Shown piece after piece: positions 1-64,000 of a stretch of 64,000 nucleotides of DNA. The first letter of the stretch is position 1, and every line of letters begins with the position of its first letter. The notes below the pieces were generated by a model that did not search any database, had not been told where the DNA came from, and was given only the letters and a program-made list of their open reading frames with translations. Position numbers and translations under genes: made by a program. Source of the stretch: Cyanocohniella sp. LLY (GTDB lineage Bacteria > Cyanobacteriota > Cyanobacteriia > Cyanobacteriales > Nostocaceae); assembly GCA_022241785.1 (NCBI GenBank), contig JAKOMP010000009.1, positions 835-64,834 on the forward strand. Direction: 5' to 3'.

Positions 1-327
1 AAATCTTTCCAAGTAATTGGGCTAACTGGGTTATATTGCAAAAGCGAAGACGAACAAGAAGCTGACTGGTTAGGCTGGTTTTGTGTAGCATCACAATTTC
101 GGGGAAAAGGAATTGGAAAAGAGCTATTAGACTTTACCATCGACCTAGCACAAGCAAAAGCAAAAAGGTACTTACGGTTGTATACTTGGGAACATTCTTC
201 TTCTTATGTAGCCCGGATGCTTTATCTCAAACGCGGTTTTTACCAAATTGGTGAATCCCCAAACAAGAGCGGATTTAAAACTATCTATCTTGAACTCCAA
301 CTCGATAGCATTATCCATAGTGGCTAA
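1..327 (+). CDS. GNAT-family N-acetyltransferase, 3' part only
   Basis: The frame is open from base 1 and stops at TAA 325-327, so the start lies outside the window. The 108 visible residues contain the GNAT acetyl-CoA pyrophosphate-binding motif (QFRGKGIGKELL, about residues 33-44), followed by an 'ARMLYLKRGFYQIGE' segment, the usual end of a GNAT fold where the last strands of the acceptor site form. GNAT enzymes transfer acetyl from acetyl-CoA to an amine. The substrate cannot be inferred here. No overlap with the next gene, which is on the other strand. Confidence 0.85.
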   Translation, partial: KSFQVIGLTGLYCKSEDEQEADWLGWFCVASQFRGKGIGKELLDFTIDLAQAKAKRYLRLYTWEHSSSYVARMLYLKRGFYQIGESPNKSGFKTIYLELQLDSIIHSG

Positions 328-346
328 AGCCCGGTGAGGAAGGATG

Positions 347-787
347 TCAATGACGTTCTAAGCTGGCTTCTAGTGTATTAGTTAAAACATGTCCAGCCAT
401 CACACCACTGCTGAGATAATATGAGTTTTCGGAAATGCGGTACATAGTTTCAAAGCCACTACGACGTTGGCGATCGCCTATTACCCAATAACGCTGCACA
501 ATGGTATCTAGACCAATCCAACCTTCACCTTCAACTTGTCCCCAGAGGTTGTGCTGGAGTAAAAAAGTATACTGACGCTCTCCATCATGTAAACGTCCCC
601 GATATTGCAAAGAGATTTCCGCGCGATCGCTACCGGGAAAAATCAGTTTTGTTGCCATAGTGAACCAGTTATCTCGATTCCACGCAACTAAGGTCATACC
701 CTTAACGCTGATTGGCATACCATGACGCTCCAACCAACTGCCTTGCATTGTCCAGCGTCCTGGTTCCAATAAAAAAGTATGAGCCAC
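347..787 (-). CDS. Conserved hypothetical protein, beta-rich, 146 aa
   Basis: A complete 146-residue frame starting with ATG (MAHTFLLEPGRW). I do not recognise the family. The composition (many W, Y, G and alternating hydrophobic residues, no signal peptide or membrane segment) suggests a small soluble beta-sheet or beta-barrel protein. It lies tail to tail with the GNAT gene and upstream of anmK on the same strand, 90 bp from the anmK 3' end. Codon use and a HIP1-like site look native. Function unknown. Confidence 0.7.
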   Translation of the reverse strand: MAHTFLLEPGRWTMQGSWLERHGMPISVKGMTLVAWNRDNWFTMATKLIFPGSDRAEISLQYRGRLHDGERQYTFLLQHNLWGQVEGEGWIGLDTIVQRYWVIGDRQRRSGFETMYRISENSYYLSSGVMAGHVLTNTLEASLERH

Positions 788-869
788 CTTATATATTCCT
801 TGTCTTGTTCCAAATACCCCTAAGACTTAAAGATATATTAGTTATTAATCATTGGTCATTGGTTATTTT

Positions 870-897
870 CCCTACTCCCTACTCCCTACTACCTACC
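870..897. repeat. STRR heptamer repeat (CCCTACT)n
   Basis: Tandem CCCTACT units (reverse complement AGTAGGG) of the short tandemly repeated repetitive (STRR) type common in Nostocales genomes. It overlaps the 3' end of anmK: the anmK stop codon (complement of 879-881) and the codons for its last six residues are within the repeat. Confidence 0.85.
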
Positions 898-2108
898 ATA
901 ATTTCCCCCAACAGCACTTCACAAGGCGCACCAGTAGCAGCAGGGAGGTTGCCGGGAATACCTAACTGTCGCCAGTAGGCTAAAACCGCAAAGGCGATCG
1001 CTTCTTTAAAATCTGCATTTAAGCCGACCGCATCGGTAGTCATTACTGGTGCTGATGGTAACAACGACTGTAGCCTTTGTTTTAAATAGAGATTGCGACT
1101 ACCACCGCCACATAGTAGTACCTGCTGGGGCATTTGTGGTAAAAAAGTCTGATAACTATGGGCAATGGAAGCAGCAGTGAGTTCTGTGAGTGTTGCTAAT
1201 AGGTCAGCTGGACTGAGTTGGGATGATTCGGCATCCTGAAGACATTGTTGTAAATAAGCTACACCGAATAACTCACGACCAGTAGATTTAGGTGGTGGGA
1301 GATGAAAGTAATCTTGTTGCAGCCATTTTTCGACTAAAGGATGGCAAGGAGTACCACTAGCTGCCCAATTGCCGTTTTCGTCATAAGTCTTAGTACCAGC
1401 CGATAAATGCTGTACTGCTAAATCCAACAAACTATTTCCTGGGCCAGTATCCCAACCACGAATTTTTTCCAGCCAATTATGATCACTACGCGGTGGAATG
1501 TAAGCAACATTGCCAATTCCCCCCAGATTTTGAATGCAACGTCCTATTTGGGGATGACTGAGTAAAAAAGCATCAACTCTCGGTACCAAAGGCGCACCAT
1601 GTCCACCAATGGCAATATCAGCAACACGAAAGTTACTCACAGTTGTGATTCCCGTGAGATGGGCAATTAAGGCACCGCGTCCTATTTGCAGGCTGTAACC
1701 GAGGGGGGGAGTGGGGAGTGGGGAGTAGGGAGTAGGGGGGGAATTAAAGTTTGATAACTGTTTGGGTGGTCTGTGATAAACGGTTTGTCCGTGGGAACCG
1801 ATTAAGGTTGCTGGTGGGTGACCAGTTTGAATGTTTTGGGCGGCTTGGGCAAAAGCGCAGGCGATCGCATCATCTATTTCTGCCAATTCTGCCATTGAGA
1901 TGGCTTCCCCAGCACACAGCGCTAAAATTTTTTCTTTGAGGACACTGGTATAAGGATATGTTGCCCCTGCTAGCAACTCAATTTTGAGATCCAAATCTGT
2001 ACCCGAAATCTCTACTAAGGCAGCGTCTATGCCATCTACGGAAGTGCCACTGATTAAACCGATGACGCGAGTAGGGGTGGTAGCTTTGGCTGTGGGGTAC
2101 ATTGGCAA
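879..2108 (-). CDS. anmK: Anhydro-N-acetylmuramic acid kinase
   Basis: AnmK phosphorylates 1,6-anhydro-MurNAc to MurNAc-6-P while opening the anhydro ring, in cytoplasmic peptidoglycan recycling. The N-terminal phosphate-binding signature is present ([19 protein letters not shown]), followed by [42 protein letters not shown] and, near the end, LLCGGGSRN. The protein has 409 aa, longer than the roughly 370-385 usual for the family. The excess is largely a Pro/Ser/Thr-rich stretch around residues 122-137, between the HRPP and LQIG motifs, encoded by an STRR repeat at 1703-1741. The last residues (MVGSRE) and the stop are also encoded by a repeat. All family motifs are intact, so it is probably still active. 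Confidence 0.93.
1703..1741. repeat. STRR repeat inserted in frame inside anmK
   Basis: G-rich heptamer array (GGGGAGT/GGGAGTA units). Read on the minus strand within anmK it encodes about 13-16 Pro/Ser/Thr/Tyr/Leu residues ([15 protein letters not shown]). The array lies between two conserved AnmK motifs. Confidence 0.85.
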
Positions 2109-2239
2109 AGAATTTTTATGAATTGTGAGAAGTTATTGAACGGTAGTTTAACTTATACAGCAATGTCTGAAGAAAATCGCTTCTGAGATTATCAATATGT
2201 AATAATAAGCCGATCGCATACCCTCGTCAGTTATCAATC

Positions 2240-3271
2240 GTGCAAGATACCGACTCTATTAATGACCTTGCGGCTGCGTTGCAACAACCAGCTGACCTTA
2301 GCTTTGAACTACCAGACCCAGAAGATGAACAGATTCTAGAGTCAGATTTTCAAGAACAACTAGATGTAGCGTGGCAAGTATGCGATCGCTTCGATTTGCA
2401 AACCGAAATCTGGCGGGGACGAATTTTACGGGCTATCCGCGACCGGGAGAAAAGAGGTGGCGATGGTCGGGGTACCGGATTCCTCAGATGGTTAAAGGAA
2501 CGGGAAATCAGTAAAAGTCAAGCTTATTCGTGGATTCAATTAGCTAATAGTGCTGATACCCTGCTAGAAGAAGGCAGGCTTGACCCCAGCGCAGTGAATA
2601 ACTTTAGTAAACGGGCATTTGTCGAAACTTCCAAAGCTGTTCCCGAAGTGCAACAAATGGTGAGTGAATCTGCCCAAAAAGGCGATCGCATCACTAGAAG
2701 AGAAGTCCGCCAACTCACCGATGAATGGACAGCGATGTCCTCGGAGTTACTGCCAGAAGAAGTCAAGGTAAAAGCCGCCGAAAACTCCCTGCCTCCGCGC
2801 TACATTGCCCCTCTGGTGAAGGAAATGGAAAAACTGCCAGAATCGCACCAGCAATTCATTCAAAAGGAAATTGCCGCCAATCCCGATGTTGATACCATCA
2901 AGCAAGCAACCACAGAAGCGCGTCATTTAGCCAGATATCTCAAATCTGCCGCTCAAGTCCAAGCTTTAACGCAGCAAGATATTGATATAGAAACAGCCTT
3001 AGAAGAAGCCCAAAGAATCGGCTGTTTAAGTATAGCTGCCGACCTAGTAAATCAAGCATCACAGATAGAACAAACCATTGCCAAGTTATACATGACTTGG
3101 AAACGCATCGCTAACTTAGCAGATCGGCTATATGTAGATACCGGTGCTAGTACACCCCACCTGCGATCGCTCCTCACTTGCATCGAACCCCTCGGTGGTG
3201 AAGTCATGGAACTGCAATTGAGTGGCGGGACTGAACATACAATTAGGTTGCAAATTCAGGAGGTGAGTTAG
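2240..3271 (+). CDS. Hypothetical protein with putative N-terminal HTH, 343 aa
   Basis: Starts with GTG at 2240. Residues about 45-110 (WRGRILRAIRDREKR ... FLRWLKEREISKSQAYSWI) read like a helix-turn-helix module of the DUF3102/ParB-adjacent kind found in plasmid and phage proteins: a short helix, then 'ISKSQAYSWIQLAN' as a likely recognition helix. The rest is strongly helical and charged, rich in Gln/Glu, with no membrane segment. The C-terminal 50 residues are predicted beta-strand by eye. It may bind DNA, but no partner gene is adjacent and no function can be assigned. Composition matches neighbouring genes. Confidence 0.72.
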   Translation: MQDTDSINDLAAALQQPADLSFELPDPEDEQILESDFQEQLDVAWQVCDRFDLQTEIWRGRILRAIRDREKRGGDGRGTGFLRWLKEREISKSQAYSWIQLANSADTLLEEGRLDPSAVNNFSKRAFVETSKAVPEVQQMVSESAQKGDRITRREVRQLTDEWTAMSSELLPEEVKVKAAENSLPPRYIAPLVKEMEKLPESHQQFIQKEIAANPDVDTIKQATTEARHLARYLKSAAQVQALTQQDIDIETALEEAQRIGCLSIAADLVNQASQIEQTIAKLYMTWKRIANLADRLYVDTGASTPHLRSLLTCIEPLGGEVMELQLSGGTEHTIRLQIQEVS

Positions 3272-3341
3272 GGATGGGGATTGGGGACAAGGGGACAAGA
3301 ACAAAAATACTTGCTCCTCTCCCTCATCTCCTACCTCCCAT

Positions 3342-5615
3342 CTAATCCGCAGCACAGGACGCACGACTAGACACCTGGGGCGTTACAGTGGGGGCTTGCG
3401 CGACTAGAATCACATCACCATTATTATCCTTTACCCACCCTTGGGCTTCCACAATTCGAGTTGTGGGCTTGACAGAAGTACTCTCTATGTGGATTGGCTC
3501 CTGCATACCACTGGCACGATTTTCACTTCCAGCTTCTAATGGAATCCAATCGGCTAGCACCGTATCACTCATTAAAGTCTCAGTGGGACTAGAGGCGATT
3601 CCTCCACGTCCTGTGACTACAAATGAACTTCTTTGTCCTCCACTGGCATAGCAACCACTGGCAACTTGCTGGGAGGCATCAACTACATTTAAAGGGAGTT
3701 CTACTAATCCTTTACTGGGGTCAACTTCTGGTGTATTAATTTCTACAGTGCCATTTAATGAAGGATTTTGCTGAGAAAAGGCAGTGATATCGCTTGTTAG
3801 TAAGTTAGCGCGATCGCGTTGCACAAATCCAAATATACTGTTAGCGGTGATGCTGATTTTACCCCCGGCTCCAGAAAAAGCATTAGCAGTAATATCGCTA
3901 TTTTCTAAAGGAGCCGCAACTATAAAGCCATTAGGTGCATCGATTGTAATATTACCGCCATCTCCACCAGCCTCGTTTGTACCTGCATTAGTAGAGATTT
4001 GGCTGTTGCGGCGCATTTGTAATAAGTCTCGCACCTGTAGTGTAATATCTCCACCTTGACCAGTTCTCGTCTCAGATGAGAGTGTTCCTCGATTATTTAG
4101 CAGTATGGAGTTCGCGGTTACATTTATTTCACCTGCTTTTCCTAAATTACTCGCATCTCCTAAATAGATGAAACCTTGCGGCACTCGATTTCTGACATTG
4201 ATTCTCCCTCCATTTTGAAGAATCAATTTCCCTGTATTGATGGTCACTGTTCCGGCTTCTCCACTACCAAAAGTTGAAGCCGATAAACTACTGGCAACCT
4301 TGTTTTCTGAAGTCCCAATTATTTCCACTGATTCGGAGGCAGTAATAATTAAATTTCCTCCCTCTCCTGTAGCTGGTTCAAATTCAATATTGTCAGGAGG
4401 AATAGATGTTCCACTAGACTGTGTTGATATTTGTGCGCCATCTTGAATACGCAACTTTTGTGTATTTATGTTTATATCTCCTGCCTTACCACCAGCAGCA
4501 GTTGCACTAGTTAATAAACTAGATTGATACACAGGCGTATTTTTTGGAATTAAAAAGCCATCAATCAAATCAACCGATTGGGAGGCATTCACGAATAAGT
4601 TTCCGCCTCTACCATTGTCTATCGTTGAAGTATCTATTTGTGCGCCATCTCGCACAATTAATTTGTTGGCGTTAATTGTTAAGTTTCTACCATCTACCAC
4701 ACCTGTAGTCCTACTAATTAAACTGACAAGGTAACCAATTAATTCTACTGTTTTGCCTTGTAACTGGATACGACCGCCACCATCTTTGCCACTGGTATCT
4801 ATCGTAGAAGGAATATCAGATTCACCGATAGTGCGCTGAATTAATTGAATGTTATGAAAATTTTGCACACCTTCATGTCCCAAAACCCAGCCTTGGTTAG
4901 TGGCATTCAAACTAACTAAACTATTACTACCAACACTACCTAACTCAATTTGCCCCGATGCTGCTGTTAAACTTCCACCTTCCAGCACAATATCACCACC
5001 TACAAGTGCCAAAGTTTTGCCTGGTTGTACTTGTAAACCAACTGGTTGGTCAAGAATATTAGTTGTACCATCGGGACTACTTGCTTGAGATTGATTCCGA
5101 ATAGGAGCAGCAGTAGTTCCAAATTGTAAGCCTATGGGTGCAGTAACTGTTAGCAGTGGTGTAGTTGGTGCTGCTGTAGTCATAAATTTCGTACCATCAG
5201 CAAAATTGAGGCTAGTAGCTGTACTCGCCACAAAGGAACCACCAATGTCTAAAGCCGCATTTGTCCCAAACACGATGCCGTTGGGATTAATCAGAAATAG
5301 ATTTGCTGTACCGTTTGCTCTTAAAATGCCATCAATTTGAGAAATAGATTTACCTGTAACTCGACTAATAATATTATGAATATCCGCAGCATTTTTAAAC
5401 TCAACTATACTTCCATCATCTACAGAAAAATGCTCGAAACTATGAAACAAATTCATGCCAGAACGTGTTCCATCTTCAATATTTATGATATTATTCTGAA
5501 TTGTAATTTGAGAATTATTAGGTAGAGTAGCATCTGGAATAATTTCGGCGATCGCCGAGTTACTATTGAAAATAATTGTGGTAAATATTAAAAAACCTAC
5601 TTCTCGAACTCCCAT
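3342..5615 (-). CDS. Filamentous haemagglutinin-family exoprotein (TpsA-like)
   Basis: A 757-residue secreted protein of the two-partner secretion type. I place the start at ATG 5615 (MGVREVGFLIF) rather than 13 codons upstream because GGAG lies 8-9 bases before it and it begins a good signal peptide ending at ...SAIA. The TPS domain follows: ITIQNNIINIEDGTRSG, FHSFEHFSV, RVTGKSISQIDGILRANG, and ANLFLINPNGIVFG, the hallmark NPNGI motif. The middle is a series of short beta-helix-type repeats (GGNLFVNAS, GGNITIDA, GEAGTVTINTG). The C-terminus holds two Cys and FVVTGRGG, as in cyanobacterial members. No TpsB transporter is visible nearby. Likely an outer-surface or secreted adhesin. Confidence 0.9.
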   Translation of the reverse strand: MGVREVGFLIFTTIIFNSNSAIAEIIPDATLPNNSQITIQNNIINIEDGTRSGMNLFHSFEHFSVDDGSIVEFKNAADIHNIISRVTGKSISQIDGILRANGTANLFLINPNGIVFGTNAALDIGGSFVASTATSLNFADGTKFMTTAAPTTPLLTVTAPIGLQFGTTAAPIRNQSQASSPDGTTNILDQPVGLQVQPGKTLALVGGDIVLEGGSLTAASGQIELGSVGSNSLVSLNATNQGWVLGHEGVQNFHNIQLIQRTIGESDIPSTIDTSGKDGGGRIQLQGKTVELIGYLVSLISRTTGVVDGRNLTINANKLIVRDGAQIDTSTIDNGRGGNLFVNASQSVDLIDGFLIPKNTPVYQSSLLTSATAAGGKAGDININTQKLRIQDGAQISTQSSGTSIPPDNIEFEPATGEGGNLIITASESVEIIGTSENKVASSLSASTFGSGEAGTVTINTGKLILQNGGRINVRNRVPQGFIYLGDASNLGKAGEINVTANSILLNNRGTLSSETRTGQGGDITLQVRDLLQMRRNSQISTNAGTNEAGGDGGNITIDAPNGFIVAAPLENSDITANAFSGAGGKISITANSIFGFVQRDRANLLTSDITAFSQQNPSLNGTVEINTPEVDPSKGLVELPLNVVDASQQVASGCYASGGQRSSFVVTGRGGIASSPTETLMSDTVLADWIPLEAGSENRASGMQEPIHIESTSVKPTTRIVEAQGWVKDNNGDVILVAQAPTVTPQVSSRASCAAD

Positions 5616-5697
5616 TGTTTTGTTCTCCACCACATTTAAGGACTTCACCAACAATACAACGGTCTATGCCAATCCTCAATTAGTCGTGAATAATAAA

Positions 5698-5726
5698 ATA
5701 CCCTACTGTATACAGCAGTAGGGTAT
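5698..5726 (-). terminator. Rho-independent terminator, minus strand
   Basis: A perfect 11-bp inverted repeat: ATACCCTACTG (5698-5708) pairs with CAGTAGGGTAT (5716-5726) across a 7-base loop. Read on the minus strand, the stem is followed at once by TTTTATTATT. It lies between the small acidic-protein gene (ending at 5799) and the exoprotein gene starting at 5615, so it most likely ends the former transcript. Confidence 0.7.
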
Positions 5727-5798
5727 CTGAGCATTTTTATTATTGATTATTGCCGATCACGTAACATTTATATAGAAAATGATAATCAATTGTTACTA

Positions 5799-6056
5799 TC
5801 AACAAGCAACCCATTTTCCATTAACTAGACAGACTTCTTGTACACTTTTACCTGGGAGAGTTACTGAAGTCTCTGAAGCATCTTCTGTAGCTTCTTGTCC
5901 TTCAACAGCATCATTTAATTCAATTTGATTAGGGTCAATACTGTTCGGCAATTCTGGGGAATTGTCTACAGCACCAGAGTCAGACTGATTTAGGCTTTCA
6001 ATAGTCTCATTTTGCATATCTTCTGTTAACTGCTGTTGTAGGTTTTGAGATTCCAT
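5799..6056 (-). CDS. Small acidic protein with a two-Cys C-terminal tail, 85 aa
   Basis: Start chosen at ATG 6056 (MESQNLQQQL) because AAGGAG lies 8 bases upstream. A longer frame to 6122 has no ribosome site. The first 70 residues are very acidic and rich in Asn, Gln, Ser and Thr, lacking aromatic residues. The end is different: 'VQEVCLVNGKWVAC', with a Cys 11 residues from the end and a terminal Cys. No signal peptide or membrane segment. The pattern (disordered acidic leader, compact Cys-bearing tail) resembles precursor peptides, but no modifying enzyme is adjacent. Family not recognised. Confidence 0.65.
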   Translation of the reverse strand: MESQNLQQQLTEDMQNETIESLNQSDSGAVDNSPELPNSIDPNQIELNDAVEGQEATEDASETSVTLPGKSVQEVCLVNGKWVAC

Positions 6057-6300
6057 GAATTTACTCCTTACAAGCTTGTAGATGTATAAACTTATCGTTT
6101 GATTTACTAATGAGTGCTTCATTTTGGCTTGCGGAGATTACGGAATAGTTTACAAAACTACATATTATTTTTTGGTTGATTTTCTCAAAAAGGCTAGAGG
6201 GGAAGGATTTTTACGTTTTTGTTATGTGATTACTCACCTAAACATTAAGCCTTATCGTTTAAATGAGTATCGTTTTATACTATTGTGCATCCATATAGAA

Positions 6301-6338
6301 AAGGCGATCGCAGATTATTGTCCGAGTGCGATCGCCTT
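6301..6338 (-). terminator. HIP1-built hairpin terminator downstream of the ABC permease
   Basis: Perfect 12-bp inverted repeat, AAGGCGATCGCA (6301-6312) with TGCGATCGCCTT (6327-6338), 14-base loop. Each arm contains a HIP1 octamer. It lies 11 bp past the permease stop (6350, minus strand), and on that strand the stem runs into TTTTCTATAT. Probably a terminator made from two HIP1 sites. Confidence 0.6.
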
Positions 6339-6349
6339 CCCTCATTTCC

Positions 6350-7177
6350 CTAATTCTTAATCCCAGTCGCAGCGATACCCCGAATAAACTGACGCTGACC
6401 GATGAGAAATAGTACCATCACCGGTACAGTCGCTATAGTTACAGCCGCCATCATTAACGGCCAGTTATTGGTAAATTGCTCTTGAAACTCTGCTAAAGCC
6501 AATTGCACGGTTCTTAATTCCGGTCGTGTGGTAAATACCAAAGGCTTAAATAAATCGTTCCATTCAGCAATGAAGGTGAACAAAAACAGCGTCACCAGTG
6601 CTGGACGGGCTAAAGGTAACATAACTTGCCACAAAATTTGCAGTCGGTTCGCCCCATCGATGGTTGCGGCTTCTTCCAACTCTACGGGAATTGTCTGGAA
6701 ATACTGACGTAATAAGAAAATACCAAAGCCGTTGACAGCAGTTGGTAAAATCAACGCCCAGTAGGTATTAATCATGTGTCCCCACTTCAGCACCAAGAAG
6801 ATGGGTATCACCAACAATTGAAAGGGAATGACCAAAGTAGCCAAGACAACCAGTAACAGCGCTTGTTTGCCCCGAAATTTCAACCGGGCCAAGGCATAAC
6901 CAGCCAATGCCGAAGTGACCATCTGAAAAGCCGTCACAGCGATGGCCACTAAGGTAGAATTAGCAAACGCAATCAAAAATCTACCTCGTTCCCAAGCGTC
7001 GCGGTAATTAGCTAAAGTCCAGTCATTTTTGGGTAAACCTTCTACAGCACCCCCAGGAGGGGCAAAAGAGGTGAGAAAGACCACAAATAGCGGTAGTAGG
7101 ACAATAAATGCCCCCAATAGCAACACTCCTAGTCGCAAAAAGTTGCCAGATTTTGGATTCCAGTTTGATTTGGACAT
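6350..7177 (-). CDS. Carbohydrate ABC transporter permease (MalG type)
   Basis: Inner-membrane permease of 275 residues with six hydrophobic segments, the first at about 14-38. The cytoplasmic EAA loop that contacts the ATPase is clear (VELEEAATIDGAN ... LPLARPAL, about residues 180-205). Proteins of this group import sugars or glycerol-phosphate compounds with a second permease, a binding protein and an ATPase. None of those partners is adjacent, as is common for cyanobacterial sugar transporters. Substrate unknown. Start ATG at 7177 (MSKSNWNPKSGN). Confidence 0.9.
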   Translation of the reverse strand: MSKSNWNPKSGNFLRLGVLLLGAFIVLLPLFVVFLTSFAPPGGAVEGLPKNDWTLANYRDAWERGRFLIAFANSTLVAIAVTAFQMVTSALAGYALARLKFRGKQALLLVVLATLVIPFQLLVIPIFLVLKWGHMINTYWALILPTAVNGFGIFLLRQYFQTIPVELEEAATIDGANRLQILWQVMLPLARPALVTLFLFTFIAEWNDLFKPLVFTTRPELRTVQLALAEFQEQFTNNWPLMMAAVTIATVPVMVLFLIGQRQFIRGIAATGIKN

Positions 7178-7352
7178 GAGTTATGCGTTAAAGCTTTGTT
7201 TTAAGTACTAGAGCATCGTCCCCTGCAAGAGCTAATCTATAACATAGTGACTTGTTAAGTTAAATTAAACCATAGTGAACATTACCCTAAGATTAATAGG
7301 GAAAATTGAATTTTTGTATCAAATGATTCAAGTTTACAGGAGTAAACATACC

Positions 7353-8048
7353 ATGCAGCAGCTTGCGCCCGAATTAAATCTTGATTTCCAGAGCGAAACT
7401 TACAAAGATGCTTACAGTCGCATCAATGCCATCGTCATTGAAGGGGAACAAGAAGCCTATGAAAATTACATCAAATTAGCAGAACTGCTACCGGCAGATA
7501 AAGATGAGCTGATTCGTTTATCGAAAATGGAAAGTCGCCACAAAAAAGGTTTTGAAGCTTGTGGGCGCAATCTCTCAGTTACGCCGGATATGCCATTCGC
7601 TCAAGAGTTTTTCTCTGGACTACACGAAAACTTCCAAACAGCGGCGGCCCAAGGGAAAGTAGTCACTTGCTTACTGATTCAGTCTTTGATTATTGAATGC
7701 TTTGCGATCGCAGCATACAACATCTACATTCCCGTAGCCGATGATTTTGCTCGTAAAATCACTGAAGGAGTGGTAAAAGATGAATATAGTCATCTCAACT
7801 TTGGAGAAGTGTGGTTAAAAGAACATTTTGCCGAAGCCAAGGCAGAATTAGAAGCAGCTAATCGCCAAAACTTACCCATAGTTTGGAAAATGCTCAACAA
7901 AGTAGAAAATGATGCCCACACCTTAGCAATGGAAAAAGAAGCATTAGTAGAAGATTTCATGATTCAATACGGTGAAGCTCTAAGTAACATTGGCTTTACC
8001 ACCAGAGACATCATGCGGATGTCAGCCTACGGACTCACAGCAGCTTAA
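7353..8048 (+). CDS. Aldehyde-deformylating oxygenase (alkane synthesis)
   Basis: Converts fatty aldehydes to alkanes (mainly heptadecane in Nostocales) plus formate, using a ferritin-like di-iron centre. Start at ATG 7353 ([10 protein letters not shown]), giving the standard 231 aa. AGGAG at about 7338 supports it, whereas the longer frame from 7275 adds a non-family N-terminus. Iron ligands lie in [38 protein letters not shown] and [11 protein letters not shown]. The gene is followed on the same strand by acyl-ACP reductase, the enzyme that supplies its aldehyde, with a 291-bp gap holding a heptamer repeat. Pairing and sequence make the call secure. Confidence 0.97.
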
Positions 8049-8238
8049 GAATTGTTAGGTGCTGAGTGCCTAAAAAGGCTATTTTCAGTGCACAATACTT
8101 ACAACAACATCCTCAGCACTATCTGAGTTACCCCGAAGACATCTGACGCTTTGTTTACTTTTTTTCAGAGTCATACCAATTTGCCCAAAGCATCCCACAG
8201 ATATAAACCAGGAAACTAGGATAAAGTCTGGCTTTTTT

Positions 8239-8277
8239 AATTACGAATTACGAATTACGAATTACGAATTACGAATT
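8239..8277. repeat. STRR heptamer array (AATTACG)5
   Basis: Five exact AATTACG copies (8239-8273) plus a final AATT, in the gap between the two alkane genes. This is another STRR unit typical of Nostocales. The rest of 8049-8339 shows no gene. Confidence 0.9.
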
Positions 8278-8339
8278 GGTATTTTTCCCACCCACTCATT
8301 TAACGCTTTCGACAAAGCATACGCCTAATACATCAATAC

Positions 8340-9377
8340 ATGTTTGGTCTAATTGGACATCTGACAAGTTTAGAACACGCTCAAGCGGTAGCTAAAGAAT
8401 TGGGTTACCCAGAATATGCCGATCAAGGGTTGGATTTTTGGTGCAGCGCCCCGCCGCAGATTGTTGATAATATCACAGTTACCAGTGTGACTGGGCAGAC
8501 AATTGAAGGGCGGTATGTAGAATCTTGCTTTTTGCCGGAGATGCTGGCCCATCGCCGCATCAAAGCCGCAACACGTAAAATTCTCAACGCTATGGCCCAT
8601 GCTCAAAAGCATGGCATTAATATCACTGCTTTAGGGGGATTTTCCTCAATTATCTTTGAAAACTTTAAATTAGAGCAGTTTAGCCAAGTCCGCAACATCA
8701 AACTAGAGTTTGAACGCTTCACCACAGGAAATACTCACACTGCTTACATTATTTGTCAGCAGGTGGAGCAAGCGTCACAACAAATAGGAATTGATTTGTC
8801 GAAAGCGACTGTTGCTGTATGTGGGGCCACCGGTGATATTGGCAGCGCCGTCACCCGCTGGCTAGATGCCAAAACAGATGTCAAGGAACTTTTGTTAATA
8901 GCCCGCAACCATGAACGTCTCAAAGAATTACAAGATGAACTGGGACGAGGCAAAATCATGGCTTTGGATGAAGCACTCCCCGAAGCCGATATTGTCGTGT
9001 GGGTTGCCAGTATGCCCAAAGGTGTAGAAATTGACTTTAAAGGTTTGAAGCAGCCCTGTTTGCTAATTGATGGTGGCTATCCTAAAAACTTAGCTACAAA
9101 AATTCAGCACCCTGGCGTACATGTGCTAAATGGTGGAATTGTTGAGCATTCTCTAGATATTGACTGGAAAATTATGAAAATAGTCAATATGGATGTGCCA
9201 GCACGCCAGTTGTTTGCTTGTTTTGCTGAATCAATGCTGCTGGAATTTGAGAAGTTATACACGAACTTTTCTTGGGGGCGCAATCAGATTACCGTAGACA
9301 AAATGGAGCAGATTGGTCAAGCATCAGTGAAACACGGATTTAGACCACTGCTAGTTGAAACGTTAGTCGTGAGTTAA
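8340..9377 (+). CDS. Long-chain acyl-[acyl-carrier-protein] reductase
   Basis: NADPH-dependent reductase that turns fatty acyl-ACP into fatty aldehyde for the oxygenase encoded just upstream. 345 aa, close to the family length of about 340. The N-terminal half carries family signatures ([26 protein letters not shown]). The NAD(P)-binding Rossmann motif follows ([13 protein letters not shown], about 158-170). The substrate-side catalytic Cys is expected in '[15 protein letters not shown]'. No good Shine-Dalgarno is seen before ATG 8340. The next gene is accA, a frequent neighbour in cyanobacteria, linking fatty-acid synthesis with alkane output. Confidence 0.96.
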
Positions 9378-9453
9378 TCACTCATGAATTAATACCAGTG
9401 TACTACTATACCCACCTTGAACAACTCCACAATCAACACTCATAACTTGTACG

Positions 9454-10434
9454 ATGGCAACTACCGAGCGCAAACCGCTACTGTTAGATTTTGAAAAGCC
9501 ACTAGCAGAACTGGGCAACCGAATTGACCAAATTCGGCAACTTGCAGAAGAAAACGGCGTCGATGTTTCTGGTGAAATTCGTAAATTAGAAACACGGGCC
9601 ATGCAGCTACGGGAAGAAATTTTCAGTACTCTATCCCCGTCTCAGCGCCTGCAAGTAGCTCGTCATCCTCGTCGACCGAGTACTCTTGATTACATTCAGG
9701 CCATTAGTGATGAATGGATGGAGTTGCATGGCGATCGCTGTGGTGGTGACGATCCAGCTTTAGTTGGTGGTGTAGGTCGTTTGGGCGGACAACCAGTGGT
9801 GATGTTAGGTCATCAAAAAGGCCGCGACACCAAAGATAATGTGGCCCGTAACTTCGGTATGGCTTCCCCTGGTGGTTACCGGAAAGCATTGCGCTTGATG
9901 GAACATGCCAATAAATTTAGTATGCCGATTTTAACTTTTATCGACACCCCTGGTGCTTGGGCAGGTATCGAAGCCGAACATCAAGGTCAAGGGGAAGCGA
10001 TCGCCTACAATTTACGGGAAATGTTTTGCTTTGATGTGCCAATTATCTGCACAGTTATTGGCGAAGGCGGTTCTGGTGGTGCTTTAGGTATTGGCGTAGG
10101 CGATCGCCTGATGATGTTTGAACACGCCGTTTATACTGTAGCTACTCCCGAAGCCTGTGCCGCTATTTTGTGGAAAGATGCTAGCAAGTCTCCCCAAGCC
10201 GCGGTGGCCCTCAAAATTATTTCCCACGACCTGAAAAATCTGGGTATCATCGACCAAATATTGCCAGAACCCATTGGTGGCGCTCATTCTGACCCCCTAC
10301 AAGCTGCCACAACTCTCAAGCAAGCTTTGTTAGACAATCTGGATGAACTCAGTCGGTTAACATCTCCAGAACGCCGCCAACTGCGCTATGATAAATTCCG
10401 CAAAATTGGCGTTTTTACCGAAGTTGCCCACTAA
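9454..10434 (+). CDS. accA: Acetyl-CoA carboxylase carboxyltransferase subunit alpha
   Basis: The alpha half of the carboxyltransferase that moves CO2 from biotin-BCCP to acetyl-CoA, the first committed step of fatty-acid synthesis. 326 aa with the typical helical N-terminus ([20 protein letters not shown]), then [11 protein letters not shown], the crotonase-like core, [20 protein letters not shown] and the glycine-rich oxyanion region [15 protein letters not shown] (about 204-218). It works as an alpha2beta2 complex with AccD, not encoded here. A strong hairpin follows at 10478-10525. Confidence 0.97.
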
Positions 10435-10477
10435 CACCGCGGGAAATAACCGATTAATTCAACAGCAATGCTATAAT

Positions 10478-10525
10478 TGCCTATGGCTACGTAAAGATTT
10501 TTAACAATCTGGTTAGCCATAGGCA
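10478..10525 (+). terminator. Long hairpin terminator after accA
   Basis: Outer stem TGCCTATGGCTA (10478-10489) with TAGCCATAGGCA (10514-10525), perfect over 12 bp, plus an inner AGATT/AATCT pairing, followed by TTTATATTGT. It begins 44 bp after the accA stop. The remainder of the 10435-10802 gap shows no gene and is probably the leader of the SDR gene. Confidence 0.7.
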
Positions 10526-10802
10526 TTTATATTGTCAGCAAATCGACTCGATTTCATGAGCGGTTGATCTGATATTTCAATAATCAAGATTGAAAATATG
10601 ATATAAATTCCCAGGCTAAAGATTTGTTGTCCTAACTTGGGAAACAACCGACGGGCAAAAATACCCACGTGAACAGAAAATAGCAGCAGTTATCAACCAG
10701 AAATCATGGGAATTTAAGGTTAATTTAATCTACCCCATTCGTAAGATTTAGATAATTGTCTAGAAAAAAGCTTTCGGAACTGCCAAAAAATTGGGAGAGC
10801 GC

Positions 10803-11525
10803 ATGAGTGTTGAGAAACGACGTGCCCTAATCACTGGGGCCAGTAGTGGAATTGGCAAAGCAACAGCTTTAGAATTTGCCAAGGCGGGAATTGATGTCGC
10901 CTTAGTGAGCCGTTCTATAGATAAATTGGAGACAGTAGCAGCAGCAGCCAGGCATACAGGAGTGACAGCCACAGCCTACGCCGTAGATTTAGCTAATGTA
11001 TCTCAAGTAAAAGCAAAAATCCAGGCGATCGCCCTTGATTTTGGGGGTATAGATATCTTGGTAAACAATGCCGGCATGGCATACACAGCCAACTTAAGTG
11101 AAACCCCCTTAGAAGATTGGCAGCAAATAATTAACTTAAACCTGACTAGTGTGTTCCAGTGCATCATGGGCATTTTACCCGGAATGCGCCAACGCGGCAC
11201 AGGCACAATCATCAACGTCGCTTCCATAGCTGCCAAACAACCCTTTCCCGGTTGGGGAGCTTACAGCGTCAGCAAAGCCGGCTTAGTGACCCTATCTCAA
11301 ACCCTGGCACAAGAAGAACGCCCCCACGGCATACGTGTCACCGCCATTTGTCCCGGTGCTGTCAATACCGAACTGTGGGACACAGAAACCGTCAACGCCG
11401 ACCTTGACCGTTCCCAGATGTTAACACCAGAAATCGTAGCGCAAACAATTCTGCATACAGCCTTACTTCCACAGCAAGCCGTCATCGACGAATTGACCCT
11501 AATGCCCAGCGCAGGCGCTCTTTAA
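10803..11525 (+). CDS. SDR-family oxidoreductase
   Basis: Classical short-chain dehydrogenase/reductase, 240 aa from ATG 10803. GGGAG at 10793-10797 favours this start over the TTG at 10791. The cofactor motif is TGASSGIGKATA (about 10-21), then VNNAGMAY, catalytic Ser in 'INVASIAAK', and YSVSKAG with the YxxxK pair. The C-terminus (VIDELTLMPSAGAL) resembles 3-oxoacyl-ACP reductase-like members. It follows accA but is separated by a terminator, so it is probably transcribed alone. Substrate unknown; a fatty-acid role is only suggested by location. Confidence 0.88.
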   Translation: MSVEKRRALITGASSGIGKATALEFAKAGIDVALVSRSIDKLETVAAAARHTGVTATAYAVDLANVSQVKAKIQAIALDFGGIDILVNNAGMAYTANLSETPLEDWQQIINLNLTSVFQCIMGILPGMRQRGTGTIINVASIAAKQPFPGWGAYSVSKAGLVTLSQTLAQEERPHGIRVTAICPGAVNTELWDTETVNADLDRSQMLTPEIVAQTILHTALLPQQAVIDELTLMPSAGAL

Positions 11526-11704
11526 TTAACTCTTTGCACGCCAGTTGCTTTAAGTCGGCGGAGCCGACGACAGTTGCTTTATGCCGGGAAACCCGTCCAA
11601 CGCACTGTCTCCCCAACGCACTGGCTCACCTTTGAGTGACAGAAAAAATCCATATTTTCCATCAACAACGCCCATAACTCCAAACCATAACCAAGAATTA
11701 AATC

Positions 11705-12412
11705 ATGACTATTGCCAGTTCCAACGGTGCCAACAGCTCAAAATCTCCCTTAATTCCCGACTTAGCAGAAGCCATCAGCCCCAAACCAGACCGTAACACC
11801 CACAACGGCAGACAACCAGATTTGCACTCACCTTCAGAAGAAGAAAAACAAGCAATGATGGATGCCGTCAGAGCAATACTAGTAGGAGTTGGAGAAGACC
11901 CCGAACGCGAAGGGCTACTGAAAACACCCAAACGTGTAGCAGAAGCTATGCAATTTCTCACCAGTGGCTACAACCAATCTTTAGAAGAACTCCTCAACGA
12001 TGCCATCTTTGATGAAGGACATAACGAGATGGTATTAGTCAGAGATATTAACTTCTTTAGCCTCTGCGAACACCACATGCTGCCTTTCATGGGGAGAGCG
12101 CACGTTGCTTATATCCCCAACCAAAAAGTAGTGGGACTAAGCAAACTAGCCCGCATAGTCGAAATGTACTCCCGCCGCTTACAAGTCCAAGAAAGACTAA
12201 CCCGGCAAATAGCCGAAGCAATTCAAACCATTCTTGACCCTCAGGGTGTAGCAGTAGTGATGGAAGCCAGCCATATGTGCATGGTCATGCGTGGCGTGCA
12301 AAAACCCGGTTCCTGGACAGTCACCAGCGCCATGGTTGGTGCGTTTCAGGAAGACCAAAAAACCCGCGAAGAATTCTTTAACTTGATTCGTCACCAACCG
12401 ACGTTCTTTTAG
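11705..12412 (+). CDS. folE: GTP cyclohydrolase I
   Basis: Converts GTP to 7,8-dihydroneopterin triphosphate, the first step of folate and pterin synthesis. 235 aa. A variable N-terminus of about 40 residues precedes the conserved core: [19 protein letters not shown], then the zinc site [20 protein letters not shown] (Cys and His around 120-125) and a second Cys in [11 protein letters not shown] (about 191). All catalytic residues are visible, marking it as the zinc-dependent type IA enzyme. Start ATG 11705 ([12 protein letters not shown]). It converges on trpF across a repeat-filled gap. Confidence 0.96.
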
Positions 12413-12415
12413 GAA

Positions 12416-12562
12416 GTGGGGAGTGGTGAGTAGGGAGTAGGGAATGGGGAAGAAGAGAGAGATGCAAAAACCTGGAGGAGTTGGGGAGGCTGGAGGACAA
12501 AAGAAAAAGTTTCAGTATTTCCAACTCCCTACTCCCTACTCCCTACTCCCTACTCCCTACTT
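12416..12562. repeat. Inverted pair of STRR arrays between folE and trpF
   Basis: A G-rich array (GTGGGGAGTGGTGAGTAGGG..., about 12416-12451) and a C-rich array (ACTCCCTACTCCCTACTCCC..., about 12523-12562) are complementary, so either transcript can fold into a long imperfect hairpin with a loop of about 70 bases. The C-rich arm runs into the 3' end of trpF and contains its stop codon. Confidence 0.75.
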
Positions 12563-13182
12563 CTTAATTTCTCAAACAGCAATGCTACCTTATCTAAATC
12601 CTTATCACCTGGCTCAAGTTCTACACCACTAGATAAATCTATACCGTCGGGTTGAACTTGATTTAAGGCATCTACAACATTATCTGGTGTCAGTCCCCCG
12701 GCTAACAACCAAGGGCAACTGGGTTTAAATTGCTGTAGCATTTGCCAGTCTAGAGTTTGGCCTGTACCGCCTAACTGTTGGGGATGGTAGGCATCAAGTA
12801 GTAAAGTGTCTACGTATTTGATGTAATTAGAGACTTGATTCAGCTGCTCTAAACTGCGTACTCTAACAGCTTTAATAATTTCTATTTTTGGTAAACTTTG
12901 ACGCAGCTGATAGCAAAATTCTGGTGACTCATCACCGTGTAACTGAACACCAGTTAACCCAGAATCTATAACTATCTGGACGATTTCGGAAATGCTGAGA
13001 TTAGCAAAAACACCGATTTTGTCAATATTTTTTGGTAATGGTGCCACTGCTGCCCGAATTTGTTCTGTGGTAACGTATCTGGGTGAGGTAGGTACACAAA
13101 TAAACCCTAGTGCAGTTGCGCCTAGAGAAGCGATCGCTACAGACTGTTTTGGTTGAGTAATGCCGCAAATTTTAACCCGCAT
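12550..13182 (-). CDS. trpF: Phosphoribosylanthranilate isomerase
   Basis: Third step of tryptophan synthesis (Amadori rearrangement of PRA to CdRP), a TIM-barrel enzyme. 210 aa beginning [15 protein letters not shown], where the Cys of KICGIT is the general base. Further motifs are [34 protein letters not shown] with the catalytic Asp, [20 protein letters not shown] and GIDLSSGVE. The last residues (SRE) and the stop come from the STRR array at 12523-12562, so the original end of the gene has probably been overwritten slightly. Confidence 0.95.
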
Positions 13183-13257
13183 ATAAATTTGAGATATTGG
13201 GGACTGAAAAAAGGTCTAAGTTTTACTAAAACTGTTCGGTTGTTTCCTGTAGAACTT

Positions 13258-13263
13258 TATAAT
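13258..13263 (+). promoter_or_regulatory. Candidate -10 element for psaK
   Basis: TATAAT at 13258-13263, 43 bp before the psaK ATG. Only a poor -35 (TTCGGT, 13235-13240) lies at 17-bp spacing, so this is a tentative sigma-70-type assignment. Confidence 0.35.
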
Positions 13264-13305
13264 TTTGGAGGTCTACATTAATTGTGTCATTTAGGAGATA
13301 CCAGT

Positions 13306-13560
13306 ATGATTTCATCAACCTTACTAGCAGTTCAATCCACCGTTCCCCCAACTCCAGCATGGAGTCCTACGGTTGCTATCATTATTAGCATCAGCTGTTT
13401 CGTAGTGCTTTTGCTTTCTACCAAAATTGAGCAACCCCAAGTTGGGCCCAAATTGCCTGTCCTACCAGTTAGTGTCCCCACATTCATCGGTGCGATGGCT
13501 TTCGGTCATATTATCGGCGTTGGTATTGTTTTAGGACTAACTAATATCGGTCGTCTGTAG
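13306..13560 (+). CDS. psaK: Photosystem I reaction centre subunit PsaK
   Basis: Small peripheral membrane subunit of photosystem I that binds antenna chlorophyll. ATG 13306 is chosen because AGGAG precedes it by about 12 bases and the shorter product (84 aa) matches the family. Two membrane helices are visible (about 19-40 and 58-80) around a charged loop (TKIEQPQVGPKLPVLP). The first residues form a cleavable-looking leader (MISSTLLAVQSTVPPTPAW). Monocistronic by context: trpF is divergent, and a repeat-rich gap follows. Confidence 0.93.
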   Translation: MISSTLLAVQSTVPPTPAWSPTVAIIISISCFVVLLLSTKIEQPQVGPKLPVLPVSVPTFIGAMAFGHIIGVGIVLGLTNIGRL

Positions 13561-14142
13561 GTTTAAAGGGGCTAGTACCGCAAGGCGGAAGTCAAAAGTC
13601 AAAAGTTTACCCTGAGCTTAGTCGAAGGGTCAAAAGTCAAAAGGCTTTTATTCTAGGCTTTTTAACTGTTTGAAAGGCTATCTCTATTTACGCCCTACTG
13701 TACTAGGGATTAGAGACTAGGGGCTAGGGACTAAAACAAAAATCTTCCTTATCCCCTATCTCCCCAACAGTTTGGAATGGTTTGGAGATTGCCCAATCTC
13801 GGCTACACTATTTAGTTTTGTTTCTCTCCAACTCAGCCAAGATTGTCCGGAGTCGCGACAAGTCAAAGATGACAGTCGGAAATCCCCACCCTCAGCCATT
13901 CGTGCTGGGGGTTCATAGTATGTCAATCTAGATGTGAGGGCAGCTTTTTCGTAATTTGTAATTCCGTTACAACAGGGGTTTTCTGGGTTAGGAATGAGTA
14001 ATTTATGAAAACGATGCTGTACTCTTTCATAAGTAATAATTGTCTAAATGTTATTTTAGCGTATAAAAATACACCTGATTTTGTATTATGAATTTTTGAA
14101 AATATTGAGCTTAAAGACGTACTCTCGTGTTAGGAAAAAATA
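13561..14142. other. Gene-free gap with dispersed repeats
   Basis: 582 bp without a supportable gene. It holds a dispersed repeat (13570-13606), a stretch containing GAGCTTAGTCGAAGGG of a family common in Nostoc intergenic DNA, and a GC-rich block at about 13850-13920 with a weak hairpin (CCCTCAGC with GCTGGGG). No tRNA or known small RNA was recognised. Confidence 0.5.
13570..13606 (+). repeat. Dispersed intergenic repeat, copy 1
   Basis: Begins GGCTAGTACCGCAAGGCGG and continues into two GTCAAAA-type heptamers. A second copy with the same layout lies on the opposite strand at 31964-32012. The GTACCGC/GCGG part can form a short stem. Confidence 0.7.
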
Positions 14143-15339
14143 ATGCAAACAAATTGGAGAATTGGGTCTTTATTTGGCATTCCCCTATTTTTAGACCCAC
14201 TATGGTTTGTAATTTTAGGGCTAGCCACCCTTAACTTTGGCATAGCTTACCAAGAATGGGGAACTGCTATCGCTTGGAGTGCTGGAATGGTGATGGCACT
14301 GCTGCTATTTGCTTCGGTGTTGTTGCACGAATTAGGTCACAGTTTGGCAGCGCGATCGCAAGGTATTAAAGTTAATTCCATTACCTTATTTCTATTTGGT
14401 GGGATTGCTGCCATCGAAGAAGAATCGAAAACTCCCGGAAAAGCTTTTCAAGTAGCCATCGCCGGGCCTTTAGTCAGTATTGGTCTATTCTTATTGCTGA
14501 GTCTAGCTAATAATATTACACCCGATGCTAGCCCCATCAGTGAAATGGTTACAGATTTAGCGAGAATTAACTTAGTTGTCGCCCTATTTAATTTGATTCC
14601 CGGCTTACCTCTAGATGGGGGACAAGTGTTAAAAGCAGCACTATGGAAAATCACAGGCGATCGCTTTCAAGCTGTACACTGGGCAGCGAGGGCAGGGCAA
14701 ATTTTAGGTTACAGTGCGATCGCCTTGGGTTTTGCTGTAGATTTTTTTACTAGGGAGTTACTCACTGGTTTGTGGATTGCGTTGATAGGTTGGTTTGCTG
14801 TGCGTAACGCCAACAGCTATGACCGTGTAACCACATTACAAGAAACTCTACTCAGTTTAGAAGCCAGCACAGCCATGACCCGTGATTTTCGCGTAGTTGA
14901 TGCTGACCAGAGTTTACGCTCCTTTGCCGACTCCTTTCTTTTAGACAGCAACGCCCCAAATATTTACTTTGCTGCTTCTGATGGGCGTTACCGGGGTATG
15001 GTAGCCATTGACGATTTACGCTTAGTAGAAAGAAGTGAATGGGAAAACCGAACTCTGCAAAGTATCGTGCATCCCTTGACAGAAATCCCCTCTGTTACAG
15101 AATCTAGTCCTTTGGTTGAAGTCATCAACAAGCTAGAAAATGAACAGCTACCTCGAATTACTGTGCTTTCGCCCGCTGGTGCTGTAGCTGGTGTCATTGA
15201 CCGGGGCGATATTGTGCGCGCTTTGGCAGAAAAGTTAAACTTACGCATAACTGATGCGGAGATTCAGCGGATCAAAGAAGACGGTAGTTACCCACCAGGG
15301 TTACAACTTGGGGTTATTGCCAAGTCAACTGCAAATTAA
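14143..15339 (+). CDS. Site-2 protease family (M50) metalloprotease with CBS domains
   Basis: Intramembrane zinc protease, 398 aa. The zinc motif is LLHELGHSLAA (HExxH at 62-66), and the third ligand region is NLIPGLPLDGGQV (about 150-162). Hydrophobic segments cover roughly residues 10-215. The C-terminal part (about 235-375) carries two CBS-like repeats (the second includes VIDRGDIVRALAEKL), giving the layout of the CBS-bearing bacterial S2P group. Such proteases release membrane-bound regulators. The substrate here is unknown, and no anti-sigma gene is adjacent. A hairpin follows at 15356. Confidence 0.9.
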   Translation: MQTNWRIGSLFGIPLFLDPLWFVILGLATLNFGIAYQEWGTAIAWSAGMVMALLLFASVLLHELGHSLAARSQGIKVNSITLFLFGGIAAIEEESKTPGKAFQVAIAGPLVSIGLFLLLSLANNITPDASPISEMVTDLARINLVVALFNLIPGLPLDGGQVLKAALWKITGDRFQAVHWAARAGQILGYSAIALGFAVDFFTRELLTGLWIALIGWFAVRNANSYDRVTTLQETLLSLEASTAMTRDFRVVDADQSLRSFADSFLLDSNAPNIYFAASDGRYRGMVAIDDLRLVERSEWENRTLQSIVHPLTEIPSVTESSPLVEVINKLENEQLPRITVLSPAGAVAGVIDRGDIVRALAEKLNLRITDAEIQRIKEDGSYPPGLQLGVIAKSTAN

Positions 15340-15355
15340 ATTAGGAACTTTTAAT

Positions 15356-15380
15356 CGCCGATAGTTAGAGTTTATCGGCG
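15356..15380 (+). terminator. Hairpin terminator after the S2P gene
   Basis: CGCCGATA (15356-15363) pairs with TATCGGCG (15373-15380), extended by A-T/G-T pairs, 16 bp after the stop codon. The tail (GTTACTATTATT) is only moderately U-rich. Confidence 0.5.
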
Positions 15381-15402
15381 GTTACTATTATTCATCAAAC
15401 TG

Positions 15403-15621
15403 TCAATTTTCCCCAGTTAGCATCTGCCTTAAAATTTCTGGTAAATTAGTAATTTCTTGGATTAAATCGTCGGGACTAAAGCCAAACATATTCAAAATAA
15501 CCAGAATTACAAAAATAGCGATCGCACTACTAATAAACGTTTTTAATGTTTTCAGAACTGCTCGGAAGATGATCAATGCAACAATTAATGCAGCGATTAA
15601 AATGATTATATTAGTTGGCAT
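15403..15621 (-). CDS. Small hydrophobic membrane protein, 72 aa
   Basis: 72 residues starting MPTNIIILIAALIVALIIF. One or two membrane helices occupy about residues 3-22 and 30-46, followed by a short polar tail with acidic residues (FSPDDLIQEITN). I do not recognise the family, although small proteins of this look are common in cyanobacteria. It is convergent with the S2P gene. No neighbour gives a functional clue. Confidence 0.6.
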   Translation of the reverse strand: MPTNIIILIAALIVALIIFRAVLKTLKTFISSAIAIFVILVILNMFGFSPDDLIQEITNLPEILRQMLTGEN

Positions 15622-15749
15622 AAATAAATTAGTGTCAATAATTTTTAATTCTACTATTGGTGTGTTTTGAAAAGCAAAGGTACGCAGAGTTTTGATTTAA
15701 CTTATTTGCGTCTTTGCGGCTTGGCGCGAGGTAAAAAAGATTTTTAAAA

Positions 15750-16502
15750 TCAACATGAGGCTATAGCTAAAACTTCTTCCCATTCAGACTGATAGAGAGG
15801 CTGCACATTTATCTGCATTCCAAAACAATCACAAGCGGCGTTAGTTAAAGCATTCATAATCTGATCTAAATCTAAATTTACAGGTAATTGCACAGATGTC
15901 GCAGATGCTTCACCGAAAACTTGAGAAAACAATTCAATATCGGGTTGCAAACGGATAGAACCATGTTGCAGAATTACCTCACCTCGCCGCAACTGGGCGC
16001 TACCAATCAGTTTAGTCCCATCTGATAATACTAAATCTGCACCTGTAGCCGTGCCAAAACAATTAGGATTGTGGATATAGCCTCGCCCCGCTGTACCGTA
16101 GCCCAATTCCACGCCAAGCGATCGCCATCCTTGAATTAAAAACTCACAAATTTTTGCGTATATCTCCAGGCGACTACCGCTGATTCCCGAAGTAATTACA
16201 GCATAAGTTAAATCACCTTGATGTAGTACTGCTCTACCACCAGTAGGACGGCGGACTAAATCTAATTTTTGACCCCGCCAAAGCAAATTTTGCCAAAATT
16301 CAGGATACTGACGTTGATGATAGCCCAGGGAAATGGCAGGTGGCGACCATGTATAAAATCGTAGAGTCGGGGGGTGTTGTCCAGATTGGTGCTGTTCTAA
16401 CAACCAACGGTCAATCGCCATCTGCACATCGCCAGCAGCGTCTAGCAAGGGAATTAGTCGCCAAACCTGCTGACTATGAAAGTTTTCAATTGGATTTAAC
16501 AC
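15750..16502 (-). CDS. Biotin/lipoate A/B protein ligase family (lipoate ligase-like)
   Basis: 250-residue member of the LplA/LipM-type acyltransferase fold that attaches lipoyl or octanoyl groups to carrier domains of 2-oxoacid dehydrogenases and GcvH. Signatures: LRFYTWSPPAISLGYHQ, then RRPTGGRAVLHQGDLTYAV (about 85-103), then KLIGSAQLRRGEVILQHGS, which contains the usual 'G(S/K)AQ' element and HGS. No separate C-terminal domain is present, as in LipM-type proteins. Whether it uses free lipoate or octanoyl-ACP cannot be told from sequence. 14 bp downstream of the YbjN gene, so possibly co-transcribed. Confidence 0.85.
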   Translation of the reverse strand: MLNPIENFHSQQVWRLIPLLDAAGDVQMAIDRWLLEQHQSGQHPPTLRFYTWSPPAISLGYHQRQYPEFWQNLLWRGQKLDLVRRPTGGRAVLHQGDLTYAVITSGISGSRLEIYAKICEFLIQGWRSLGVELGYGTAGRGYIHNPNCFGTATGADLVLSDGTKLIGSAQLRRGEVILQHGSIRLQPDIELFSQVFGEASATSVQLPVNLDLDQIMNALTNAACDCFGMQINVQPLYQSEWEEVLAIASC

Positions 16503-16516
16503 TGATATGGGTTACG

Positions 16517-16984
16517 TTAAGCAGTACCAAACTGAGATTGTAAAACTTCATCGTTGTCATCAGCAATAGTTGCCACAATGGTAATTAACCGTGAGACTTC
16601 AGCGGGTGATAACTCTTCTAAGATACGTGTCGATATAACAACTACCCGATTGTCAATGATCCCAAAACGGGCTTCTAAAGTACTAGAACAGTTCATTTCC
16701 AAAAGATGTCGCATTAATTTGGGTTCATCTTTCGCAGGTAAGTTCAGTACCGCCGACCAAACTGTGATGGTATCTTCATCACTGGTTCCGGTGAGTTGGA
16801 CAAATATTTCCACAGTACCGTAATTAAACTTCCAGAGATAGCCACCCTCTGGGCTATGACTCACCATCGCACTCTCATCTTGTTCTAGAGTACCGATAAC
16901 ACTTTCAATGACTTCCACATGGTTAACGGTTACAGTATCCACGTTTAGTCCGTTGCTAAGTAGGGTTTCTTGGTAGCTTGTCAT
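16517..16984 (-). CDS. YbjN domain-containing protein
   Basis: 155-residue acidic, soluble alpha/beta protein. Its pattern (a central strand segment 'GTVEIFVQLTG', then LLEMNCSSTLEARFGIIDNRVVVISTR and a C-terminal helix) fits the YbjN/type III chaperone-like fold common in cyanobacteria. Members are usually described as sensory or chaperone-like, with no enzymatic motif. It starts at ATG 16984 and ends 14 bp before the lipoate ligase-like gene, suggesting one transcript. Confidence 0.75.
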   Translation of the reverse strand: MTSYQETLLSNGLNVDTVTVNHVEVIESVIGTLEQDESAMVSHSPEGGYLWKFNYGTVEIFVQLTGTSDEDTITVWSAVLNLPAKDEPKLMRHLLEMNCSSTLEARFGIIDNRVVVISTRILEELSPAEVSRLITIVATIADDNDEVLQSQFGTA

Positions 16985-17230
16985 ACAGATTTTTGGCTCA
17001 ATATAGTTAATGTTTCATCTACACATACTTTATAGCTTGTGCAGAAGGTTTAGTTGTAGTTCCTGAGGTAATACTCTGGTCATCAGTCATACCCACATTT
17101 GGGGATATTAGTTATTACAGTAATAAATCTTACGTTTTATTTTGCTAAAAATTACCTGTAAGATAACTCTTACTGCACCTGCATTTCCGCAACGGTGTAC
17201 CACCTCGAAAGTTTAAGGATGTGCTGAAAT

Positions 17231-18283
17231 ATGTCCTCTTTTTCCCAAACTTTGCCCAGTCGTGATGTTCGTCAATTGGGTATTAATTTAAATCACTGGT
17301 ATGTGGTGGCACGTAGTAGTGAAGTAACAAATAAGCCTATAGGTGTGGTAATTTGGCATCAGGCGATCGCCCTTTATCGAGACAGTGCAGGTACAATTCA
17401 CGCCTTAGAAGACCGTTGTCCCCACCGCCAAGTTAAACTCAGTCACGGGCAGGTAATTGGTAACGAATTAGAATGTGCATATCACGGTTGGCGCTTCAAC
17501 TCATCCGGTGAATGTGCTGTTGTTCCCTACCTAGCAGTCAATCAAAAATTACCAAGTTGTCAAATTCGCCGTTACCCAGTCAAAGAACAAGACGGTTTTA
17601 TTTGGTTATTTCCTGGAGATATAGAACCTACTGTAGAACCGATGGGTTTACCAGAGTGGGAACACCTTAATTATATTGCCACAGTTTCAATTATTAATTG
17701 TCATGCCCATTATTCTTATTTAATTGAAAACTTGATGGATATGTATCACGGGCATTTACATAACGAGCTACAAGCTTGGGCAGCAGCATCTTTACAAGAT
17801 ATAGATGAAGACGATAATCGTATAGATGCTCATTATATAGCTCAAAGTTATTACAAAATAGATAAAATTTGGTCGATATCCCAGTTATTTTTCCCAGCTT
17901 TGAGAAAATTACATCCCGAACCATTGAATGTGAGTTATGTGTATCCGCATTGGGTTTCTACTTTGGGACAAGATTTTAAAATTTATTGTTTATTATGTCC
18001 TATAAGTGAGACTCAAACCAAAGCTTATTTAATTCATTTCACCTCATTAAACTCCTTTTGGCGATTACATAAATTACCTATATGGTTTCGGCGGTTTATC
18101 AAAAATAGTTTGTTTGGTGCAGCACAAAAGTTACTGGATGGTTTAGTAGTTCAAGACGTGGAGATGATTGAAGAAGAACAGCAAGCGTATTTACAAAATC
18201 CTCAAAGACGGAATTTTGAGTTAAATCGAGCTTTGGTGAGTGTACAAAGGTTGATGCGGAGTCAAGTTGAAAGGTTGGGGTAA
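17231..18283 (+). CDS. Rieske [2Fe-2S] oxygenase, PaO-like
   Basis: 350-residue oxygenase subunit. Residues about 19-120 form a Rieske domain with both cluster motifs, CPHRQVKLSHG and CAYHGWRF (CxH...CxxH). A C-terminal catalytic domain follows with the mononuclear iron segment LIENLMDMYHGHLH (about 160-174). Family members include pheophorbide a oxygenase and cyanobacterial ring-hydroxylating oxygenases; the substrate cannot be read from the sequence. No reductase is adjacent, so electrons would come from a general ferredoxin. AAGGA lies shortly upstream of ATG 17231. A dead toxin gene begins directly after the stop. Confidence 0.9.
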   Translation: MSSFSQTLPSRDVRQLGINLNHWYVVARSSEVTNKPIGVVIWHQAIALYRDSAGTIHALEDRCPHRQVKLSHGQVIGNELECAYHGWRFNSSGECAVVPYLAVNQKLPSCQIRRYPVKEQDGFIWLFPGDIEPTVEPMGLPEWEHLNYIATVSIINCHAHYSYLIENLMDMYHGHLHNELQAWAAASLQDIDEDDNRIDAHYIAQSYYKIDKIWSISQLFFPALRKLHPEPLNVSYVYPHWVSTLGQDFKIYCLLCPISETQTKAYLIHFTSLNSFWRLHKLPIWFRRFIKNSLFGAAQKLLDGLVVQDVEMIEEEQQAYLQNPQRRNFELNRALVSVQRLMRSQVERLG

Positions 18284-18294
18284 TTTTTCCTGAA

Positions 18295-18630
18295 CTTATA
18301 GAAGCACAACCAAGGGAGATTAGGCGTTACATTACAGCTAATGGCAAAGTTGCATTTACAGATTGGCTGGATGATCTGCAAGATAGAAAAGCCAAGGCTA
18401 AAATTAAAGAGAGGCTAAAACAAGTTAGTCTTGGCAATCTAGGAGATTCTAAATCAGTAGGGAAAGGTGTTTTTGAAGTCAGGATTAATTATGGTTCTGG
18501 TTACCGAGTGTACTTTGGGCAAATAAGTACAACAATTGTGCTTCTGTTATTAGGTGGAGATAAAAGTAGTCAAGAAAATAACACTTTTAAAACCATCTCT
18601 GAACGTGCATTAAGATTACACTATATTTAG
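18295..18630 (+). pseudogene. HigB/RelE-like toxin remnant without a start codon
   Basis: An open frame of about 111 codons ending TAG 18628-18630 whose translation matches the 'addiction module killer' subgroup of RelE/HigB toxins: IEAQPREIRRYITANGKVAF, FEVRINYGSGYRVYFGQ, VLLLLGGDKSSQ. Upstream the frame closes at TGA 18268. Between that stop and the conserved N-terminus there is no ATG, GTG or TTG: the codon where family members usually have Met is CTT or ATA. It begins only a few bases after the Rieske gene. The HTH antitoxin that normally follows is missing. Either a rare start codon is used or the gene is dead; I favour the latter. Confidence 0.7.
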
Positions 18631-18641
18631 GAGCGTTCATC

Positions 18642-18821
18642 ATGACAAGAAATATAAGTATTGAAGAAATCAAAACAATGATTTTTCAACTACCAGTTGA
18701 AGAATTGATAACACTGATATCAGAAATTGAAGAAAGACTGGAAACTGTGAAAATGATGCAACTAGCAGAAACTGGTTTTCAGGAATGGAACGACCCAGAA
18801 GAAGATATTTATTATGATTAG
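18642..18821 (+). CDS. Putative antitoxin of the PemK/MazF pair, 59 aa
   Basis: A short gene from ATG 18642, preceded by AGGAG at 18629-18633, ending TAG 18821. The product (MTRNISIEEIKTMIFQLPVE...) is a charged, helical peptide with an acidic tail (EWNDPEEDIYYD), like many cyanobacterial toxin-blocking peptides. It overlaps the toxin gene by 8 bp (ATGATTAG), the coupling expected for antitoxin-toxin pairs. No DNA-binding domain is obvious at this length. Confidence 0.75.
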   Translation: MTRNISIEEIKTMIFQLPVEELITLISEIEERLETVKMMQLAETGFQEWNDPEEDIYYD

Positions 18822-19176
18822 TCCTCAAACACCAGAAATCTGGCTAGTTCGATTTCCTTTTAGTGATTTAACTTCTACAAAACTTAGACCAGCTTTTATA
18901 TTGGCAGCACATAGAGAAGAACTAATTATATTAGGTATCTTTTCCAAAATGCCTATTGGAGAACTAAGAGAAACTTGGGTTGTGATTTCAGATAAACATC
19001 CTAATTTTTCACAAACGGGTTTAAAAAAGACATCTTTAATTAGAACTGATAAAATTGCCACGGTCAATGCATCGGTGTTTCAAAGGCAGTTAGGAAGCTT
19101 GCCCTCAGATATATTACCCTTAGTACAGGCAGCACTGAAAATATGTCTTAATATTAGCTATATACTGCTTGTCTGA
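18814..19176 (+). CDS. PemK/MazF-type toxin endoribonuclease
   Basis: 120-residue protein with the MazF/PemK N-terminal pattern (EIWLVRFPFSDLTSTKLRPAFIL), the TSLIRTDKIATVNAS segment and the closing LGSLPSDILPLVQAAL. Members cleave mRNA at short sequences and are held inactive by the upstream antitoxin. Start ATG 18814 lies inside the antitoxin stop region. Together with the adjacent HigB remnant this makes a small toxin-antitoxin patch between the Rieske and kinase genes. Confidence 0.87.
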   Translation: MISPQTPEIWLVRFPFSDLTSTKLRPAFILAAHREELIILGIFSKMPIGELRETWVVISDKHPNFSQTGLKKTSLIRTDKIATVNASVFQRQLGSLPSDILPLVQAALKICLNISYILLV

Positions 19177-19216
19177 GACAGGGCAAAATAAAGATAAGTA
19201 AGAGTGCCAAGCCTCC

Positions 19217-20350
19217 ATGAGTTATTGCCTAAATACCCGTTGTCCCAAGCCGGAAAACCCTGGTGATGTCAATTTTTGCCTGAGTTGTGGTTCCAAGTTA
19301 CTCCTCAAAGAACGCTACCGCGCCATTAAACCTATTGGACAAGGTGGCTTTGGTAGAACCTTCCTGGCTGTAGATGAGGATAAACCCTCGAAACCGCGCT
19401 GCGTGATTAAGCAATTTTACCCCCAAGCCCAAGGGACAAACACTTTACAAAAAGCTGTAGAGTTATTTAACCAAGAAGCTGTACAGTTAGAGGAATTAGG
19501 TCAACATCCTCAAATTCCCCATTTATTGGCATATTTTACCCACGATGATCGGCAGTATCTCGTACAAGAATTTATCGATGGGCAAAATTTAGCCCAGGAA
19601 TTGGCACAACATGGGGCTTTTAATGAAACGCAGATATGGCAATTACTCCATGATTTATTACCAGTACTGCAATTTTGTCATGCTAGACAAGTAATTCACC
19701 GCGATATTAAGCCAGAGAATATTTTACGCGATCGCAATGGCAAATTAGTATTAGTAGACTTTGGGGCTGCCAAATCGGCTACTGGTACAGCCTTAAATCA
19801 AACTGGTACAAGTATTGGTACTCCCGAATATGTCGCCCCAGAACAAATGAGGGGTAGGGCGATTTTCGCTAGTGATATCTACAGCTTAGGCGCTACTTGT
19901 ATTCATCTTTTAACACAGCGATCGCCTTTTGATTCCTATGATATAAATAATGACACTTGGATTTGGCAGCAATACTTAAAAAGTCCTGTAAGTCCTCAGT
20001 TAAGTCGCATTCTCGACAAAATGTTAGTCAGTATCCCCGTTCGGCGTTATCAAACAGCAGATGAAATTATTCAAGATTTAAGTCCAAAGCCGCAGGTAGT
20101 CGCTACTCCATCAATATCAGCAAAACCTGTAATTCAGCCACCACCTACTGTGATTACTCAATCTCCTAGCCAAATTGATTTGGAATTAGAAGAAATGAAA
20201 ACCCAGTTTTTGGGCGGTGGTAAACCCCAACAGCAGCCAGTTCAGTCGCCAAACCCCAGTTCTCAGTCTACTGAGCAAAGTGCCATAGATGAGGAATTGG
20301 CAGAATTAAAAGCCAAATATTTGGGCAATAATAATTCTCCAAATCCATAG
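19217..20350 (+). CDS. Serine/threonine protein kinase with N-terminal zinc ribbon
   Basis: 377 aa. Residues 4-24 hold four Cys (C4, C9, C21, C24) in a zinc-ribbon arrangement. The Hanks-type kinase domain follows: glycine loop IGQGGFGRTF, HRDIKPENIL, DFGAAKS and GTPEYVAPEQ. The C-terminus is a low-complexity Pro/Gln linker containing two copies of an EL(E/A)(E/L)K..(F/Y)LG motif (EEMKTQFLGG and AELKAKYLG). No transmembrane segment is seen, so it is cytoplasmic. The four-Cys start is typical of a large cyanobacterial kinase group. Targets are unknown. Confidence 0.92.
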   Translation: MSYCLNTRCPKPENPGDVNFCLSCGSKLLLKERYRAIKPIGQGGFGRTFLAVDEDKPSKPRCVIKQFYPQAQGTNTLQKAVELFNQEAVQLEELGQHPQIPHLLAYFTHDDRQYLVQEFIDGQNLAQELAQHGAFNETQIWQLLHDLLPVLQFCHARQVIHRDIKPENILRDRNGKLVLVDFGAAKSATGTALNQTGTSIGTPEYVAPEQMRGRAIFASDIYSLGATCIHLLTQRSPFDSYDINNDTWIWQQYLKSPVSPQLSRILDKMLVSIPVRRYQTADEIIQDLSPKPQVVATPSISAKPVIQPPPTVITQSPSQIDLELEEMKTQFLGGGKPQQQPVQSPNPSSQSTEQSAIDEELAELKAKYLGNNNSPNP

Positions 20351-20502
20351 GAATTTTTTAAACAACTGTTAAGTACGCCCCGAAAGTCTCAAGTAGTGCT
20401 GGGCCGCTAAACTAAAGTTATAGATGACAGTAAATGTGAGACCTATTCAGGAATGCGACGATTTGCCTGAAACCAAGTAACCTGGATAAGTACGTCTGCT
20501 AA

Positions 20503-22587
<2,085 letters not shown>

Positions 22588-22737
22588 TGAACCACAGAGG
22601 CACAGAGGACACGGAGAGAGTTTCTTTAGTTTCTACGCCCAATTACAGCTATAAATCTTGTAGGGTAGGCATACTTCGGCAAGCTCAGTACAAGTCTTGC
22701 CTGCCCTGGTGTATCTTACTCATCTCAAACGTGCTGT

Positions 22738-23916
22738 ATGTTTAGTAAATTTAAATACGCTACTCCTAGTAGTAAAGAGGATATTCAGCAACTAGGATAT
22801 ATCCTCGAACAGTGTTTTATCATGTCTGCTGGAGATAGCGCCATATATATGCCGCGTATTGGTATGGATAAGTCGCGCGCTATTTATCAAGACCAGCAAA
22901 TTGTCGGTGGACTAGCAATGATTCCGATGGGTCAGTGGTGGGGTGGTCAACGTGTACCCATGACGGGAATTGCTGCGGTGGGTATTGCTCCAGAATACCG
23001 TGGTGATGGTGCTGCGATCGCACTCATACAACAAGCTGTGAAAGAACTCTCTGAGCAGGAAGTGCCAATTTCGGTACTTTATCCCGCTACTCAACGTCTA
23101 TATCGCAAAGCCGGTTACGAACAAGGGGGTAGTTATTGTACTTGGGAAATTTCTCCTGACAGTATCCAGTTGCAAGATAAATCGTTACCTTTGCAACGTG
23201 TAAGTGCCAAAAATCATGCTATTTTTTACGACTTATATCAGCAGCAAGCAAAACTCACTGATGGATACATAGACCGACATCCGGCTATATGGCAAGGTGT
23301 AACTCAACCAGATCATCAAGAAACTGTCTATGGCTATTTGATTGGTGACACAGACCAACCCCAAGGCTACGTCATCTTTACTCAAGAACGCACCAAGGAT
23401 GGCGCAATTTTACGAGTCAGAGATTGGGCAATGTTGACACATGCTGCGGTACGAACTTTTTGGAAGTTTGTTGCCAATCATCGTTCCCAAATTGATCAAG
23501 TGCAATGGAAAAGTTCTGTAGTTGATTTTTTAACATTGCTACTACCAGAACAAACTGCCAAAATTAAAAATCAAGAGCGTTGGATGCTGCGGATAATAAA
23601 TGTCGTTAAGGCGTTAGAGATGCGGGGTTATCCCTTAGGAATTGATGCTGAATTACATTTAGAAATTCAAGATAACTTATTAGCTGCCAACAACGGCAAA
23701 TTTATATTATCTGTAGCTAATGGACTGGGAAAAGTTACCAAAGCAGGGAAAGGTGAGTTGCAGTTAGATATTAAAAACTTAGTACCTTTATACACAGGTT
23801 TATTCACACCTCATCAATTACAACTAAGTGGCAAAATTGACGCTACAGCAACGGCACTAGGAACAGCCACACAAATATTTACAGGTAATTCTCCGTGGAT
23901 GGCTGATTTCTTTTGA
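22738..23916 (+). CDS. Eis-like GNAT acetyltransferase with SCP2-like domain
   Basis: 392 aa. The N-terminal GNAT domain has the acetyl-CoA motif AAVGIAPEYRGDGAAIAL (about 80-97) and YPATQRLYRKAGYEQ. A second degenerate GNAT-like region follows, and a C-terminal sterol-carrier-type domain (about 290-385; KFILSVANGLGKVTKAGKGE). This three-part layout is that of the Eis family, hexameric N-acetyltransferases known from aminoglycoside acetylation in mycobacteria. The cyanobacterial substrate is not known. Upstream lies an imperfect inverted repeat from a dispersed family; downstream there are 265 bp without a gene. Confidence 0.85.
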   Translation: MFSKFKYATPSSKEDIQQLGYILEQCFIMSAGDSAIYMPRIGMDKSRAIYQDQQIVGGLAMIPMGQWWGGQRVPMTGIAAVGIAPEYRGDGAAIALIQQAVKELSEQEVPISVLYPATQRLYRKAGYEQGGSYCTWEISPDSIQLQDKSLPLQRVSAKNHAIFYDLYQQQAKLTDGYIDRHPAIWQGVTQPDHQETVYGYLIGDTDQPQGYVIFTQERTKDGAILRVRDWAMLTHAAVRTFWKFVANHRSQIDQVQWKSSVVDFLTLLLPEQTAKIKNQERWMLRIINVVKALEMRGYPLGIDAELHLEIQDNLLAANNGKFILSVANGLGKVTKAGKGELQLDIKNLVPLYTGLFTPHQLQLSGKIDATATALGTATQIFTGNSPWMADFF

Positions 23917-24181
23917 AGAACAGAAAAAAACCCTCCCAGGCTTTCCTTGTATGTACACCTTGAACCTAAACTTAGTTTTTATTAGATGTAGTAACCTTGA
24001 TATCTTCTACATAAGTATAGCCAAGTCAGTATAAAATGAAATTGAGAAGTTCTGTTTTATGCTCAATTAGCCATTCACAATTCAGGTAATAACGGTTCGC
24101 CACTTTTTGTGAGTTTGTGTCGATTCTATTATTTACTTAGAACAGAATTAATTTAGAATTATTAAGACCTCTAAACTTGAG

Positions 24182-26356
24182 ATGTTAAATTTGATGCCTG
24201 CATTTTGCAATAATCTTCAATCAAAAGCTATTACAGAAAGAACAGGTACATTCAGTGATAACATGAAACTACCTATTCATAGGTGGTTTAGATATTCTGC
24301 GGGATTTTCCGCAGCTTGGGTTGAAGAGGTAATTACAGAACTTAAACCTCAAGTTGTCCTTGATCCATTTGCTGGATCTGGTACTGTTTGTATTGCTGCT
24401 GATAAACTGGGCGTGAATTCCTACGGTATTGAAGCGCATCCTTTTGTTTACCGTCTTGCAAAAGGTAAGCTTTCATGGAATATACCAATATCTCAGTTTT
24501 TAGAAGCGATAACTGAGATTAAAAATATTGCCGCTATTTTGCAGCCAAAGCTTCCAGAAAACATTCCGGTATTACTTAGCAAATGCTACACCGAGGATGT
24601 ACTAATATATTTATTTAAAATCAGGCAAGCTTATTTAAGCTTAGCTCCAACTCTGAGCAAAGATTTACAGTCCCTAATTTTTCTAGCAATTTGTGCTACT
24701 TTACGGTCATCAAGCTATGTAGGTACGGCACAATGGCAATATATTCTGCCTAATAAACGAAAAGTTAAGACTTATGAACCACTGGTTGCATTAGATAATC
24801 AAGTGGCGTTAATGCAAGAAGATATGCGTTATATGCAGTGTCTTAGACGAAAAACTCAAGCTACCTTCCTACAAGAAGATGCAAGAGTTCTAGAAAGTAT
24901 TCCCCATCAATCAGTAGATTTAGTCATTACTTCTCCACCTTATGCAAACAACTATGATTATGCTGATGCTACACGCCTGGAAATGACATTTTGGGGCGAA
25001 GTCAACTCTTGGGGTGATTTACATGAGGCAGTGCGGAAGTTTCTGATTCGTTCAAGTTCGCAACACGTGTCAAAGGATAAGCTTAAGTTAGATACTTTGA
25101 TAGCTGATCCTATCCTTAAACCCATTCGAGATGAGTTAATACCTGTTTGTAAAGAGTTAGAAGTAGTCCGCGAAACTAAAGGAGGAAATAAGGCTTATCA
25201 CACAATGATTGCTGCCTACTTTACTGATATGGGTTCTGTATTCCATGCTCTTCGTAGAGTTACAACCTCTAATAGCAAGATTTGTTTTGTAGTGGGAGAT
25301 TCAGCACCTTATGGAGTATATGTTCCTGTGGAAAAATGGCTAGGGAAATTAGCAAATGAGGCTGGGTTTTACCTGTGGTCTTTTGAGAAAATTAGAGACC
25401 GTAACATCAAGTGGAAAAACAGAAAACATAATATTCCACTACATGAAGGCAGACTTTGGATAGAAAGTGAGATTATGGCACAGTCACCATCACATAAATT
25501 TGGTCAGGCACTAGGCAAACTCCTAGAAGATATAGTACTCTACGATATTCTGAAACCTCGACTACAACAATTTGTCCAAGCCAAGAATTATTATCTTGAT
25601 TGGCAACGGTCTCGTCCAGCTAGAAGTGGGAAAAAAGTTACTTGGCTGGATAAGTATGGAAACAAGCATGACCTAGATTTTGTAATTGAAGTCGATGGCA
25701 CAGATGATGAGCTTGGTCGGCCTGTTGCATTTATTGAATCTGCATGGCGTAGGTATACAAAACACTCAAAAAATAAAGCTCAGGAAATTCAAGGAGCTAT
25801 ATTACCGATTATTGAACTTCATCATTTATCAGCGCCCTTTTATGGCGTAGTATTAGCTGGAGACTTCACCAAACCAGCGTTAGAACAACTAAAAAATAAC
25901 GGCTTCGCAGTGATTTTTATTCCTTACAAAGGTGTAGTAGAAGCGTTTGCAGAAATTGCTTTTGATGTTGCTTTTGATGAAAATACTCCTGATGAGGAAT
26001 ATACTAAAGCTTTTAGAAACCTCGATAGTCTTACTAGCTCAGATAAAGAGAAACTTCGACAGGCGTTAATGCGAGTTTCTCAAGAAGAAGTAGATAGTTT
26101 TATGGAAACTCTGAAAAATTCACTTGAGCGTTATATTCATGAAATAGTTGTGATTCCACTTTTTGGAAATAAATATAAATTTGATACTATTAATGATGCA
26201 ATTACTGGGATAAATACCACCATCAATATAAACAGTCCGGTTGGTAAATTTGAAAAATTTGAAGTTATCGTCAATTACAATAATGGCGATACAATTCGAG
26301 CTACTTTTCAAAACCAGCTTTTGCTTATGGATTTTTTAGAAAAGTTGGCAGAATAA
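24182..26356 (+). CDS. DNA methyltransferase (N4-cytosine type) with long C-terminal extension
   Basis: 724 aa. The first half is an amino-methyltransferase: N-terminal FSDNMKLPIHRWFRYSAGFS, SAM motif I LDPFAGSGTV (about 60) and catalytic SPPYANNYDY (about 250). SPPY and motif order fit N4-cytosine enzymes. The C-terminal 290 residues are not needed for methylation. They contain DLDFVIEVDG (about 497) and VAFIESAWRRY (about 513-523), spaced like a PD-(D/E)XK nuclease core, and then a helical, acidic tail. This suggests a single-chain restriction-modification protein, but the nuclease assignment is by eye only. No separate restriction or specificity gene is adjacent. No clear ribosome site is seen. 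Confidence 0.82.
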   Translation: MLNLMPAFCNNLQSKAITERTGTFSDNMKLPIHRWFRYSAGFSAAWVEEVITELKPQVVLDPFAGSGTVCIAADKLGVNSYGIEAHPFVYRLAKGKLSWNIPISQFLEAITEIKNIAAILQPKLPENIPVLLSKCYTEDVLIYLFKIRQAYLSLAPTLSKDLQSLIFLAICATLRSSSYVGTAQWQYILPNKRKVKTYEPLVALDNQVALMQEDMRYMQCLRRKTQATFLQEDARVLESIPHQSVDLVITSPPYANNYDYADATRLEMTFWGEVNSWGDLHEAVRKFLIRSSSQHVSKDKLKLDTLIADPILKPIRDELIPVCKELEVVRETKGGNKAYHTMIAAYFTDMGSVFHALRRVTTSNSKICFVVGDSAPYGVYVPVEKWLGKLANEAGFYLWSFEKIRDRNIKWKNRKHNIPLHEGRLWIESEIMAQSPSHKFGQALGKLLEDIVLYDILKPRLQQFVQAKNYYLDWQRSRPARSGKKVTWLDKYGNKHDLDFVIEVDGTDDELGRPVAFIESAWRRYTKHSKNKAQEIQGAILPIIELHHLSAPFYGVVLAGDFTKPALEQLKNNGFAVIFIPYKGVVEAFAEIAFDVAFDENTPDEEYTKAFRNLDSLTSSDKEKLRQALMRVSQEEVDSFMETLKNSLERYIHEIVVIPLFGNKYKFDTINDAITGINTTININSPVGKFEKFEVIVNYNNGDTIRATFQNQLLLMDFLEKLAE

Positions 26357-26378
26357 AGTAGTTATATCATTAAAAATT

Positions 26379-27005
26379 TCATATTTTTAAATTGATTACT
26401 GAACAAACTTGACTTAAATCTAAAACAAACCCAGGTAATAACGACTCGCCATTAAGTGTTTGAGGATTATCTAATACCTCAACACTAGTATTCGGACGAT
26501 AAATAAAAACTTGGCGTTGCTTTCTATCAATTAACCAACCCAGTTGTGTGCCATTATCTATATACTCTTGCATTTTGTCTTTCAAGATTCGCAAGTTATC
26601 GCTTTCAGAACGCAATTCAATCACAAACTCAGGACATATTGGCGCAAATTTTTTGCGTAGTTCTGGTGATATGGCTTCCCAACGTGTGTGTTTTATCCAT
26701 GCTGCATCGGGTGAACGCACCGCACCATTAGGTAAAGTAAACCCTCCATTTGAACCAAACCCGATACCTGTACCATCTTGTTTTGTCCAAATACCTAACT
26801 GACCAATAATCTCAAAATTACATTGGTTAGTTTCTGTATCAGTTAGAGAAGTAATCATTAATTCTCCTGTAAAACTACGTTCAATGCGAAAATCACGGTT
26901 TAGCTGACAAAATTCATAAAACTGCTCATCTGTCATAGACATTGCACTGGGCAATTGCAATACTATTGGTATAATTTCCGCAATGACTGGTAAGTTGGTA
27001 GTCAT
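26379..27005 (-). CDS. Uma2-family (DUF820) PD-(D/E)XK nuclease-like protein
   Basis: 208-residue member of a family greatly expanded in cyanobacteria. The nuclease-like core appears as PDAAWIKHTRW, then CPEFVIELRSESDNLR (D...ExR), DKMQEYIDNGTQLGWLID and VFIYRP. The biological role of these proteins is not settled; many copies per genome and links to mobile DNA are known. It is convergent with the methyltransferase gene, 22 bp apart, which may be coincidence. Confidence 0.88.
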   Translation of the reverse strand: MTTNLPVIAEIIPIVLQLPSAMSMTDEQFYEFCQLNRDFRIERSFTGELMITSLTDTETNQCNFEIIGQLGIWTKQDGTGIGFGSNGGFTLPNGAVRSPDAAWIKHTRWEAISPELRKKFAPICPEFVIELRSESDNLRILKDKMQEYIDNGTQLGWLIDRKQRQVFIYRPNTSVEVLDNPQTLNGESLLPGFVLDLSQVCSVINLKI

Positions 27006-27190
27006 AGTTTTTAGTTAGTCTTTACTTGCAGCCTTCCTTGACAAAAACCCAACACACACTGTTTCGCGTCTGCTGTGATGTGATCTTATCGTTCTACCTT
27101 TACATTTTCTCCTAGAACATAAGGTAGATGAAGCTTATACTCTCCCCTCTTACTCTCTGCGTCTCTGCGCCTCTGCGTGAGATAAAAAAA

Positions 27191-27218
27191 TTAAGGGTGG
27201 TCATGTAACCACCCCTAA
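27191..27218 (-). terminator. Rho-independent terminator of ndhD
   Basis: Arms TTAAGGGTGGT (27191-27201) and ACCACCCCTAA (27208-27218), one mismatch, 6-base loop. On the minus strand the stem is followed by TTTTTTTATC. It starts 28 bp after the ndhD stop: a textbook intrinsic terminator. Confidence 0.88.
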
Positions 27219-27246
27219 TTCCCCTCATATTTATTAGAACTTATAT

Positions 27247-28860
27247 TTACTCTGCAATATTAACTAAAGTTTCAACTTGAGAAGAAGCTAACGTTGGTGC
27301 TGTAAAGATACGCGAGTACAAACTTGCTGGTTGCTGACGTGCTATGACGGGCAGAACTTGACGAGCATGGGCAGCTAATTCTACTGTTTTCACATCGTAA
27401 GTCTGCGTAGCCAACTTGGGATAGAAACCAATTCCGATGATAGGAATTATCAAACAAGCTGTAATGAACAATTCGCGGGGTTTGATATCGGCGATTACAG
27501 CATCTAAATGTAATTCTTCGCTTTGCTGACCGTAGAACACTTGGCGCAGCATGGATAGTAAGTAAATTGGTGTCAAAATCACGCCAACAGCTGACAACAC
27601 GATGACTACAACTTTGAAGCTGGAACTGTAAACATCGCTGGAAGCAATACCGAGGAACACCATCAATTCACCGACAAAGCCACTCATTCCGGGTAAAGCC
27701 AGAGAAGCCATTGAACCAATAGTAAATACAGCGAAGGTTTTTGGCATTACTTTAGCCATACCGCCCATTTTATCCATCATCAAGGTGTGGGTACGTTCGT
27801 AAGTTACACCAGAGAGGAAGAACAAGCTAGCGGCAATTAAACCGTGAGAAACCATTTGTAGTACTGCACCGCTAGTACCAATTTCGGTGTAGGAGGCAAT
27901 CCCAATTAAGACAAATCCCATGTGGGCAATTGAAGAGTAAGCCAAGCGGCGTTTGAGATTTGTTTGGGCAAAGGCACAGCAAGCACCGTAGACAATGTTA
28001 ACTACACCCAACACTGCTAAAACTGGGGCAAAGTAAACATGGGCATTAGGCAACATTTCCACGTTGATGCGGATGAGTGCATAACCACCCATTTTTAATA
28101 ACACACCAGCCAAAATCATGGAACCAGGTGCAGATGCTTCACCGTGGGCATCAGGTAGCCAAGTATGTAAGGGGAAGATTGGCATCTTCACACCGAAGGC
28201 AATTAAGAAACCTGCATAAGTTAACAATTCAAAAGCTTTGGGGTATTGCTTCATTCCCAGAGTTGCCATGTCGAAGGTGACGGTATCTCCAGAGAATGCC
28301 ATTGCAAAACCCGCTACCAAGATAAATATTGATGCGGCTGCTGTGTAGAGAATAAACTTAGTCGCGGCATAACGGCGTTTTGGCCCTCCCCAGATGGCAA
28401 TCAGTAAGTAAACAGGTACTAACTCGATTTCCCACATTAAGAAGAATAACAGCAAATCTTGGGCAACGAATACGCCTATCTGGGCGCTGTACATCACCAA
28501 CATCAAAGCATAAAACAATCGCGGCTTGTTGGTAACTTTCCAAGCCGCGAAGATTGCGAGTGTGTTGATTAAGCCTGTTAACAGGAGTAAGGGCATCGAT
28601 AATCCATCAACCCCTACTGACCAATTCAATCCTAACTGGGGAACCCAAGGATAGTTTTCTACGAGTTGCAGTGTGGAGTTTTGGAAATCGTAGCTATGCC
28701 AAAAAGCATAAATCATCAGGGCAAAGTCGGCGATCGCAACTCCTAGACCATACCAGCGAACGGTTTTGCCTTCTTTATCTGGGATTAAAGGGATGGCTAA
28801 GACAGCCACCAAGGGCAATAAAATTATGGCTGACAGCCAGGGAAATTCAATAGCATTCAT
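27247..28860 (-). CDS. ndhD: NAD(P)H-quinone oxidoreductase chain 4 (NdhD)
   Basis: Proton-pumping antiporter-like subunit of cyanobacterial NDH-1, used in respiration and cyclic electron flow. 537 aa from ATG 28860 ([15 protein letters not shown]); a TTG four codons earlier is possible. About 14 membrane helices, with family motifs [58 protein letters not shown] and [10 protein letters not shown]. The lysine and glutamate of the proton path (WE, LLKMGG) are present. Paralogues distinguish constitutive from CO2-uptake complexes. No ndhF or CO2-uptake gene is adjacent, which favours the NdhD1/D2 type. Confidence 0.94.
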
Positions 28861-29109
28861 CACTTCTGACAATCAATTTACCTTTTTGCTTTTAATTACA
28901 TTATATTAAGGAATCGTTACTTTTGTAAATGAAATTTATCCCTAATTGCTATTTTTGGAGAAAATTTTAGGAATAAATACTCACTGATTCCTGTCAAAAC
29001 CATTCTAATTGTAAATTTTTGCAACGTCAACAAAAAAACAATAAAAAAGGCGGCTAAAACCACCAATTTAAGCTATAATTTTTAGACTTTTGGATAAATA
29101 CTGACAATT

Positions 29110-29655
29110 TTACACAATTCGGTTAACAATCGACCAGACTTCCCCATCGGAGCGAACATAGGGAACGGAAATGGTTTTAAACCCAGTAATGAAAGGCTTG
29201 TAGTAGACGTGCCAATACATAGGACTGAGGTAATCAGCACAAGATTTGAGCAGACGGATTTCTGTTGCTAGTTCCGCCGCTAGTTGATTAATGCGTTCAG
29301 CATGAACCTGAGCCACTTCTCTGGCTTCTTCTAACTCTTGCTCTTGGGTAAGTTGTCTTGATTCTTTTTGCCAATGTTTTAATTCAGCTTGTTTGTATTG
29401 TCGCTGTACTTCCAACGCCGCGATCGCATCGTCTATACCCTTGAGTTCTACAGACAATTGGGGATTTTCTCTGGCTTGGCGACGATAAGCTTCAACCATT
29501 GCCGACGGTGAATCATTTTCGCTAGATAATACATTATTAGCTGAATCATTCTCACCAGATAATACATTATCAATAGTTAGCGCCGCCCGTTCTTGCTGGA
29601 GAGCCTGAATTTGTGAACTCAGGGTTGTGATTTCTGTATGAATTGGGTTAATCAT
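29110..29655 (-). CDS. Hypothetical coiled-coil protein with internal 11-residue repeat
   Basis: 181 aa. Residues about 7-22 and 70-140 are heptad-like, Gln/Glu/Lys-rich coiled coil (LEVQRQYKQAELKHWQKE). Between them two copies of an NVLS(G/S)ENDS motif arise from a 33-bp direct repeat at 29510-29575. The C-terminal 45 residues (SPMYWHVYYKPFITGFKT) are compact and aromatic. No signal or membrane segment. Family not recognised. It starts 6 bp after thrB ends on the same strand, so it is probably co-transcribed with thrB. Confidence 0.65.
   Translation of the reverse strand: MINPIHTEITTLSSQIQALQQERAALTIDNVLSGENDSANNVLSSENDSPSAMVEAYRRQARENPQLSVELKGIDDAIAALEVQRQYKQAELKHWQKESRQLTQEQELEEAREVAQVHAERINQLAAELATEIRLLKSCADYLSPMYWHVYYKPFITGFKTISVPYVRSDGEVWSIVNRIV
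29510..29575 (-). repeat. 33-bp in-frame tandem duplication
   Basis: Unit 1 at 29510-29542 and unit 2 at 29543-29575 both start GAATCATT(T/C)TC and share AGATAATACATTAT. The unit length is a multiple of three, so the reading frame is kept and 11 residues are doubled. Confidence 0.85.
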
Positions 29656-29661
29656 TGGGGT

Positions 29662-30579
29662 TTATCCTTCGTAGCTTGCACCTTGGGTATCCAGAGAAAG
29701 CGATCGCACTGTTGCTGTAATTCCTGTTTCTTGCCAAGCTGATAACATGGCTGACTCTACAGATGGGGAATGCAACTTATCTACTAAAGCTAACAGTGTT
29801 GGCCCCGCACCGCTAATCACCATGCCATAAGCACTAGCTTTCACCGCAGCCGCATTCACAGCATCGTAACCAGGAATCAAAGCTTGACGATACGGCTGAT
29901 GTAATTTATCTTGCAAAGCCGTCCTTAACCATTCTCCCTTACCAGTTTCCAAGCCGCGTAATAATAACCCCAGATGAGCTGTGTTGAAAATTGCATCTGC
30001 ACGACTGACTGCGGTGGGTAGAACTTTTCGCGCTTCACTGGTGGAAAGTTCAAAATCAGGAATGGCTACAACTGGTACGATATTTTCATTCCAGGGAATA
30101 TCGCAAATTTCCCAACCATCATCACTGGTAGCAGCCAAACGACATCCCCCCAATAATGCTGGGACTACATTATCAGGATGTCCTTCCATAGCGATCGCTA
30201 ATTCCATCACTTGTAACTGAGTCAAAGGCGCACCCGCCAGTTGATTCGCACCAACCAAGCCGCCGACAATGGCTGTAGCTGAACTACCCAAACCTCTCGC
30301 CAAGGGTACACCCAACTCAATTTCCATTTTTACGGATGGCAGTGTTTGTCCTATATATTGATAGCACTTGACAAAAGCCTGATAGAGCAAATTACTTTCA
30401 TCGGTTTGTACCCGTTCGGCTTCTGCGCCTGTGACATCAATAATTAATCCACCCTCTTCTAAGCGAGTGAACTTGAATTTGTTGTACAGCGTTAAAGCTG
30501 CACCAATACAGTCAAAACCAGGCCCCAAGTTCGCAGTGGTGGCAGGAACGGTAACAGTGATACTAGAAACAACAGACAT
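29662..30579 (-). CDS. thrB: Homoserine kinase
   Basis: Phosphorylates homoserine in threonine synthesis; GHMP kinase superfamily. 305 aa from ATG 30579 (MSVVSSITVTVPATTANLG), supported by GGAG about 11 bases upstream; a longer frame to 30615 adds no conserved residues. ATP-binding motif PLARGLGSSATAIVGG (about 83-98), substrate region VPATTANLGPGFDC near the N-terminus, GHPDNVVPALLGG and the C-terminal SGAGPTLLAL. Threonine links it loosely to thrS 1.4 kb away, but two toxin-antitoxin modules separate them. Confidence 0.96.
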   Translation of the reverse strand: MSVVSSITVTVPATTANLGPGFDCIGAALTLYNKFKFTRLEEGGLIIDVTGAEAERVQTDESNLLYQAFVKCYQYIGQTLPSVKMEIELGVPLARGLGSSATAIVGGLVGANQLAGAPLTQLQVMELAIAMEGHPDNVVPALLGGCRLAATSDDGWEICDIPWNENIVPVVAIPDFELSTSEARKVLPTAVSRADAIFNTAHLGLLLRGLETGKGEWLRTALQDKLHQPYRQALIPGYDAVNAAAVKASAYGMVISGAGPTLLALVDKLHSPSVESAMLSAWQETGITATVRSLSLDTQGASYEG

Positions 30580-30694
30580 CTGCAAATACTCTCCAATCAT
30601 CAACCAGCATCTCATGTAAAGGTTACTGTTAGGTAGTTTGTAAAAGTCAATAACCAGATTAAAATAAGACTAGATTTCAATAGTTAAGGTAACA

Positions 30695-30919
30695 ATGGAA
30701 GTTTTTCAGATGAAGTCAACTGTTGGTGAGTCAGGAGATTTGCATATTGAGATTCCCACAAAGTTGCCACCCGGACAGGTAAGTATAGTAGTTATATTGA
30801 ATCCTGTTGTCCCAAACAGCGTACTGGAAGCTGATTATGATTTTTCTGATGTCGCCGGAAAGTTAGCCTGGCAGGGGGATGCAGTAGCCATGCAAAGGTT
30901 GCTTAGGGATGAGTGGTAA
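30695..30919 (+). CDS. VapB-like antitoxin
   Basis: 74-residue protein (MEVFQMKSTVGESGDLHIE). The N-terminal half has a swapped-hairpin/AbrB-like look (GDLHIEIPTKLPPGQVSIVVIL) and the C-terminal half is acidic with a Trp-rich tail for toxin binding. It overlaps the PIN toxin gene by 11 bp, which is the main support for its role. It is divergent from thrB. Confidence 0.78.
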   Translation: MEVFQMKSTVGESGDLHIEIPTKLPPGQVSIVVILNPVVPNSVLEADYDFSDVAGKLAWQGDAVAMQRLLRDEW

Positions 30920-31286
30920 TCGTTATTTGCTTGATACAAATGCGGTGGTGGCACTGCTACAAGGTAATTCACAACTACTACAACTGTTGCAAAATGCTGA
31001 TTGGGTGGGAATTTCTGTTATTAGTCAAATTGAATTTTTAGCATTTTCTGGGTTGAGTCAGGAAGATAAGCTAGTTTTTCAGCAATTTTTAAGACGGGTG
31101 GAAGTTGTTAGTTTAATGTCCGGGGATACAGTATTAATTGAACAGGTGATCCAACTTCGCCAACAATATCGCCTAAAATTACCGGATGCAATCATCGCAG
31201 CAATGGCGCTTCAGATCAATGCAAACTTGGTAACTCTAGATCAGGAATTTGCTAAAGTCTCCACACTAAAAGTTATTGGCTGGTAG
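30909..31286 (+). CDS. VapC-type PIN-domain toxin ribonuclease
   Basis: 125 aa with the acidic PIN residues in order: Asp in LLDTNAVVALL (about 8), Glu in SQIEFLAF (about 42), Asp in KLPDAIIAAMAL (about 95) and Asp in VTLDQEF (about 114). VapC proteins cleave tRNA or rRNA and are neutralised by the co-encoded VapB. Translation is probably coupled to the antitoxin through the 11-bp overlap. Confidence 0.92.
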   Translation: MSGNRYLLDTNAVVALLQGNSQLLQLLQNADWVGISVISQIEFLAFSGLSQEDKLVFQQFLRRVEVVSLMSGDTVLIEQVIQLRQQYRLKLPDAIIAAMALQINANLVTLDQEFAKVSTLKVIGW

Positions 31287-31352
31287 CTGGCAAAGTCTTG
31301 CTTGATTTTAGCAGCGTCGCTGATTTGCAATCGTGGTTAGACTAGGCATTGC

Positions 31353-31394
31353 CTAGCCTAATGACTTTTATAAGTTCTCGAAGTTAGCGATCGC
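31353..31394. repeat. 42-bp direct repeat, copy A (duplicate of thrS 3' end)
   Basis: Matches 32007-32048 at 39 of 42 positions, with the last 23 identical. In this copy the sequence GCGATCGCTAA supplies the stop codon of parE in a frame different from that used in thrS. A 20-bp repeat (TTAGACTAGGCATTGCCTAG, 31337-31356) overlaps its left end and recurs at 31884-31903 beyond the antitoxin gene. Confidence 0.85.
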
Positions 31395-31686
31395 TATCAA
31401 GTTGATCTACAAGTCTTTTGCCATAGATCACGGCTGCAATAGTCACAGTATCATCTTGAATTCGATAAATAATTCGATAACTGTATGCCAACTTTTCCCT
31501 AATGTTATCTTCACTAAATTCTGGTGCTACTCGACCTGAAAAGGGCGATTCGTTCAAATGTCGAGTTACATCAAGTATTTCCTGAACCACTGTAGCAGTA
31601 TAAGAAACCGAGTCACGAGATATATATGTAGCGATCGCTTCTACATCTTCTAATGCCTTTTTAGACCAGACTACTTGATCAGCCAT
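31384..31686 (-). CDS. ParE/RelE-family toxin
   Basis: 100 aa (MADQVVWSKKALEDVEAIATYI). The ParE pattern is clear: N-terminal helix hairpin, 'SPFSGRVAPEF', REKLAYSYRIIYRIQDD and VTIAAVIYGKR. ParE toxins poison gyrase while RelE-like ones cut mRNA; the sequence does not settle which. The stop codon lies inside the 42-bp repeat copied from the thrS end. It overlaps the upstream antitoxin by 16 bp. Confidence 0.9.
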   Translation of the reverse strand: MADQVVWSKKALEDVEAIATYISRDSVSYTATVVQEILDVTRHLNESPFSGRVAPEFSEDNIREKLAYSYRIIYRIQDDTVTIAAVIYGKRLVDQLDSDR

Positions 31687-31859
31687 TTGCTCAAAAGTTC
31701 TTTAGCTTCTTGTTGGCTAATGGTTTTTTCTGTATCAGCTACTCCCAGTCCATGACGAACCTTCTCGATAACATATAAATGATACTGGATATCTTCAATG
31801 GAGAAATCATCTGGTAGTTGCTGCAAAAGAGATTGTACTTGTGCTTTTGTGGTAATCAT
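31671..31859 (-). CDS. Antitoxin of the ParE-type pair, 62 aa
   Basis: Small helical, acidic protein (MITTKAQVQSLLQQLPDDFS) typical of cyanobacterial partners of ParE-type toxins; the LPDDFSIEDIQYHLYVIEKV segment is a recognisable family core. It is translated first, and the toxin start lies within its 3' end, fitting coupled expression. Confidence 0.8.
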   Translation of the reverse strand: MITTKAQVQSLLQQLPDDFSIEDIQYHLYVIEKVRHGLGVADTEKTISQQEAKELLSKWLIK

Positions 31860-31963
31860 AGGCTGTTTTAGTAATTTAGTTTTTTAGACTAGGCAATGCC
31901 TAGTACAGCACGGCGTAAATAGGCATACCATTTGAAATCGTCAAATAGCCTGTTTGATAAGCT

Positions 31964-32012
31964 TTTTGACTTTTGACTTTTGACTTTTGACTTCCGCGCA
32001 GCGGTACTAGCC
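31964..32012 (-). repeat. Dispersed intergenic repeat, copy 2
   Basis: On the minus strand this reads GGCTAGTACCGCTGCGCGG followed by four GTCAAAA-type heptamers, the same layout as copy 1 at 13570-13606. It fills the gap between thrS and the parDE pair. Confidence 0.7.
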
Positions 32013-32048
32013 TGATGACATTTAAAAGTTCTCGAAGTTAGCGATCGC
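32007..32048. repeat. 42-bp direct repeat, copy B (native thrS 3' end)
   Basis: Contains the last eight codons of thrS (AIANFENF plus stop on the minus strand) and 15 bp of flanking DNA. Its duplicate is copy A at 31353-31394. Confidence 0.85.
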
Positions 32049-33866
32049 CTGCTTCATTTTATCTACCACCTCATCTACAGGTATCGCGCCCAACTCCCCA
32101 GAAGCACGGGTACGGATACTTAAACTATTAGATTCTACCTCTTTAGCGCCTACTACCGCCATTACAGGTATTTTTTGCTTCTCAGCATTGCGGATTAATT
32201 TACCCAGGCGATCGCCACTAGTATCGACTTCGGCACGGATACCCGCAGCTACCATTTTCGCCGCTACTTCTTTGGTATAATCCAATTGGGCTTCTCCTAC
32301 TGGTAATAATCTGGCTTGCACTGGCGCTAACCACAAGGGGAAATCACCAGCGTACTCTTCAATCAAAATCCCAATTAGCCGTTCTAGGGAACCGAACGGC
32401 GCACGGTGAATCATCACAGGACGTTGGCGAGAACCATCTTCAGCTACATATTCCAAATCAAAGCGTTCTGGTAAGTTGTAATCTACCTGGACAGTACCTA
32501 ATTGCCATTCCCGTTCTAAAGCATCACTGAAGATAAAGTCTAGTTTGGGGCCATAAAACGCCGCTTCCCCAATCCCTTCAAAGTAATTCATTCCCAATTT
32601 TTCCACAGCACGACGAATCGCGCCTTCGGCTTTATCCCAAATTTCATCAGAACCAATATACTTATCACTGTTTGGATCTCGGAAACTGAGTCTAGCCTTA
32701 AAGTTCTTCAGTTGCAGACTTTTGAACACCGACAAAATCAAATCTACAACGTTGAGAAATTCGTTGTCTAGCTGTTCTGGAGTCACAAACAGGTGGGAAT
32801 CATCTACGGTAAAACCGCGTACCCTGGTTAAACCGCCTAATTCACCAGATTGTTCGTAGCGGTAAACAGTACCAAATTCCGCCAATCTGATGGGTAATTC
32901 CCGATAGGAACGTAATTCACTCTTGTATATTTGGATGTGAAACGGACAATTCATCGGCTTGAGAACGAAGCCTTGTTCTAGTGCGGCGGCTTCCTCGTCA
33001 TCCGACATCAAAGGAAACATATCTTCCTTATATTTTTGCCAGTGTCCTGAAGTCTTAAATAAATCTACTCTGGCTATATGTGGTGTCACTACAGGTAAAT
33101 AACCACGTTTTAGCTGTTCCTGCTTAAGAAAGTCTTCTAAAACACTCCGCAACAAAGTACCTTTGGGTGTCCACAAGGGTAAACCCGGCCCCACTTGTTC
33201 GGAAAATATAAATAATCCTAGTTCCTTACCAAGTTTACGGTGGTCACGCCGCAAGGCTTCTTCTTTGCGCCGCTTATACTCAGCCAGTTGTTCAGGACTT
33301 TCCCACGCAGTAGCATAGATGCGCTGTAACTGGGCCTTGGTTTCATCCCCACGCCAATAAGCACCAGCCACACTTTCCAATTCAATAGCTTTGGGGTTTA
33401 ATTCGCTGGTATTTTCCACGTGAGGCCCGGCGCACAAATCCCACCATTCATTTCCCAGATGGTAAATTGTGATTGGTTCTTCTTTGATATCTCCGAGAAT
33501 TTCTAGTTTGTAAGGTTCTTTGATTTCCTGAATCCGTTGTTCGGCTTGTTCTCGGCTGACTTCTTCCCGAATCACCGGCAATTTGCGATTAATAATCTTC
33601 ACCATCTCTTTTTTGATGGCCTTTAGATCATTTTCGCTAAACGGTTCTGGACTATCAAAGTCGTAGTAAAAACCGTTTTCAATCCAGGGGCCGATTGTAA
33701 CTTGCGCCTTGGGAAACAGCTTTTGTACCGCCATTGCCATCACATGGGAAGCTGTATGACGAATCTTTTTTAATTCTTCCGATTCGCTGGTGCGCGGTAA
33801 ATAAATTTTTTCCGGTTGTTCTGACTGACTAAGAGATGAGTTTGGCGACATCGGCTGCTGAACCAT
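32022..33866 (-). CDS. thrS: Threonyl-tRNA synthetase
   Basis: Charges tRNA-Thr. 614 aa. Unlike the roughly 640-residue E. coli enzyme it lacks the N-terminal TGS domain: the editing domain starts almost at once, with HTASH at about 37-41 and DLCAGPHVEN at about 142-150, so the four editing residues (HxxxH and CxxxH) are retained. The class II core follows, with zinc ligands in MNCPFHIQI, RVRGFTVDDSHLF and HRAPFGSLERL. A C-terminal anticodon-binding domain (LLPVGEAQLDYTKEVAAKM) ends the protein. The final codons are part of a 42-bp repeat duplicated downstream of parE. Confidence 0.96.
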   Translation of the reverse strand: MVQQPMSPNSSLSQSEQPEKIYLPRTSESEELKKIRHTASHVMAMAVQKLFPKAQVTIGPWIENGFYYDFDSPEPFSENDLKAIKKEMVKIINRKLPVIREEVSREQAEQRIQEIKEPYKLEILGDIKEEPITIYHLGNEWWDLCAGPHVENTSELNPKAIELESVAGAYWRGDETKAQLQRIYATAWESPEQLAEYKRRKEEALRRDHRKLGKELGLFIFSEQVGPGLPLWTPKGTLLRSVLEDFLKQEQLKRGYLPVVTPHIARVDLFKTSGHWQKYKEDMFPLMSDDEEAAALEQGFVLKPMNCPFHIQIYKSELRSYRELPIRLAEFGTVYRYEQSGELGGLTRVRGFTVDDSHLFVTPEQLDNEFLNVVDLILSVFKSLQLKNFKARLSFRDPNSDKYIGSDEIWDKAEGAIRRAVEKLGMNYFEGIGEAAFYGPKLDFIFSDALEREWQLGTVQVDYNLPERFDLEYVAEDGSRQRPVMIHRAPFGSLERLIGILIEEYAGDFPLWLAPVQARLLPVGEAQLDYTKEVAAKMVAAGIRAEVDTSGDRLGKLIRNAEKQKIPVMAVVGAKEVESNSLSIRTRASGELGAIPVDEVVDKMKQAIANFENF

Positions 33867-34300
33867 TGGCGAAGTGATTGCAAAAAGATAATTTTAGTAG
33901 TTAATGCTAGGAAAAATTTCCTGTACTGCTTCAAATATAACGATTTTGATTACTTTAAATTAAATATTCCCGTTGAATTATTCCTGTTCTCATAAACCTT
34001 AACTGCTGAGGGTAAAATACTTAGCGCCGGACTGGGGGATTATTCACTGTTGGTTTAACTGGTTATCTACAGTAAGCTACGCTAACGCACTGCCGAAAAT
34101 TCTTTGGTTCCATGCTCTGTATAGCTTTTTTCTATGTCGTGAACTTTACACAGAGCTTAATTTAATTCTAAATTTAGTTTATTTCGTAATCATCATTACA
34201 GATTTTTCGACAATCTATCCTTAGAGAGAGCATATAATAATGTTAAATATTGTAAATAACGTTAATATTAGTAGAGGAGTTAGAAATATACTTTTTATTT
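33867..34300. other. Divergent intergenic region, no gene
   Basis: 434 bp between thrS (minus) and the DUF2605 gene (plus). It must hold both promoters. A TATAAT at 34233-34238 could serve the DUF2605 gene, but no -35 at normal spacing is convincing. AT-rich, with no recognised RNA gene or repeat. Confidence 0.45.
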
Positions 34301-34618
34301 ATGCGAGACTCAAATTTACCAGGGGCTGATCTGCTGAAAACGGTATTAGAACCTCTACTAGAGGATTTTCAGTATTGGTTTGCGCGATCGCGTGAATTGT
34401 TAGAAACCGAGCAACTATCGTTTATGAGTCCCGAAGAGCAATCTGCTTTTCTTTTGCGAGTTAAACAAGCGCAAAACGAAGTCAGCACAGCCAAGATGTT
34501 GTTTAACGCCACTGATGGACAAGTCGGGATTGATATGAATACCTTAATGCCCTGGCATCAACTGGTAACGGAATGCTGGAATACTTCAATGAAATTTCGT
34601 CAAGCACGCGAACTGTGA
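34301..34618 (+). CDS. DUF2605 family protein
   Basis: 105-residue soluble, helical protein (LLKTVLEPLLEDFQYWF ... MPWHQLVTECWNTSMKFRQ) that fits the cyanobacteria-specific DUF2605 family. Function unknown. The Trp and acidic residues in the two helices are the conserved parts. The preceding AGAGGAG lies about 20 bases before ATG 34301, rather far. The next gene on the same strand is a DUF2973 protein, a usual companion, which implies a shared role. Confidence 0.78.
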   Translation: MRDSNLPGADLLKTVLEPLLEDFQYWFARSRELLETEQLSFMSPEEQSAFLLRVKQAQNEVSTAKMLFNATDGQVGIDMNTLMPWHQLVTECWNTSMKFRQAREL

Positions 34619-34904
34619 GGGTTAGCTATGGCTGCTTGAATAGCTCAGGCTGATTGGGACAACGAACAGTAAGACATATGTATACAAGTCGCATTGTTCG
34701 GAAAAAATCCTTAACATTATTTTTATTAACAAATAATGTATCCTATGCTACCGTAGTTTGAATAACGGTTAAATTTTTTTCCCATCTAAATATAAACGCA
34801 TCTTGGTAATTAAAAGAAAAGTCCTCGTTGCCACTCAAAATATCAACGAAGTACAGCGTTAAAGTATTAAATTTTAAAAATTGCTGCTCCTGGAGGAAAA
34901 TCTG

Positions 34905-35234
34905 ATGTTACACCTACTTTACATTCTCGCTTTTACAATCCTTGCTGTTATAGCCGTTGCCAACTTAATCCGCAACTTGATCATGTTTAGTTTTGATCGA
35001 GAGCGATCTTATCCAGCTCAATATTCGCCCAGAGGTAATCAGGGTAATGTTGCCTATTTTTCGGCAAAAAAACAGTTTATTCCCCATCCAGAACTATTAG
35101 ATAATGCAGGCAACTTAATTAAAGAACCTCTGTTAGTCATGCGTTCAGTCAACGTTGAAGATGCGCGTCAACAGCTAGACGCTCTTTATGAAGCTTCTCC
35201 AGCACAGAAAAGCGATCGCCAAGAAGAGGCCTAA
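34905..35234 (+). CDS. DUF2973 family membrane protein
   Basis: Start at ATG 34905 because GGAGG lies 8 bases upstream, giving 109 aa. One membrane helix (about 2-26, LHLLYILAFTILAVIAVANLI), then a basic-polar stretch and a conserved C-terminal part (VAYFSAKKQFIPHPELLD, EPLLVMRSVNVEDARQQL). This matches the cyanobacterial DUF2973 family, of unknown function, often next to DUF2605. The 286-bp gap from the DUF2605 gene suggests its own promoter or a processed transcript. Confidence 0.78.
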   Translation: MLHLLYILAFTILAVIAVANLIRNLIMFSFDRERSYPAQYSPRGNQGNVAYFSAKKQFIPHPELLDNAGNLIKEPLLVMRSVNVEDARQQLDALYEASPAQKSDRQEEA

Positions 35235-35306
35235 TATAATTTTAGAATTTGTAGGGTAGAGATTTAGCATAGCTAAACTCCTTAAATTTAACATTTCAGT
35301 ATAAAT

Positions 35307-35350
35307 GAAAGCGATCGCAATTGGCACTTAACAACCAAGCGATCGCTTTC
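35307..35350. terminator. HIP1-built bidirectional hairpin between convergent genes
   Basis: GAAAGCGATCGC (35307-35318) pairs perfectly with GCGATCGCTTTC (35339-35350), with additional TTGG/CCAA pairing inside. It lies between the DUF2973 gene and the convergent K+ channel gene. No long U-tract follows on either strand, so termination is inferred from position. Confidence 0.5.
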
Positions 35351-35406
35351 TAATTCACGCCACCAATGGGTAAGAGTAAAACTATAGTAAAAAATAACCA
35401 TAACCA

Positions 35407-36474
35407 TTATGAGCGATGTCTCGGTCGTCGTAGTTGTTGAGAATTAATTGGCCCTAGAATTTGATTGAGTTTACGCAGTTGTTCAGATGTACCCATACAA
35501 ATTAGCGTGTCTCCTGGGAGTAAAATTGTCTCTCCAGTAGGGCCGCCAATCAAAGTGCCATCCAGCCGCCGAATAGCTAAAACTAATGCCCCAGTTTGCG
35601 ATCGCAGTCTAGCCTTGTGTAAACTTTGACCCACTATCGGACAAACATCTGAGTCAATTAAAAATTGTTCCATGTATAATTCACGACCAGCGCCAGTAAT
35701 CACACCATCCATAAAATCTAATACTTGGGGTCTAAGAGCCGCCGCCGCCATGCGTTTACCCCCTGTAATATAAGGAGAAATCACAGCATCTGCACCACCG
35801 CGCTGTAATTTTTTTAGAGCTTCTTCTGTACTGGCACGGGCGATCGCTCGAATTTTTGGATTAAGTGTTTTTGCTGATAAAACTGTATACAAATTTTCAG
35901 CATCAGATGGCAATGCCGCCACAATACAAGTTGCCCGGTCAACGCCTACTTGTAACAGCGTATCATCCAGTGTGGCATCACCTTGAAAGGCCATATAACC
36001 GGCGGTCTCTATTTCTTGTATAGAATCAAATTCCGAATCAATTACCACAAAATCTACGCCTTCCGCCTGAAATTCCTTGGCAATTTGCCGACCGGTGCGA
36101 CTAAATCCACAGATAATGTAATGCCCTGATAAGGATTCCATTAAACGCCTTTGTTGCTGTATGCGAATTCCTTGCTGAAAGTAGCCTTGAATCAGCGCTT
36201 CTGTAAATCTATTGACAATGTAACCGATATTGATCACACCCAACACAATCAAAGCGATGGTAAATAACCGCCCTCGACTACTGAGCGGGTTTGTTTCGCC
36301 ATATCCTACTGTAGCTAAAGTAATGACTGTCATGTAAGCTGCGTCTTCCCATGACCATCCCTCGACTAACCAATACCACAACGTACCCAAGAGAAAGATG
36401 CCACCAAGGGACATCATTCCTAGCATTAACTCTTTTTGGATCTGTCGATATTTTATCTCAAGAGAGGAATACAC
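35407..36474 (-). CDS. Potassium channel with RCK (TrkA-N/TrkA-C) domains
   Basis: 355 aa. Two membrane helices flank a pore loop with the K+ selectivity filter TLATVGYGETN (TVGYG at 55-59). Then comes an RCK N-domain (HYIICGFSRTGRQIAKEF, about 117-134, NAD-type GxGxxG variant) and an RCK C-domain ending ILLPGDTLICMGTSEQL. This is the MthK-like layout of ligand-gated bacterial K+ channels. Located in the inner or thylakoid membrane. It lies 14 kb from the kdp operon, so no operon link. Confidence 0.92.
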   Translation of the reverse strand: MYSSLEIKYRQIQKELMLGMMSLGGIFLLGTLWYWLVEGWSWEDAAYMTVITLATVGYGETNPLSSRGRLFTIALIVLGVINIGYIVNRFTEALIQGYFQQGIRIQQQRRLMESLSGHYIICGFSRTGRQIAKEFQAEGVDFVVIDSEFDSIQEIETAGYMAFQGDATLDDTLLQVGVDRATCIVAALPSDAENLYTVLSAKTLNPKIRAIARASTEEALKKLQRGGADAVISPYITGGKRMAAAALRPQVLDFMDGVITGAGRELYMEQFLIDSDVCPIVGQSLHKARLRSQTGALVLAIRRLDGTLIGGPTGETILLPGDTLICMGTSEQLRKLNQILGPINSQQLRRPRHRS

Positions 36475-36626
36475 AATTTTTATGCACCACCGCCCAGCCG
36501 TGGCAGGATATTTAACTGCTAACCTATAAAAAAGTATCAGATGTGATAAATAAAAAGTAATTTTTAATAATTTCTAGGAAACTAGTAAGTGAGTATGAGA
36601 TTAAAGATTTATCAGGAGGCGCGGTA

Positions 36627-37910
36627 GTGAGCAGACAAACTCTCATTGAGGAAGTCACCATCCCCCCAAAGTCAAATTCTATGTCATCTAGCCCTTTTGA
36701 CGCCGATAGCTTTAATGAAGCTGTCATGTCAACTTATGCCCGCTTTCCCTTAGCGTTAGATAGAGGTGCCGGATGTCGGGTTTGGGACACCCAAGGCAGA
36801 GAATATCTGGACTTTGTGGCGGGAATTGCCACTTGTACCTTAGGACACGCCCACCCAGCAATGGTAGAAGCTGTGACGCGGCAAATTAAAAAGCTGCATC
36901 ATGTTTCTAATTTGTACTATATTCCCGAACAAGGTGAATTGGCCCAATGGATTATTCAACATTCTTGTGCCGATCGCGTATTTTTCTGCAATTCTGGGGC
37001 TGAGGCTAACGAAGCAGCCATTAAACTGGCACGCAAGTATGCCCACACAGTTTTAGACATTGACAAGCCAATTATTTTAACAGCCAATGCTAGTTTCCAC
37101 GGACGGACTTTAGCAACAGTCACCGCTACGGGACAACCGAAGTATCAAAAATACTTTGATCCTTTAGTTCCTGGTTTTGCATATGTACCATACAACGATA
37201 TTAATGCCATAGAGGAAGCAATTACTGAATTAGATGAAGGTGATTATCGGGTAGCGGCAATTTTAATTGAACCGTTGCAAGGTGAAGGCGGTGTGCGTCC
37301 TGGTGATGTGGCTTACTTCCAAAAACTGCGGCAAATTTGCGATGAAACTGGCGTTTTGTTGATGTTCGACGAAGTGCAAGTGGGTATGGGACGTAGTGGT
37401 AAGTTATGGGGTTATGAACATCTTGGTGTAGAACCAGATATCTTTACCAGCGCCAAAGGTTTAGGTGGTGGTATCCCCATTGGCGCCATGATGAGTAAGA
37501 AATTCTGTGATGTCTTCCAACCAGGAGAACACGCCAGCACCTTTGGTGGTAATCCCTTTGTCTGTGGGGTGGCCCTTGCTGTCTGCCAAACTTTGGAAAC
37601 AGAGAATATTGTGCAGAATGTAGAAGCTAGAGGAGAACAATTACGCGCTGGATTAAATGCCCTCGCCGCAAAGTATCCTAACTACATTACAGAAGTCCGG
37701 GGTTGGGGTTTAATCAATGGGATGGAGTTGCAAGCAGATATTCAGCTAACCGCCGCTGATATTGTGAAAGCAGCTATTGATGAGGGTTTGTTGCTAGTAC
37801 CAGCCGGGCCCAAAGTTGTCCGGTTTGTCCCACCGTTGATTGTCACAGCCGCCGAAATCGATTTGGCATTGCAAGCTGTTGACAAGGCGATCGCTTCTGC
37901 AATCGCTTAG
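36627..37910 (+). CDS. argD: Acetylornithine aminotransferase
   Basis: PLP enzyme of arginine synthesis that converts N-acetylglutamate semialdehyde to N-acetylornithine. Start GTG 36627, with GGAGG 9 bases upstream; ATG 36681 would also be possible. 427 aa. Motifs: FVAGIATCTLGHAHP, FFCNSGAEANEAAIKLARKY, SFHGRTLATV, EPLQGEGGV, LMFDEVQVGMGRSGKLW and TSAKGLGGGIPIGAM, whose Lys binds PLP. Class III aminotransferases are similar among themselves, but the cyanobacterial ArgD pattern is clear. Confidence 0.93.
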   Translation: MSRQTLIEEVTIPPKSNSMSSSPFDADSFNEAVMSTYARFPLALDRGAGCRVWDTQGREYLDFVAGIATCTLGHAHPAMVEAVTRQIKKLHHVSNLYYIPEQGELAQWIIQHSCADRVFFCNSGAEANEAAIKLARKYAHTVLDIDKPIILTANASFHGRTLATVTATGQPKYQKYFDPLVPGFAYVPYNDINAIEEAITELDEGDYRVAAILIEPLQGEGGVRPGDVAYFQKLRQICDETGVLLMFDEVQVGMGRSGKLWGYEHLGVEPDIFTSAKGLGGGIPIGAMMSKKFCDVFQPGEHASTFGGNPFVCGVALAVCQTLETENIVQNVEARGEQLRAGLNALAAKYPNYITEVRGWGLINGMELQADIQLTAADIVKAAIDEGLLLVPAGPKVVRFVPPLIVTAAEIDLALQAVDKAIASAIA

Positions 37911-37917
37911 TTCATAA

Positions 37918-38059
37918 GTCCAGTAGTAGACTGACACAGCTAAAATGTTGGATGACATTTATCTTGTGGGATGGGCGTCTCGCCCGTCCGATGCAGGCAA
38001 GATGCCCGCACTACAAGAGTTATATCCATTACACCATTTTAGGCTTGTCAGTCCAGTAG
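37918..38059. repeat. Candidate small mobile element with imperfect terminal inverted repeats
   Basis: Left terminus GACTGACACAGCTAAAATG (37929-37947); right terminus CATTTTAGGCTTGTCAGTC (38035-38053), which is its reverse complement with a few differences. GTCCAGTAG occurs at 37918-37926 and at 38051-38059. The interior contains a GGGCG/CGCCC hairpin sequence of a family common in Nostoc. No ORF. Looks like a short non-autonomous element, but could be a folded intergenic repeat. Confidence 0.5.
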
Positions 38060-38110
38060 GGTGCGTTATTAGTTGTAACGCACCTTAAATTTATCTGAAG
38101 TTCCAGAAAA

Positions 38111-38842
38111 TTAGTGCATAGTCGCCACATCCACACCATTAGTCTTCAACTGACCATCTTCCATATAAATAATGCGATCAGCTATATCTAAAATGCGGTT
38201 GTCATGGGTAACTAACAATATCGTACAACCTTGTTCTTTAGCAAGTTTCTGCATGAGTTCCACAACATCACGCCCAGATTTCTTATCTAATGCGGCTGTG
38301 GGTTCATCTGCTAAGACAATTTTGGGATGGCTAACCAAAGCACGAGCGATCGCCACCCTTTGTTTTTGTCCTCCTGAGAGATTTTCGGGATAATAATTGA
38401 CGCGATCGCCTAAACCAACTGTTTCTAGCATGGCGATAGCTTTGGCGTTGACATCTTGTTTTAAGTATTCTTCATGCAACTCTAGAGACATGCGTACATT
38501 ATCTTTAGCTGTCAAAAAAGTCATGAGGTTATGCGCTTGAAAAATATAGCCAATTTGGCGGCGTAACCGCGTTAATTGCCCTTTATGAGCGCCACATATT
38601 TCTTGTCCCAAAATTTTTAAACTACCTTCTTGTGCCGAGCGTAGTCCACCCATTAAAGTTAACAAAGTGGTTTTTCCGGAGCCAGAGGGGCCAGTCATAA
38701 TCACAATATCACCAGCATTAATCTCTAAATTAATATCAAATAACACTTGTTTACGCAGATTTCCGCCACCGAAGTAATGATTCAAATTGCTAACAGCAAT
38801 TACTGGTTCTACAGCAGGGATAGATACAGGTTTTTGCAACAT
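38111..38842 (-). CDS. DevA-type ABC transporter ATPase
   Basis: 243 aa ATPase of the MacB/DevA class: Walker A GPSGSGKTTLL (about 52-62), Q-loop YIFQAHNL, signature LSGGQKQRVAIARAL and Walker B ILADEPTAALD. It energises a DevBCA-like exporter encoded just upstream on the same strand (HlyD-type adaptor, DUF2834 protein, DevC permease). Heterocyst DevBCA exports envelope glycolipids through a TolC-like channel. This copy has its own TetR regulator, so a stress- or drug-type substrate is as likely. Confidence 0.92.
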   Translation of the reverse strand: MLQKPVSIPAVEPVIAVSNLNHYFGGGNLRKQVLFDINLEINAGDIVIMTGPSGSGKTTLLTLMGGLRSAQEGSLKILGQEICGAHKGQLTRLRRQIGYIFQAHNLMTFLTAKDNVRMSLELHEEYLKQDVNAKAIAMLETVGLGDRVNYYPENLSGGQKQRVAIARALVSHPKIVLADEPTAALDKKSGRDVVELMQKLAKEQGCTILLVTHDNRILDIADRIIYMEDGQLKTNGVDVATMH

Positions 38843-38895
38843 GAAATTTTAAATGTCAGGGGTTAGAGGTTAGAAGATGAATCAGTAATCAATCT

Positions 38896-40062
38896 CTAAA
38901 AAACATCAGCAGGGTCAGCAGAACGTAACTTCCGCATGGCGATCACGCCTGAAAAACTACACATAATGATTGTTAAAATAAATACCGTTATAGCTCGATC
39001 TACTTTCATGCTGATGGGTAGCATGGTGGCTGCGTAAGTTACCTGATACAACCCAAAGGAAAGGAAAAATGCCGGGATAAAACCTAAGATGGCTAAAAAT
39101 AACGCCTCTTGGAGTAAGACTCCCAACAAATAGCGATCGCTATAACCCATTGCTTTGAGGGTGGCATATTCTGGTAAGTGTTCGGAAACATCAGAATATA
39201 GAATCTGATAGACAATGACGATGCCGACAATAAAGCCGACTGCTACACCTAAGCCGAAAATAAACCCAATCCCTGTACCTTCTGCCCAATAATCTTTTTC
39301 TGTTTGGGCAAATCCTTCGGGAGTGAGGACGATGACATCCTTGGGTAGTCCGGCGGCTAGCTGCGATCGCACTGTTTCTGGATCAGCACCTGGTTTGAGG
39401 GTAATTAAGCCAACTTCTATGCGATCGCTTTGACGGTCAGGAAACAGTTGTAAAAATGTCGAATCACTGGTAATTACATTGCCATCAGCCGCAAAGGAAG
39501 CACCGTTACTAAACACGCCCCGCACATTCACGGCTTTATTATTGAGTTCCGTTTGAAAATTACCCGTTTCTTGGAAGATATTACCTACCGCCCCATATTC
39601 TGGGCGACCAGCTTGATCAAACAGAACTTGATGCAACTGTTTAAGATGATCCTGATTTTGTTGCACTTCGGGAAATTTGAATGCAGACTGCGCCGGGTCA
39701 ATACCCCAAACCAAGATAGCCCGGTCAAGACGCGTTTCTGGATTACGCCATTGTCCAGTGCCAATATAAACAGAATTTACTGACTGTACACCCTCATAAC
39801 CCAAGGTCTGATAAAGTCTTTCCCTAGAAAAACTTTTGACCGAAAACAAAGTTTGAAATTGGGGATTAATCAAAACCAAATCTGCTTGTAAATTGCGATG
39901 AGGTTGGATAGCCGCATCAAACAAAGCACTTTCAAAACCCAGCTGAATAAACATCAGCATATCGGCAAAAGTAATACCTGCCACTGCAACGACGAGACGA
40001 GTTTTTTCTTTCATTAACTGTCGCCAAGCCAGCGGTGTTTTACGGAATAGGTGGGAAAACAT
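38896..40062 (-). CDS. DevC-type ABC transporter permease
   Basis: 388 aa with four membrane helices: one near the N-terminus (about 22-42) and three in the C-terminal third, bracketing a large periplasmic domain, the MacB/FtsX layout. Family signatures are PLAWRQLMKEKTRLVVA at the start, LPEYATLKAMGYSDRYL and the closing MRKLRSADPADVF, which is typical of DevC. Fourth gene of the TetR-HlyD-DUF2834-DevC-DevA operon. Confidence 0.93.
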   Translation of the reverse strand: MFSHLFRKTPLAWRQLMKEKTRLVVAVAGITFADMLMFIQLGFESALFDAAIQPHRNLQADLVLINPQFQTLFSVKSFSRERLYQTLGYEGVQSVNSVYIGTGQWRNPETRLDRAILVWGIDPAQSAFKFPEVQQNQDHLKQLHQVLFDQAGRPEYGAVGNIFQETGNFQTELNNKAVNVRGVFSNGASFAADGNVITSDSTFLQLFPDRQSDRIEVGLITLKPGADPETVRSQLAAGLPKDVIVLTPEGFAQTEKDYWAEGTGIGFIFGLGVAVGFIVGIVIVYQILYSDVSEHLPEYATLKAMGYSDRYLLGVLLQEALFLAILGFIPAFFLSFGLYQVTYAATMLPISMKVDRAITVFILTIIMCSFSGVIAMRKLRSADPADVF

Positions 40063-40090
40063 CTTGCAAATGTCTCAATATTAAAGTTAG

Positions 40091-40423
40091 TTAAAAGCTT
40101 GCCGTCTCAGTCTGTTGTTCAAGTTGATACTCTCGCATTAATAGAAATAATGGCAAGGCAAGAGAAACACCAACCAAATTAGCAGCAATGTAAATCCAGA
40201 GATTTGACATTTTTAGACGTGTGCCTTCCCAGTATACAAATACCCAAAGAACTAGGGATGAAACAATTACATCCATGCCAAAAAAAGCAGAAATTTTGTT
40301 AGCAAATAGCTGTTCAAAAAAAAGCTGGATATCAAGATTGTGTTCTAGCACAAATGGCACGAATTGAGAATAAGGCAAAACTGTTCCGGCAATACAAAGC
40401 AGAAGATATATAACTTTCAACAT
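40091..40423 (-). CDS. DUF2834 family membrane protein
   Basis: 110 aa from ATG 40423 (MLKVIYLLLCIAGTVLPYS). Three membrane helices; the N-terminal helix ending in LPYSQFVPFVLEHN and the FFGMDVIVSSLVLWVF segment are typical of DUF2834. Function unknown. Its place between the HlyD-type and DevC genes in one operon suggests it is an accessory part of this exporter. Confidence 0.82.
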   Translation of the reverse strand: MLKVIYLLLCIAGTVLPYSQFVPFVLEHNLDIQLFFEQLFANKISAFFGMDVIVSSLVLWVFVYWEGTRLKMSNLWIYIAANLVGVSLALPLFLLMREYQLEQQTETASF

Positions 40424-40467
40424 GATGAAATTACCTGATTTTTTAATTAATCTGGGCAACAAAGAAT

Positions 40468-41769
40468 TTATAATTCAATAGCTGTCTGCACCTGCAAATT
40501 AGTCAACCCGGCAACTCGTTGACTATCTTCGGGGTTAAGGCGAATTTTGACTTCAATGACGCGGCTATCTAGGTTTTCTCCGGGTTGGTTACTAAAAACG
40601 TTTTGGCGATTTACCTGTAAGCCTATTTGAGAAATTGTTCCTCGCAGTTCGCCATTAAATGCTTGACTGGTAACTGTTGCTGGCCGTCCTAATTGGATTT
40701 TGCTGATGTCTGTTTGATAAACTTCTGCTACAGCAATCATTTGTTCGGTTTGGGCTAAGTCTGCAATCCCGGCATCACGAATTTTTTCTCCGACTCGTGT
40801 ATGAATTTTGAGAATTTGTCCGGCTATTGGTGCTTGAATATTGGTGGCTGCTAAGTTGGTTTCGATTTGTTTGAGTGAAGCGATGGCATTTTCAACTTCA
40901 CTCTGGGCTGCTTGTACATCTACCGGACGGACTTCAGACAGACTTTTAAGTGTAGCTTGGGCTTCGTTAATTTGTTTGTTACTAGTGGCTTGAATCCGAG
41001 TCAGGGCGGCATTGGCTTCAGCTAGTTGCCTACTAGCGGTGGAATTAATGCGATTGAGAACTGCTTCGCCTTCGTCTAGTTGCTGTTGGGCAGTTTCTAA
41101 GCTTAAGCGTTTACTATCAAATAAAGAATTAGAAATTGCTCCTGCCAAGGATAGTTGCTGATAACGTTGATATTCAGCCTCGGCATTATTTAATTCTGCT
41201 TTGAGTTTTTTCATCGTTGCTTCTTGAGCAATTCTATCCCCTTGCCATTGGGCCTCTATGCGGGCGATCGCTTCTTGTTGAGTTATTGTGTCTCCTTGTA
41301 ACTGGGCTTGTAAGCGTTCAATACTTGCCTGTTGTGCCTGAATGTCCCCGGTTTTTGCCCCGGCTTTCACTTGCGCGAGTTTGGCTTGGGCAACTCTTAC
41401 CTGTTTTTCTGCCTGGAGTACAGCAGTTTGTAAGCGTGTGCGTGAGTCTAAAATTGCCACTAACTGCCCAGGTTTTACCATATCGCCTTCCTGGACTAAG
41501 ATTTGAGCCATGCGATCGCCATCTAACTCCAACGGTGCGGAGAGGCTAATCACCTCTGTTTCTGGTTCTAGTCTTCCTAAGGCCGTCACTCTGGGAACTG
41601 TTGGTGAAGTTTCTAATAGTTCGGAAGAGGCTGTTTGACCCATTTGTCCAAACTGAGAAATCCCATACACAGCCATTCCTCCTGTAATTGCCGTGGCAGC
41701 TATTATTAATACAATTAATGTTTTATTAGGAGTTTTAAATAAGCGATTTTGCACCATTTTTTTACTCAA
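40468..41769 (-). CDS. DevB-type membrane-fusion (HlyD) protein
   Basis: 433 aa periplasmic adaptor. One N-terminal membrane anchor (about 17-37), then a lipoyl half-motif (VQEGDMVKPGQLVAILDSRTR), a long coiled coil rich in Ala and Gln (about 120-290), the second lipoyl half (APIAGQILKIHTRVGEKI) and a beta-barrel end. This is the DevB order of domains and would bridge the DevC/DevA pump to an outer-membrane TolC-type channel. It starts 26 bp after the TetR gene ends. Confidence 0.92.
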   Translation of the reverse strand: MSKKMVQNRLFKTPNKTLIVLIIAATAITGGMAVYGISQFGQMGQTASSELLETSPTVPRVTALGRLEPETEVISLSAPLELDGDRMAQILVQEGDMVKPGQLVAILDSRTRLQTAVLQAEKQVRVAQAKLAQVKAGAKTGDIQAQQASIERLQAQLQGDTITQQEAIARIEAQWQGDRIAQEATMKKLKAELNNAEAEYQRYQQLSLAGAISNSLFDSKRLSLETAQQQLDEGEAVLNRINSTASRQLAEANAALTRIQATSNKQINEAQATLKSLSEVRPVDVQAAQSEVENAIASLKQIETNLAATNIQAPIAGQILKIHTRVGEKIRDAGIADLAQTEQMIAVAEVYQTDISKIQLGRPATVTSQAFNGELRGTISQIGLQVNRQNVFSNQPGENLDSRVIEVKIRLNPEDSQRVAGLTNLQVQTAIEL

Positions 41770-41795
41770 TAGGTGTATATTTCCATGCCAAGACT

Positions 41796-42407
41796 TTAAG
41801 GTTTTGCAGCCAAAAAAATATCTTCTGGTTGGTTATTATCTTGCTCCTGTAAATACAGAGTTAGCATTTTCCCTAATAAGGCACATTGTTCAGAGAAATC
41901 AATTGTTTCATTCCCCCATAATTTTTCTAGAATTAAACCATTGACAAAACTCAAGACAAAAGAAGCCAACACTGCATCTTGAATGCCCAAAAATTCATAG
42001 ACTGCCTGTTGGTACCTTTGATTGGCTAGTTTAAAAACACTATTACTGCGGATTTTTTCTGGGTCTTGATGTTGACAAAAATCGACCCAAACGTAAGTCC
42101 ACTTAATAAAATAATCCTCGTTTTTGATTAAATATCTCCCCAAAGCCGCCATTGCTTCTCGCAGTGTTTGAGATCCTTGCATCTCAGCTAATGCTGAACT
42201 GACATCCTGCTTGCTAATCTCCTCAACTAATTGTTCAAACAAAGCTTGTTTACTGGGAAAGTAATGATAAAGCGTACCAGTAGACACGTTTAAACTTTGC
42301 GAAATTTGGCGCATGGTGACCGAACCATAACCTTTTTCAGCAAATAAATCAAAGCACTTTCCGAGGAGTTCTTGGCGATATTGGTCATGGTCAACTATCT
42401 TAGGCAT
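41796..42407 (-). CDS. TetR-family transcriptional regulator
   Basis: 203 aa. The N-terminal HTH is standard (CFDLFAEKGYGSVTMRQIS ... STGTLYHYFPSKQALFEQL, about 14-60), followed by an all-helical ligand-binding domain. First gene of the exporter operon, so it very probably represses it until an inducer binds. An 18-bp imperfect palindrome 15 bp before its start codon is a good candidate operator. Confidence 0.93.
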   Translation of the reverse strand: MPKIVDHDQYRQELLGKCFDLFAEKGYGSVTMRQISQSLNVSTGTLYHYFPSKQALFEQLVEEISKQDVSSALAEMQGSQTLREAMAALGRYLIKNEDYFIKWTYVWVDFCQHQDPEKIRSNSVFKLANQRYQQAVYEFLGIQDAVLASFVLSFVNGLILEKLWGNETIDFSEQCALLGKMLTLYLQEQDNNQPEDIFLAAKP

Positions 42408-42421
42408 GATTTGATTTATTT

Positions 42422-42439
42422 ATATCGAACGCTCGGTAT
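42422..42439. promoter_or_regulatory. Candidate TetR operator
   Basis: ATATCGAACGCTCGGTAT is palindromic at 14 of 18 positions, the size and form of many TetR-family operators. It lies between positions -15 and -32 relative to the regulator's start codon, with AT-rich promoter-like DNA on both sides, suiting autorepression of the whole operon. Confidence 0.6.
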
Positions 42440-42665
42440 TTTTAATATAACAGTAATTAACAAAGAGATATCAAAAATTAGATTAACCTCCAACACCTCT
42501 GCAAACAGAGTCAGATTTGGTAATATTTTTTCCCGTAAATTTGCTGTTTATGCAATAAGTCTGCTGAACACTAGCAGGCTAGTTGTAGTGATTGTAAATT
42601 GATGCTATACACATACACCAATTTAGGCGTGACAGCCAAATATGTCAATATATCTTTATAGACTA

Positions 42666-43031
42666 CTAGCCTAATGCGTGTTTTTGCAAATCATCTAGAG
42701 AACAAACTTCTAAAGCTCTAGCATGAGTAGCGCCAAGAACAACAGGAGGCGCAACACCGGCATCTAATGCTTCTTGCCAACGTGCGGCACATAAACACCA
42801 GCGATCGCCTGGCCGTAATCCCGGAAAATTAAATTGGGGAACGGGTGTGCTGAGGTCATTCCCCTGCAATTGGGTAAACTCTAAAAATTCTGCTGTCACT
42901 TGGGCGCAAATAACGTGCATCCCAAAATCCTGACCACCTGTACTACAAAACCCGTCGCGGTAATACCCAGTCAAAGGAGAAGTGCAGCAACTCTCTAAGT
43001 TTGTACCTAGTACGTTTTTTGCGTCTGCCAT
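42666..43031 (-). CDS. DUF2237 family protein
   Basis: 121 aa, Cys- and Gly-rich. Matches DUF2237: KNVLGTNLESCCTSPLTGYYRDGFC, DFGMHVICAQVTAEFL and PGLRPGDRWCLCAARWQEA, ending ARALEVCSLDDLQKHAL. Five or more conserved Cys suggest metal binding or disulfides. Function unknown. Separated from neighbours by gaps of about 240 bp. Confidence 0.87.
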   Translation of the reverse strand: MADAKNVLGTNLESCCTSPLTGYYRDGFCSTGGQDFGMHVICAQVTAEFLEFTQLQGNDLSTPVPQFNFPGLRPGDRWCLCAARWQEALDAGVAPPVVLGATHARALEVCSLDDLQKHALG

Positions 43032-43271
43032 ATGCGTTTCCTGATCCTTTCTTTCGGTAATTGTAATATGAACCTTGAAAAAAGGTGTTGGTGTAGCCCG
43101 CCGCAGGCATCACTTAAATCAGTTAGGAATTTCCCAAGAATAAATTATCCAATTTACTCAAATAATATTTGTTGTCTTCCCCCTGCTCCCTGCTCCCGTC
43201 CACTGAGCGTAGCCGAAGTGCTGCTCCCCTGCCTACCCCAGCAATGGGATATTTTTTTAGTTGGAAGTCCC

Positions 43272-43958
43272 TTAGGATTCTCGTAATACGTATCCTACGC
43301 CCCGTACTGTTTGAATCAGGCGCTTGTGATTTTCGTCTTCTATCTTCAGGCGTAAATAGCGAATGTACACTTCTATCACATTCGATTCCCCCATAAAGTC
43401 ATAACCCCAGACATTTTCCAAAATTTGTTCGCGGGTTAACACTTCGCGGGGATGTTCCATTAAGTATTTTAATAATTCAAATTCTTTCATTGTCAAATCA
43501 ATTGTCCGTCCGTTGTGTATGGCGCGACGGGTGGCTATATCTAAAACCAATTCTCCGAAACGTAATTGTTCGGTGGTATCAATATCAGGTTTTAAATAAA
43601 GGCGAATTAATTTCAAAAAGTCTTCTGAGCGATAAGGCTTAATTACATAATCATCAGCCCCAGCTTCTAGACAGGCTACACGGTCATCTACTGTATCCCT
43701 GGCCATCATTACCAACACAGGGGCGCACATACCAGCGTTTCTGATATTTTTACACAACGAGAGTCCCGATTCTCCTGAGAGCATCCGGTCTACAACAATT
43801 AAAGCAGGCTGGCTATCACGGCAGTATTGCAAACCGCTAGCCGCATCATGAGCTAAAATCGGCTCATAGCCGGCTTCTTGCAAATCAAAAGCTAGCTGAT
43901 TTGCTAGGCTCTCATCGGTTTCAATCACCAAAACACACTGACTATGAGCAATTGTCAT
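43272..43958 (-). CDS. nrrA: OmpR-family response regulator, NrrA-like
   Basis: 228 aa from ATG 43958 (MTIAHSQCVLVIETDESL). The longer frame from 44006 only adds residues encoded by an STRR repeat. Receiver domain with phosphoacceptor Asp at about 57 (LIVVDRMLSG) and Lys in VIKPYRSED; C-terminal winged helix with VLTREQILENVWG and TVRGVGYVL. The acidic pocket is E-T-D rather than D-D. Sequence resembles Anabaena NrrA, the NtcA-activated regulator of nitrogen-starvation and glycogen catabolism genes. Naming is from memory of the family. I found no clear GTAN8TAC site upstream. Probably follows nadK on one strand. Confidence 0.68.
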   Translation of the reverse strand: MTIAHSQCVLVIETDESLANQLAFDLQEAGYEPILAHDAASGLQYCRDSQPALIVVDRMLSGESGLSLCKNIRNAGMCAPVLVMMARDTVDDRVACLEAGADDYVIKPYRSEDFLKLIRLYLKPDIDTTEQLRFGELVLDIATRRAIHNGRTIDLTMKEFELLKYLMEHPREVLTREQILENVWGYDFMGESNVIEVYIRYLRLKIEDENHKRLIQTVRGVGYVLRES

Positions 43959-43963
43959 AAGAA

Positions 43964-44001
43964 TTTGGGATGTGGGATATGGGATGTGGGATTTGGGATT
44001 T
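43964..44001. repeat. STRR-type heptamer array upstream of the NrrA-like gene
   Basis: Units of GGGAT(G/A/T)T (TTTGGGATGTGGGATATGGG...). It sits 6 bp before the regulator's start codon, within its leader, and encodes the spurious N-terminus of the longer frame. Confidence 0.8.
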
Positions 44002-44215
44002 TCCAATAATCAATCAGCTAATAGATAAAGCCTGAATTAATACCCTGCCGAAATTATTTGAGCAGGTTCAGGTATCAACCATCGAGTTCTCCAATGCAAT
44101 TTTAATCACTAATTCCCAATTCCATCCTTATACCAGTAATTCTGGAAAAAATTACTAAACAAGGAAAAGAAAGATTTTCTTTCTCACCAATACCCCATTA
44201 TCCCATGTTCCATGC

Positions 44216-45133
44216 TCAAGGTAATTCTACCGAAGTAGGTTTGGCGATATGTGGTAAACCCCAACCTAGTTTTTCTCGTAAAATCCGGAAAAATTCGGGT
44301 GGTTGTAGGCGAATGAATTTGACACTGTAATGCGATCGCTCTAAATATACTCGATCCTCCGGAAATATATAACACCCGCCATTACCATCTACCACCATCA
44401 CTAATCGCGGGATATTGACTGGGTAGATACTCACTGTTTCTGTATCGGGAAACACTAATGCCCTAGAAGCTAAAGAATGGGGGCAAATGGGTATCAACTG
44501 CAAAACGGAAACACCAGGAGTCACCACCGGGCCGCCAGCACTCAAGGAATAAGCTGTAGAACCTGTAGGCGTAGAAACTATTACACCATCTGCGGCAATA
44601 TCTACTGGCGCATGACGCCCTACAGCAATTTCAAAATGACACATCGAGGTTAATGGTTCTCGATGTAAAACCATTTCATTTAAGCAGAGGGCTTCCCACA
44701 GTACACAATCACCCCGAAATACTTTGACGGTGAGCATGGCTCGTTCTTCGATTTCATACTCACCTGTGATGGCCTGTTCTATAGCTTGGGGCAGTTGATT
44801 CAGATAAGTTTCTGTCAAAAATCCCATGTGACCAGTATTCACCGTTAGCAGGGGAATACCAATAGGAGCAACCTGGCGAGATGCTGCTAAAACAGTGCCA
44901 TCTCCTCCTAAAACCACAGCGAACTTCATTTGGGAGTCAAAACCAGGGGGTGTCAGTCCATCAACTGGAGTGTGGCATACAGGACTCTCTGGGTTAGAGT
45001 AGCCCAATATGCCGCCAATGCTACTGGTGATACACACATCCCAACCAGCAGCGGTTAGCTGGTCTTTCAGTTCGATAGCGATGCGACCCGCTATCGGTTT
45101 AACGTCATTGTAAATAATGCCTGCTTTCGGCAC
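44216..45133 (-). CDS. nadK: NAD kinase
   Basis: Phosphorylates NAD to NADP. 305 aa. The N-terminus is [15 protein letters not shown], followed by the GGDGT motif ([14 protein letters not shown], about 72-85), [24 protein letters not shown] and the second-domain glycine signature [21 protein letters not shown]. Complete. Cyanobacteria usually carry two NAD kinases; which of the two this is cannot be told here. Confidence 0.95.
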
Positions 45134-45300
45134 ACTTAAATATCCAAGTTTTAACGATGCTTTTTACTTATGTCATCCTGACATATTTTGGTCAGTGTAG
45201 TCATTAGTCTGCCAAAAAATCACTGGGAATCCCACTTTTATCAGCAGATAAGGATAGTGAGGGAAATTTGACCATTTCCCTACCCCCTATTGCCCATTTC

Positions 45301-46305
45301 CTATTGACTATTAACTTTGGAAGATTGCTTAAAGGGAGTTTTTTTTGGTTTCTGGTCTTTCTTTCTAGATTTATTTTTATCGTAGTCTAGCTGTTTGAGC
45401 TTCTTCATGATGCGACTGAAGTACTCTTGCAAGTAGCTTTCGAGAGTGGTGGTTTGTTGTTGATCTAACCCAAAGACTTGGTAAACTTCATCCATCTGGG
45501 CATTTAACGGTTTACCACTAGCTAAGACTTCCGTAAACTCCAATCTATCAGCAACATTCCATCCCCACTGAAAAAAGCGGATGATGCGGCGCACGGTACG
45601 TAAGAGGTTGATTGGCATCCGTGTGACTCTAGCTTCTTTGCCAGACAACCGTTCACACAAGTTAATAATTTCCTCAGCACTCCAAGCACGGGTACCAACT
45701 ACAGGGAAAGCTTGTTTTTCTGTGGCTGGTACACTCAAGGCGCGGATAGCAAACTTAGCAATATCTTGAGTATCCATATAGGCAATAGGTGAAGAATCAC
45801 CAGTTACCCAGACTGGTTGATTTTCCAAAATGGGGATGCCATATTGACCAATTAGCCCTTGCATAAAGCCAGCTAACCGTAAAATTGTGTAATTTATCCC
45901 AGATTCAGCTAAAAATAGTTCTGTGCATCGCTTAATTTCCATCAGCGGCACTTCTGGATACTTCTCGGCATCAAGAATAGAAAAGAATATAAAACGCTCA
46001 ACACCAGCAGTTTTCGCTGCTTGAATTAATGCTACTTGTCCATCCCAATCCACTTGTTTAATAGTCAGTGAATCTGTCGCCCGAGATGTTGCAGCATCAA
46101 TAACTGCGGTGACACCTTCCATTGCTCCTGTGAGGCTCTGGGGGTTACACAAATCTCCGCGGACTAATTCGGCACCCCATTCTTTGAGAAAAGCAGCTCT
46201 TTTGGTACTCCGTACAAGACACCGTACCTTATATCCTTCATCGATGGCACGACGAGCCACTTGTCTTCCTAAGGTGCCTGTTGCACCGACGATTAATAAA
46301 GTCAT
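45301..46305 (-). CDS. Ycf39-like NAD(P)-binding SDR protein
   Basis: 334 aa atypical short-chain dehydrogenase with an N-terminal Rossmann motif (LLIVGATGTLGRQVARRAID) and VRCLVRSTKRAAFLKEWGA, then FIFFSILDAEKYPEVPLM and YTILRLAGFMQGLIGQYG. This pattern is that of Ycf39/HCF244-type proteins, which assist early photosystem II assembly and chlorophyll delivery to D1. The final 30 residues are Lys-rich, an uncommon extension. It lies directly after petM on the same strand. Confidence 0.87.
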   Translation of the reverse strand: MTLLIVGATGTLGRQVARRAIDEGYKVRCLVRSTKRAAFLKEWGAELVRGDLCNPQSLTGAMEGVTAVIDAATSRATDSLTIKQVDWDGQVALIQAAKTAGVERFIFFSILDAEKYPEVPLMEIKRCTELFLAESGINYTILRLAGFMQGLIGQYGIPILENQPVWVTGDSSPIAYMDTQDIAKFAIRALSVPATEKQAFPVVGTRAWSAEEIINLCERLSGKEARVTRMPINLLRTVRRIIRFFQWGWNVADRLEFTEVLASGKPLNAQMDEVYQVFGLDQQQTTTLESYLQEYFSRIMKKLKQLDYDKNKSRKKDQKPKKTPFKQSSKVNSQ

Positions 46306-46485
46306 GGGGGTACTAATAAATTTTTAAGTTTTATGAAAAGAATCTTAACAGAATTATCTCTCTAAACAAAACTTTACATTTTTTTTAGAAACTAAATTGA
46401 AGGCTGGGGACTGGGAAGATGAGAATAAAGCCTTGTTTCTAGCCGAAGCGCCTTTAGCCCCTAATCTCTAGTCCCCAGCGAGGAA

Positions 46486-46590
46486 TTATTCCTCTGCGCC
46501 TTGAATTTTCAGTAATAAAGCGCCTAAAGCCCAACCTACAAAAATTAAACCGAAAGATAACAGTGCTGCATTTAAAATTTCGCCGCCCAT
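46486..46590 (-). CDS. petM: Cytochrome b6f complex subunit 7 (PetM)
   Basis: A 34-residue gene with a single membrane helix, beginning [19 protein letters not shown] and ending [10 protein letters not shown]. PetM is one of the small stabilising subunits of the thylakoid cytochrome b6f complex. AGGAG lies 10 bases upstream of ATG 46590. The Ycf39-like gene follows on the same strand, 180 bp downstream. Confidence 0.95.
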
Positions 46591-46868
46591 TGATGTGATT
46601 CTCCTTTGCGTATGGTTTTACAATTTCCTGAGTCTGAGGCTGTTTTATTAGATTGGGAGCAATTACTCTCATCTAATTTGCATCAGTCATTTGATCCAGG
46701 TATTTGAATTTTACGTCTACCAATGTCCTGATGCAGACTCCGGTAAACTAGCTCTACAACAGCTACTGTGGGATTAGTCCTGTGTAAATAATTCTAAACC
46801 AGTTTTATCTTCAATCCCTAATTTAAGGATAGGGAAGTAGTATCGTCAACAAATTATTAAGCAATAAT

Positions 46869-47942
46869 ATGTATCAAATAAATACTAATAATTCAACAAA
46901 TATACATAAACATCATCGCCCCCGCTTGGCGTTGACACTAGGAGATCCAGCAGGAATTGGTCCAGAGGTAATTTTAAAAGCTTTGGCAGATATTACAGCT
47001 AGTCATCATTGCGACATAACAGTAGTAGGTAGTAAGGATTTGCTATTAGAGATTTATGAGAAGCTGAATTTAGCAGGTTTGGCAAATCCCAGCGAACTGC
47101 AACTGATGGATGTGCCATTAAATCAGGAAATTGCCGACAATATTATTATTGGTACCGGAAATGCGGCTAGTGGTGCGGCTAGTTTTGCTTATATGGAATA
47201 CGCGATCGCCTGCACATTAGCTGGTAAATTTGATGGTATTGTTACCGGCCCCATCGCTAAATCTGCCTGGAAAGCAGCAGGATATCATTATCCAGGACAA
47301 ACGGAACTCTTGGCAGAGAAATCAGGTGTTGACCGTTTTGGGATGTTATTTGTCGCGCGATCGCCTCATACTAATTGGACACTCCGCAGTTTACTTGCAA
47401 CTACACATATTCCCCTAAGTCAAGTAGCCAATACATTAACACCACATTTATTGACGAAAAAACTAGATTTAATGGTGGAGTGTTTAAAAGCAGACTTTGG
47501 CATAGAAAATGGGAGAATTGCGATCGCAGGTTTAAATCCCCACAGTGGCGAACAAGGACAACTGGGAAATGAAGAACAAGATTGGTTGATTCCCTGGTTA
47601 GAACAAGAACGGCAAAATCGACCTCATTGGCAGCTAGAGGGGCCAATACCACCAGATACAATGTGGGTTAAGCCTGGTCAAGCTTGGTATGGCAATTCTG
47701 CTGTTCAAAATCCCGCAGATGGGTATTTAGCGCTTTATCACGATCAAGGTTTAATTCCTGTAAAGTTGATGGCCTTTGACCGCGCTGTTAATACTACTAT
47801 TGGTTTACCTTTTGTGCGGACTTCACCAGATCATGGCACAGCATTTGATATTGCAGGTAAAGGAATTGCTGACGCGACAAGTATGCAAGCAGCCATAGAG
47901 TTAGCGGCTGAGTTAGTTAGTCAAAGGTTAGCAGTGAAATAG
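46869..47942 (+). CDS. pdxA: 4-hydroxythreonine-4-phosphate dehydrogenase
   Basis: NAD-dependent oxidation of 4-phosphohydroxy-threonine in pyridoxal phosphate synthesis. 357 aa. Motifs: [19 protein letters not shown] at the start, [37 protein letters not shown], and the metal-site [36 protein letters not shown]. Metal ligands (His residues in these stretches) are all present. Start ATG 46869; the first 20 residues are variable and Asn-rich. Two-component genes converge on its 3' end with a 2-bp gap. Confidence 0.96.
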
Positions 47943-47944
47943 GA

Positions 47945-48622
47945 TTACTCTTCAATCATCAAGTTACTTTTAATTAAGCCTTTTTGCATGGCCACAAACA
48001 CAGCTTGGGAGCGATCGCTTACTTCTAGTTTATGTAAAATAGCATGAACATGAACTCTCACTGTTCCAGGAGTAATATATAATGCCAAAGCAATTTGTTG
48101 ATTAGTTTTTCCGGCTGCCAAAAAAGATAAAATTTCTTGTTCACGCTGAGTCAAAGGATTGGCAGTTTTAGATATATTCTCCGAATAAGGCTCAGAGCTA
48201 AAAGTAGCACGAATTTCATTTGTTGCTGTTTCATCCCACCAGGATGCACCCACAGCCACAGAACGCAGTGCTAATACTAATTTTTCCGCAGCAATTCCTT
48301 TGAGGCAATAACCTTGAGCGCCAGCCGCAATCAACCGCGAAATCAGGGTTTTTTGAGAATGAGAAGTTAAAACTAAAACTGGTAAACGAGGATTTTGCTG
48401 CTTAATTTGTTTACACGCCTCCAGTCCGCCAATACCGGGTAATCCCACATCTAGCAACACCACATCCAGAGTGTGTTGATGGACTAACTCAATAGCGGTT
48501 TCACCATCTTCAGCCTCAGCCACAATTTCCAGCCCAATTTCTTCCTGCAATCGCACGCGCAAGCCTAAACGAAATAGTTCATCATCCTCAACTAAAAGAA
48601 TTTTGATGGGGGTAGACAGCAT
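47945..48622 (-). CDS. NarL/LuxR-family response regulator
   Basis: 225 aa: receiver domain with acidic VEDDE and phosphoacceptor Asp58 (VVLLDVGLPG), Lys in CLKGIAAEKL, then a LuxR-type HTH (LTQREQEILSFLAAGKTNQQIALALYI, split around 160-186). The gene starts 1 bp after the histidine kinase gene, so the two form one operon and one pathway. Targets unknown; divergence from the kdp operon makes it a candidate regulator there. Confidence 0.93.
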   Translation of the reverse strand: MLSTPIKILLVEDDELFRLGLRVRLQEEIGLEIVAEAEDGETAIELVHQHTLDVVLLDVGLPGIGGLEACKQIKQQNPRLPVLVLTSHSQKTLISRLIAAGAQGYCLKGIAAEKLVLALRSVAVGASWWDETATNEIRATFSSEPYSENISKTANPLTQREQEILSFLAAGKTNQQIALALYITPGTVRVHVHAILHKLEVSDRSQAVFVAMQKGLIKSNLMIEE

Positions 48623-48623
48623 C

Positions 48624-49748
48624 TCACGCAGTTAGAGAGGACTGGAACGGGTATACAGGGAGCTTAAAAGCAAACATAGCTCCAACGGGTAATATGTTCT
48701 CTGCCCAGATTATACCGCCGTGGGCTGTAATAATTTGGCGAGATAGATAAAGTCCTAATCCTGAACCTTTGGTTTGGCGTTGGCTATGTCCTTGATAAAA
48801 TCGCTCAAATAAATGGGAAAACTCTTCGGGCTGGATACCCACACCTGTATCCAAAATTTTCACAACTTGATAGGCAGATTGTGATTCTAACAAGACTTCC
48901 ACACGACCATTGCGGGGCGTATGGTTGATGGCATTGACTAAGAGATTGATGATGACTCGTTGCAGTTGTAAAGCATCACCTTTCACCCACAAAGATTGTC
49001 GCCAATCAGATTCACCATAATTAACACAGAGATATACACGCCGATTTGCCGCTAACTCAGTCAGAGTGCTAGCCGCTTCTTCTGTCAGCATAGCTAAATC
49101 TACAGGTGCTAAATTAAGTTCTAAACCTTCAGTATCATTACGATAGATATCTAATAAAGTTTGTAACAATTGCAGTGAAGTTTGATGACTACGCGCCATT
49201 GTCGCTAAAACTTTTTGCTGCGCCGGCAATACGGGGCCAAATTTTTCCGCTTCAAAGGCTTTGAGAGTTTCAATTGCTCCTAATAAGGGCGTTTTCAGGT
49301 CGTGGGTGAGTGTAGAAGCAAAATCTTCTCGGACTCTGACTAATTCTGCTTGTGCTTCTAGTTTGGCACGAGTTAAGGCGATCGCTTCCTCAGAACGTCG
49401 GACACGTTGACGCAACCCACCATAAGCATCACTGAGAATACCTGTGACAATCAACGCCAGTGAAGCGATCGCTCTACTAGCAATTGTCGAAGCTTTCATC
49501 ACTTCACCTCCTGGCAATACAAGATTTAACATAGTTAAAAACACAGCCGCAAGAGTAGCTTGAAAAGTTGCACGCCTTCCCAACCAGGCATTTGTCAATA
49601 AAATCGGACCTGTGTAGAGATACCCGAAAACGTAAGGAATGGGCGTAGAGAACTCCAGAACAATTACAAATATATATAAACCAGCAATGAATAAATATTT
49701 GCCCAAACGCGATTCTTGATTAAAACGTTTAGTTATAAAATGTCTCAT
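48624..49748 (-). CDS. Membrane sensor histidine kinase (HisKA type)
   Basis: 374 aa. Residues about 16-105 make four or five membrane helices with little periplasmic sequence (a MASE-like sensor). A short linker leads to the H-box FASTLTHDLKTPLLG (His149), N-box NLLVNAINHTP, G1 DTGVGI and G2 GSGLGLYLSRQI. Complete and apparently active. Pairing a HisKA kinase with a NarL-type regulator is less common than HisKA_3, but seen in cyanobacteria. Its start lies about 310 bp from the kdp operon start on the opposite strand. Confidence 0.92.
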   Translation of the reverse strand: MRHFITKRFNQESRLGKYLFIAGLYIFVIVLEFSTPIPYVFGYLYTGPILLTNAWLGRRATFQATLAAVFLTMLNLVLPGGEVMKASTIASRAIASLALIVTGILSDAYGGLRQRVRRSEEAIALTRAKLEAQAELVRVREDFASTLTHDLKTPLLGAIETLKAFEAEKFGPVLPAQQKVLATMARSHQTSLQLLQTLLDIYRNDTEGLELNLAPVDLAMLTEEAASTLTELAANRRVYLCVNYGESDWRQSLWVKGDALQLQRVIINLLVNAINHTPRNGRVEVLLESQSAYQVVKILDTGVGIQPEEFSHLFERFYQGHSQRQTKGSGLGLYLSRQIITAHGGIIWAENILPVGAMFAFKLPVYPFQSSLTA

Positions 49749-50058
49749 CCAATAAATTAAGTATTACTAATTAAATGTCCAAAAATGTCCAATTGTTAGT
49801 TTTCAGTGAGTGCTAAGACGCTCAAAATGATATGGCATCCCTATTTTATTTATTTTATTATATTTGACCTATTAATAGAATTATTTGGAGCGTTTAGCTA
49901 AAAATAAACACTTCCCTAAACATTATAAACGCTGATATATATTTTAAATAAACACTAAATATAGAAAAATAAACCTCGTTCTATACCCTTCTAATACTTG
50001 CTTTAATAGAGAAATTAATTGATGATCAAAATTGTTACAAATCAAGAGAACCAAGATC
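49749..50058. other. Divergent promoter region of the kdp operon and the two-component pair
   Basis: 310 bp, very AT-rich. It should contain both promoters and any regulator sites, but I see no convincing palindrome or repeat. Confidence 0.45.
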
Positions 50059-50388
50059 ATGTTCTCTATAAATCAGATAAATGCTGACATGGCATTAGGT
50101 TTAATCAGTACAAGAATAATGAATAATAGCTGTCATTGTGGCATTGCCTTAACCAGCTTAAAATTACCAAAAAAATGCTTTGCTTTGGGGATTATTAGAG
50201 ATAACCAAATCATCCTATCAAGTGCCGAACCAATAATTTGGTGTGAAGATTACATCTTGGCTGTAGCTCTAAATGCGGCCTCAGTTCCAGAGCTAAAATT
50301 TACCCTAAATAAAACGCATCCGGTTCACTACTCATCCCAAGAATGTCCAATTAAAAATCTAAAAACAACTTATCGGGAGCCTTCTTAA
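50059..50388 (+). CDS. Small protein resembling a TrkA-C/RCK-C domain, first gene of the kdp operon
   Basis: 109 aa from ATG 50059 (MFSINQINADMALGLIST). The central part, KCFALGIIRDNQIILSSAEP followed by IIWCEDYILAVAL, has the strand-turn pattern of TrkA-C (RCK-C) domains such as 'GIxRxGxxIxPxxxxxxxxGDxLxVxA'. The Gly of the GD turn is replaced (CED). Three Cys near the start and end are unusual. It ends 3 bp before kdpA, so it is certainly co-transcribed. A nucleotide- or ion-sensing subunit of the pump is a reasonable guess; no such protein is part of the classical Kdp system. Confidence 0.65.
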   Translation: MFSINQINADMALGLISTRIMNNSCHCGIALTSLKLPKKCFALGIIRDNQIILSSAEPIIWCEDYILAVALNAASVPELKFTLNKTHPVHYSSQECPIKNLKTTYREPS

Positions 50389-50391
50389 TTC

Positions 50392-52077
50392 ATGTTACAA
50401 GGATGGATACAAATTACTTTAACCGTACTAATTGTCATCGCCACAACTCCCTTATTGGGAAGGTACATGGCGCGGGTGTTCATGGGAGAAAAAACACTAC
50501 TTGACCCCATAATTAATCCCTTGGAAAGAGTAATATTTGCCATTAGTGGAGTACGTAACCAAAAGAATTTAACAGGTCGGCAATATGCCAAAGAATTGCT
50601 GTGTAGCAATCTCATTATGGGGATTTTTGTATACTTCATGCTGATGTTTCAGGGATGGTTACCACTAAATCCCACAGGGTTAGATACACCAAGTTGGGAT
50701 TTAGGACTGCACACGGCCATTTCCTTTCTCACCAACACCAATCAACAGCATTATTCAGGTGAAACGACTTATACATATAGTAGCCAAGTCTTTGCTCTCG
50801 GTTTTTTAATGTTTACCTCGGCTGCAACGGGTTTAGCTGTAGCCATAGCCTTTATTCGGGGTTTAACTGGCAGACCATTAGGTAACTTTTACACCGACCT
50901 CACCCAATCAATCACCAGGATATTATTACCAATATCAATAGTTGGCGGCTTGCTTTTACTATTAGCAGGTGTACCAGAAACCCTAGCAGGGCCAGCAACA
51001 GTAACCACCTTAGAAGGTGCAACTCAAGTAATTGCCCGTGGACCAGTCGCCCATTTTGAAATTATCAAAGAACTGGGAGAAAACGGTGGTGGCTTCTTTG
51101 GAATTAACTCAGCACATCCCTTTGAAAATCCCAATGGCTTTTCTAACCTATTAGAAACCTGCATCATGGTTGCCATCCCCGCATCCCTAATTTATACCTA
51201 CGGTGTATTTAGTAATAACCGTAAGCAAGCATGGTTAGTATTTTGGATGGTATTTATCATTTTTGTTTTCTTAGTAGGAATTACAGCAGTAGGCGAATTT
51301 CAAGGAAATCCCCTAGTTAATCCCCTCTTAGGAGAACAGCAACCCAACCTAGAAGGAAAAGAAGTGAGATTTGGTTGGGCGCAAACAGCACTTTGGGCAG
51401 TGATGACCACAGCCACAATGTGCGGCGCTGTCAACGGAATGCACGACTCCTTAATGCCTCCCGGCGGATTTGCCACACTCTTTAATATGTTCCTACAAAT
51501 CATTTGGGGAGGACAAGGAACCGGCACAGCTTTCCTATACATCTACTTAATTTTGGCAGTATTCCTCACCGGCTTAATGGTAGGAAGAACACCAGAATTT
51601 TTAGGACGCAAAATCGAGAAAAAAGAAATCGTCCTAGCCAGCGTCGTCCTATTAGTCCACCCCTTCGCCATCCTGATTCCCTGGGCAATAGTCTTCGCCT
51701 TTCCCGAAACCCTCTCAGGCATTAGCAACCCAGGATTTCATGGAGTTTCCCAAGTAGTTTACGAATATGCATCCGCAGCCGCCAACAACGGTTCAGGATT
51801 TGAAGGATTAGGTGATGACACACTTTGGTGGAACCTCAGCGCCACAGCCAGTATTTTGGCGGGGCGTTATATACCAATTATTGCACTGCTACTTTTGGCA
51901 GATAGTATGTCTCGTAAACAACCTGTTCCTATGACCACAGGTACTTTGAGAACAGACACCAGACTCTTCACAGGAGTCACAAGCGGAGTAATTTTAATCC
52001 TGGGCGCACTCACATTCCTCCCCGCCTTAGTCTTAGGCCCCTTAGCAGAAGCATTCCAACTAGCCGCAGGAGGATAA
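50392..52077 (+). CDS. kdpA: K+-transporting P-type ATPase subunit A
   Basis: Channel-like K+-binding subunit of the high-affinity KdpFABC pump in the inner membrane. 561 aa with about 10 helices. Filter-type loops are visible: [33 protein letters not shown] (long Gly-rich loop), and [18 protein letters not shown]. Start ATG 50392 ([15 protein letters not shown]). Followed by kdpB after a 68-bp gap that contains a CTCTGCG repeat. Confidence 0.97.
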
Positions 52078-52090
52078 AACCTCATTCCTC

Positions 52091-52120
52091 CCCTCTCTGC
52101 GCCTCTGCGCCTCTGCGTGA
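52091..52120. repeat. CTCTGCG intergenic repeat inside the kdp operon
   Basis: CTCTCTGCGCCTCTGCGCCTCTGCGTGA-like unit between kdpA and kdpB. Related sequences lie at 27153-27180, at 54226-54240 between kdpB and kdpG, and in reverse orientation at 22591-22620. A common dispersed repeat of Nostocales. Confidence 0.75.
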
Positions 52121-52145
52121 AAAAATCAAACTCATCCCCCCCAAA

Positions 52146-54215
52146 ATGGAAACAACTACACAACCGCGCAAAAAACGCAAACATAAACCCCAAACCAGAC
52201 CAGCAGGACTTTACACAAGAGCATTTCAACAAGCATTTGCCAAGCTGTCCCCAGCTAACATGATAAAAAATCCAGTCATGTTCGTAGTTTGGCTAGGTAC
52301 AATCGTCACAGCATTGATGACAATTGCACCCAACATATTCGGTCCCACACCAGGAGAAAACCCGCGATTATTCAACGCACTAATCACCCTAATCTTATTC
52401 GCAACCATTGTCTTTGCCAACTTTGCCGAAGCCGTAGCCGAAGGAAGAGGTAAAGCTCAAGCAGATGCTTTGCGCTCCGCAAAATCCGATGCTCAAGCCA
52501 AAAAAATCCTCCCCGATGGTTCCCTCCAAGAAGTAAGTTCCACAGCCTTACGGCGCGGTGACACAATCAAAGTAACTGCTGGTGATATCATCCCCGCCGA
52601 CGGTGAAGTAATTAAAGGTGTAGCTTCCGTAGATGAATCAGCAATTACAGGAGAATCAGCACCAGTATTAAAAGAACCAGGTTCAGACATAGCCAGTTCC
52701 GTCACCGGCGGAACTCGTATCACCTCCGACGAACTGATAATTAGGGTGACTAATGATCCAGGAGAAGGCTTTCTTGACCGGATGATTAGTTTAGTAGAAG
52801 GTGCTTCCCGCAGCAAAACACCCAATGAAATTGCTTTAACAGTATTGCTGGCAGTTCTGACGCAGGTATTTTTAGTTGTAATTGCCACACTACCTACAGT
52901 GTCAGTCTACGTCAACTCACCCATAAGTATTGCCGTACTCATCGCCTTATTAGTAGCTTTAATTCCCACCACCATCGGCGGCTTATTAAGTGCTATTGGC
53001 ATTGCAGGTATGGATAGAGTCGCCCAATTTAATGTCATTGCCACCTCTGGGCGTGCGGTGGAAGCCTGCGGAGATATTAACACTCTTATTTTAGATAAAA
53101 CAGGTACGATTACCTTGGGAAACCGCTTGGCAGAAGAATTTATTCCGGTCAACGGTCATGCAATGGCAGATGTAGCGCAAGTTGCCCTGGCATCGAGTGT
53201 ATTTGATGAAACCCCAGAAGGCAAATCAATTGTCAAACTAGCAGAGAAATTAGGGGCAAAATTAGATTTTGATACCAAGGAAGCCGAAGGGATTGAATTT
53301 TCTGCCAAAACCCGCATGAGTGGTATTGACTTATCCAATGGGGTAGAAATTCGTAAAGGTGCAGTGGATGCCATTAAAGGCTTTGTTCGTTCTCGCCAAG
53401 GAAAATTAACACCGGAACTTGATACAGCTTTTGAGCGAATTTCTCGCTTAGGTGGTACTCCCTTAGCACTTTGCAAAAATGATGATATCTACGGTGTCAT
53501 TTATCTCAAAGACATTATTAAACCGGGGATTCGAGAACGGTTTGACCAAATGCGCCGCATGGGAATTAAAACCATCATGCTCACAGGAGATAACCGGATT
53601 ACTGCATCTGTAATTGCTGAAGAAGCCGGAGTTGATGATTTTATTGCCGAAGCCACACCTGAAGACAAAATCGAAGTCATTAAAAATGAACAAGCCCAGG
53701 GAAAACTCGTAGCCATGACTGGAGATGGTACAAACGATGCCCCGGCTTTAGCTCAAGCAAATGTAGGTGTGGCAATGAATACAGGTACTCAAGCAGCCAA
53801 AGAAGCTGCTAACATGGTAGACCTAGATTCCGACCCCACCAAGTTAATTGATATCGTCACCATTGGTAAACAACTACTCATTACCCGTGGCGCACTCACC
53901 ACCTTTTCTATTGCCAACGATATCGCCAAATACTTCGCCATTCTCCCCGCCATCTTCTCCGGAATTGGCGTTGGCGCTCTCAATATAATGGGTTTAGCAA
54001 GTACTCAGTCAGCAGTTTTATCAGCCCTAATTTACAACGCCTTAATCATTCCCGCACTCATTCCCCTAGCACTAACTGGCGTAAAATTTCGACCATTAAC
54101 CGCCGATCAACTTTTACAACGGAACATATTCATCTATGGATTTGGCGGCGTAATAGCTCCCTTCATAGCCATTAAAATCATAGACGTTTTAATTACAAGC
54201 ATAGGACTAGCCTAA
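52146..54215 (+). CDS. kdpB: K+-transporting P-type ATPase subunit B
   Basis: Catalytic P-type ATPase subunit, 689 aa. Phosphorylation motif [13 protein letters not shown] (Asp about 318), dephosphorylation TGES (AITGESAPV), nucleotide domain with [10 protein letters not shown], hinge [10 protein letters not shown] and [18 protein letters not shown]. Seven membrane helices expected; the N-terminus is rich in Lys and Arg ([11 protein letters not shown]). ATG 52146 has no Shine-Dalgarno, suggesting translational coupling is not simple. Confidence 0.97.
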
Positions 54216-54247
54216 TTCCAAACTCCGCGCCCCTCTGCGTTTAAATC

Positions 54248-54436
54248 ATGAAAAACTTATCCCTCACCCTCTTCCTCACCCTTTCCCTCAACGTATTCCT
54301 CGCACAAGTTGTTTACGCAGCCACACCTGATGAAATATCACGAGGTGCATCTTACGCCATTGGACTTTTAGGAATCGCCACTTTAGCCGTCAGCACTTAT
54401 TTATTCCTTGTCATTTTTCAACCGGAGAAATTCTAA
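54248..54436 (+). CDS. kdpG: Small Kdp subunit (KdpG/KdpF-like)
   Basis: 62 aa. N-terminal signal-like helix (LTLFLTLSLNVFLAQVVYAA) followed by a second helix ending in FLVIFQPEKF; the latter resembles KdpF, the 29-residue stabilising subunit in other bacteria. In Anabaena the equivalent gene between kdpB and kdpC is called kdpG, and size and place match. Its TAA and the kdpC ATG share one base (TAATG), so translation is coupled. Confidence 0.85.
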   Translation: MKNLSLTLFLTLSLNVFLAQVVYAATPDEISRGASYAIGLLGIATLAVSTYLFLVIFQPEKF

Positions 54437-55017
54437 TGATCCAAATTACTAAAGCCATTCGTTCTACCTTAGCGTTGTGGATACTCACAGCCTTCCTTTA
54501 TCCGTTATTCATGCTGATTTGTGGACAGATAGCTTTTCCTTTCCATGCGAACGGGAGCTTAATTACCAATAATCAAGGTACAGTAATCGGTTCAGCCTTA
54601 ATTGGTCAACCCTTTGCAGGCGATCGCTATTTTTGGAGCCGCCCTAGTGTTATTGACTACAGTACCAGCCCAGAAGTGGCTACTACAGGTGAATCAGGAG
54701 CAAGCAACCTAGCACCCAGTAACCCCGAACTTCTCGAACGCATTCAAGGAGAAGTCACACGGCTACAACAAGCAGATATTCAACCCACTGCTGACTTAGT
54801 TTATACCTCTGGCTCTGGTTTAGATCCACACATCAGCCCTGAATCCGCCCAAGCACAATTATCACGGATTGCGACTGCAAGAAATTTAGATACCCAAAAA
54901 ATTCAAACCCTGATATCTCAAAACACCGAAGGTAGATTCCTGGGTATATTCGGCGAACCTGGAGTTAATGTTTTAAAACTCAATTTGGCTTTGGATGCTT
55001 TACAGCCTACAACTTAA
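54436..55017 (+). CDS. kdpC: K+-transporting P-type ATPase subunit C
   Basis: 193 aa. One N-terminal membrane helix (about 12-32), then a periplasmic domain with the family motifs SALIGQPFAGDRYFWSRPS, SGASNLAPSNPEL, TSGSGLDPHISPESA and the closing FGEPGVNVLKLNLALD. Completes the pump with KdpA and KdpB. The next gene starts 23 bp downstream. Confidence 0.96.
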   Translation: MIQITKAIRSTLALWILTAFLYPLFMLICGQIAFPFHANGSLITNNQGTVIGSALIGQPFAGDRYFWSRPSVIDYSTSPEVATTGESGASNLAPSNPELLERIQGEVTRLQQADIQPTADLVYTSGSGLDPHISPESAQAQLSRIATARNLDTQKIQTLISQNTEGRFLGIFGEPGVNVLKLNLALDALQPTT

Positions 55018-55040
55018 CTTGTGGAAGGAGTCAATAAATC

Positions 55041-55334
55041 ATGTTTAACTCCATTAACTCTAAAAATATACCATCTTTTAGAGTGGCGATCGCCCTCCAA
55101 GCAGACCAACCGCCTCAGTTGGCATCACCTGACCATAGCATCAAATCTGTCACCAGCATTTTCTTGACCTTCTTATTCATTGGGTTCATATTAGGAACGC
55201 TGCTTCAGTATAAGAGGCACAAAAAACAGAAGTCAGTATATATCTTGCGCGGAGTCAAAACTTTAGAAACTATCCAAAACATAACGCCTGAAAGCCAAAT
55301 TGAAACCTTAGAAAGAATTTGGCACAAGTCCTAG
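55041..55334 (+). CDS. Small membrane protein within the kdp operon, 97 aa
   Basis: Unrecognised. A single membrane helix at about 39-58 (TSIFLTFLFIGFILGTLL), followed by a basic stop-transfer stretch (QYKRHKKQKS) and a soluble C-terminal part of 30 residues. GGAAGGAG lies about 12 bases before ATG 55041. Co-transcribed with kdpC by spacing (23 bp). Could be a further accessory pump subunit. Confidence 0.65.
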   Translation: MFNSINSKNIPSFRVAIALQADQPPQLASPDHSIKSVTSIFLTFLFIGFILGTLLQYKRHKKQKSVYILRGVKTLETIQNITPESQIETLERIWHKS

Positions 55335-55411
55335 AACTTGTCTTCAATGTCTGAAAAATTTTGACACCAATTCAATTTTTTAACGTTTATTTAAAAGCGA
55401 TAAAACCACTT

Positions 55412-56845
55412 ATGAGAAAACCAGAGACTATCTTTGTAATTCCCACTCATCGACTCAGAGATGTAGCAAAAACAATTGAAGAGTACGACAAAAATTTCTG
55501 GGCGAATGGACACGCAACAAAAATTATCGTTTTTGATGATTCTAGTCTTGGTAATCACGAAAAATATTATCCCTTACTAGAACAAACCCAGACAGTCAAT
55601 GACATATTTTATGTTGGTCCCTATGAAAAAGAACAGTTCATTAGTTTGTTAAATGAAAGGCTGCGTGATCGCAAGCTAGAATCACTGGTCAAAAACTTAT
55701 TTCGCCCTAGCTATGGAGGAAATCGAAACTTCACATTAATGTATACCCTCGGAAATTTAATGGTCAGTTCAGATGACGATATGCGACCCTATGGGTTGAT
55801 AGAAACCAGTCCGGAATCGTTATCAGAAGATGAAGTATCTCGAGGCAAATTAATTAAAGCTGAGGAACACGGGTTCATCCATAAATCTTTTGATATACTC
55901 ACTGCTTTTGAGGATGTTTTGGGAAAAAGTATCACACAAATACCAGAAAATTTTGAGATGGGAGAGTTAATAGTTGATACATCAATGGACTTAGAAACTA
56001 ACACGACTAAAGGCAATTTTGGCTATTTTAAAGAAAATTCGCTTTTTTTACAAAAAAATAAATTACTAGATGATTCTGTTGTGAAAATAGCTCAAACCTT
56101 TCGGACAGGAACCAATGATATTGATACTATTGATTTTGTTAATATATATCTCGAAAACGAAAACCAAATCAATCCAGATGACTTGAATGATTTTTATATT
56201 CTCACTAATTTTAGACCAGTTATCACCAACAAAAATTGGCGCATGGATTGTGGAGTAGCTGGATATGACAATCGGCTGGGTTTACCACCATTCTTCCCGA
56301 CTCGCCTCAGATTTGAGGATTATATTTATAGACTTTGGATACAGCAAGAGGGTATTGTAGCAGCACACGTTGATGCTGTACAGAACCATACCAGAAATAA
56401 CTATATGCGTAATCCTCTGGCTAGTGAGATATTCAATGAGGAAATATGTAGCCTGCTCAAAAAGAAAATCAAAAATAATATATTTCATCTTGATGATCTG
56501 GGGATTAAGTTTGATTACTATGGCGAAGTAACTTTGCAAGAATCTGAGGAAATTCTCGAAAAAATTGCTGCTATTAATACACAGATTCTCAAAACTGCTG
56601 CATCTACTCAAAACCATCAACGTCAACATTCACTACAGCTATTTTCTGATAATTTATCAAGAGTATTCTATGGATTTGATCCTGATTTTTTTCAGCAAAA
56701 TATTTCTAGGATTGTCGATGATGTAATTAGTCAATTTCATGCGTCTCTAGAAATATGGCCAACCTTAGTAGAAATTTGCTACTTACAAAAGGATAAGAAA
56801 AATTTACCCCAAATTAAAGTCAAAAACAAAAAGATAAAAATTTAA
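55412..56845 (+). CDS. GT-A-fold glycosyltransferase-like protein in the kdp operon
   Basis: 477 aa from ATG 55412 (MRKPETIFVIPTHRLRDV). An in-frame TTG at 55361 would add 17 residues; neither has a good ribosome site. The start reads like a family 2-type glycosyltransferase (TIFVIPTHR, IIVFDDSS), followed by GGNRNFTLMYTLGNLMVSSDDDMRPYG, in which the DDD is a plausible metal-binding DxD (about residue 122). A second acidic cluster lies in 'LRFEDYIYRLWIQ'. No membrane helices, so soluble. The acceptor is unknown. Visibly AT-richer than the kdp genes around it, which could mean later acquisition. Confidence 0.7.
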   Translation: MRKPETIFVIPTHRLRDVAKTIEEYDKNFWANGHATKIIVFDDSSLGNHEKYYPLLEQTQTVNDIFYVGPYEKEQFISLLNERLRDRKLESLVKNLFRPSYGGNRNFTLMYTLGNLMVSSDDDMRPYGLIETSPESLSEDEVSRGKLIKAEEHGFIHKSFDILTAFEDVLGKSITQIPENFEMGELIVDTSMDLETNTTKGNFGYFKENSLFLQKNKLLDDSVVKIAQTFRTGTNDIDTIDFVNIYLENENQINPDDLNDFYILTNFRPVITNKNWRMDCGVAGYDNRLGLPPFFPTRLRFEDYIYRLWIQQEGIVAAHVDAVQNHTRNNYMRNPLASEIFNEEICSLLKKKIKNNIFHLDDLGIKFDYYGEVTLQESEEILEKIAAINTQILKTAASTQNHQRQHSLQLFSDNLSRVFYGFDPDFFQQNISRIVDDVISQFHASLEIWPTLVEICYLQKDKKNLPQIKVKNKKIKI

Positions 56846-57019
56846 CTTTGCCGAAAAATACATTTTTTTGGGGAGCATAACATAGGTTGCTGATTATAGC
56901 TTAGTTATATCCAATTCATGCAACCTATTTTTAAGTTTCACTACAATCATTAATAAAAGTATTGAGAGCTAAATAAATGATTGATGATAAAATTTATATT
57001 CAATCAACAAGGAAATTTT

Positions 57020-57280
57020 ATGGAAAAGTACAATCAGACCGATAAAAACTCTTTTCTTTATCCTCGTAGCCGCTACTATGGGACACTGAAGCCAGCAAAT
57101 TTAGTATTTAATGCCAACCTCCAAGAATTTTCTCAAAAAATTGGCTATGTTACTGCATTAGAAACATCTGGAAAACTTTCTCCTGAAGAAGCTTACAAGC
57201 AAATCGAGGGACTTTGGCAAGATTTACAAAGTAGCTACCATCAACTGGCAATTAGTAATGATTCATCAGCAAATGTATAA
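57020..57280 (+). CDS. Small conserved cyanobacterial protein (possibly DUF7219), 86 aa
   Basis: Start at ATG 57020 because AAGGA lies about 8 bases upstream; the frame extending to 56981 adds unrelated residues. The core FLYPRSRYYGTLKPANLVFNAN ... KLSPEEAYKQIEGLWQ (cited in parts) recurs in small cyanobacterial proteins that I recall as DUF7219. Helical C-terminus, soluble. Function unknown. Same strand as the kdp genes, 174 bp after the glycosyltransferase gene. Confidence 0.65.
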   Translation: MEKYNQTDKNSFLYPRSRYYGTLKPANLVFNANLQEFSQKIGYVTALETSGKLSPEEAYKQIEGLWQDLQSSYHQLAISNDSSANV

Positions 57281-57464
57281 AGCTATTTTGTATATTTGTA
57301 ATTTACATACAGTAATTATATTTTTTTATTATAGTCTGCGTCCAACTTTTAAAATTTACTATATTTTGATTCCTTATTCCCTGACCACACCAGCAAATGT
57401 AACTGTTCACACCGGATGGTGATAAAACTAATCTGTTCAGAAGACCACGATATTTTCAGCAGCT

Positions 57465-57764
57465 ATGATGGTTAGACTTATACTGATTATAATAAGAAAA
57501 ATAAGCTCTTTCTTACTAGTTATTACTCGCTTTATTGCCAGAAAAAATAATTCGATTTTTAGAGGCTTTGTACGTAAAATACAAATCCAGAACAACCAAA
57601 ATTCAAAGTTTAAAATTCACCACCATTTTTCTTGTAAAAAATGTATATTTTACAATGATAATCAGTATCTTCATTGTGCTATACACCCTAATATTGTTTT
57701 AACAAAAGCAGCGCTTAATTGTCCTGATTACACTCCTAAGAAACAATTCAATCAAAAAAAATAA
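57465..57764 (+). CDS. Small Cys-rich protein with N-terminal hydrophobic segment, 99 aa
   Basis: Starts with two ATGs (57465, 57468). An N-terminal hydrophobic helix (LILIIIRKISSFLLVI) with basic flanks is followed by 'CKKCIFYNDNQYLHCAIHP' and, 15 residues on, 'NCPDYTP'. The CxxC...C...C spacing suggests a zinc or iron-sulphur site. Similar Cys patterns occur in small cyanobacterial proteins, but I cannot name the family. It lies 62 bp upstream of kdpD on the same strand. Confidence 0.6.
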   Translation: MMVRLILIIIRKISSFLLVITRFIARKNNSIFRGFVRKIQIQNNQNSKFKIHHHFSCKKCIFYNDNQYLHCAIHPNIVLTKAALNCPDYTPKKQFNQKK

Positions 57765-57826
57765 TAGTGTTATTTACTCCTCCATTCATATAGCAAGACT
57801 ATTAACAAATTACCCACATCTTAACT

Positions 57827-58948
57827 ATGATTCATTCCCATACCCCATCCCCCGACAGTTCCTATATTCGTCCTCACCGAAGAGGGAAGCATAAAATTTT
57901 TATTGGTATGGCTCCCGGTGTGGGTAAAACTTATAAAATGCTCGAAGAAGCACATCAACTCAAACAAGATGGTATTGATGTAGTTATCGGGATATTAGAA
58001 ACTCATGGACGCAAAGAAACGGCCATGAAAGCTACAGGATTAGAAATAATTAAGCGCAAAGCCTTTATCCATCAGAACGTCACCCTAGAGGAAATGGACA
58101 CAGATGCAATTGTGCAACGTTTACCCCAATTGGTGTTAGTGGATGAACTGGCTCATACTAACGTTCCTGGTTCCTCACGAGAAAAGCGCTATCAAGACGT
58201 AGAGGTAATTTTAGCCGCCGGAATTGATGTTTATTCCACTGTGAATATTCAACATTTGGAAAGTTTAAACGACCTTGTAGCTAGAATTACTGGTGTGGTG
58301 GTGCGAGAGCGGATTCCTGATTACTTACTTGATGAAGCTGATGCTGTTGTTGTCATTGATGTTACCCCAGAGACTTTAGAAGAACGTTTACGAGAAGGCA
58401 AAATTTACGCTCCTGATAAAATCGAACAATCCCTAAAAAACTTTTTTCAGCGTCGTAATCTCATTGCTTTAAGAGAACTAGCATTACGAGAAGTTGCAGA
58501 TACAGTTGAGGAAGAAGCAAACACCGCTAATTTTGTCGGACAAAATTGTAATATTCACGAAAGAGTGTTAGTGTGTATCTCTACTTATCCTGATTCGGCG
58601 CAATTATTACGTCGAGGCGCACGGATTGCTAATTATATGAATGCGCGACTGTATGCTGTATTTGTAGCCAATCCTGAACGATTTCTCACTAAAGAAGAAA
58701 GTTTGCATATCGATACTTGTGAGAGATTATGCCGAGAATTTGGTGGTGAATTTGTATATGTTAAAAGCCCAAATGTTGCTCAAGAAATTTCTCAAATAGC
58801 AGCAGATTATCATATTACACAAATTATTATTGGTGAAAGCCAGCAGCCCAGATGGAAAAGATTTTTTAAAATGTCTTTTACTCAACAAATCATAGATTTA
58901 ATTAGAGATAAAAATATTGATTTACATATTATAGCTACTAAAAATTAA
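57827..58948 (+). CDS. kdpD: Truncated KdpD (sensor domain only)
   Basis: 373 aa, against about 900 for full KdpD. Present: the N-terminal KdpD domain with Walker A-like GMAPGVGKTYKML (about 27-39) and LVDELAHTNVPGS, then a USP-like domain (VLVCISTYPDSAQLLRRGA to the end). Absent: the four membrane helices, GAF and histidine kinase. The stop is genuine, and no kinase fragment follows. A KdpD of this short form is known from Anabaena kdp operons, so this is the group's normal state rather than a fresh deletion. It may sense K+ or c-di-AMP and act on another protein. Confidence 0.93.
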   Translation: MIHSHTPSPDSSYIRPHRRGKHKIFIGMAPGVGKTYKMLEEAHQLKQDGIDVVIGILETHGRKETAMKATGLEIIKRKAFIHQNVTLEEMDTDAIVQRLPQLVLVDELAHTNVPGSSREKRYQDVEVILAAGIDVYSTVNIQHLESLNDLVARITGVVVRERIPDYLLDEADAVVVIDVTPETLEERLREGKIYAPDKIEQSLKNFFQRRNLIALRELALREVADTVEEEANTANFVGQNCNIHERVLVCISTYPDSAQLLRRGARIANYMNARLYAVFVANPERFLTKEESLHIDTCERLCREFGGEFVYVKSPNVAQEISQIAADYHITQIIIGESQQPRWKRFFKMSFTQQIIDLIRDKNIDLHIIATKN

Positions 58949-58996
58949 GCAACTATGCAGTTAATATTCAGAGTAGCTCTACATTGAAAAACATTA

Positions 58997-59713
58997 TTAA
59001 ACAGTAGTAGACTCCGGCAGTTCAAACTTATAACCGTAGCCGCGCACAGTCTTAATAAACTCAGGAACCGTAGTATCAACTTCCAACTTCTTGCGAAGCT
59101 GACCTATATGTACATCAACCACCCGTCCATCTCCCACATATTCGCAACCCCAGATTTTTTGAATTAACTGGGGACGACTCCAGGCTTGACCAGGATGACT
59201 TGCTAAAAAATGTAAAATATTAAATTCCAGGGCTGTTAATGTTAGAGGCTTATCATTAAGTTTTACCTCCCGACCATCTGGGTTAATTGCCAATTGATTG
59301 AACACCAGACGCTGTGATGGAGAAGGGTTTACACAACGGATACGTCTTAACAGTGCTTGTACTCTCACTTCAACTTCTGCCAAGCTGAAAGGCTTTGTTA
59401 AAAAGTCATCTGCACCTGCGGAAAGGATTTTAATTTTATCGGCTTCAGCAGTTCTCCCAGTTAATATCATTACTAAGACATCAGTGCGACTCTGCATTTC
59501 CTGACAAAGTTGATAACCACTGGTATCTGGCAAATTCCAATCCAGAATTACTAAAGCTGGCTGGAACTGATCAAACAACGACAAAGCCGTCTTACCATCT
59601 GCCGCAGACTCTATGTGATATTTTCGACTTAAAAAACGATATATCAAATTGCGGATGCCGAAGTCGTCATCGACAACCAGGATTTTCGGATTTGTAGTAG
59701 GAAGCATAACCAT
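58997..59713 (-). CDS. OmpR/PhoB-family response regulator
   Basis: 238 aa: receiver with VVDDDFGIRN and phosphoacceptor Asp58 (LVILDWNLPD), Lys in FLTKPFSLAEVEVR, then a winged-helix domain (GDGRVVDVHIGQLRKKLE, TVRGYGYKFELP). No kinase gene is next to it. It converges with the truncated kdpD, 48 bp apart. Position makes it a candidate for the missing KdpE role, but the sequence alone does not show this. Start could be ATG 59713 or 59707. Confidence 0.92.
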   Translation of the reverse strand: MVMLPTTNPKILVVDDDFGIRNLIYRFLSRKYHIESAADGKTALSLFDQFQPALVILDWNLPDTSGYQLCQEMQSRTDVLVMILTGRTAEADKIKILSAGADDFLTKPFSLAEVEVRVQALLRRIRCVNPSPSQRLVFNQLAINPDGREVKLNDKPLTLTALEFNILHFLASHPGQAWSRPQLIQKIWGCEYVGDGRVVDVHIGQLRKKLEVDTTVPEFIKTVRGYGYKFELPESTTV

Positions 59714-60487
59714 AACGTTTTAGCCTGTTTCGGATCTGGCGATTGACTATGGGCCGTAGCTTTTACCCTTCTTTACTGCCAGCCTTTCACCAGATGGATT
59801 TAATTAACGTGTAGCACCTTACAGAAAAGGTAGGTTCTGACGGGTAGTCTGGGAGAATACTTAAACTTGGGTAAGGAATGCGCTGAATATCCCTATTAGA
59901 TATAGGTCTGGCACGTTTATGAGGGTAAGTGCAACTAAGTCCACAAAACGCCTGATGCCAAAAGCTTGGTTCGGAGTTTTGATTTGCGCTTACCTGAACG
60001 GAGGATGTAAATGTAGATAAAAAAATTAACTGTTGCCCGATATTACCTCTGTGGTACTTAGCTACACTTAATTTTCTATTAATTTTAAAAAAAGTTCAGC
60101 TATTATAATGCATGAATAATGTATGACTTTTGTATAAGTTTGGTATGTTTTTCATATTTAATCATGTATTTTCAAATCTTTATACTTAAGCAAAGCGTAT
60201 TTTTAGCAGTACTTACTCAGATACAGTTAATCTTTAAATTGACTACAAAACTGCAAGGTCATCACAATGATCAATTTTCTAGTGGCGTGGCACAGCTACT
60301 CTGGCATTACAGGAATCCTATTTAATTTTTGTTAGTGTAGCCTGCACTAAGGGCTGAAAACCTCAGTACAACTCAAATAGCCCAATTTCCTCTTGCCTAT
60401 TTGCCTACGCATACTTCTACTCCCTGGTTGCTTGTTCTCGGCTTTACAAGTAATTTGAGCAAATATGTCCAATAATTAGCTGAGAGC
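59714..60487. other. Long gene-free gap
   Basis: 774 bp between the OmpR-type regulator (minus) and the NACHT gene (plus). I see no supportable ORF (a 68-codon frame at 60119 looks random), no tRNA and no STRR array. It must hold both promoters. A weak CCTAT/ATAGG hairpin occurs at about 59899. Confidence 0.5.
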
Positions 60488-62884
60488 ATGACAAGTCAAG
60501 GACTAAGAGCATCGCCAGAAGGTATCAAAGCAGCAAAAACAGCTTTAACTGACAAAACCTTAAGTCAGCACAAATTAGCAGTCACCTTAGGTATCACACG
60601 CCAACCAGTTTCTAAGTTTTTCGCAGGTGAACCAGTTTCTCGCAGTTGTTTTGTGCAAATTTGCCAACAGCTAGGATTATCTTGGCAAAAGGTTGTCAGT
60701 ATACCTGACGATGAGACATCTGAGATCACGGCTAAAGACAAGTTTAACGATGTTGACATCAATACACTGGTGGAGAAAGTACGTCAAAAGCGCCAAGATA
60801 AAATTACCCATCAGTGTGGCACTCTGCAAATGTTGGATATTGCCCCAGTCATTCCTCTAAATAACATCTATACAGATATCACTGTTTGCGAAGAAATAAG
60901 TAGCCAACAATGGCTAGATATTGCCGATTTAGCACCAGACTTTAGCCACCAGTCAAACGTTCATTCACTTACAGAAATCAATAACCTGAATAAATTACCT
61001 GGTTTAGAAGCTGTATCTCGGTACTCAAAGTTAATGGTGTTGGGTAAACCGGGTTCCGGTAAAAGTATATTTTTGCAATATCTAGCTACTGAATGCAACA
61101 AAGGAGAATTGCAACCAAAGCGGATATCAATTTTCATCCGACTACAAGAATTTGCTGAAGATACTCAAGATGATGGTGAATTGTCTTTACTGAAATATAT
61201 TACCCAGGAATTTTTCAGTTCTGGTATTGAAGAAAAGGCAACTGCAACCATACTAGCTGAGGGGAAGGCCCTGATTTTATTAGATGGCTTAGATGAAGTG
61301 CCATATGCATATGTGAATCAAATGAACAGGGAACTTCGCAGATTTACTCAAACTTATTACAAAAACCAGTTTGTCATTAGCTGTCGGCTAGGGTACCAAA
61401 ATTATAGATTTCCAGGATTTACTCAAGTTCAAATTGTAGACTTTAACAATAAACAAATTGAAGTTTTTGTTAAAAACTGGTTTGTAGCAGTAGCTCATCA
61501 ATCCAGAGAAGCTGGAGAAAGCATAGGTAATTTATTTTTTCATCAACTGAATCTGCTAGAAAATCAGCCAATTAAAGAATTAGCTATCACACCAATCTTG
61601 CTACATCTAATTTGTTTAGTTTTTAGAGTCAAATCTGAATTACCATCCAACCCTGCCAAGTTTTATGAGCAAGTTTTAAATGTTTTATTAGTGAAGTGGG
61701 ATGAAGTCAGAGGTATTCAACGAAATCAGATTCATGGTGATTTGAGCTTAGAACGAAAAAAAAAATTACTGTCTCAGATTGCAGCTAGTACTTTTGAAGA
61801 AAAAAGTTATTTTTTTAAAATACCAGAAATTCAGCACATTATTGCTAACTATATCTATTCAGATACAGAACAATACCAACAAGATATTGCAGCATCGTTG
61901 AAGGTGATTGAGGTTCAAAATGGTTTATTAGTAGAAAGGTCACGGGAGATTTACTCATTTTCTCATTTAACACTGCATGAATATTTAACTGCTAAAAATA
62001 TTGTAGAAAATTTCCCATACCAAGCTTGTAATAATTTGGTGAAACATATCACTGATGAGCGCTGGCGGCAAGTATTTTTGCTTACCGTGAATATGTTACC
62101 CAATGCTGAAGATATGATATGGGCGATGAAGAAAAAGATTGATTCAATAGTGGCAAATGATGAAAAAATACAAGCTTTGCTGATTTGGTTATCTAGAAAA
62201 GCTCAATCAGTCTCTACTAGTTATCAAGCAGTAGCTCTGCGTGCGTTTTATCTAGTTTGTGTTGGACGTACTCCGCAGGAAGAACCTTTTGAAAAGAGTA
62301 TTTTTTATGCTGCTTCTACATATGAACACAAAATTATCAGGAGTGATAATGTTTTTATTCATACGCCTAGTTGTGACCTAGAGTGGGCCCTTGTGGGTAA
62401 TATAGCTTTTAATCCTGATCTAGCCCTTGACGAATTTTTAACTAGTACTCTCATTTGTGCAATCGAGCTAAACTTGGCTGTTGAGTCTACGCTTGATGAT
62501 GCTATTACTCTTGATCATATTCAAGCTTTGAAAATTGCTTTAAGTCAAGCTTTAAATCTGGTTACACAAAATGATTTGAAGGGAAAATTACAAAGTCTTG
62601 AAAAAGAATTGCCTCATTTCAATAGTAATTCAGAAAAATTTTGCCAATGGTGGCGATCTAAAGGTAAAGACTGGATTAGAAATTTAAGAAAAACTTTGAT
62701 TTATTATCGCAATATTGCTCATGATTGGCAGTTCAATAAACAGCAAATAGAATTATTACAGCAATATTATTATGCTAATAAATTAATAATAGATTGCTTG
62801 AATCAATCTGCAAACATTAATCCAGCTACCCAACAAGAAATTCAAGAAAGTTTGTTATTAACATTTAAAGAAACTAATAAATAA
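60488..62884 (+). CDS. HTH-NACHT NTPase (NLR-like)
   Basis: 798 aa. Residues about 10-65 form a Cro/XRE-like HTH (TLSQHKLAVTLGITRQPVSKFFAG). A linker follows, then a NACHT domain: Walker A VLGKPGSGKSIFLQYL (about 183-198), Walker B ALILLDGLDEVPY (about 258-270), and the FVISCRLGYQNY and LTPILLHLICL-type elements. The helical NACHT-associated part has SFSHLTLHEYLTAKNIV (about 498-514). The last 280 residues are helical, with no recognised repeats. STAND ATPases of this form are abundant in Nostocales. Some bacterial NACHT proteins defend against phage. The gene is alone on its strand and AT-rich, with 774 bp upstream. Confidence 0.9.
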   Translation: MTSQGLRASPEGIKAAKTALTDKTLSQHKLAVTLGITRQPVSKFFAGEPVSRSCFVQICQQLGLSWQKVVSIPDDETSEITAKDKFNDVDINTLVEKVRQKRQDKITHQCGTLQMLDIAPVIPLNNIYTDITVCEEISSQQWLDIADLAPDFSHQSNVHSLTEINNLNKLPGLEAVSRYSKLMVLGKPGSGKSIFLQYLATECNKGELQPKRISIFIRLQEFAEDTQDDGELSLLKYITQEFFSSGIEEKATATILAEGKALILLDGLDEVPYAYVNQMNRELRRFTQTYYKNQFVISCRLGYQNYRFPGFTQVQIVDFNNKQIEVFVKNWFVAVAHQSREAGESIGNLFFHQLNLLENQPIKELAITPILLHLICLVFRVKSELPSNPAKFYEQVLNVLLVKWDEVRGIQRNQIHGDLSLERKKKLLSQIAASTFEEKSYFFKIPEIQHIIANYIYSDTEQYQQDIAASLKVIEVQNGLLVERSREIYSFSHLTLHEYLTAKNIVENFPYQACNNLVKHITDERWRQVFLLTVNMLPNAEDMIWAMKKKIDSIVANDEKIQALLIWLSRKAQSVSTSYQAVALRAFYLVCVGRTPQEEPFEKSIFYAASTYEHKIIRSDNVFIHTPSCDLEWALVGNIAFNPDLALDEFLTSTLICAIELNLAVESTLDDAITLDHIQALKIALSQALNLVTQNDLKGKLQSLEKELPHFNSNSEKFCQWWRSKGKDWIRNLRKTLIYYRNIAHDWQFNKQQIELLQQYYYANKLIIDCLNQSANINPATQQEIQESLLLTFKETNK

Positions 62885-63067
62885 AGGTTTGCGAGCTTAT
62901 TTTTATGAAAAAAACTAATAAAAATATGTGTTAAAAGATATTTTTTTAAAATAAAATTTAAATCTATCGCAAGAAAGAGACTTATTATAATATTCATCCC
63001 TACGAAAGATAAAATCAAAATGTATATTTTGCTAATTTAATGATAGTAATATCAATCACAAATAGTT

Positions 63068-63523
63068 ATGAATAGTAATCCCCTTGAGAATATTATTCCG
63101 TCACAGCCACCAATAGAACCACAATCTGACGCTTATGCAGTTAAGTCTCGTTTAGAATGGGGTGAACCAGCTTTTACCATGTTGGATGTACGCGATCGCA
63201 TGGCCTACAATCAGGGTCATATCATGGGCGCCATGGCCATGCCAATGGATGACTTGGTAGACCGAGCCGCTTCATCTTTAGAAAAGAAGCGTGACATTTA
63301 TGTTTATGGCGCCAACGAACAAGAAACTGCTCAAGCGGCACAAATGCTCCGTGCGGCTGGATTTGTCCATGTATCTCAACTCATAGGTGGTCTAGCCGCA
63401 TGGAAGGAAATTGGCGGGCCCACAGAAGGGATTATTGAATCCAGAACTCCCGCAGGTGCAGATGACCATAATGTTGTATCGCGGATGCAAAATCACTTAG
63501 AGAATCTTGATAAAAAAGCCTAG
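63068..63523 (+). CDS. Rhodanese-like domain protein lacking the catalytic cysteine
   Basis: 151 aa with one rhodanese domain at about 22-120: TMLDVRDRMAYNQGHIMGAM, RDIYVYGANEQETAQAAQ, GFVHVSQLIGGLAAWKEIGG. In active sulphurtransferases the 'vvyC' Cys begins the loop; here that place is Gly81 (VYG). So it is not a thiosulphate sulphurtransferase in the usual sense and is more likely a binding or regulatory domain. The C-terminal tail is hydrophilic. Located between the NACHT gene and an RNase D-like gene, with no operon evidence. Confidence 0.88.
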   Translation: MNSNPLENIIPSQPPIEPQSDAYAVKSRLEWGEPAFTMLDVRDRMAYNQGHIMGAMAMPMDDLVDRAASSLEKKRDIYVYGANEQETAQAAQMLRAAGFVHVSQLIGGLAAWKEIGGPTEGIIESRTPAGADDHNVVSRMQNHLENLDKKA

Positions 63524-63623
63524 ATTTCAGGTCAATAGTTACTATATGTAGTGTCTTTTACTTTGATGCCGGGCAATACATCGGTATAAAAAGCGTTGTC
63601 ATTTGTAACTATTGACTGTCTGC

Positions 63624-64000
63624 TTAATGCTCAAAGACATCTTTATACTGCAATAAATCTAAGGAAACTAATGTCGGGAGAACGTGAAAGCATTCTTGAG
63701 CAATTTCCCAACGTTCCTCCCGTTTGAGCATAGCGGTTAGTTGCTGCTGGATACCGAGTAAGTAACGGACATCATTGGCGGCGTAGCTTAATTGAGCCTC
63801 CGACAAATTAGCGGCGTTACCCCAATCAGAACTTTGAGCGCTTTTATCTAGTTCCACTTGTGTCAACTCTTGCACCACATCCTTGAGTCCGTGACGATTG
63901 GTGTAAGTACGAGCTAGTTTACTGGCAATTTTGGTACAAAAAACAGGCTGCACCTGAATCCCCAAGTTGTAGCGTAAAGTCGCAACATCGAAACGAGCGA
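63624..64000 (-). CDS. RNase D-like 3'-5' exonuclease, 5' end outside the window
   Basis: The frame runs off the right edge, so only the C-terminal 125 or so residues are visible (start with ARFDVATLRYNLGI). DEDD-family motif III is present as YAANDVRYLLGIQQ, preceded by GLKDVVQELTQVELDK and SDWGNAANLSEAQL, as in RNase D and cyanobacterial relatives. No HRDC domain follows: the protein ends soon after motif III (stop at 63624-63626), so this is the short form. Substrate RNA unknown. Confidence 0.9.
   Translation of the reverse strand, partial: ARFDVATLRYNLGIQVQPVFCTKIASKLARTYTNRHGLKDVVQELTQVELDKSAQSSDWGNAANLSEAQLSYAANDVRYLLGIQQQLTAMLKREERWEIAQECFHVLPTLVSLDLLQYKDVFEH

Follow-up and report, generated by a model that had tools for sequence, protein, structure and literature searches.

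A predicted single-chain restriction-modification enzyme from a cyanobacterium, apparently formed by natural fusion of a methyltransferase gene with a PamI-like nuclease gene

A methyltransferase and a predicted nuclease in one open frame

Does the 724-codon gene in the Cyanocohniella DNA analyzed here (the window, a stretch of 64,000 nucleotides) encode a DNA methyltransferase alone, or does it carry a complete restriction-modification (R-M) system on one polypeptide? A sequence-only reading of the window had proposed that a complete methyltransferase is followed by an extension of about 290 residues that may be a restriction nuclease. Profile searches with the fused protein bear out this division, with matches far beyond chance on both sides of a boundary near residue 430: the PADLOC type II methyltransferase (MTase) model PDLC03306 covers residues 18 to 428 (E = 3.2e-131), and the type II restriction endonuclease (REase) model PDLC03525 covers residues 432 to 720 (profile positions 1 to 285 of 288; E = 6.5e-59). 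The near full-length match places the C-terminal (R) half in the PDLC03525 family, and a second REase model, PDLC03541, also fits it (E = 3.1e-32). The Pfam N6_N4_Mtase profile matches the N-terminal (M) half (E = 3.6e-16). Significant Pfam and NCBIfam matches are confined to this half, with none in the R half, so that routine annotation may label the gene a plain DNA methylase. Both domains thus lie on one polypeptide, as in type IIC enzymes, the 724-codon frame spanning both PADLOC models. The main features are as follows.

24182..26356, + strand: whole fused M-R gene, 724 aa, a single open frame from ATG to TAA
24182..25468, + strand: methyltransferase part, residues 1 to 429, from the PDLC03306 and Pfam N6_N4_Mtase matches
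24362..24385, + strand: DPFAGSGT, residues 61 to 68, by position in the translation
24932..24943, + strand: SPPY, residues 251 to 254, by position in the translation
25475..26353, + strand: predicted restriction endonuclease domain, residues 432 to 724 (293 residues), with a PD-(D/E)XK-like fold, from PDLC03525, an AlphaFold model, and fold matches

We take DPFAGSGT to be the AdoMet-binding motif I of the methyltransferase half, and SPPY is presumably its catalytic motif IV. SPPY is typical of N4-cytosine methyltransferases.

Predicted fold of the nuclease half

With the entire protein as the phmmer query against solved structures (E up to 1), 13 matches were obtained, all within residues 31 to 431 and none in the R half. 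Predicted alone, the R domain gave an AlphaFold model with a mean pLDDT of 93.9 and a pTM of 0.86. Here two short consecutive strands carry DLDFVIE (residues 497 to 503), the long strand after them bears E519, and the helix after that strand contains H528 and K532. Foldseek alone was weak on this model, with one match at E ≤ 0.001. A second-look structural alignment of the Foldseek candidates placed BstEII best (Z 9.9 over 136 residues), followed by Cdn1 (Z 8.9) and BsoBI (Z 8.7 over 150 residues); the 50 structures listed contain many REases, and BbvCI, NucC, SgrAI, PspGI, AgeI, NgoMIV, and EcoRI all appear there. A Z below about 8 can, however, reflect an arrangement shared by many folds, and a few of the listed structures with Z near 5 seem to have no relation to the R half. 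As modeled, the R half has the PD-(D/E)XK core fold, and not the unlike fold that would have spoken against a nuclease of this superfamily.

A model of the full-length fusion, built from an alignment of the window protein, 4 fused relatives, 44 of 71 M rows, and 4 R rows, reached a pTM of 0.62, with residues 431 to 433 below a pLDDT of 50 and the R half less confident than when predicted alone; the placement of the two halves is therefore not readable from it.

A variant active site common to the family

Two alignments were used to examine conservation in the R half: A2, with 68 R proteins (the window protein and 67 of 76 usable relatives), and A1, with 10 R proteins, including one from the Paracoccus aminophilus plasmid pAMI7. 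The relevant positions are these.

25670..25690, + strand: DLDFVIE, residues 497 to 503, candidate metal ligands; D499 and E503 in 68/68, D497 in 67/68
25736..25738, + strand: E519, second acidic residue of the core; 68/68 (A2) and 10/10 (A1)
25763..25777, + strand: H528 to K532, on the helix following the E519 strand; H528, S529, and K532 in 68/68 and 10/10

D499, E503, E519, R523, R524, H528, S529, and K532 are invariant in both alignments, and D497 varies once. The acidic pair had been placed at about residues 497 and 516; the aspartate stands, with D497 and D499 both in DLDFVIE, and the glutamate is E519 rather than 516. The earlier observation that the usual lysine after the glutamate is missing holds as well: the position two residues on (E+2) is A521 in the window (FIESAWRRY), alanine in all 68 proteins of A2, and alanine or phenylalanine in all 10 of A1. 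The orthodox (D/E)-x-K half motif is absent from the R half (E519-S-A521), and hence its membership in the PD-(D/E)XK superfamily rests on fold and homology. Since the E+2 lysine is absent family-wide, its loss is a family trait; the variant site that had been proposed is common to every aligned member, the pAMI7 protein included, and gives no sign of decay. Migration of the lysine is reported for other PD-(D/E)XK families (PMC1913061; PMC1189080), in the first of these papers to the helix after the third strand. From the model and the conservation, K532 is a candidate for a relocated catalytic lysine that probably replaces the orthodox one; the metal site would then consist of D499, E503, and E519, and K532, one helix further on, would take over the part of the orthodox lysine.

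Both halves also appear constrained. The pairwise dN/dS between the window gene and its nearest relative, the split Nodularia locus L037, is 0.13 for M and 0.19 for R, values that blend the time before and after the window's fusion. Among the fused loci L040, L041, and L042, the R-half pairwise dN/dS is 0.055 to 0.097, and from these sequence comparisons both halves are judged to be constrained while fused in that clade.

Relatives, gene order, and the PamI system

PDLC03525 was matched in 16 of 60 genomes (the window's own included), and the R half has a match in 39 of the 388 genomes of the order, some of these being fragments or distant. A scan of genome contigs yielded 232 R relatives; judged by record titles, Cyanobacteria, several Proteobacteria, planctomycetes, Bacteroidetes, and Chloroflexi are among the hosts. 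We analyzed gene order in the best 80 of these 232: a methyltransferase homolog lies upstream of R in all 80 loci, mostly within a few bases (about 440 bases in L089; in L055, L071, and L095 the methyltransferase is cut by the contig end), and 4 of the 80 (L040 to L043) are clearly in one frame. Rhodoblastus L084, considered as a separate fusion, has an ambiguous base at the junction and was not counted. None of the homologs found in the sources searched, which did not cover REBASE, is described as a methyltransferase only. R or M is broken or partial in several cyanobacterial copies (L024, L033, L035, L036, and L039), and the system seems to be often lost in cyanobacteria.

The R domain is homologous to the nuclease gene of plasmid pAMI7 (35% identity over 222 residues), which follows a C5-cytosine methyltransferase gene and whose product matches PDLC03541 over its full length (734 bits) and PDLC03525 with 87 bits. 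The PamI system of pAMI7 is reported to have NcoI (CCATGG) specificity, and R.PamI is reported to cleave DNA (PMC3925955); from its place beside the methyltransferase on pAMI7, we infer that the R homolog is R.PamI. The two systems are alike in the homologous R gene, in a glutamate with no lysine at +2 and a lysine in the next helix, and in the M-then-R order. They differ in that PamI consists of two separate genes with a C5-cytosine methyltransferase, whereas the window has one chain with an amino-methyltransferase, and the CCATGG specificity is reported for PamI only, not for the fused protein (PMC3925955).

Relatives of the R half occur in six plasmid records; small Erwinia aphidicola plasmids bear the R gene, in one case with an intact M gene before it. 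A phage or viral origin was considered and set aside, as one scan of viral contigs and a phage collection held no R-half relative. PDLC03541-type R genes lie beside unrelated methyltransferases in L020 and L034 (a C5-cytosine enzyme on pAMI7 and an amino-methyltransferase in genome G043). Judging from the sequences, R genes seem to have exchanged their M partners in the course of evolution.

The junction codon and the history of the fusion

Comparison with the split loci locates the fusion at a single codon.

25469..25471, + strand: codon 430, GAG in the window, the former M stop; TAA in L037, TAG in L038 and L039
25475..25477, + strand: ATG 432, the former R start codon, kept, by comparison with the split loci

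The window reads AGT GAG ATT ATG across the junction, the GAG being taken from a single draft assembly (244 contigs). Nodularia L037, the nearest relative (89% identity in M and 88% in R), is split and reads AGT TAA ATT ATG, and the next, Nostoc L038, is also split and reads AGT TAG ATT ATG. A stop stands at the same place in more distant split relatives (e.g., L030, L044, L046, and L052), so separate genes are the older condition. Fusion at codon 430 is seen in nine further sequences, with AAG (L040 and L042), AAA (L041, which is from Fischerella sp. PCC 9431, L043, and L026), GAA (L029 and L121), or AAT (L032 and L118); R is truncated in the fused L032. Apart from AAT, each of these sense codons can be reached from TAA or TAG by a single base change. 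Some free R may still start at the kept ATG 432.

A 26-row tree of M and R protein sequences, built without the junction residues, requires five changes between fused and split states. Well-supported branches force at least four of these, and the window clusters with the split L037 and L038 (support 100/99 and 100/100). A 25-row tree requires four changes, at least three of them forced, and on it the AU test rejects the grouping of all fused rows in one clade (P = 0.0006). Both trees were built without the decayed L039, the ambiguous L084, and more distant loci, and the 26-row tree also without L051 and L053. Three relatives of the fused L026 (L031, L047, and L056) keep the sense codon AAA, but a frameshift a little way upstream separates M from R: two bases are lost in L031 and L047, and four are gained in L056. 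This looks like the renewed splitting of fused genes, the direction of the change being our interpretation.

A tentative reading, which we regard as possible rather than probable, is that codon 430 is a spot of repeated switching between one chain and two, through losses of the stop and later frameshifts, and that the fused form is selected because it fixes cutter and protector at 1:1. If this is true, type IIC enzymes are arising and being undone within one present-day family.

CCATGG as the candidate target

In the window, CCATGG occurs 2 times against an expected 14.5 (standard deviation 3.7, from shuffles), and the genome of the window has 87 sites in 6.78 Mb. Sampled stretches of nine carriers hold 2 sites versus 105 expected, and those of nine noncarriers hold 157 versus 184 expected. 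In these samples CCATGG has the lowest carrier-to-noncarrier ratio of the 64 six-base palindromes, a ranking that leans toward a difference, since the samples were picked for few contigs after the CCATGG counts had been seen and were not blind, the low-count genus g7 is absent from the noncarriers, and a genome with a truncated R (G025) is among the carriers. Within carriers alone, CCATGG is third in depletion, after TGCGCA and GTGCAC; other palindromes, such as TTCGAA, TGCGCA, and GTGCAC, are as strongly depleted in carriers.

We also compared the CCATGG/CCAAGG ratio across 71 genomes of family f1 and 29 of genus g37, together 100 of the 388, grouped as 10 intact carriers, 81 genomes without a match, and 9 with broken, partial, or distant copies that were set aside. 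The median is 0.0104 in the carriers versus 0.0863 in the noncarriers (P = 4e-5), and a genus-stratified permutation over five genera gives P = 0.0018; the direction is the same with G029, G393, and G395, whose copies are broken or partial, counted as intact. The distributions overlap, with 29 of the 81 noncarriers at or below the highest carrier ratio, which is that of the window's own genome. Genus g7 is CCATGG-poor in all of its 12 genomes (20 to 40 sites in 7 to 9 Mb), 9 of them having no match. The scarcity of the site in many cyanobacterial noncarriers suggests other or past systems with a CCATGG target. Full-length carriers outside f1 and g37 have 3 (G039), 14 (G037), 2 (G183), 29 (G187), 100 (G152), 118 (G087), and 2 (G169) sites, but the full-length carriers G105 and G122 (R identity, 67 to 68%) show no avoidance, with 481 and 414 sites. 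Distant relatives (25 to 28% identity) occur in genomes with 470 (G203) and 482 (G075) sites, and the fused G004 has 58. The main text of a methylome paper (PMC4752239) mentions neither "Fischerella" nor "CCATGG." On these counts, CCATGG is the leading candidate for the target of the fused enzyme.

A functional model and its alternatives

The explanation that we favor, and consider likely, is that the two genes of a type II R-M system, its nuclease being of the PamI kind, have fused naturally, yielding a single-chain type IIC-like enzyme that is probably specific for CCATGG. The two profile matches, the M-R operons of the homologs, the homology to the pAMI7 R protein, and the PD-(D/E)XK-like predicted fold all support the single-chain R-M reading first suggested from the sequence, both activities being predicted. 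The phage-exclusion role suggested alongside it is not required by this explanation. An older order of M, stop, one codon (NNN), ATG, and R would have become one frame when the M stop at codon 430, either TAG or TAA, mutated to a sense codon (GAG in the window). The N-terminal half would methylate its target on host DNA, most likely CCATGG, with N4-methylcytosine as the probable product, and the C-terminal half would cut the same site, when unmethylated, in incoming DNA, probably as a dimer.

One alternative concerns the working of the nuclease: with alanine (A521) in place of the orthodox lysine, the R half might no longer cut, and the protein would in effect be an orphan methyltransferase, as broken R genes in several relatives (e.g., G020, G021, G025, and G029) and the higher number of CCATGG sites in the window's genome than in the other carriers tested could also suggest. 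Yet R.PamI is reported to cleave (PMC3925955), and the E+2 lysine is lacking in every aligned relative; the acidic residues and K532 are intact, and the R-half dN/dS values given above, both against L037 and within the fused clade, are low. We consider loss of cleavage improbable. Cleavage of another kind, at a distance and guided by one target-recognition domain serving both activities as in a type IIG-like enzyme, would suit the presence of both domains on a single chain, as in most type IIC/IIG enzymes (PMC4081073). R is, however, encoded on its own in almost all of the best 80 of 232 relatives, and the pAMI7 R works beside a methyltransferase of another kind, so R should recognize DNA by itself. 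We regard a type IIG-like arrangement as very improbable.

A further alternative departs from the favored explanation in the target only: the enzyme would be as described and recognize a sequence other than CCATGG, the scarcity of CCATGG being a lineage trait or the effect of other systems. Many noncarriers are equally poor in the site, as genus g7 illustrates, two carriers (G105 and G122) are rich in it, and other palindromes are depleted as strongly in carriers. We nevertheless consider this somewhat unlikely, because CCATGG has the lowest carrier-to-noncarrier ratio of all 64 palindromes, albeit with noncarriers not chosen blind, and is the reported specificity of the only characterized relative found (PMC3925955).

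Relation to known systems

Single-chain R-M enzymes and a working engineered type II fusion are already known (PMC4081073; PMC3039593), and gene fusion and separation are described as common among type II systems (PMC4081073). The halves of the window protein match PDLC03306 and PDLC03525 over nearly their full lengths, but PADLOC holds these as two separate models, which the window joins on one chain. In RM.Eco29kI (PMC3039593), both type II enzymes are likewise in one chain and both activities are reported to be kept; that fusion was engineered from other enzymes, whereas the window's is natural, with M first. Type IIC enzymes have been proposed to originate when R and M genes in head-to-tail order fuse, an idea tested with that engineered construct (PMC3039593). 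The same paper predicts natural fusions of head-to-tail systems, NcoI being listed among such systems. The type IIC enzyme BtgZI (PMC4081073) is alike in having an N-terminal methyltransferase and a C-terminal variant PD-(D/E)XK domain in one chain, a likeness of domain order; BtgZI recognizes GCGATG, cuts at a distance, and has glutamine in place of the glutamate. Natural fusions of restriction enzymes with regulators (PMC3850674) also join neighboring type II genes, but there the partners are regulator and nuclease rather than methyltransferase and nuclease.

The point of interest is the recurrent fusion, the kind of enzyme itself being known. In the titles and abstract openings searched, we found neither a natural M-R fusion of this family nor a closely related set of natural fused and split genes, though REBASE may list such genes. 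Natural fused and split close relatives that differ by one or two bases at the junction codon are matched pairs, with which one may ask how fusion affects activity, the M:R ratio, establishment in a new host, and phage defense. The methyltransferase of a two-gene type II system is believed to be required earlier than its nuclease (PMC3850674), and a fused system, making both at once, tests that requirement.

Genes around the fusion

The immediate neighbors of the fused gene are these.

22738-23916, + strand: GNAT/SCP2 acetyltransferase gene, the upstream neighbor
26379-27005, - strand: Uma2-family gene ("Putative restriction endonuclease"; PF05685, E = 5.3e-41), convergent, 22 bases downstream

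The initial statement that no separate nuclease gene is adjacent is thus not literally true, the Uma2 gene lying 22 bases away on the opposite strand. The Uma2 gene was found by tblastn in 1 of the 35 related loci tested (L036) and the acetyltransferase gene in 0 of 35, so that neither looks like a conserved partner. The Uma2/COG4636 family (Tt1808; PDB code 1wdj) is itself reported to be PD-(D/E)XK with a moved lysine (PMC1189080) and aligns to the R model with Z 5.9, a likeness of structure.

Three toxin-like loci lie within 6 kb of the fused gene: a PemK/MazF-like toxin gene (18814-19176, + strand), a PIN-domain gene preceded by a small partner gene (30695-31286, + strand), and a ParE-like toxin gene, also accompanied by a small partner (31384-31859, - strand).
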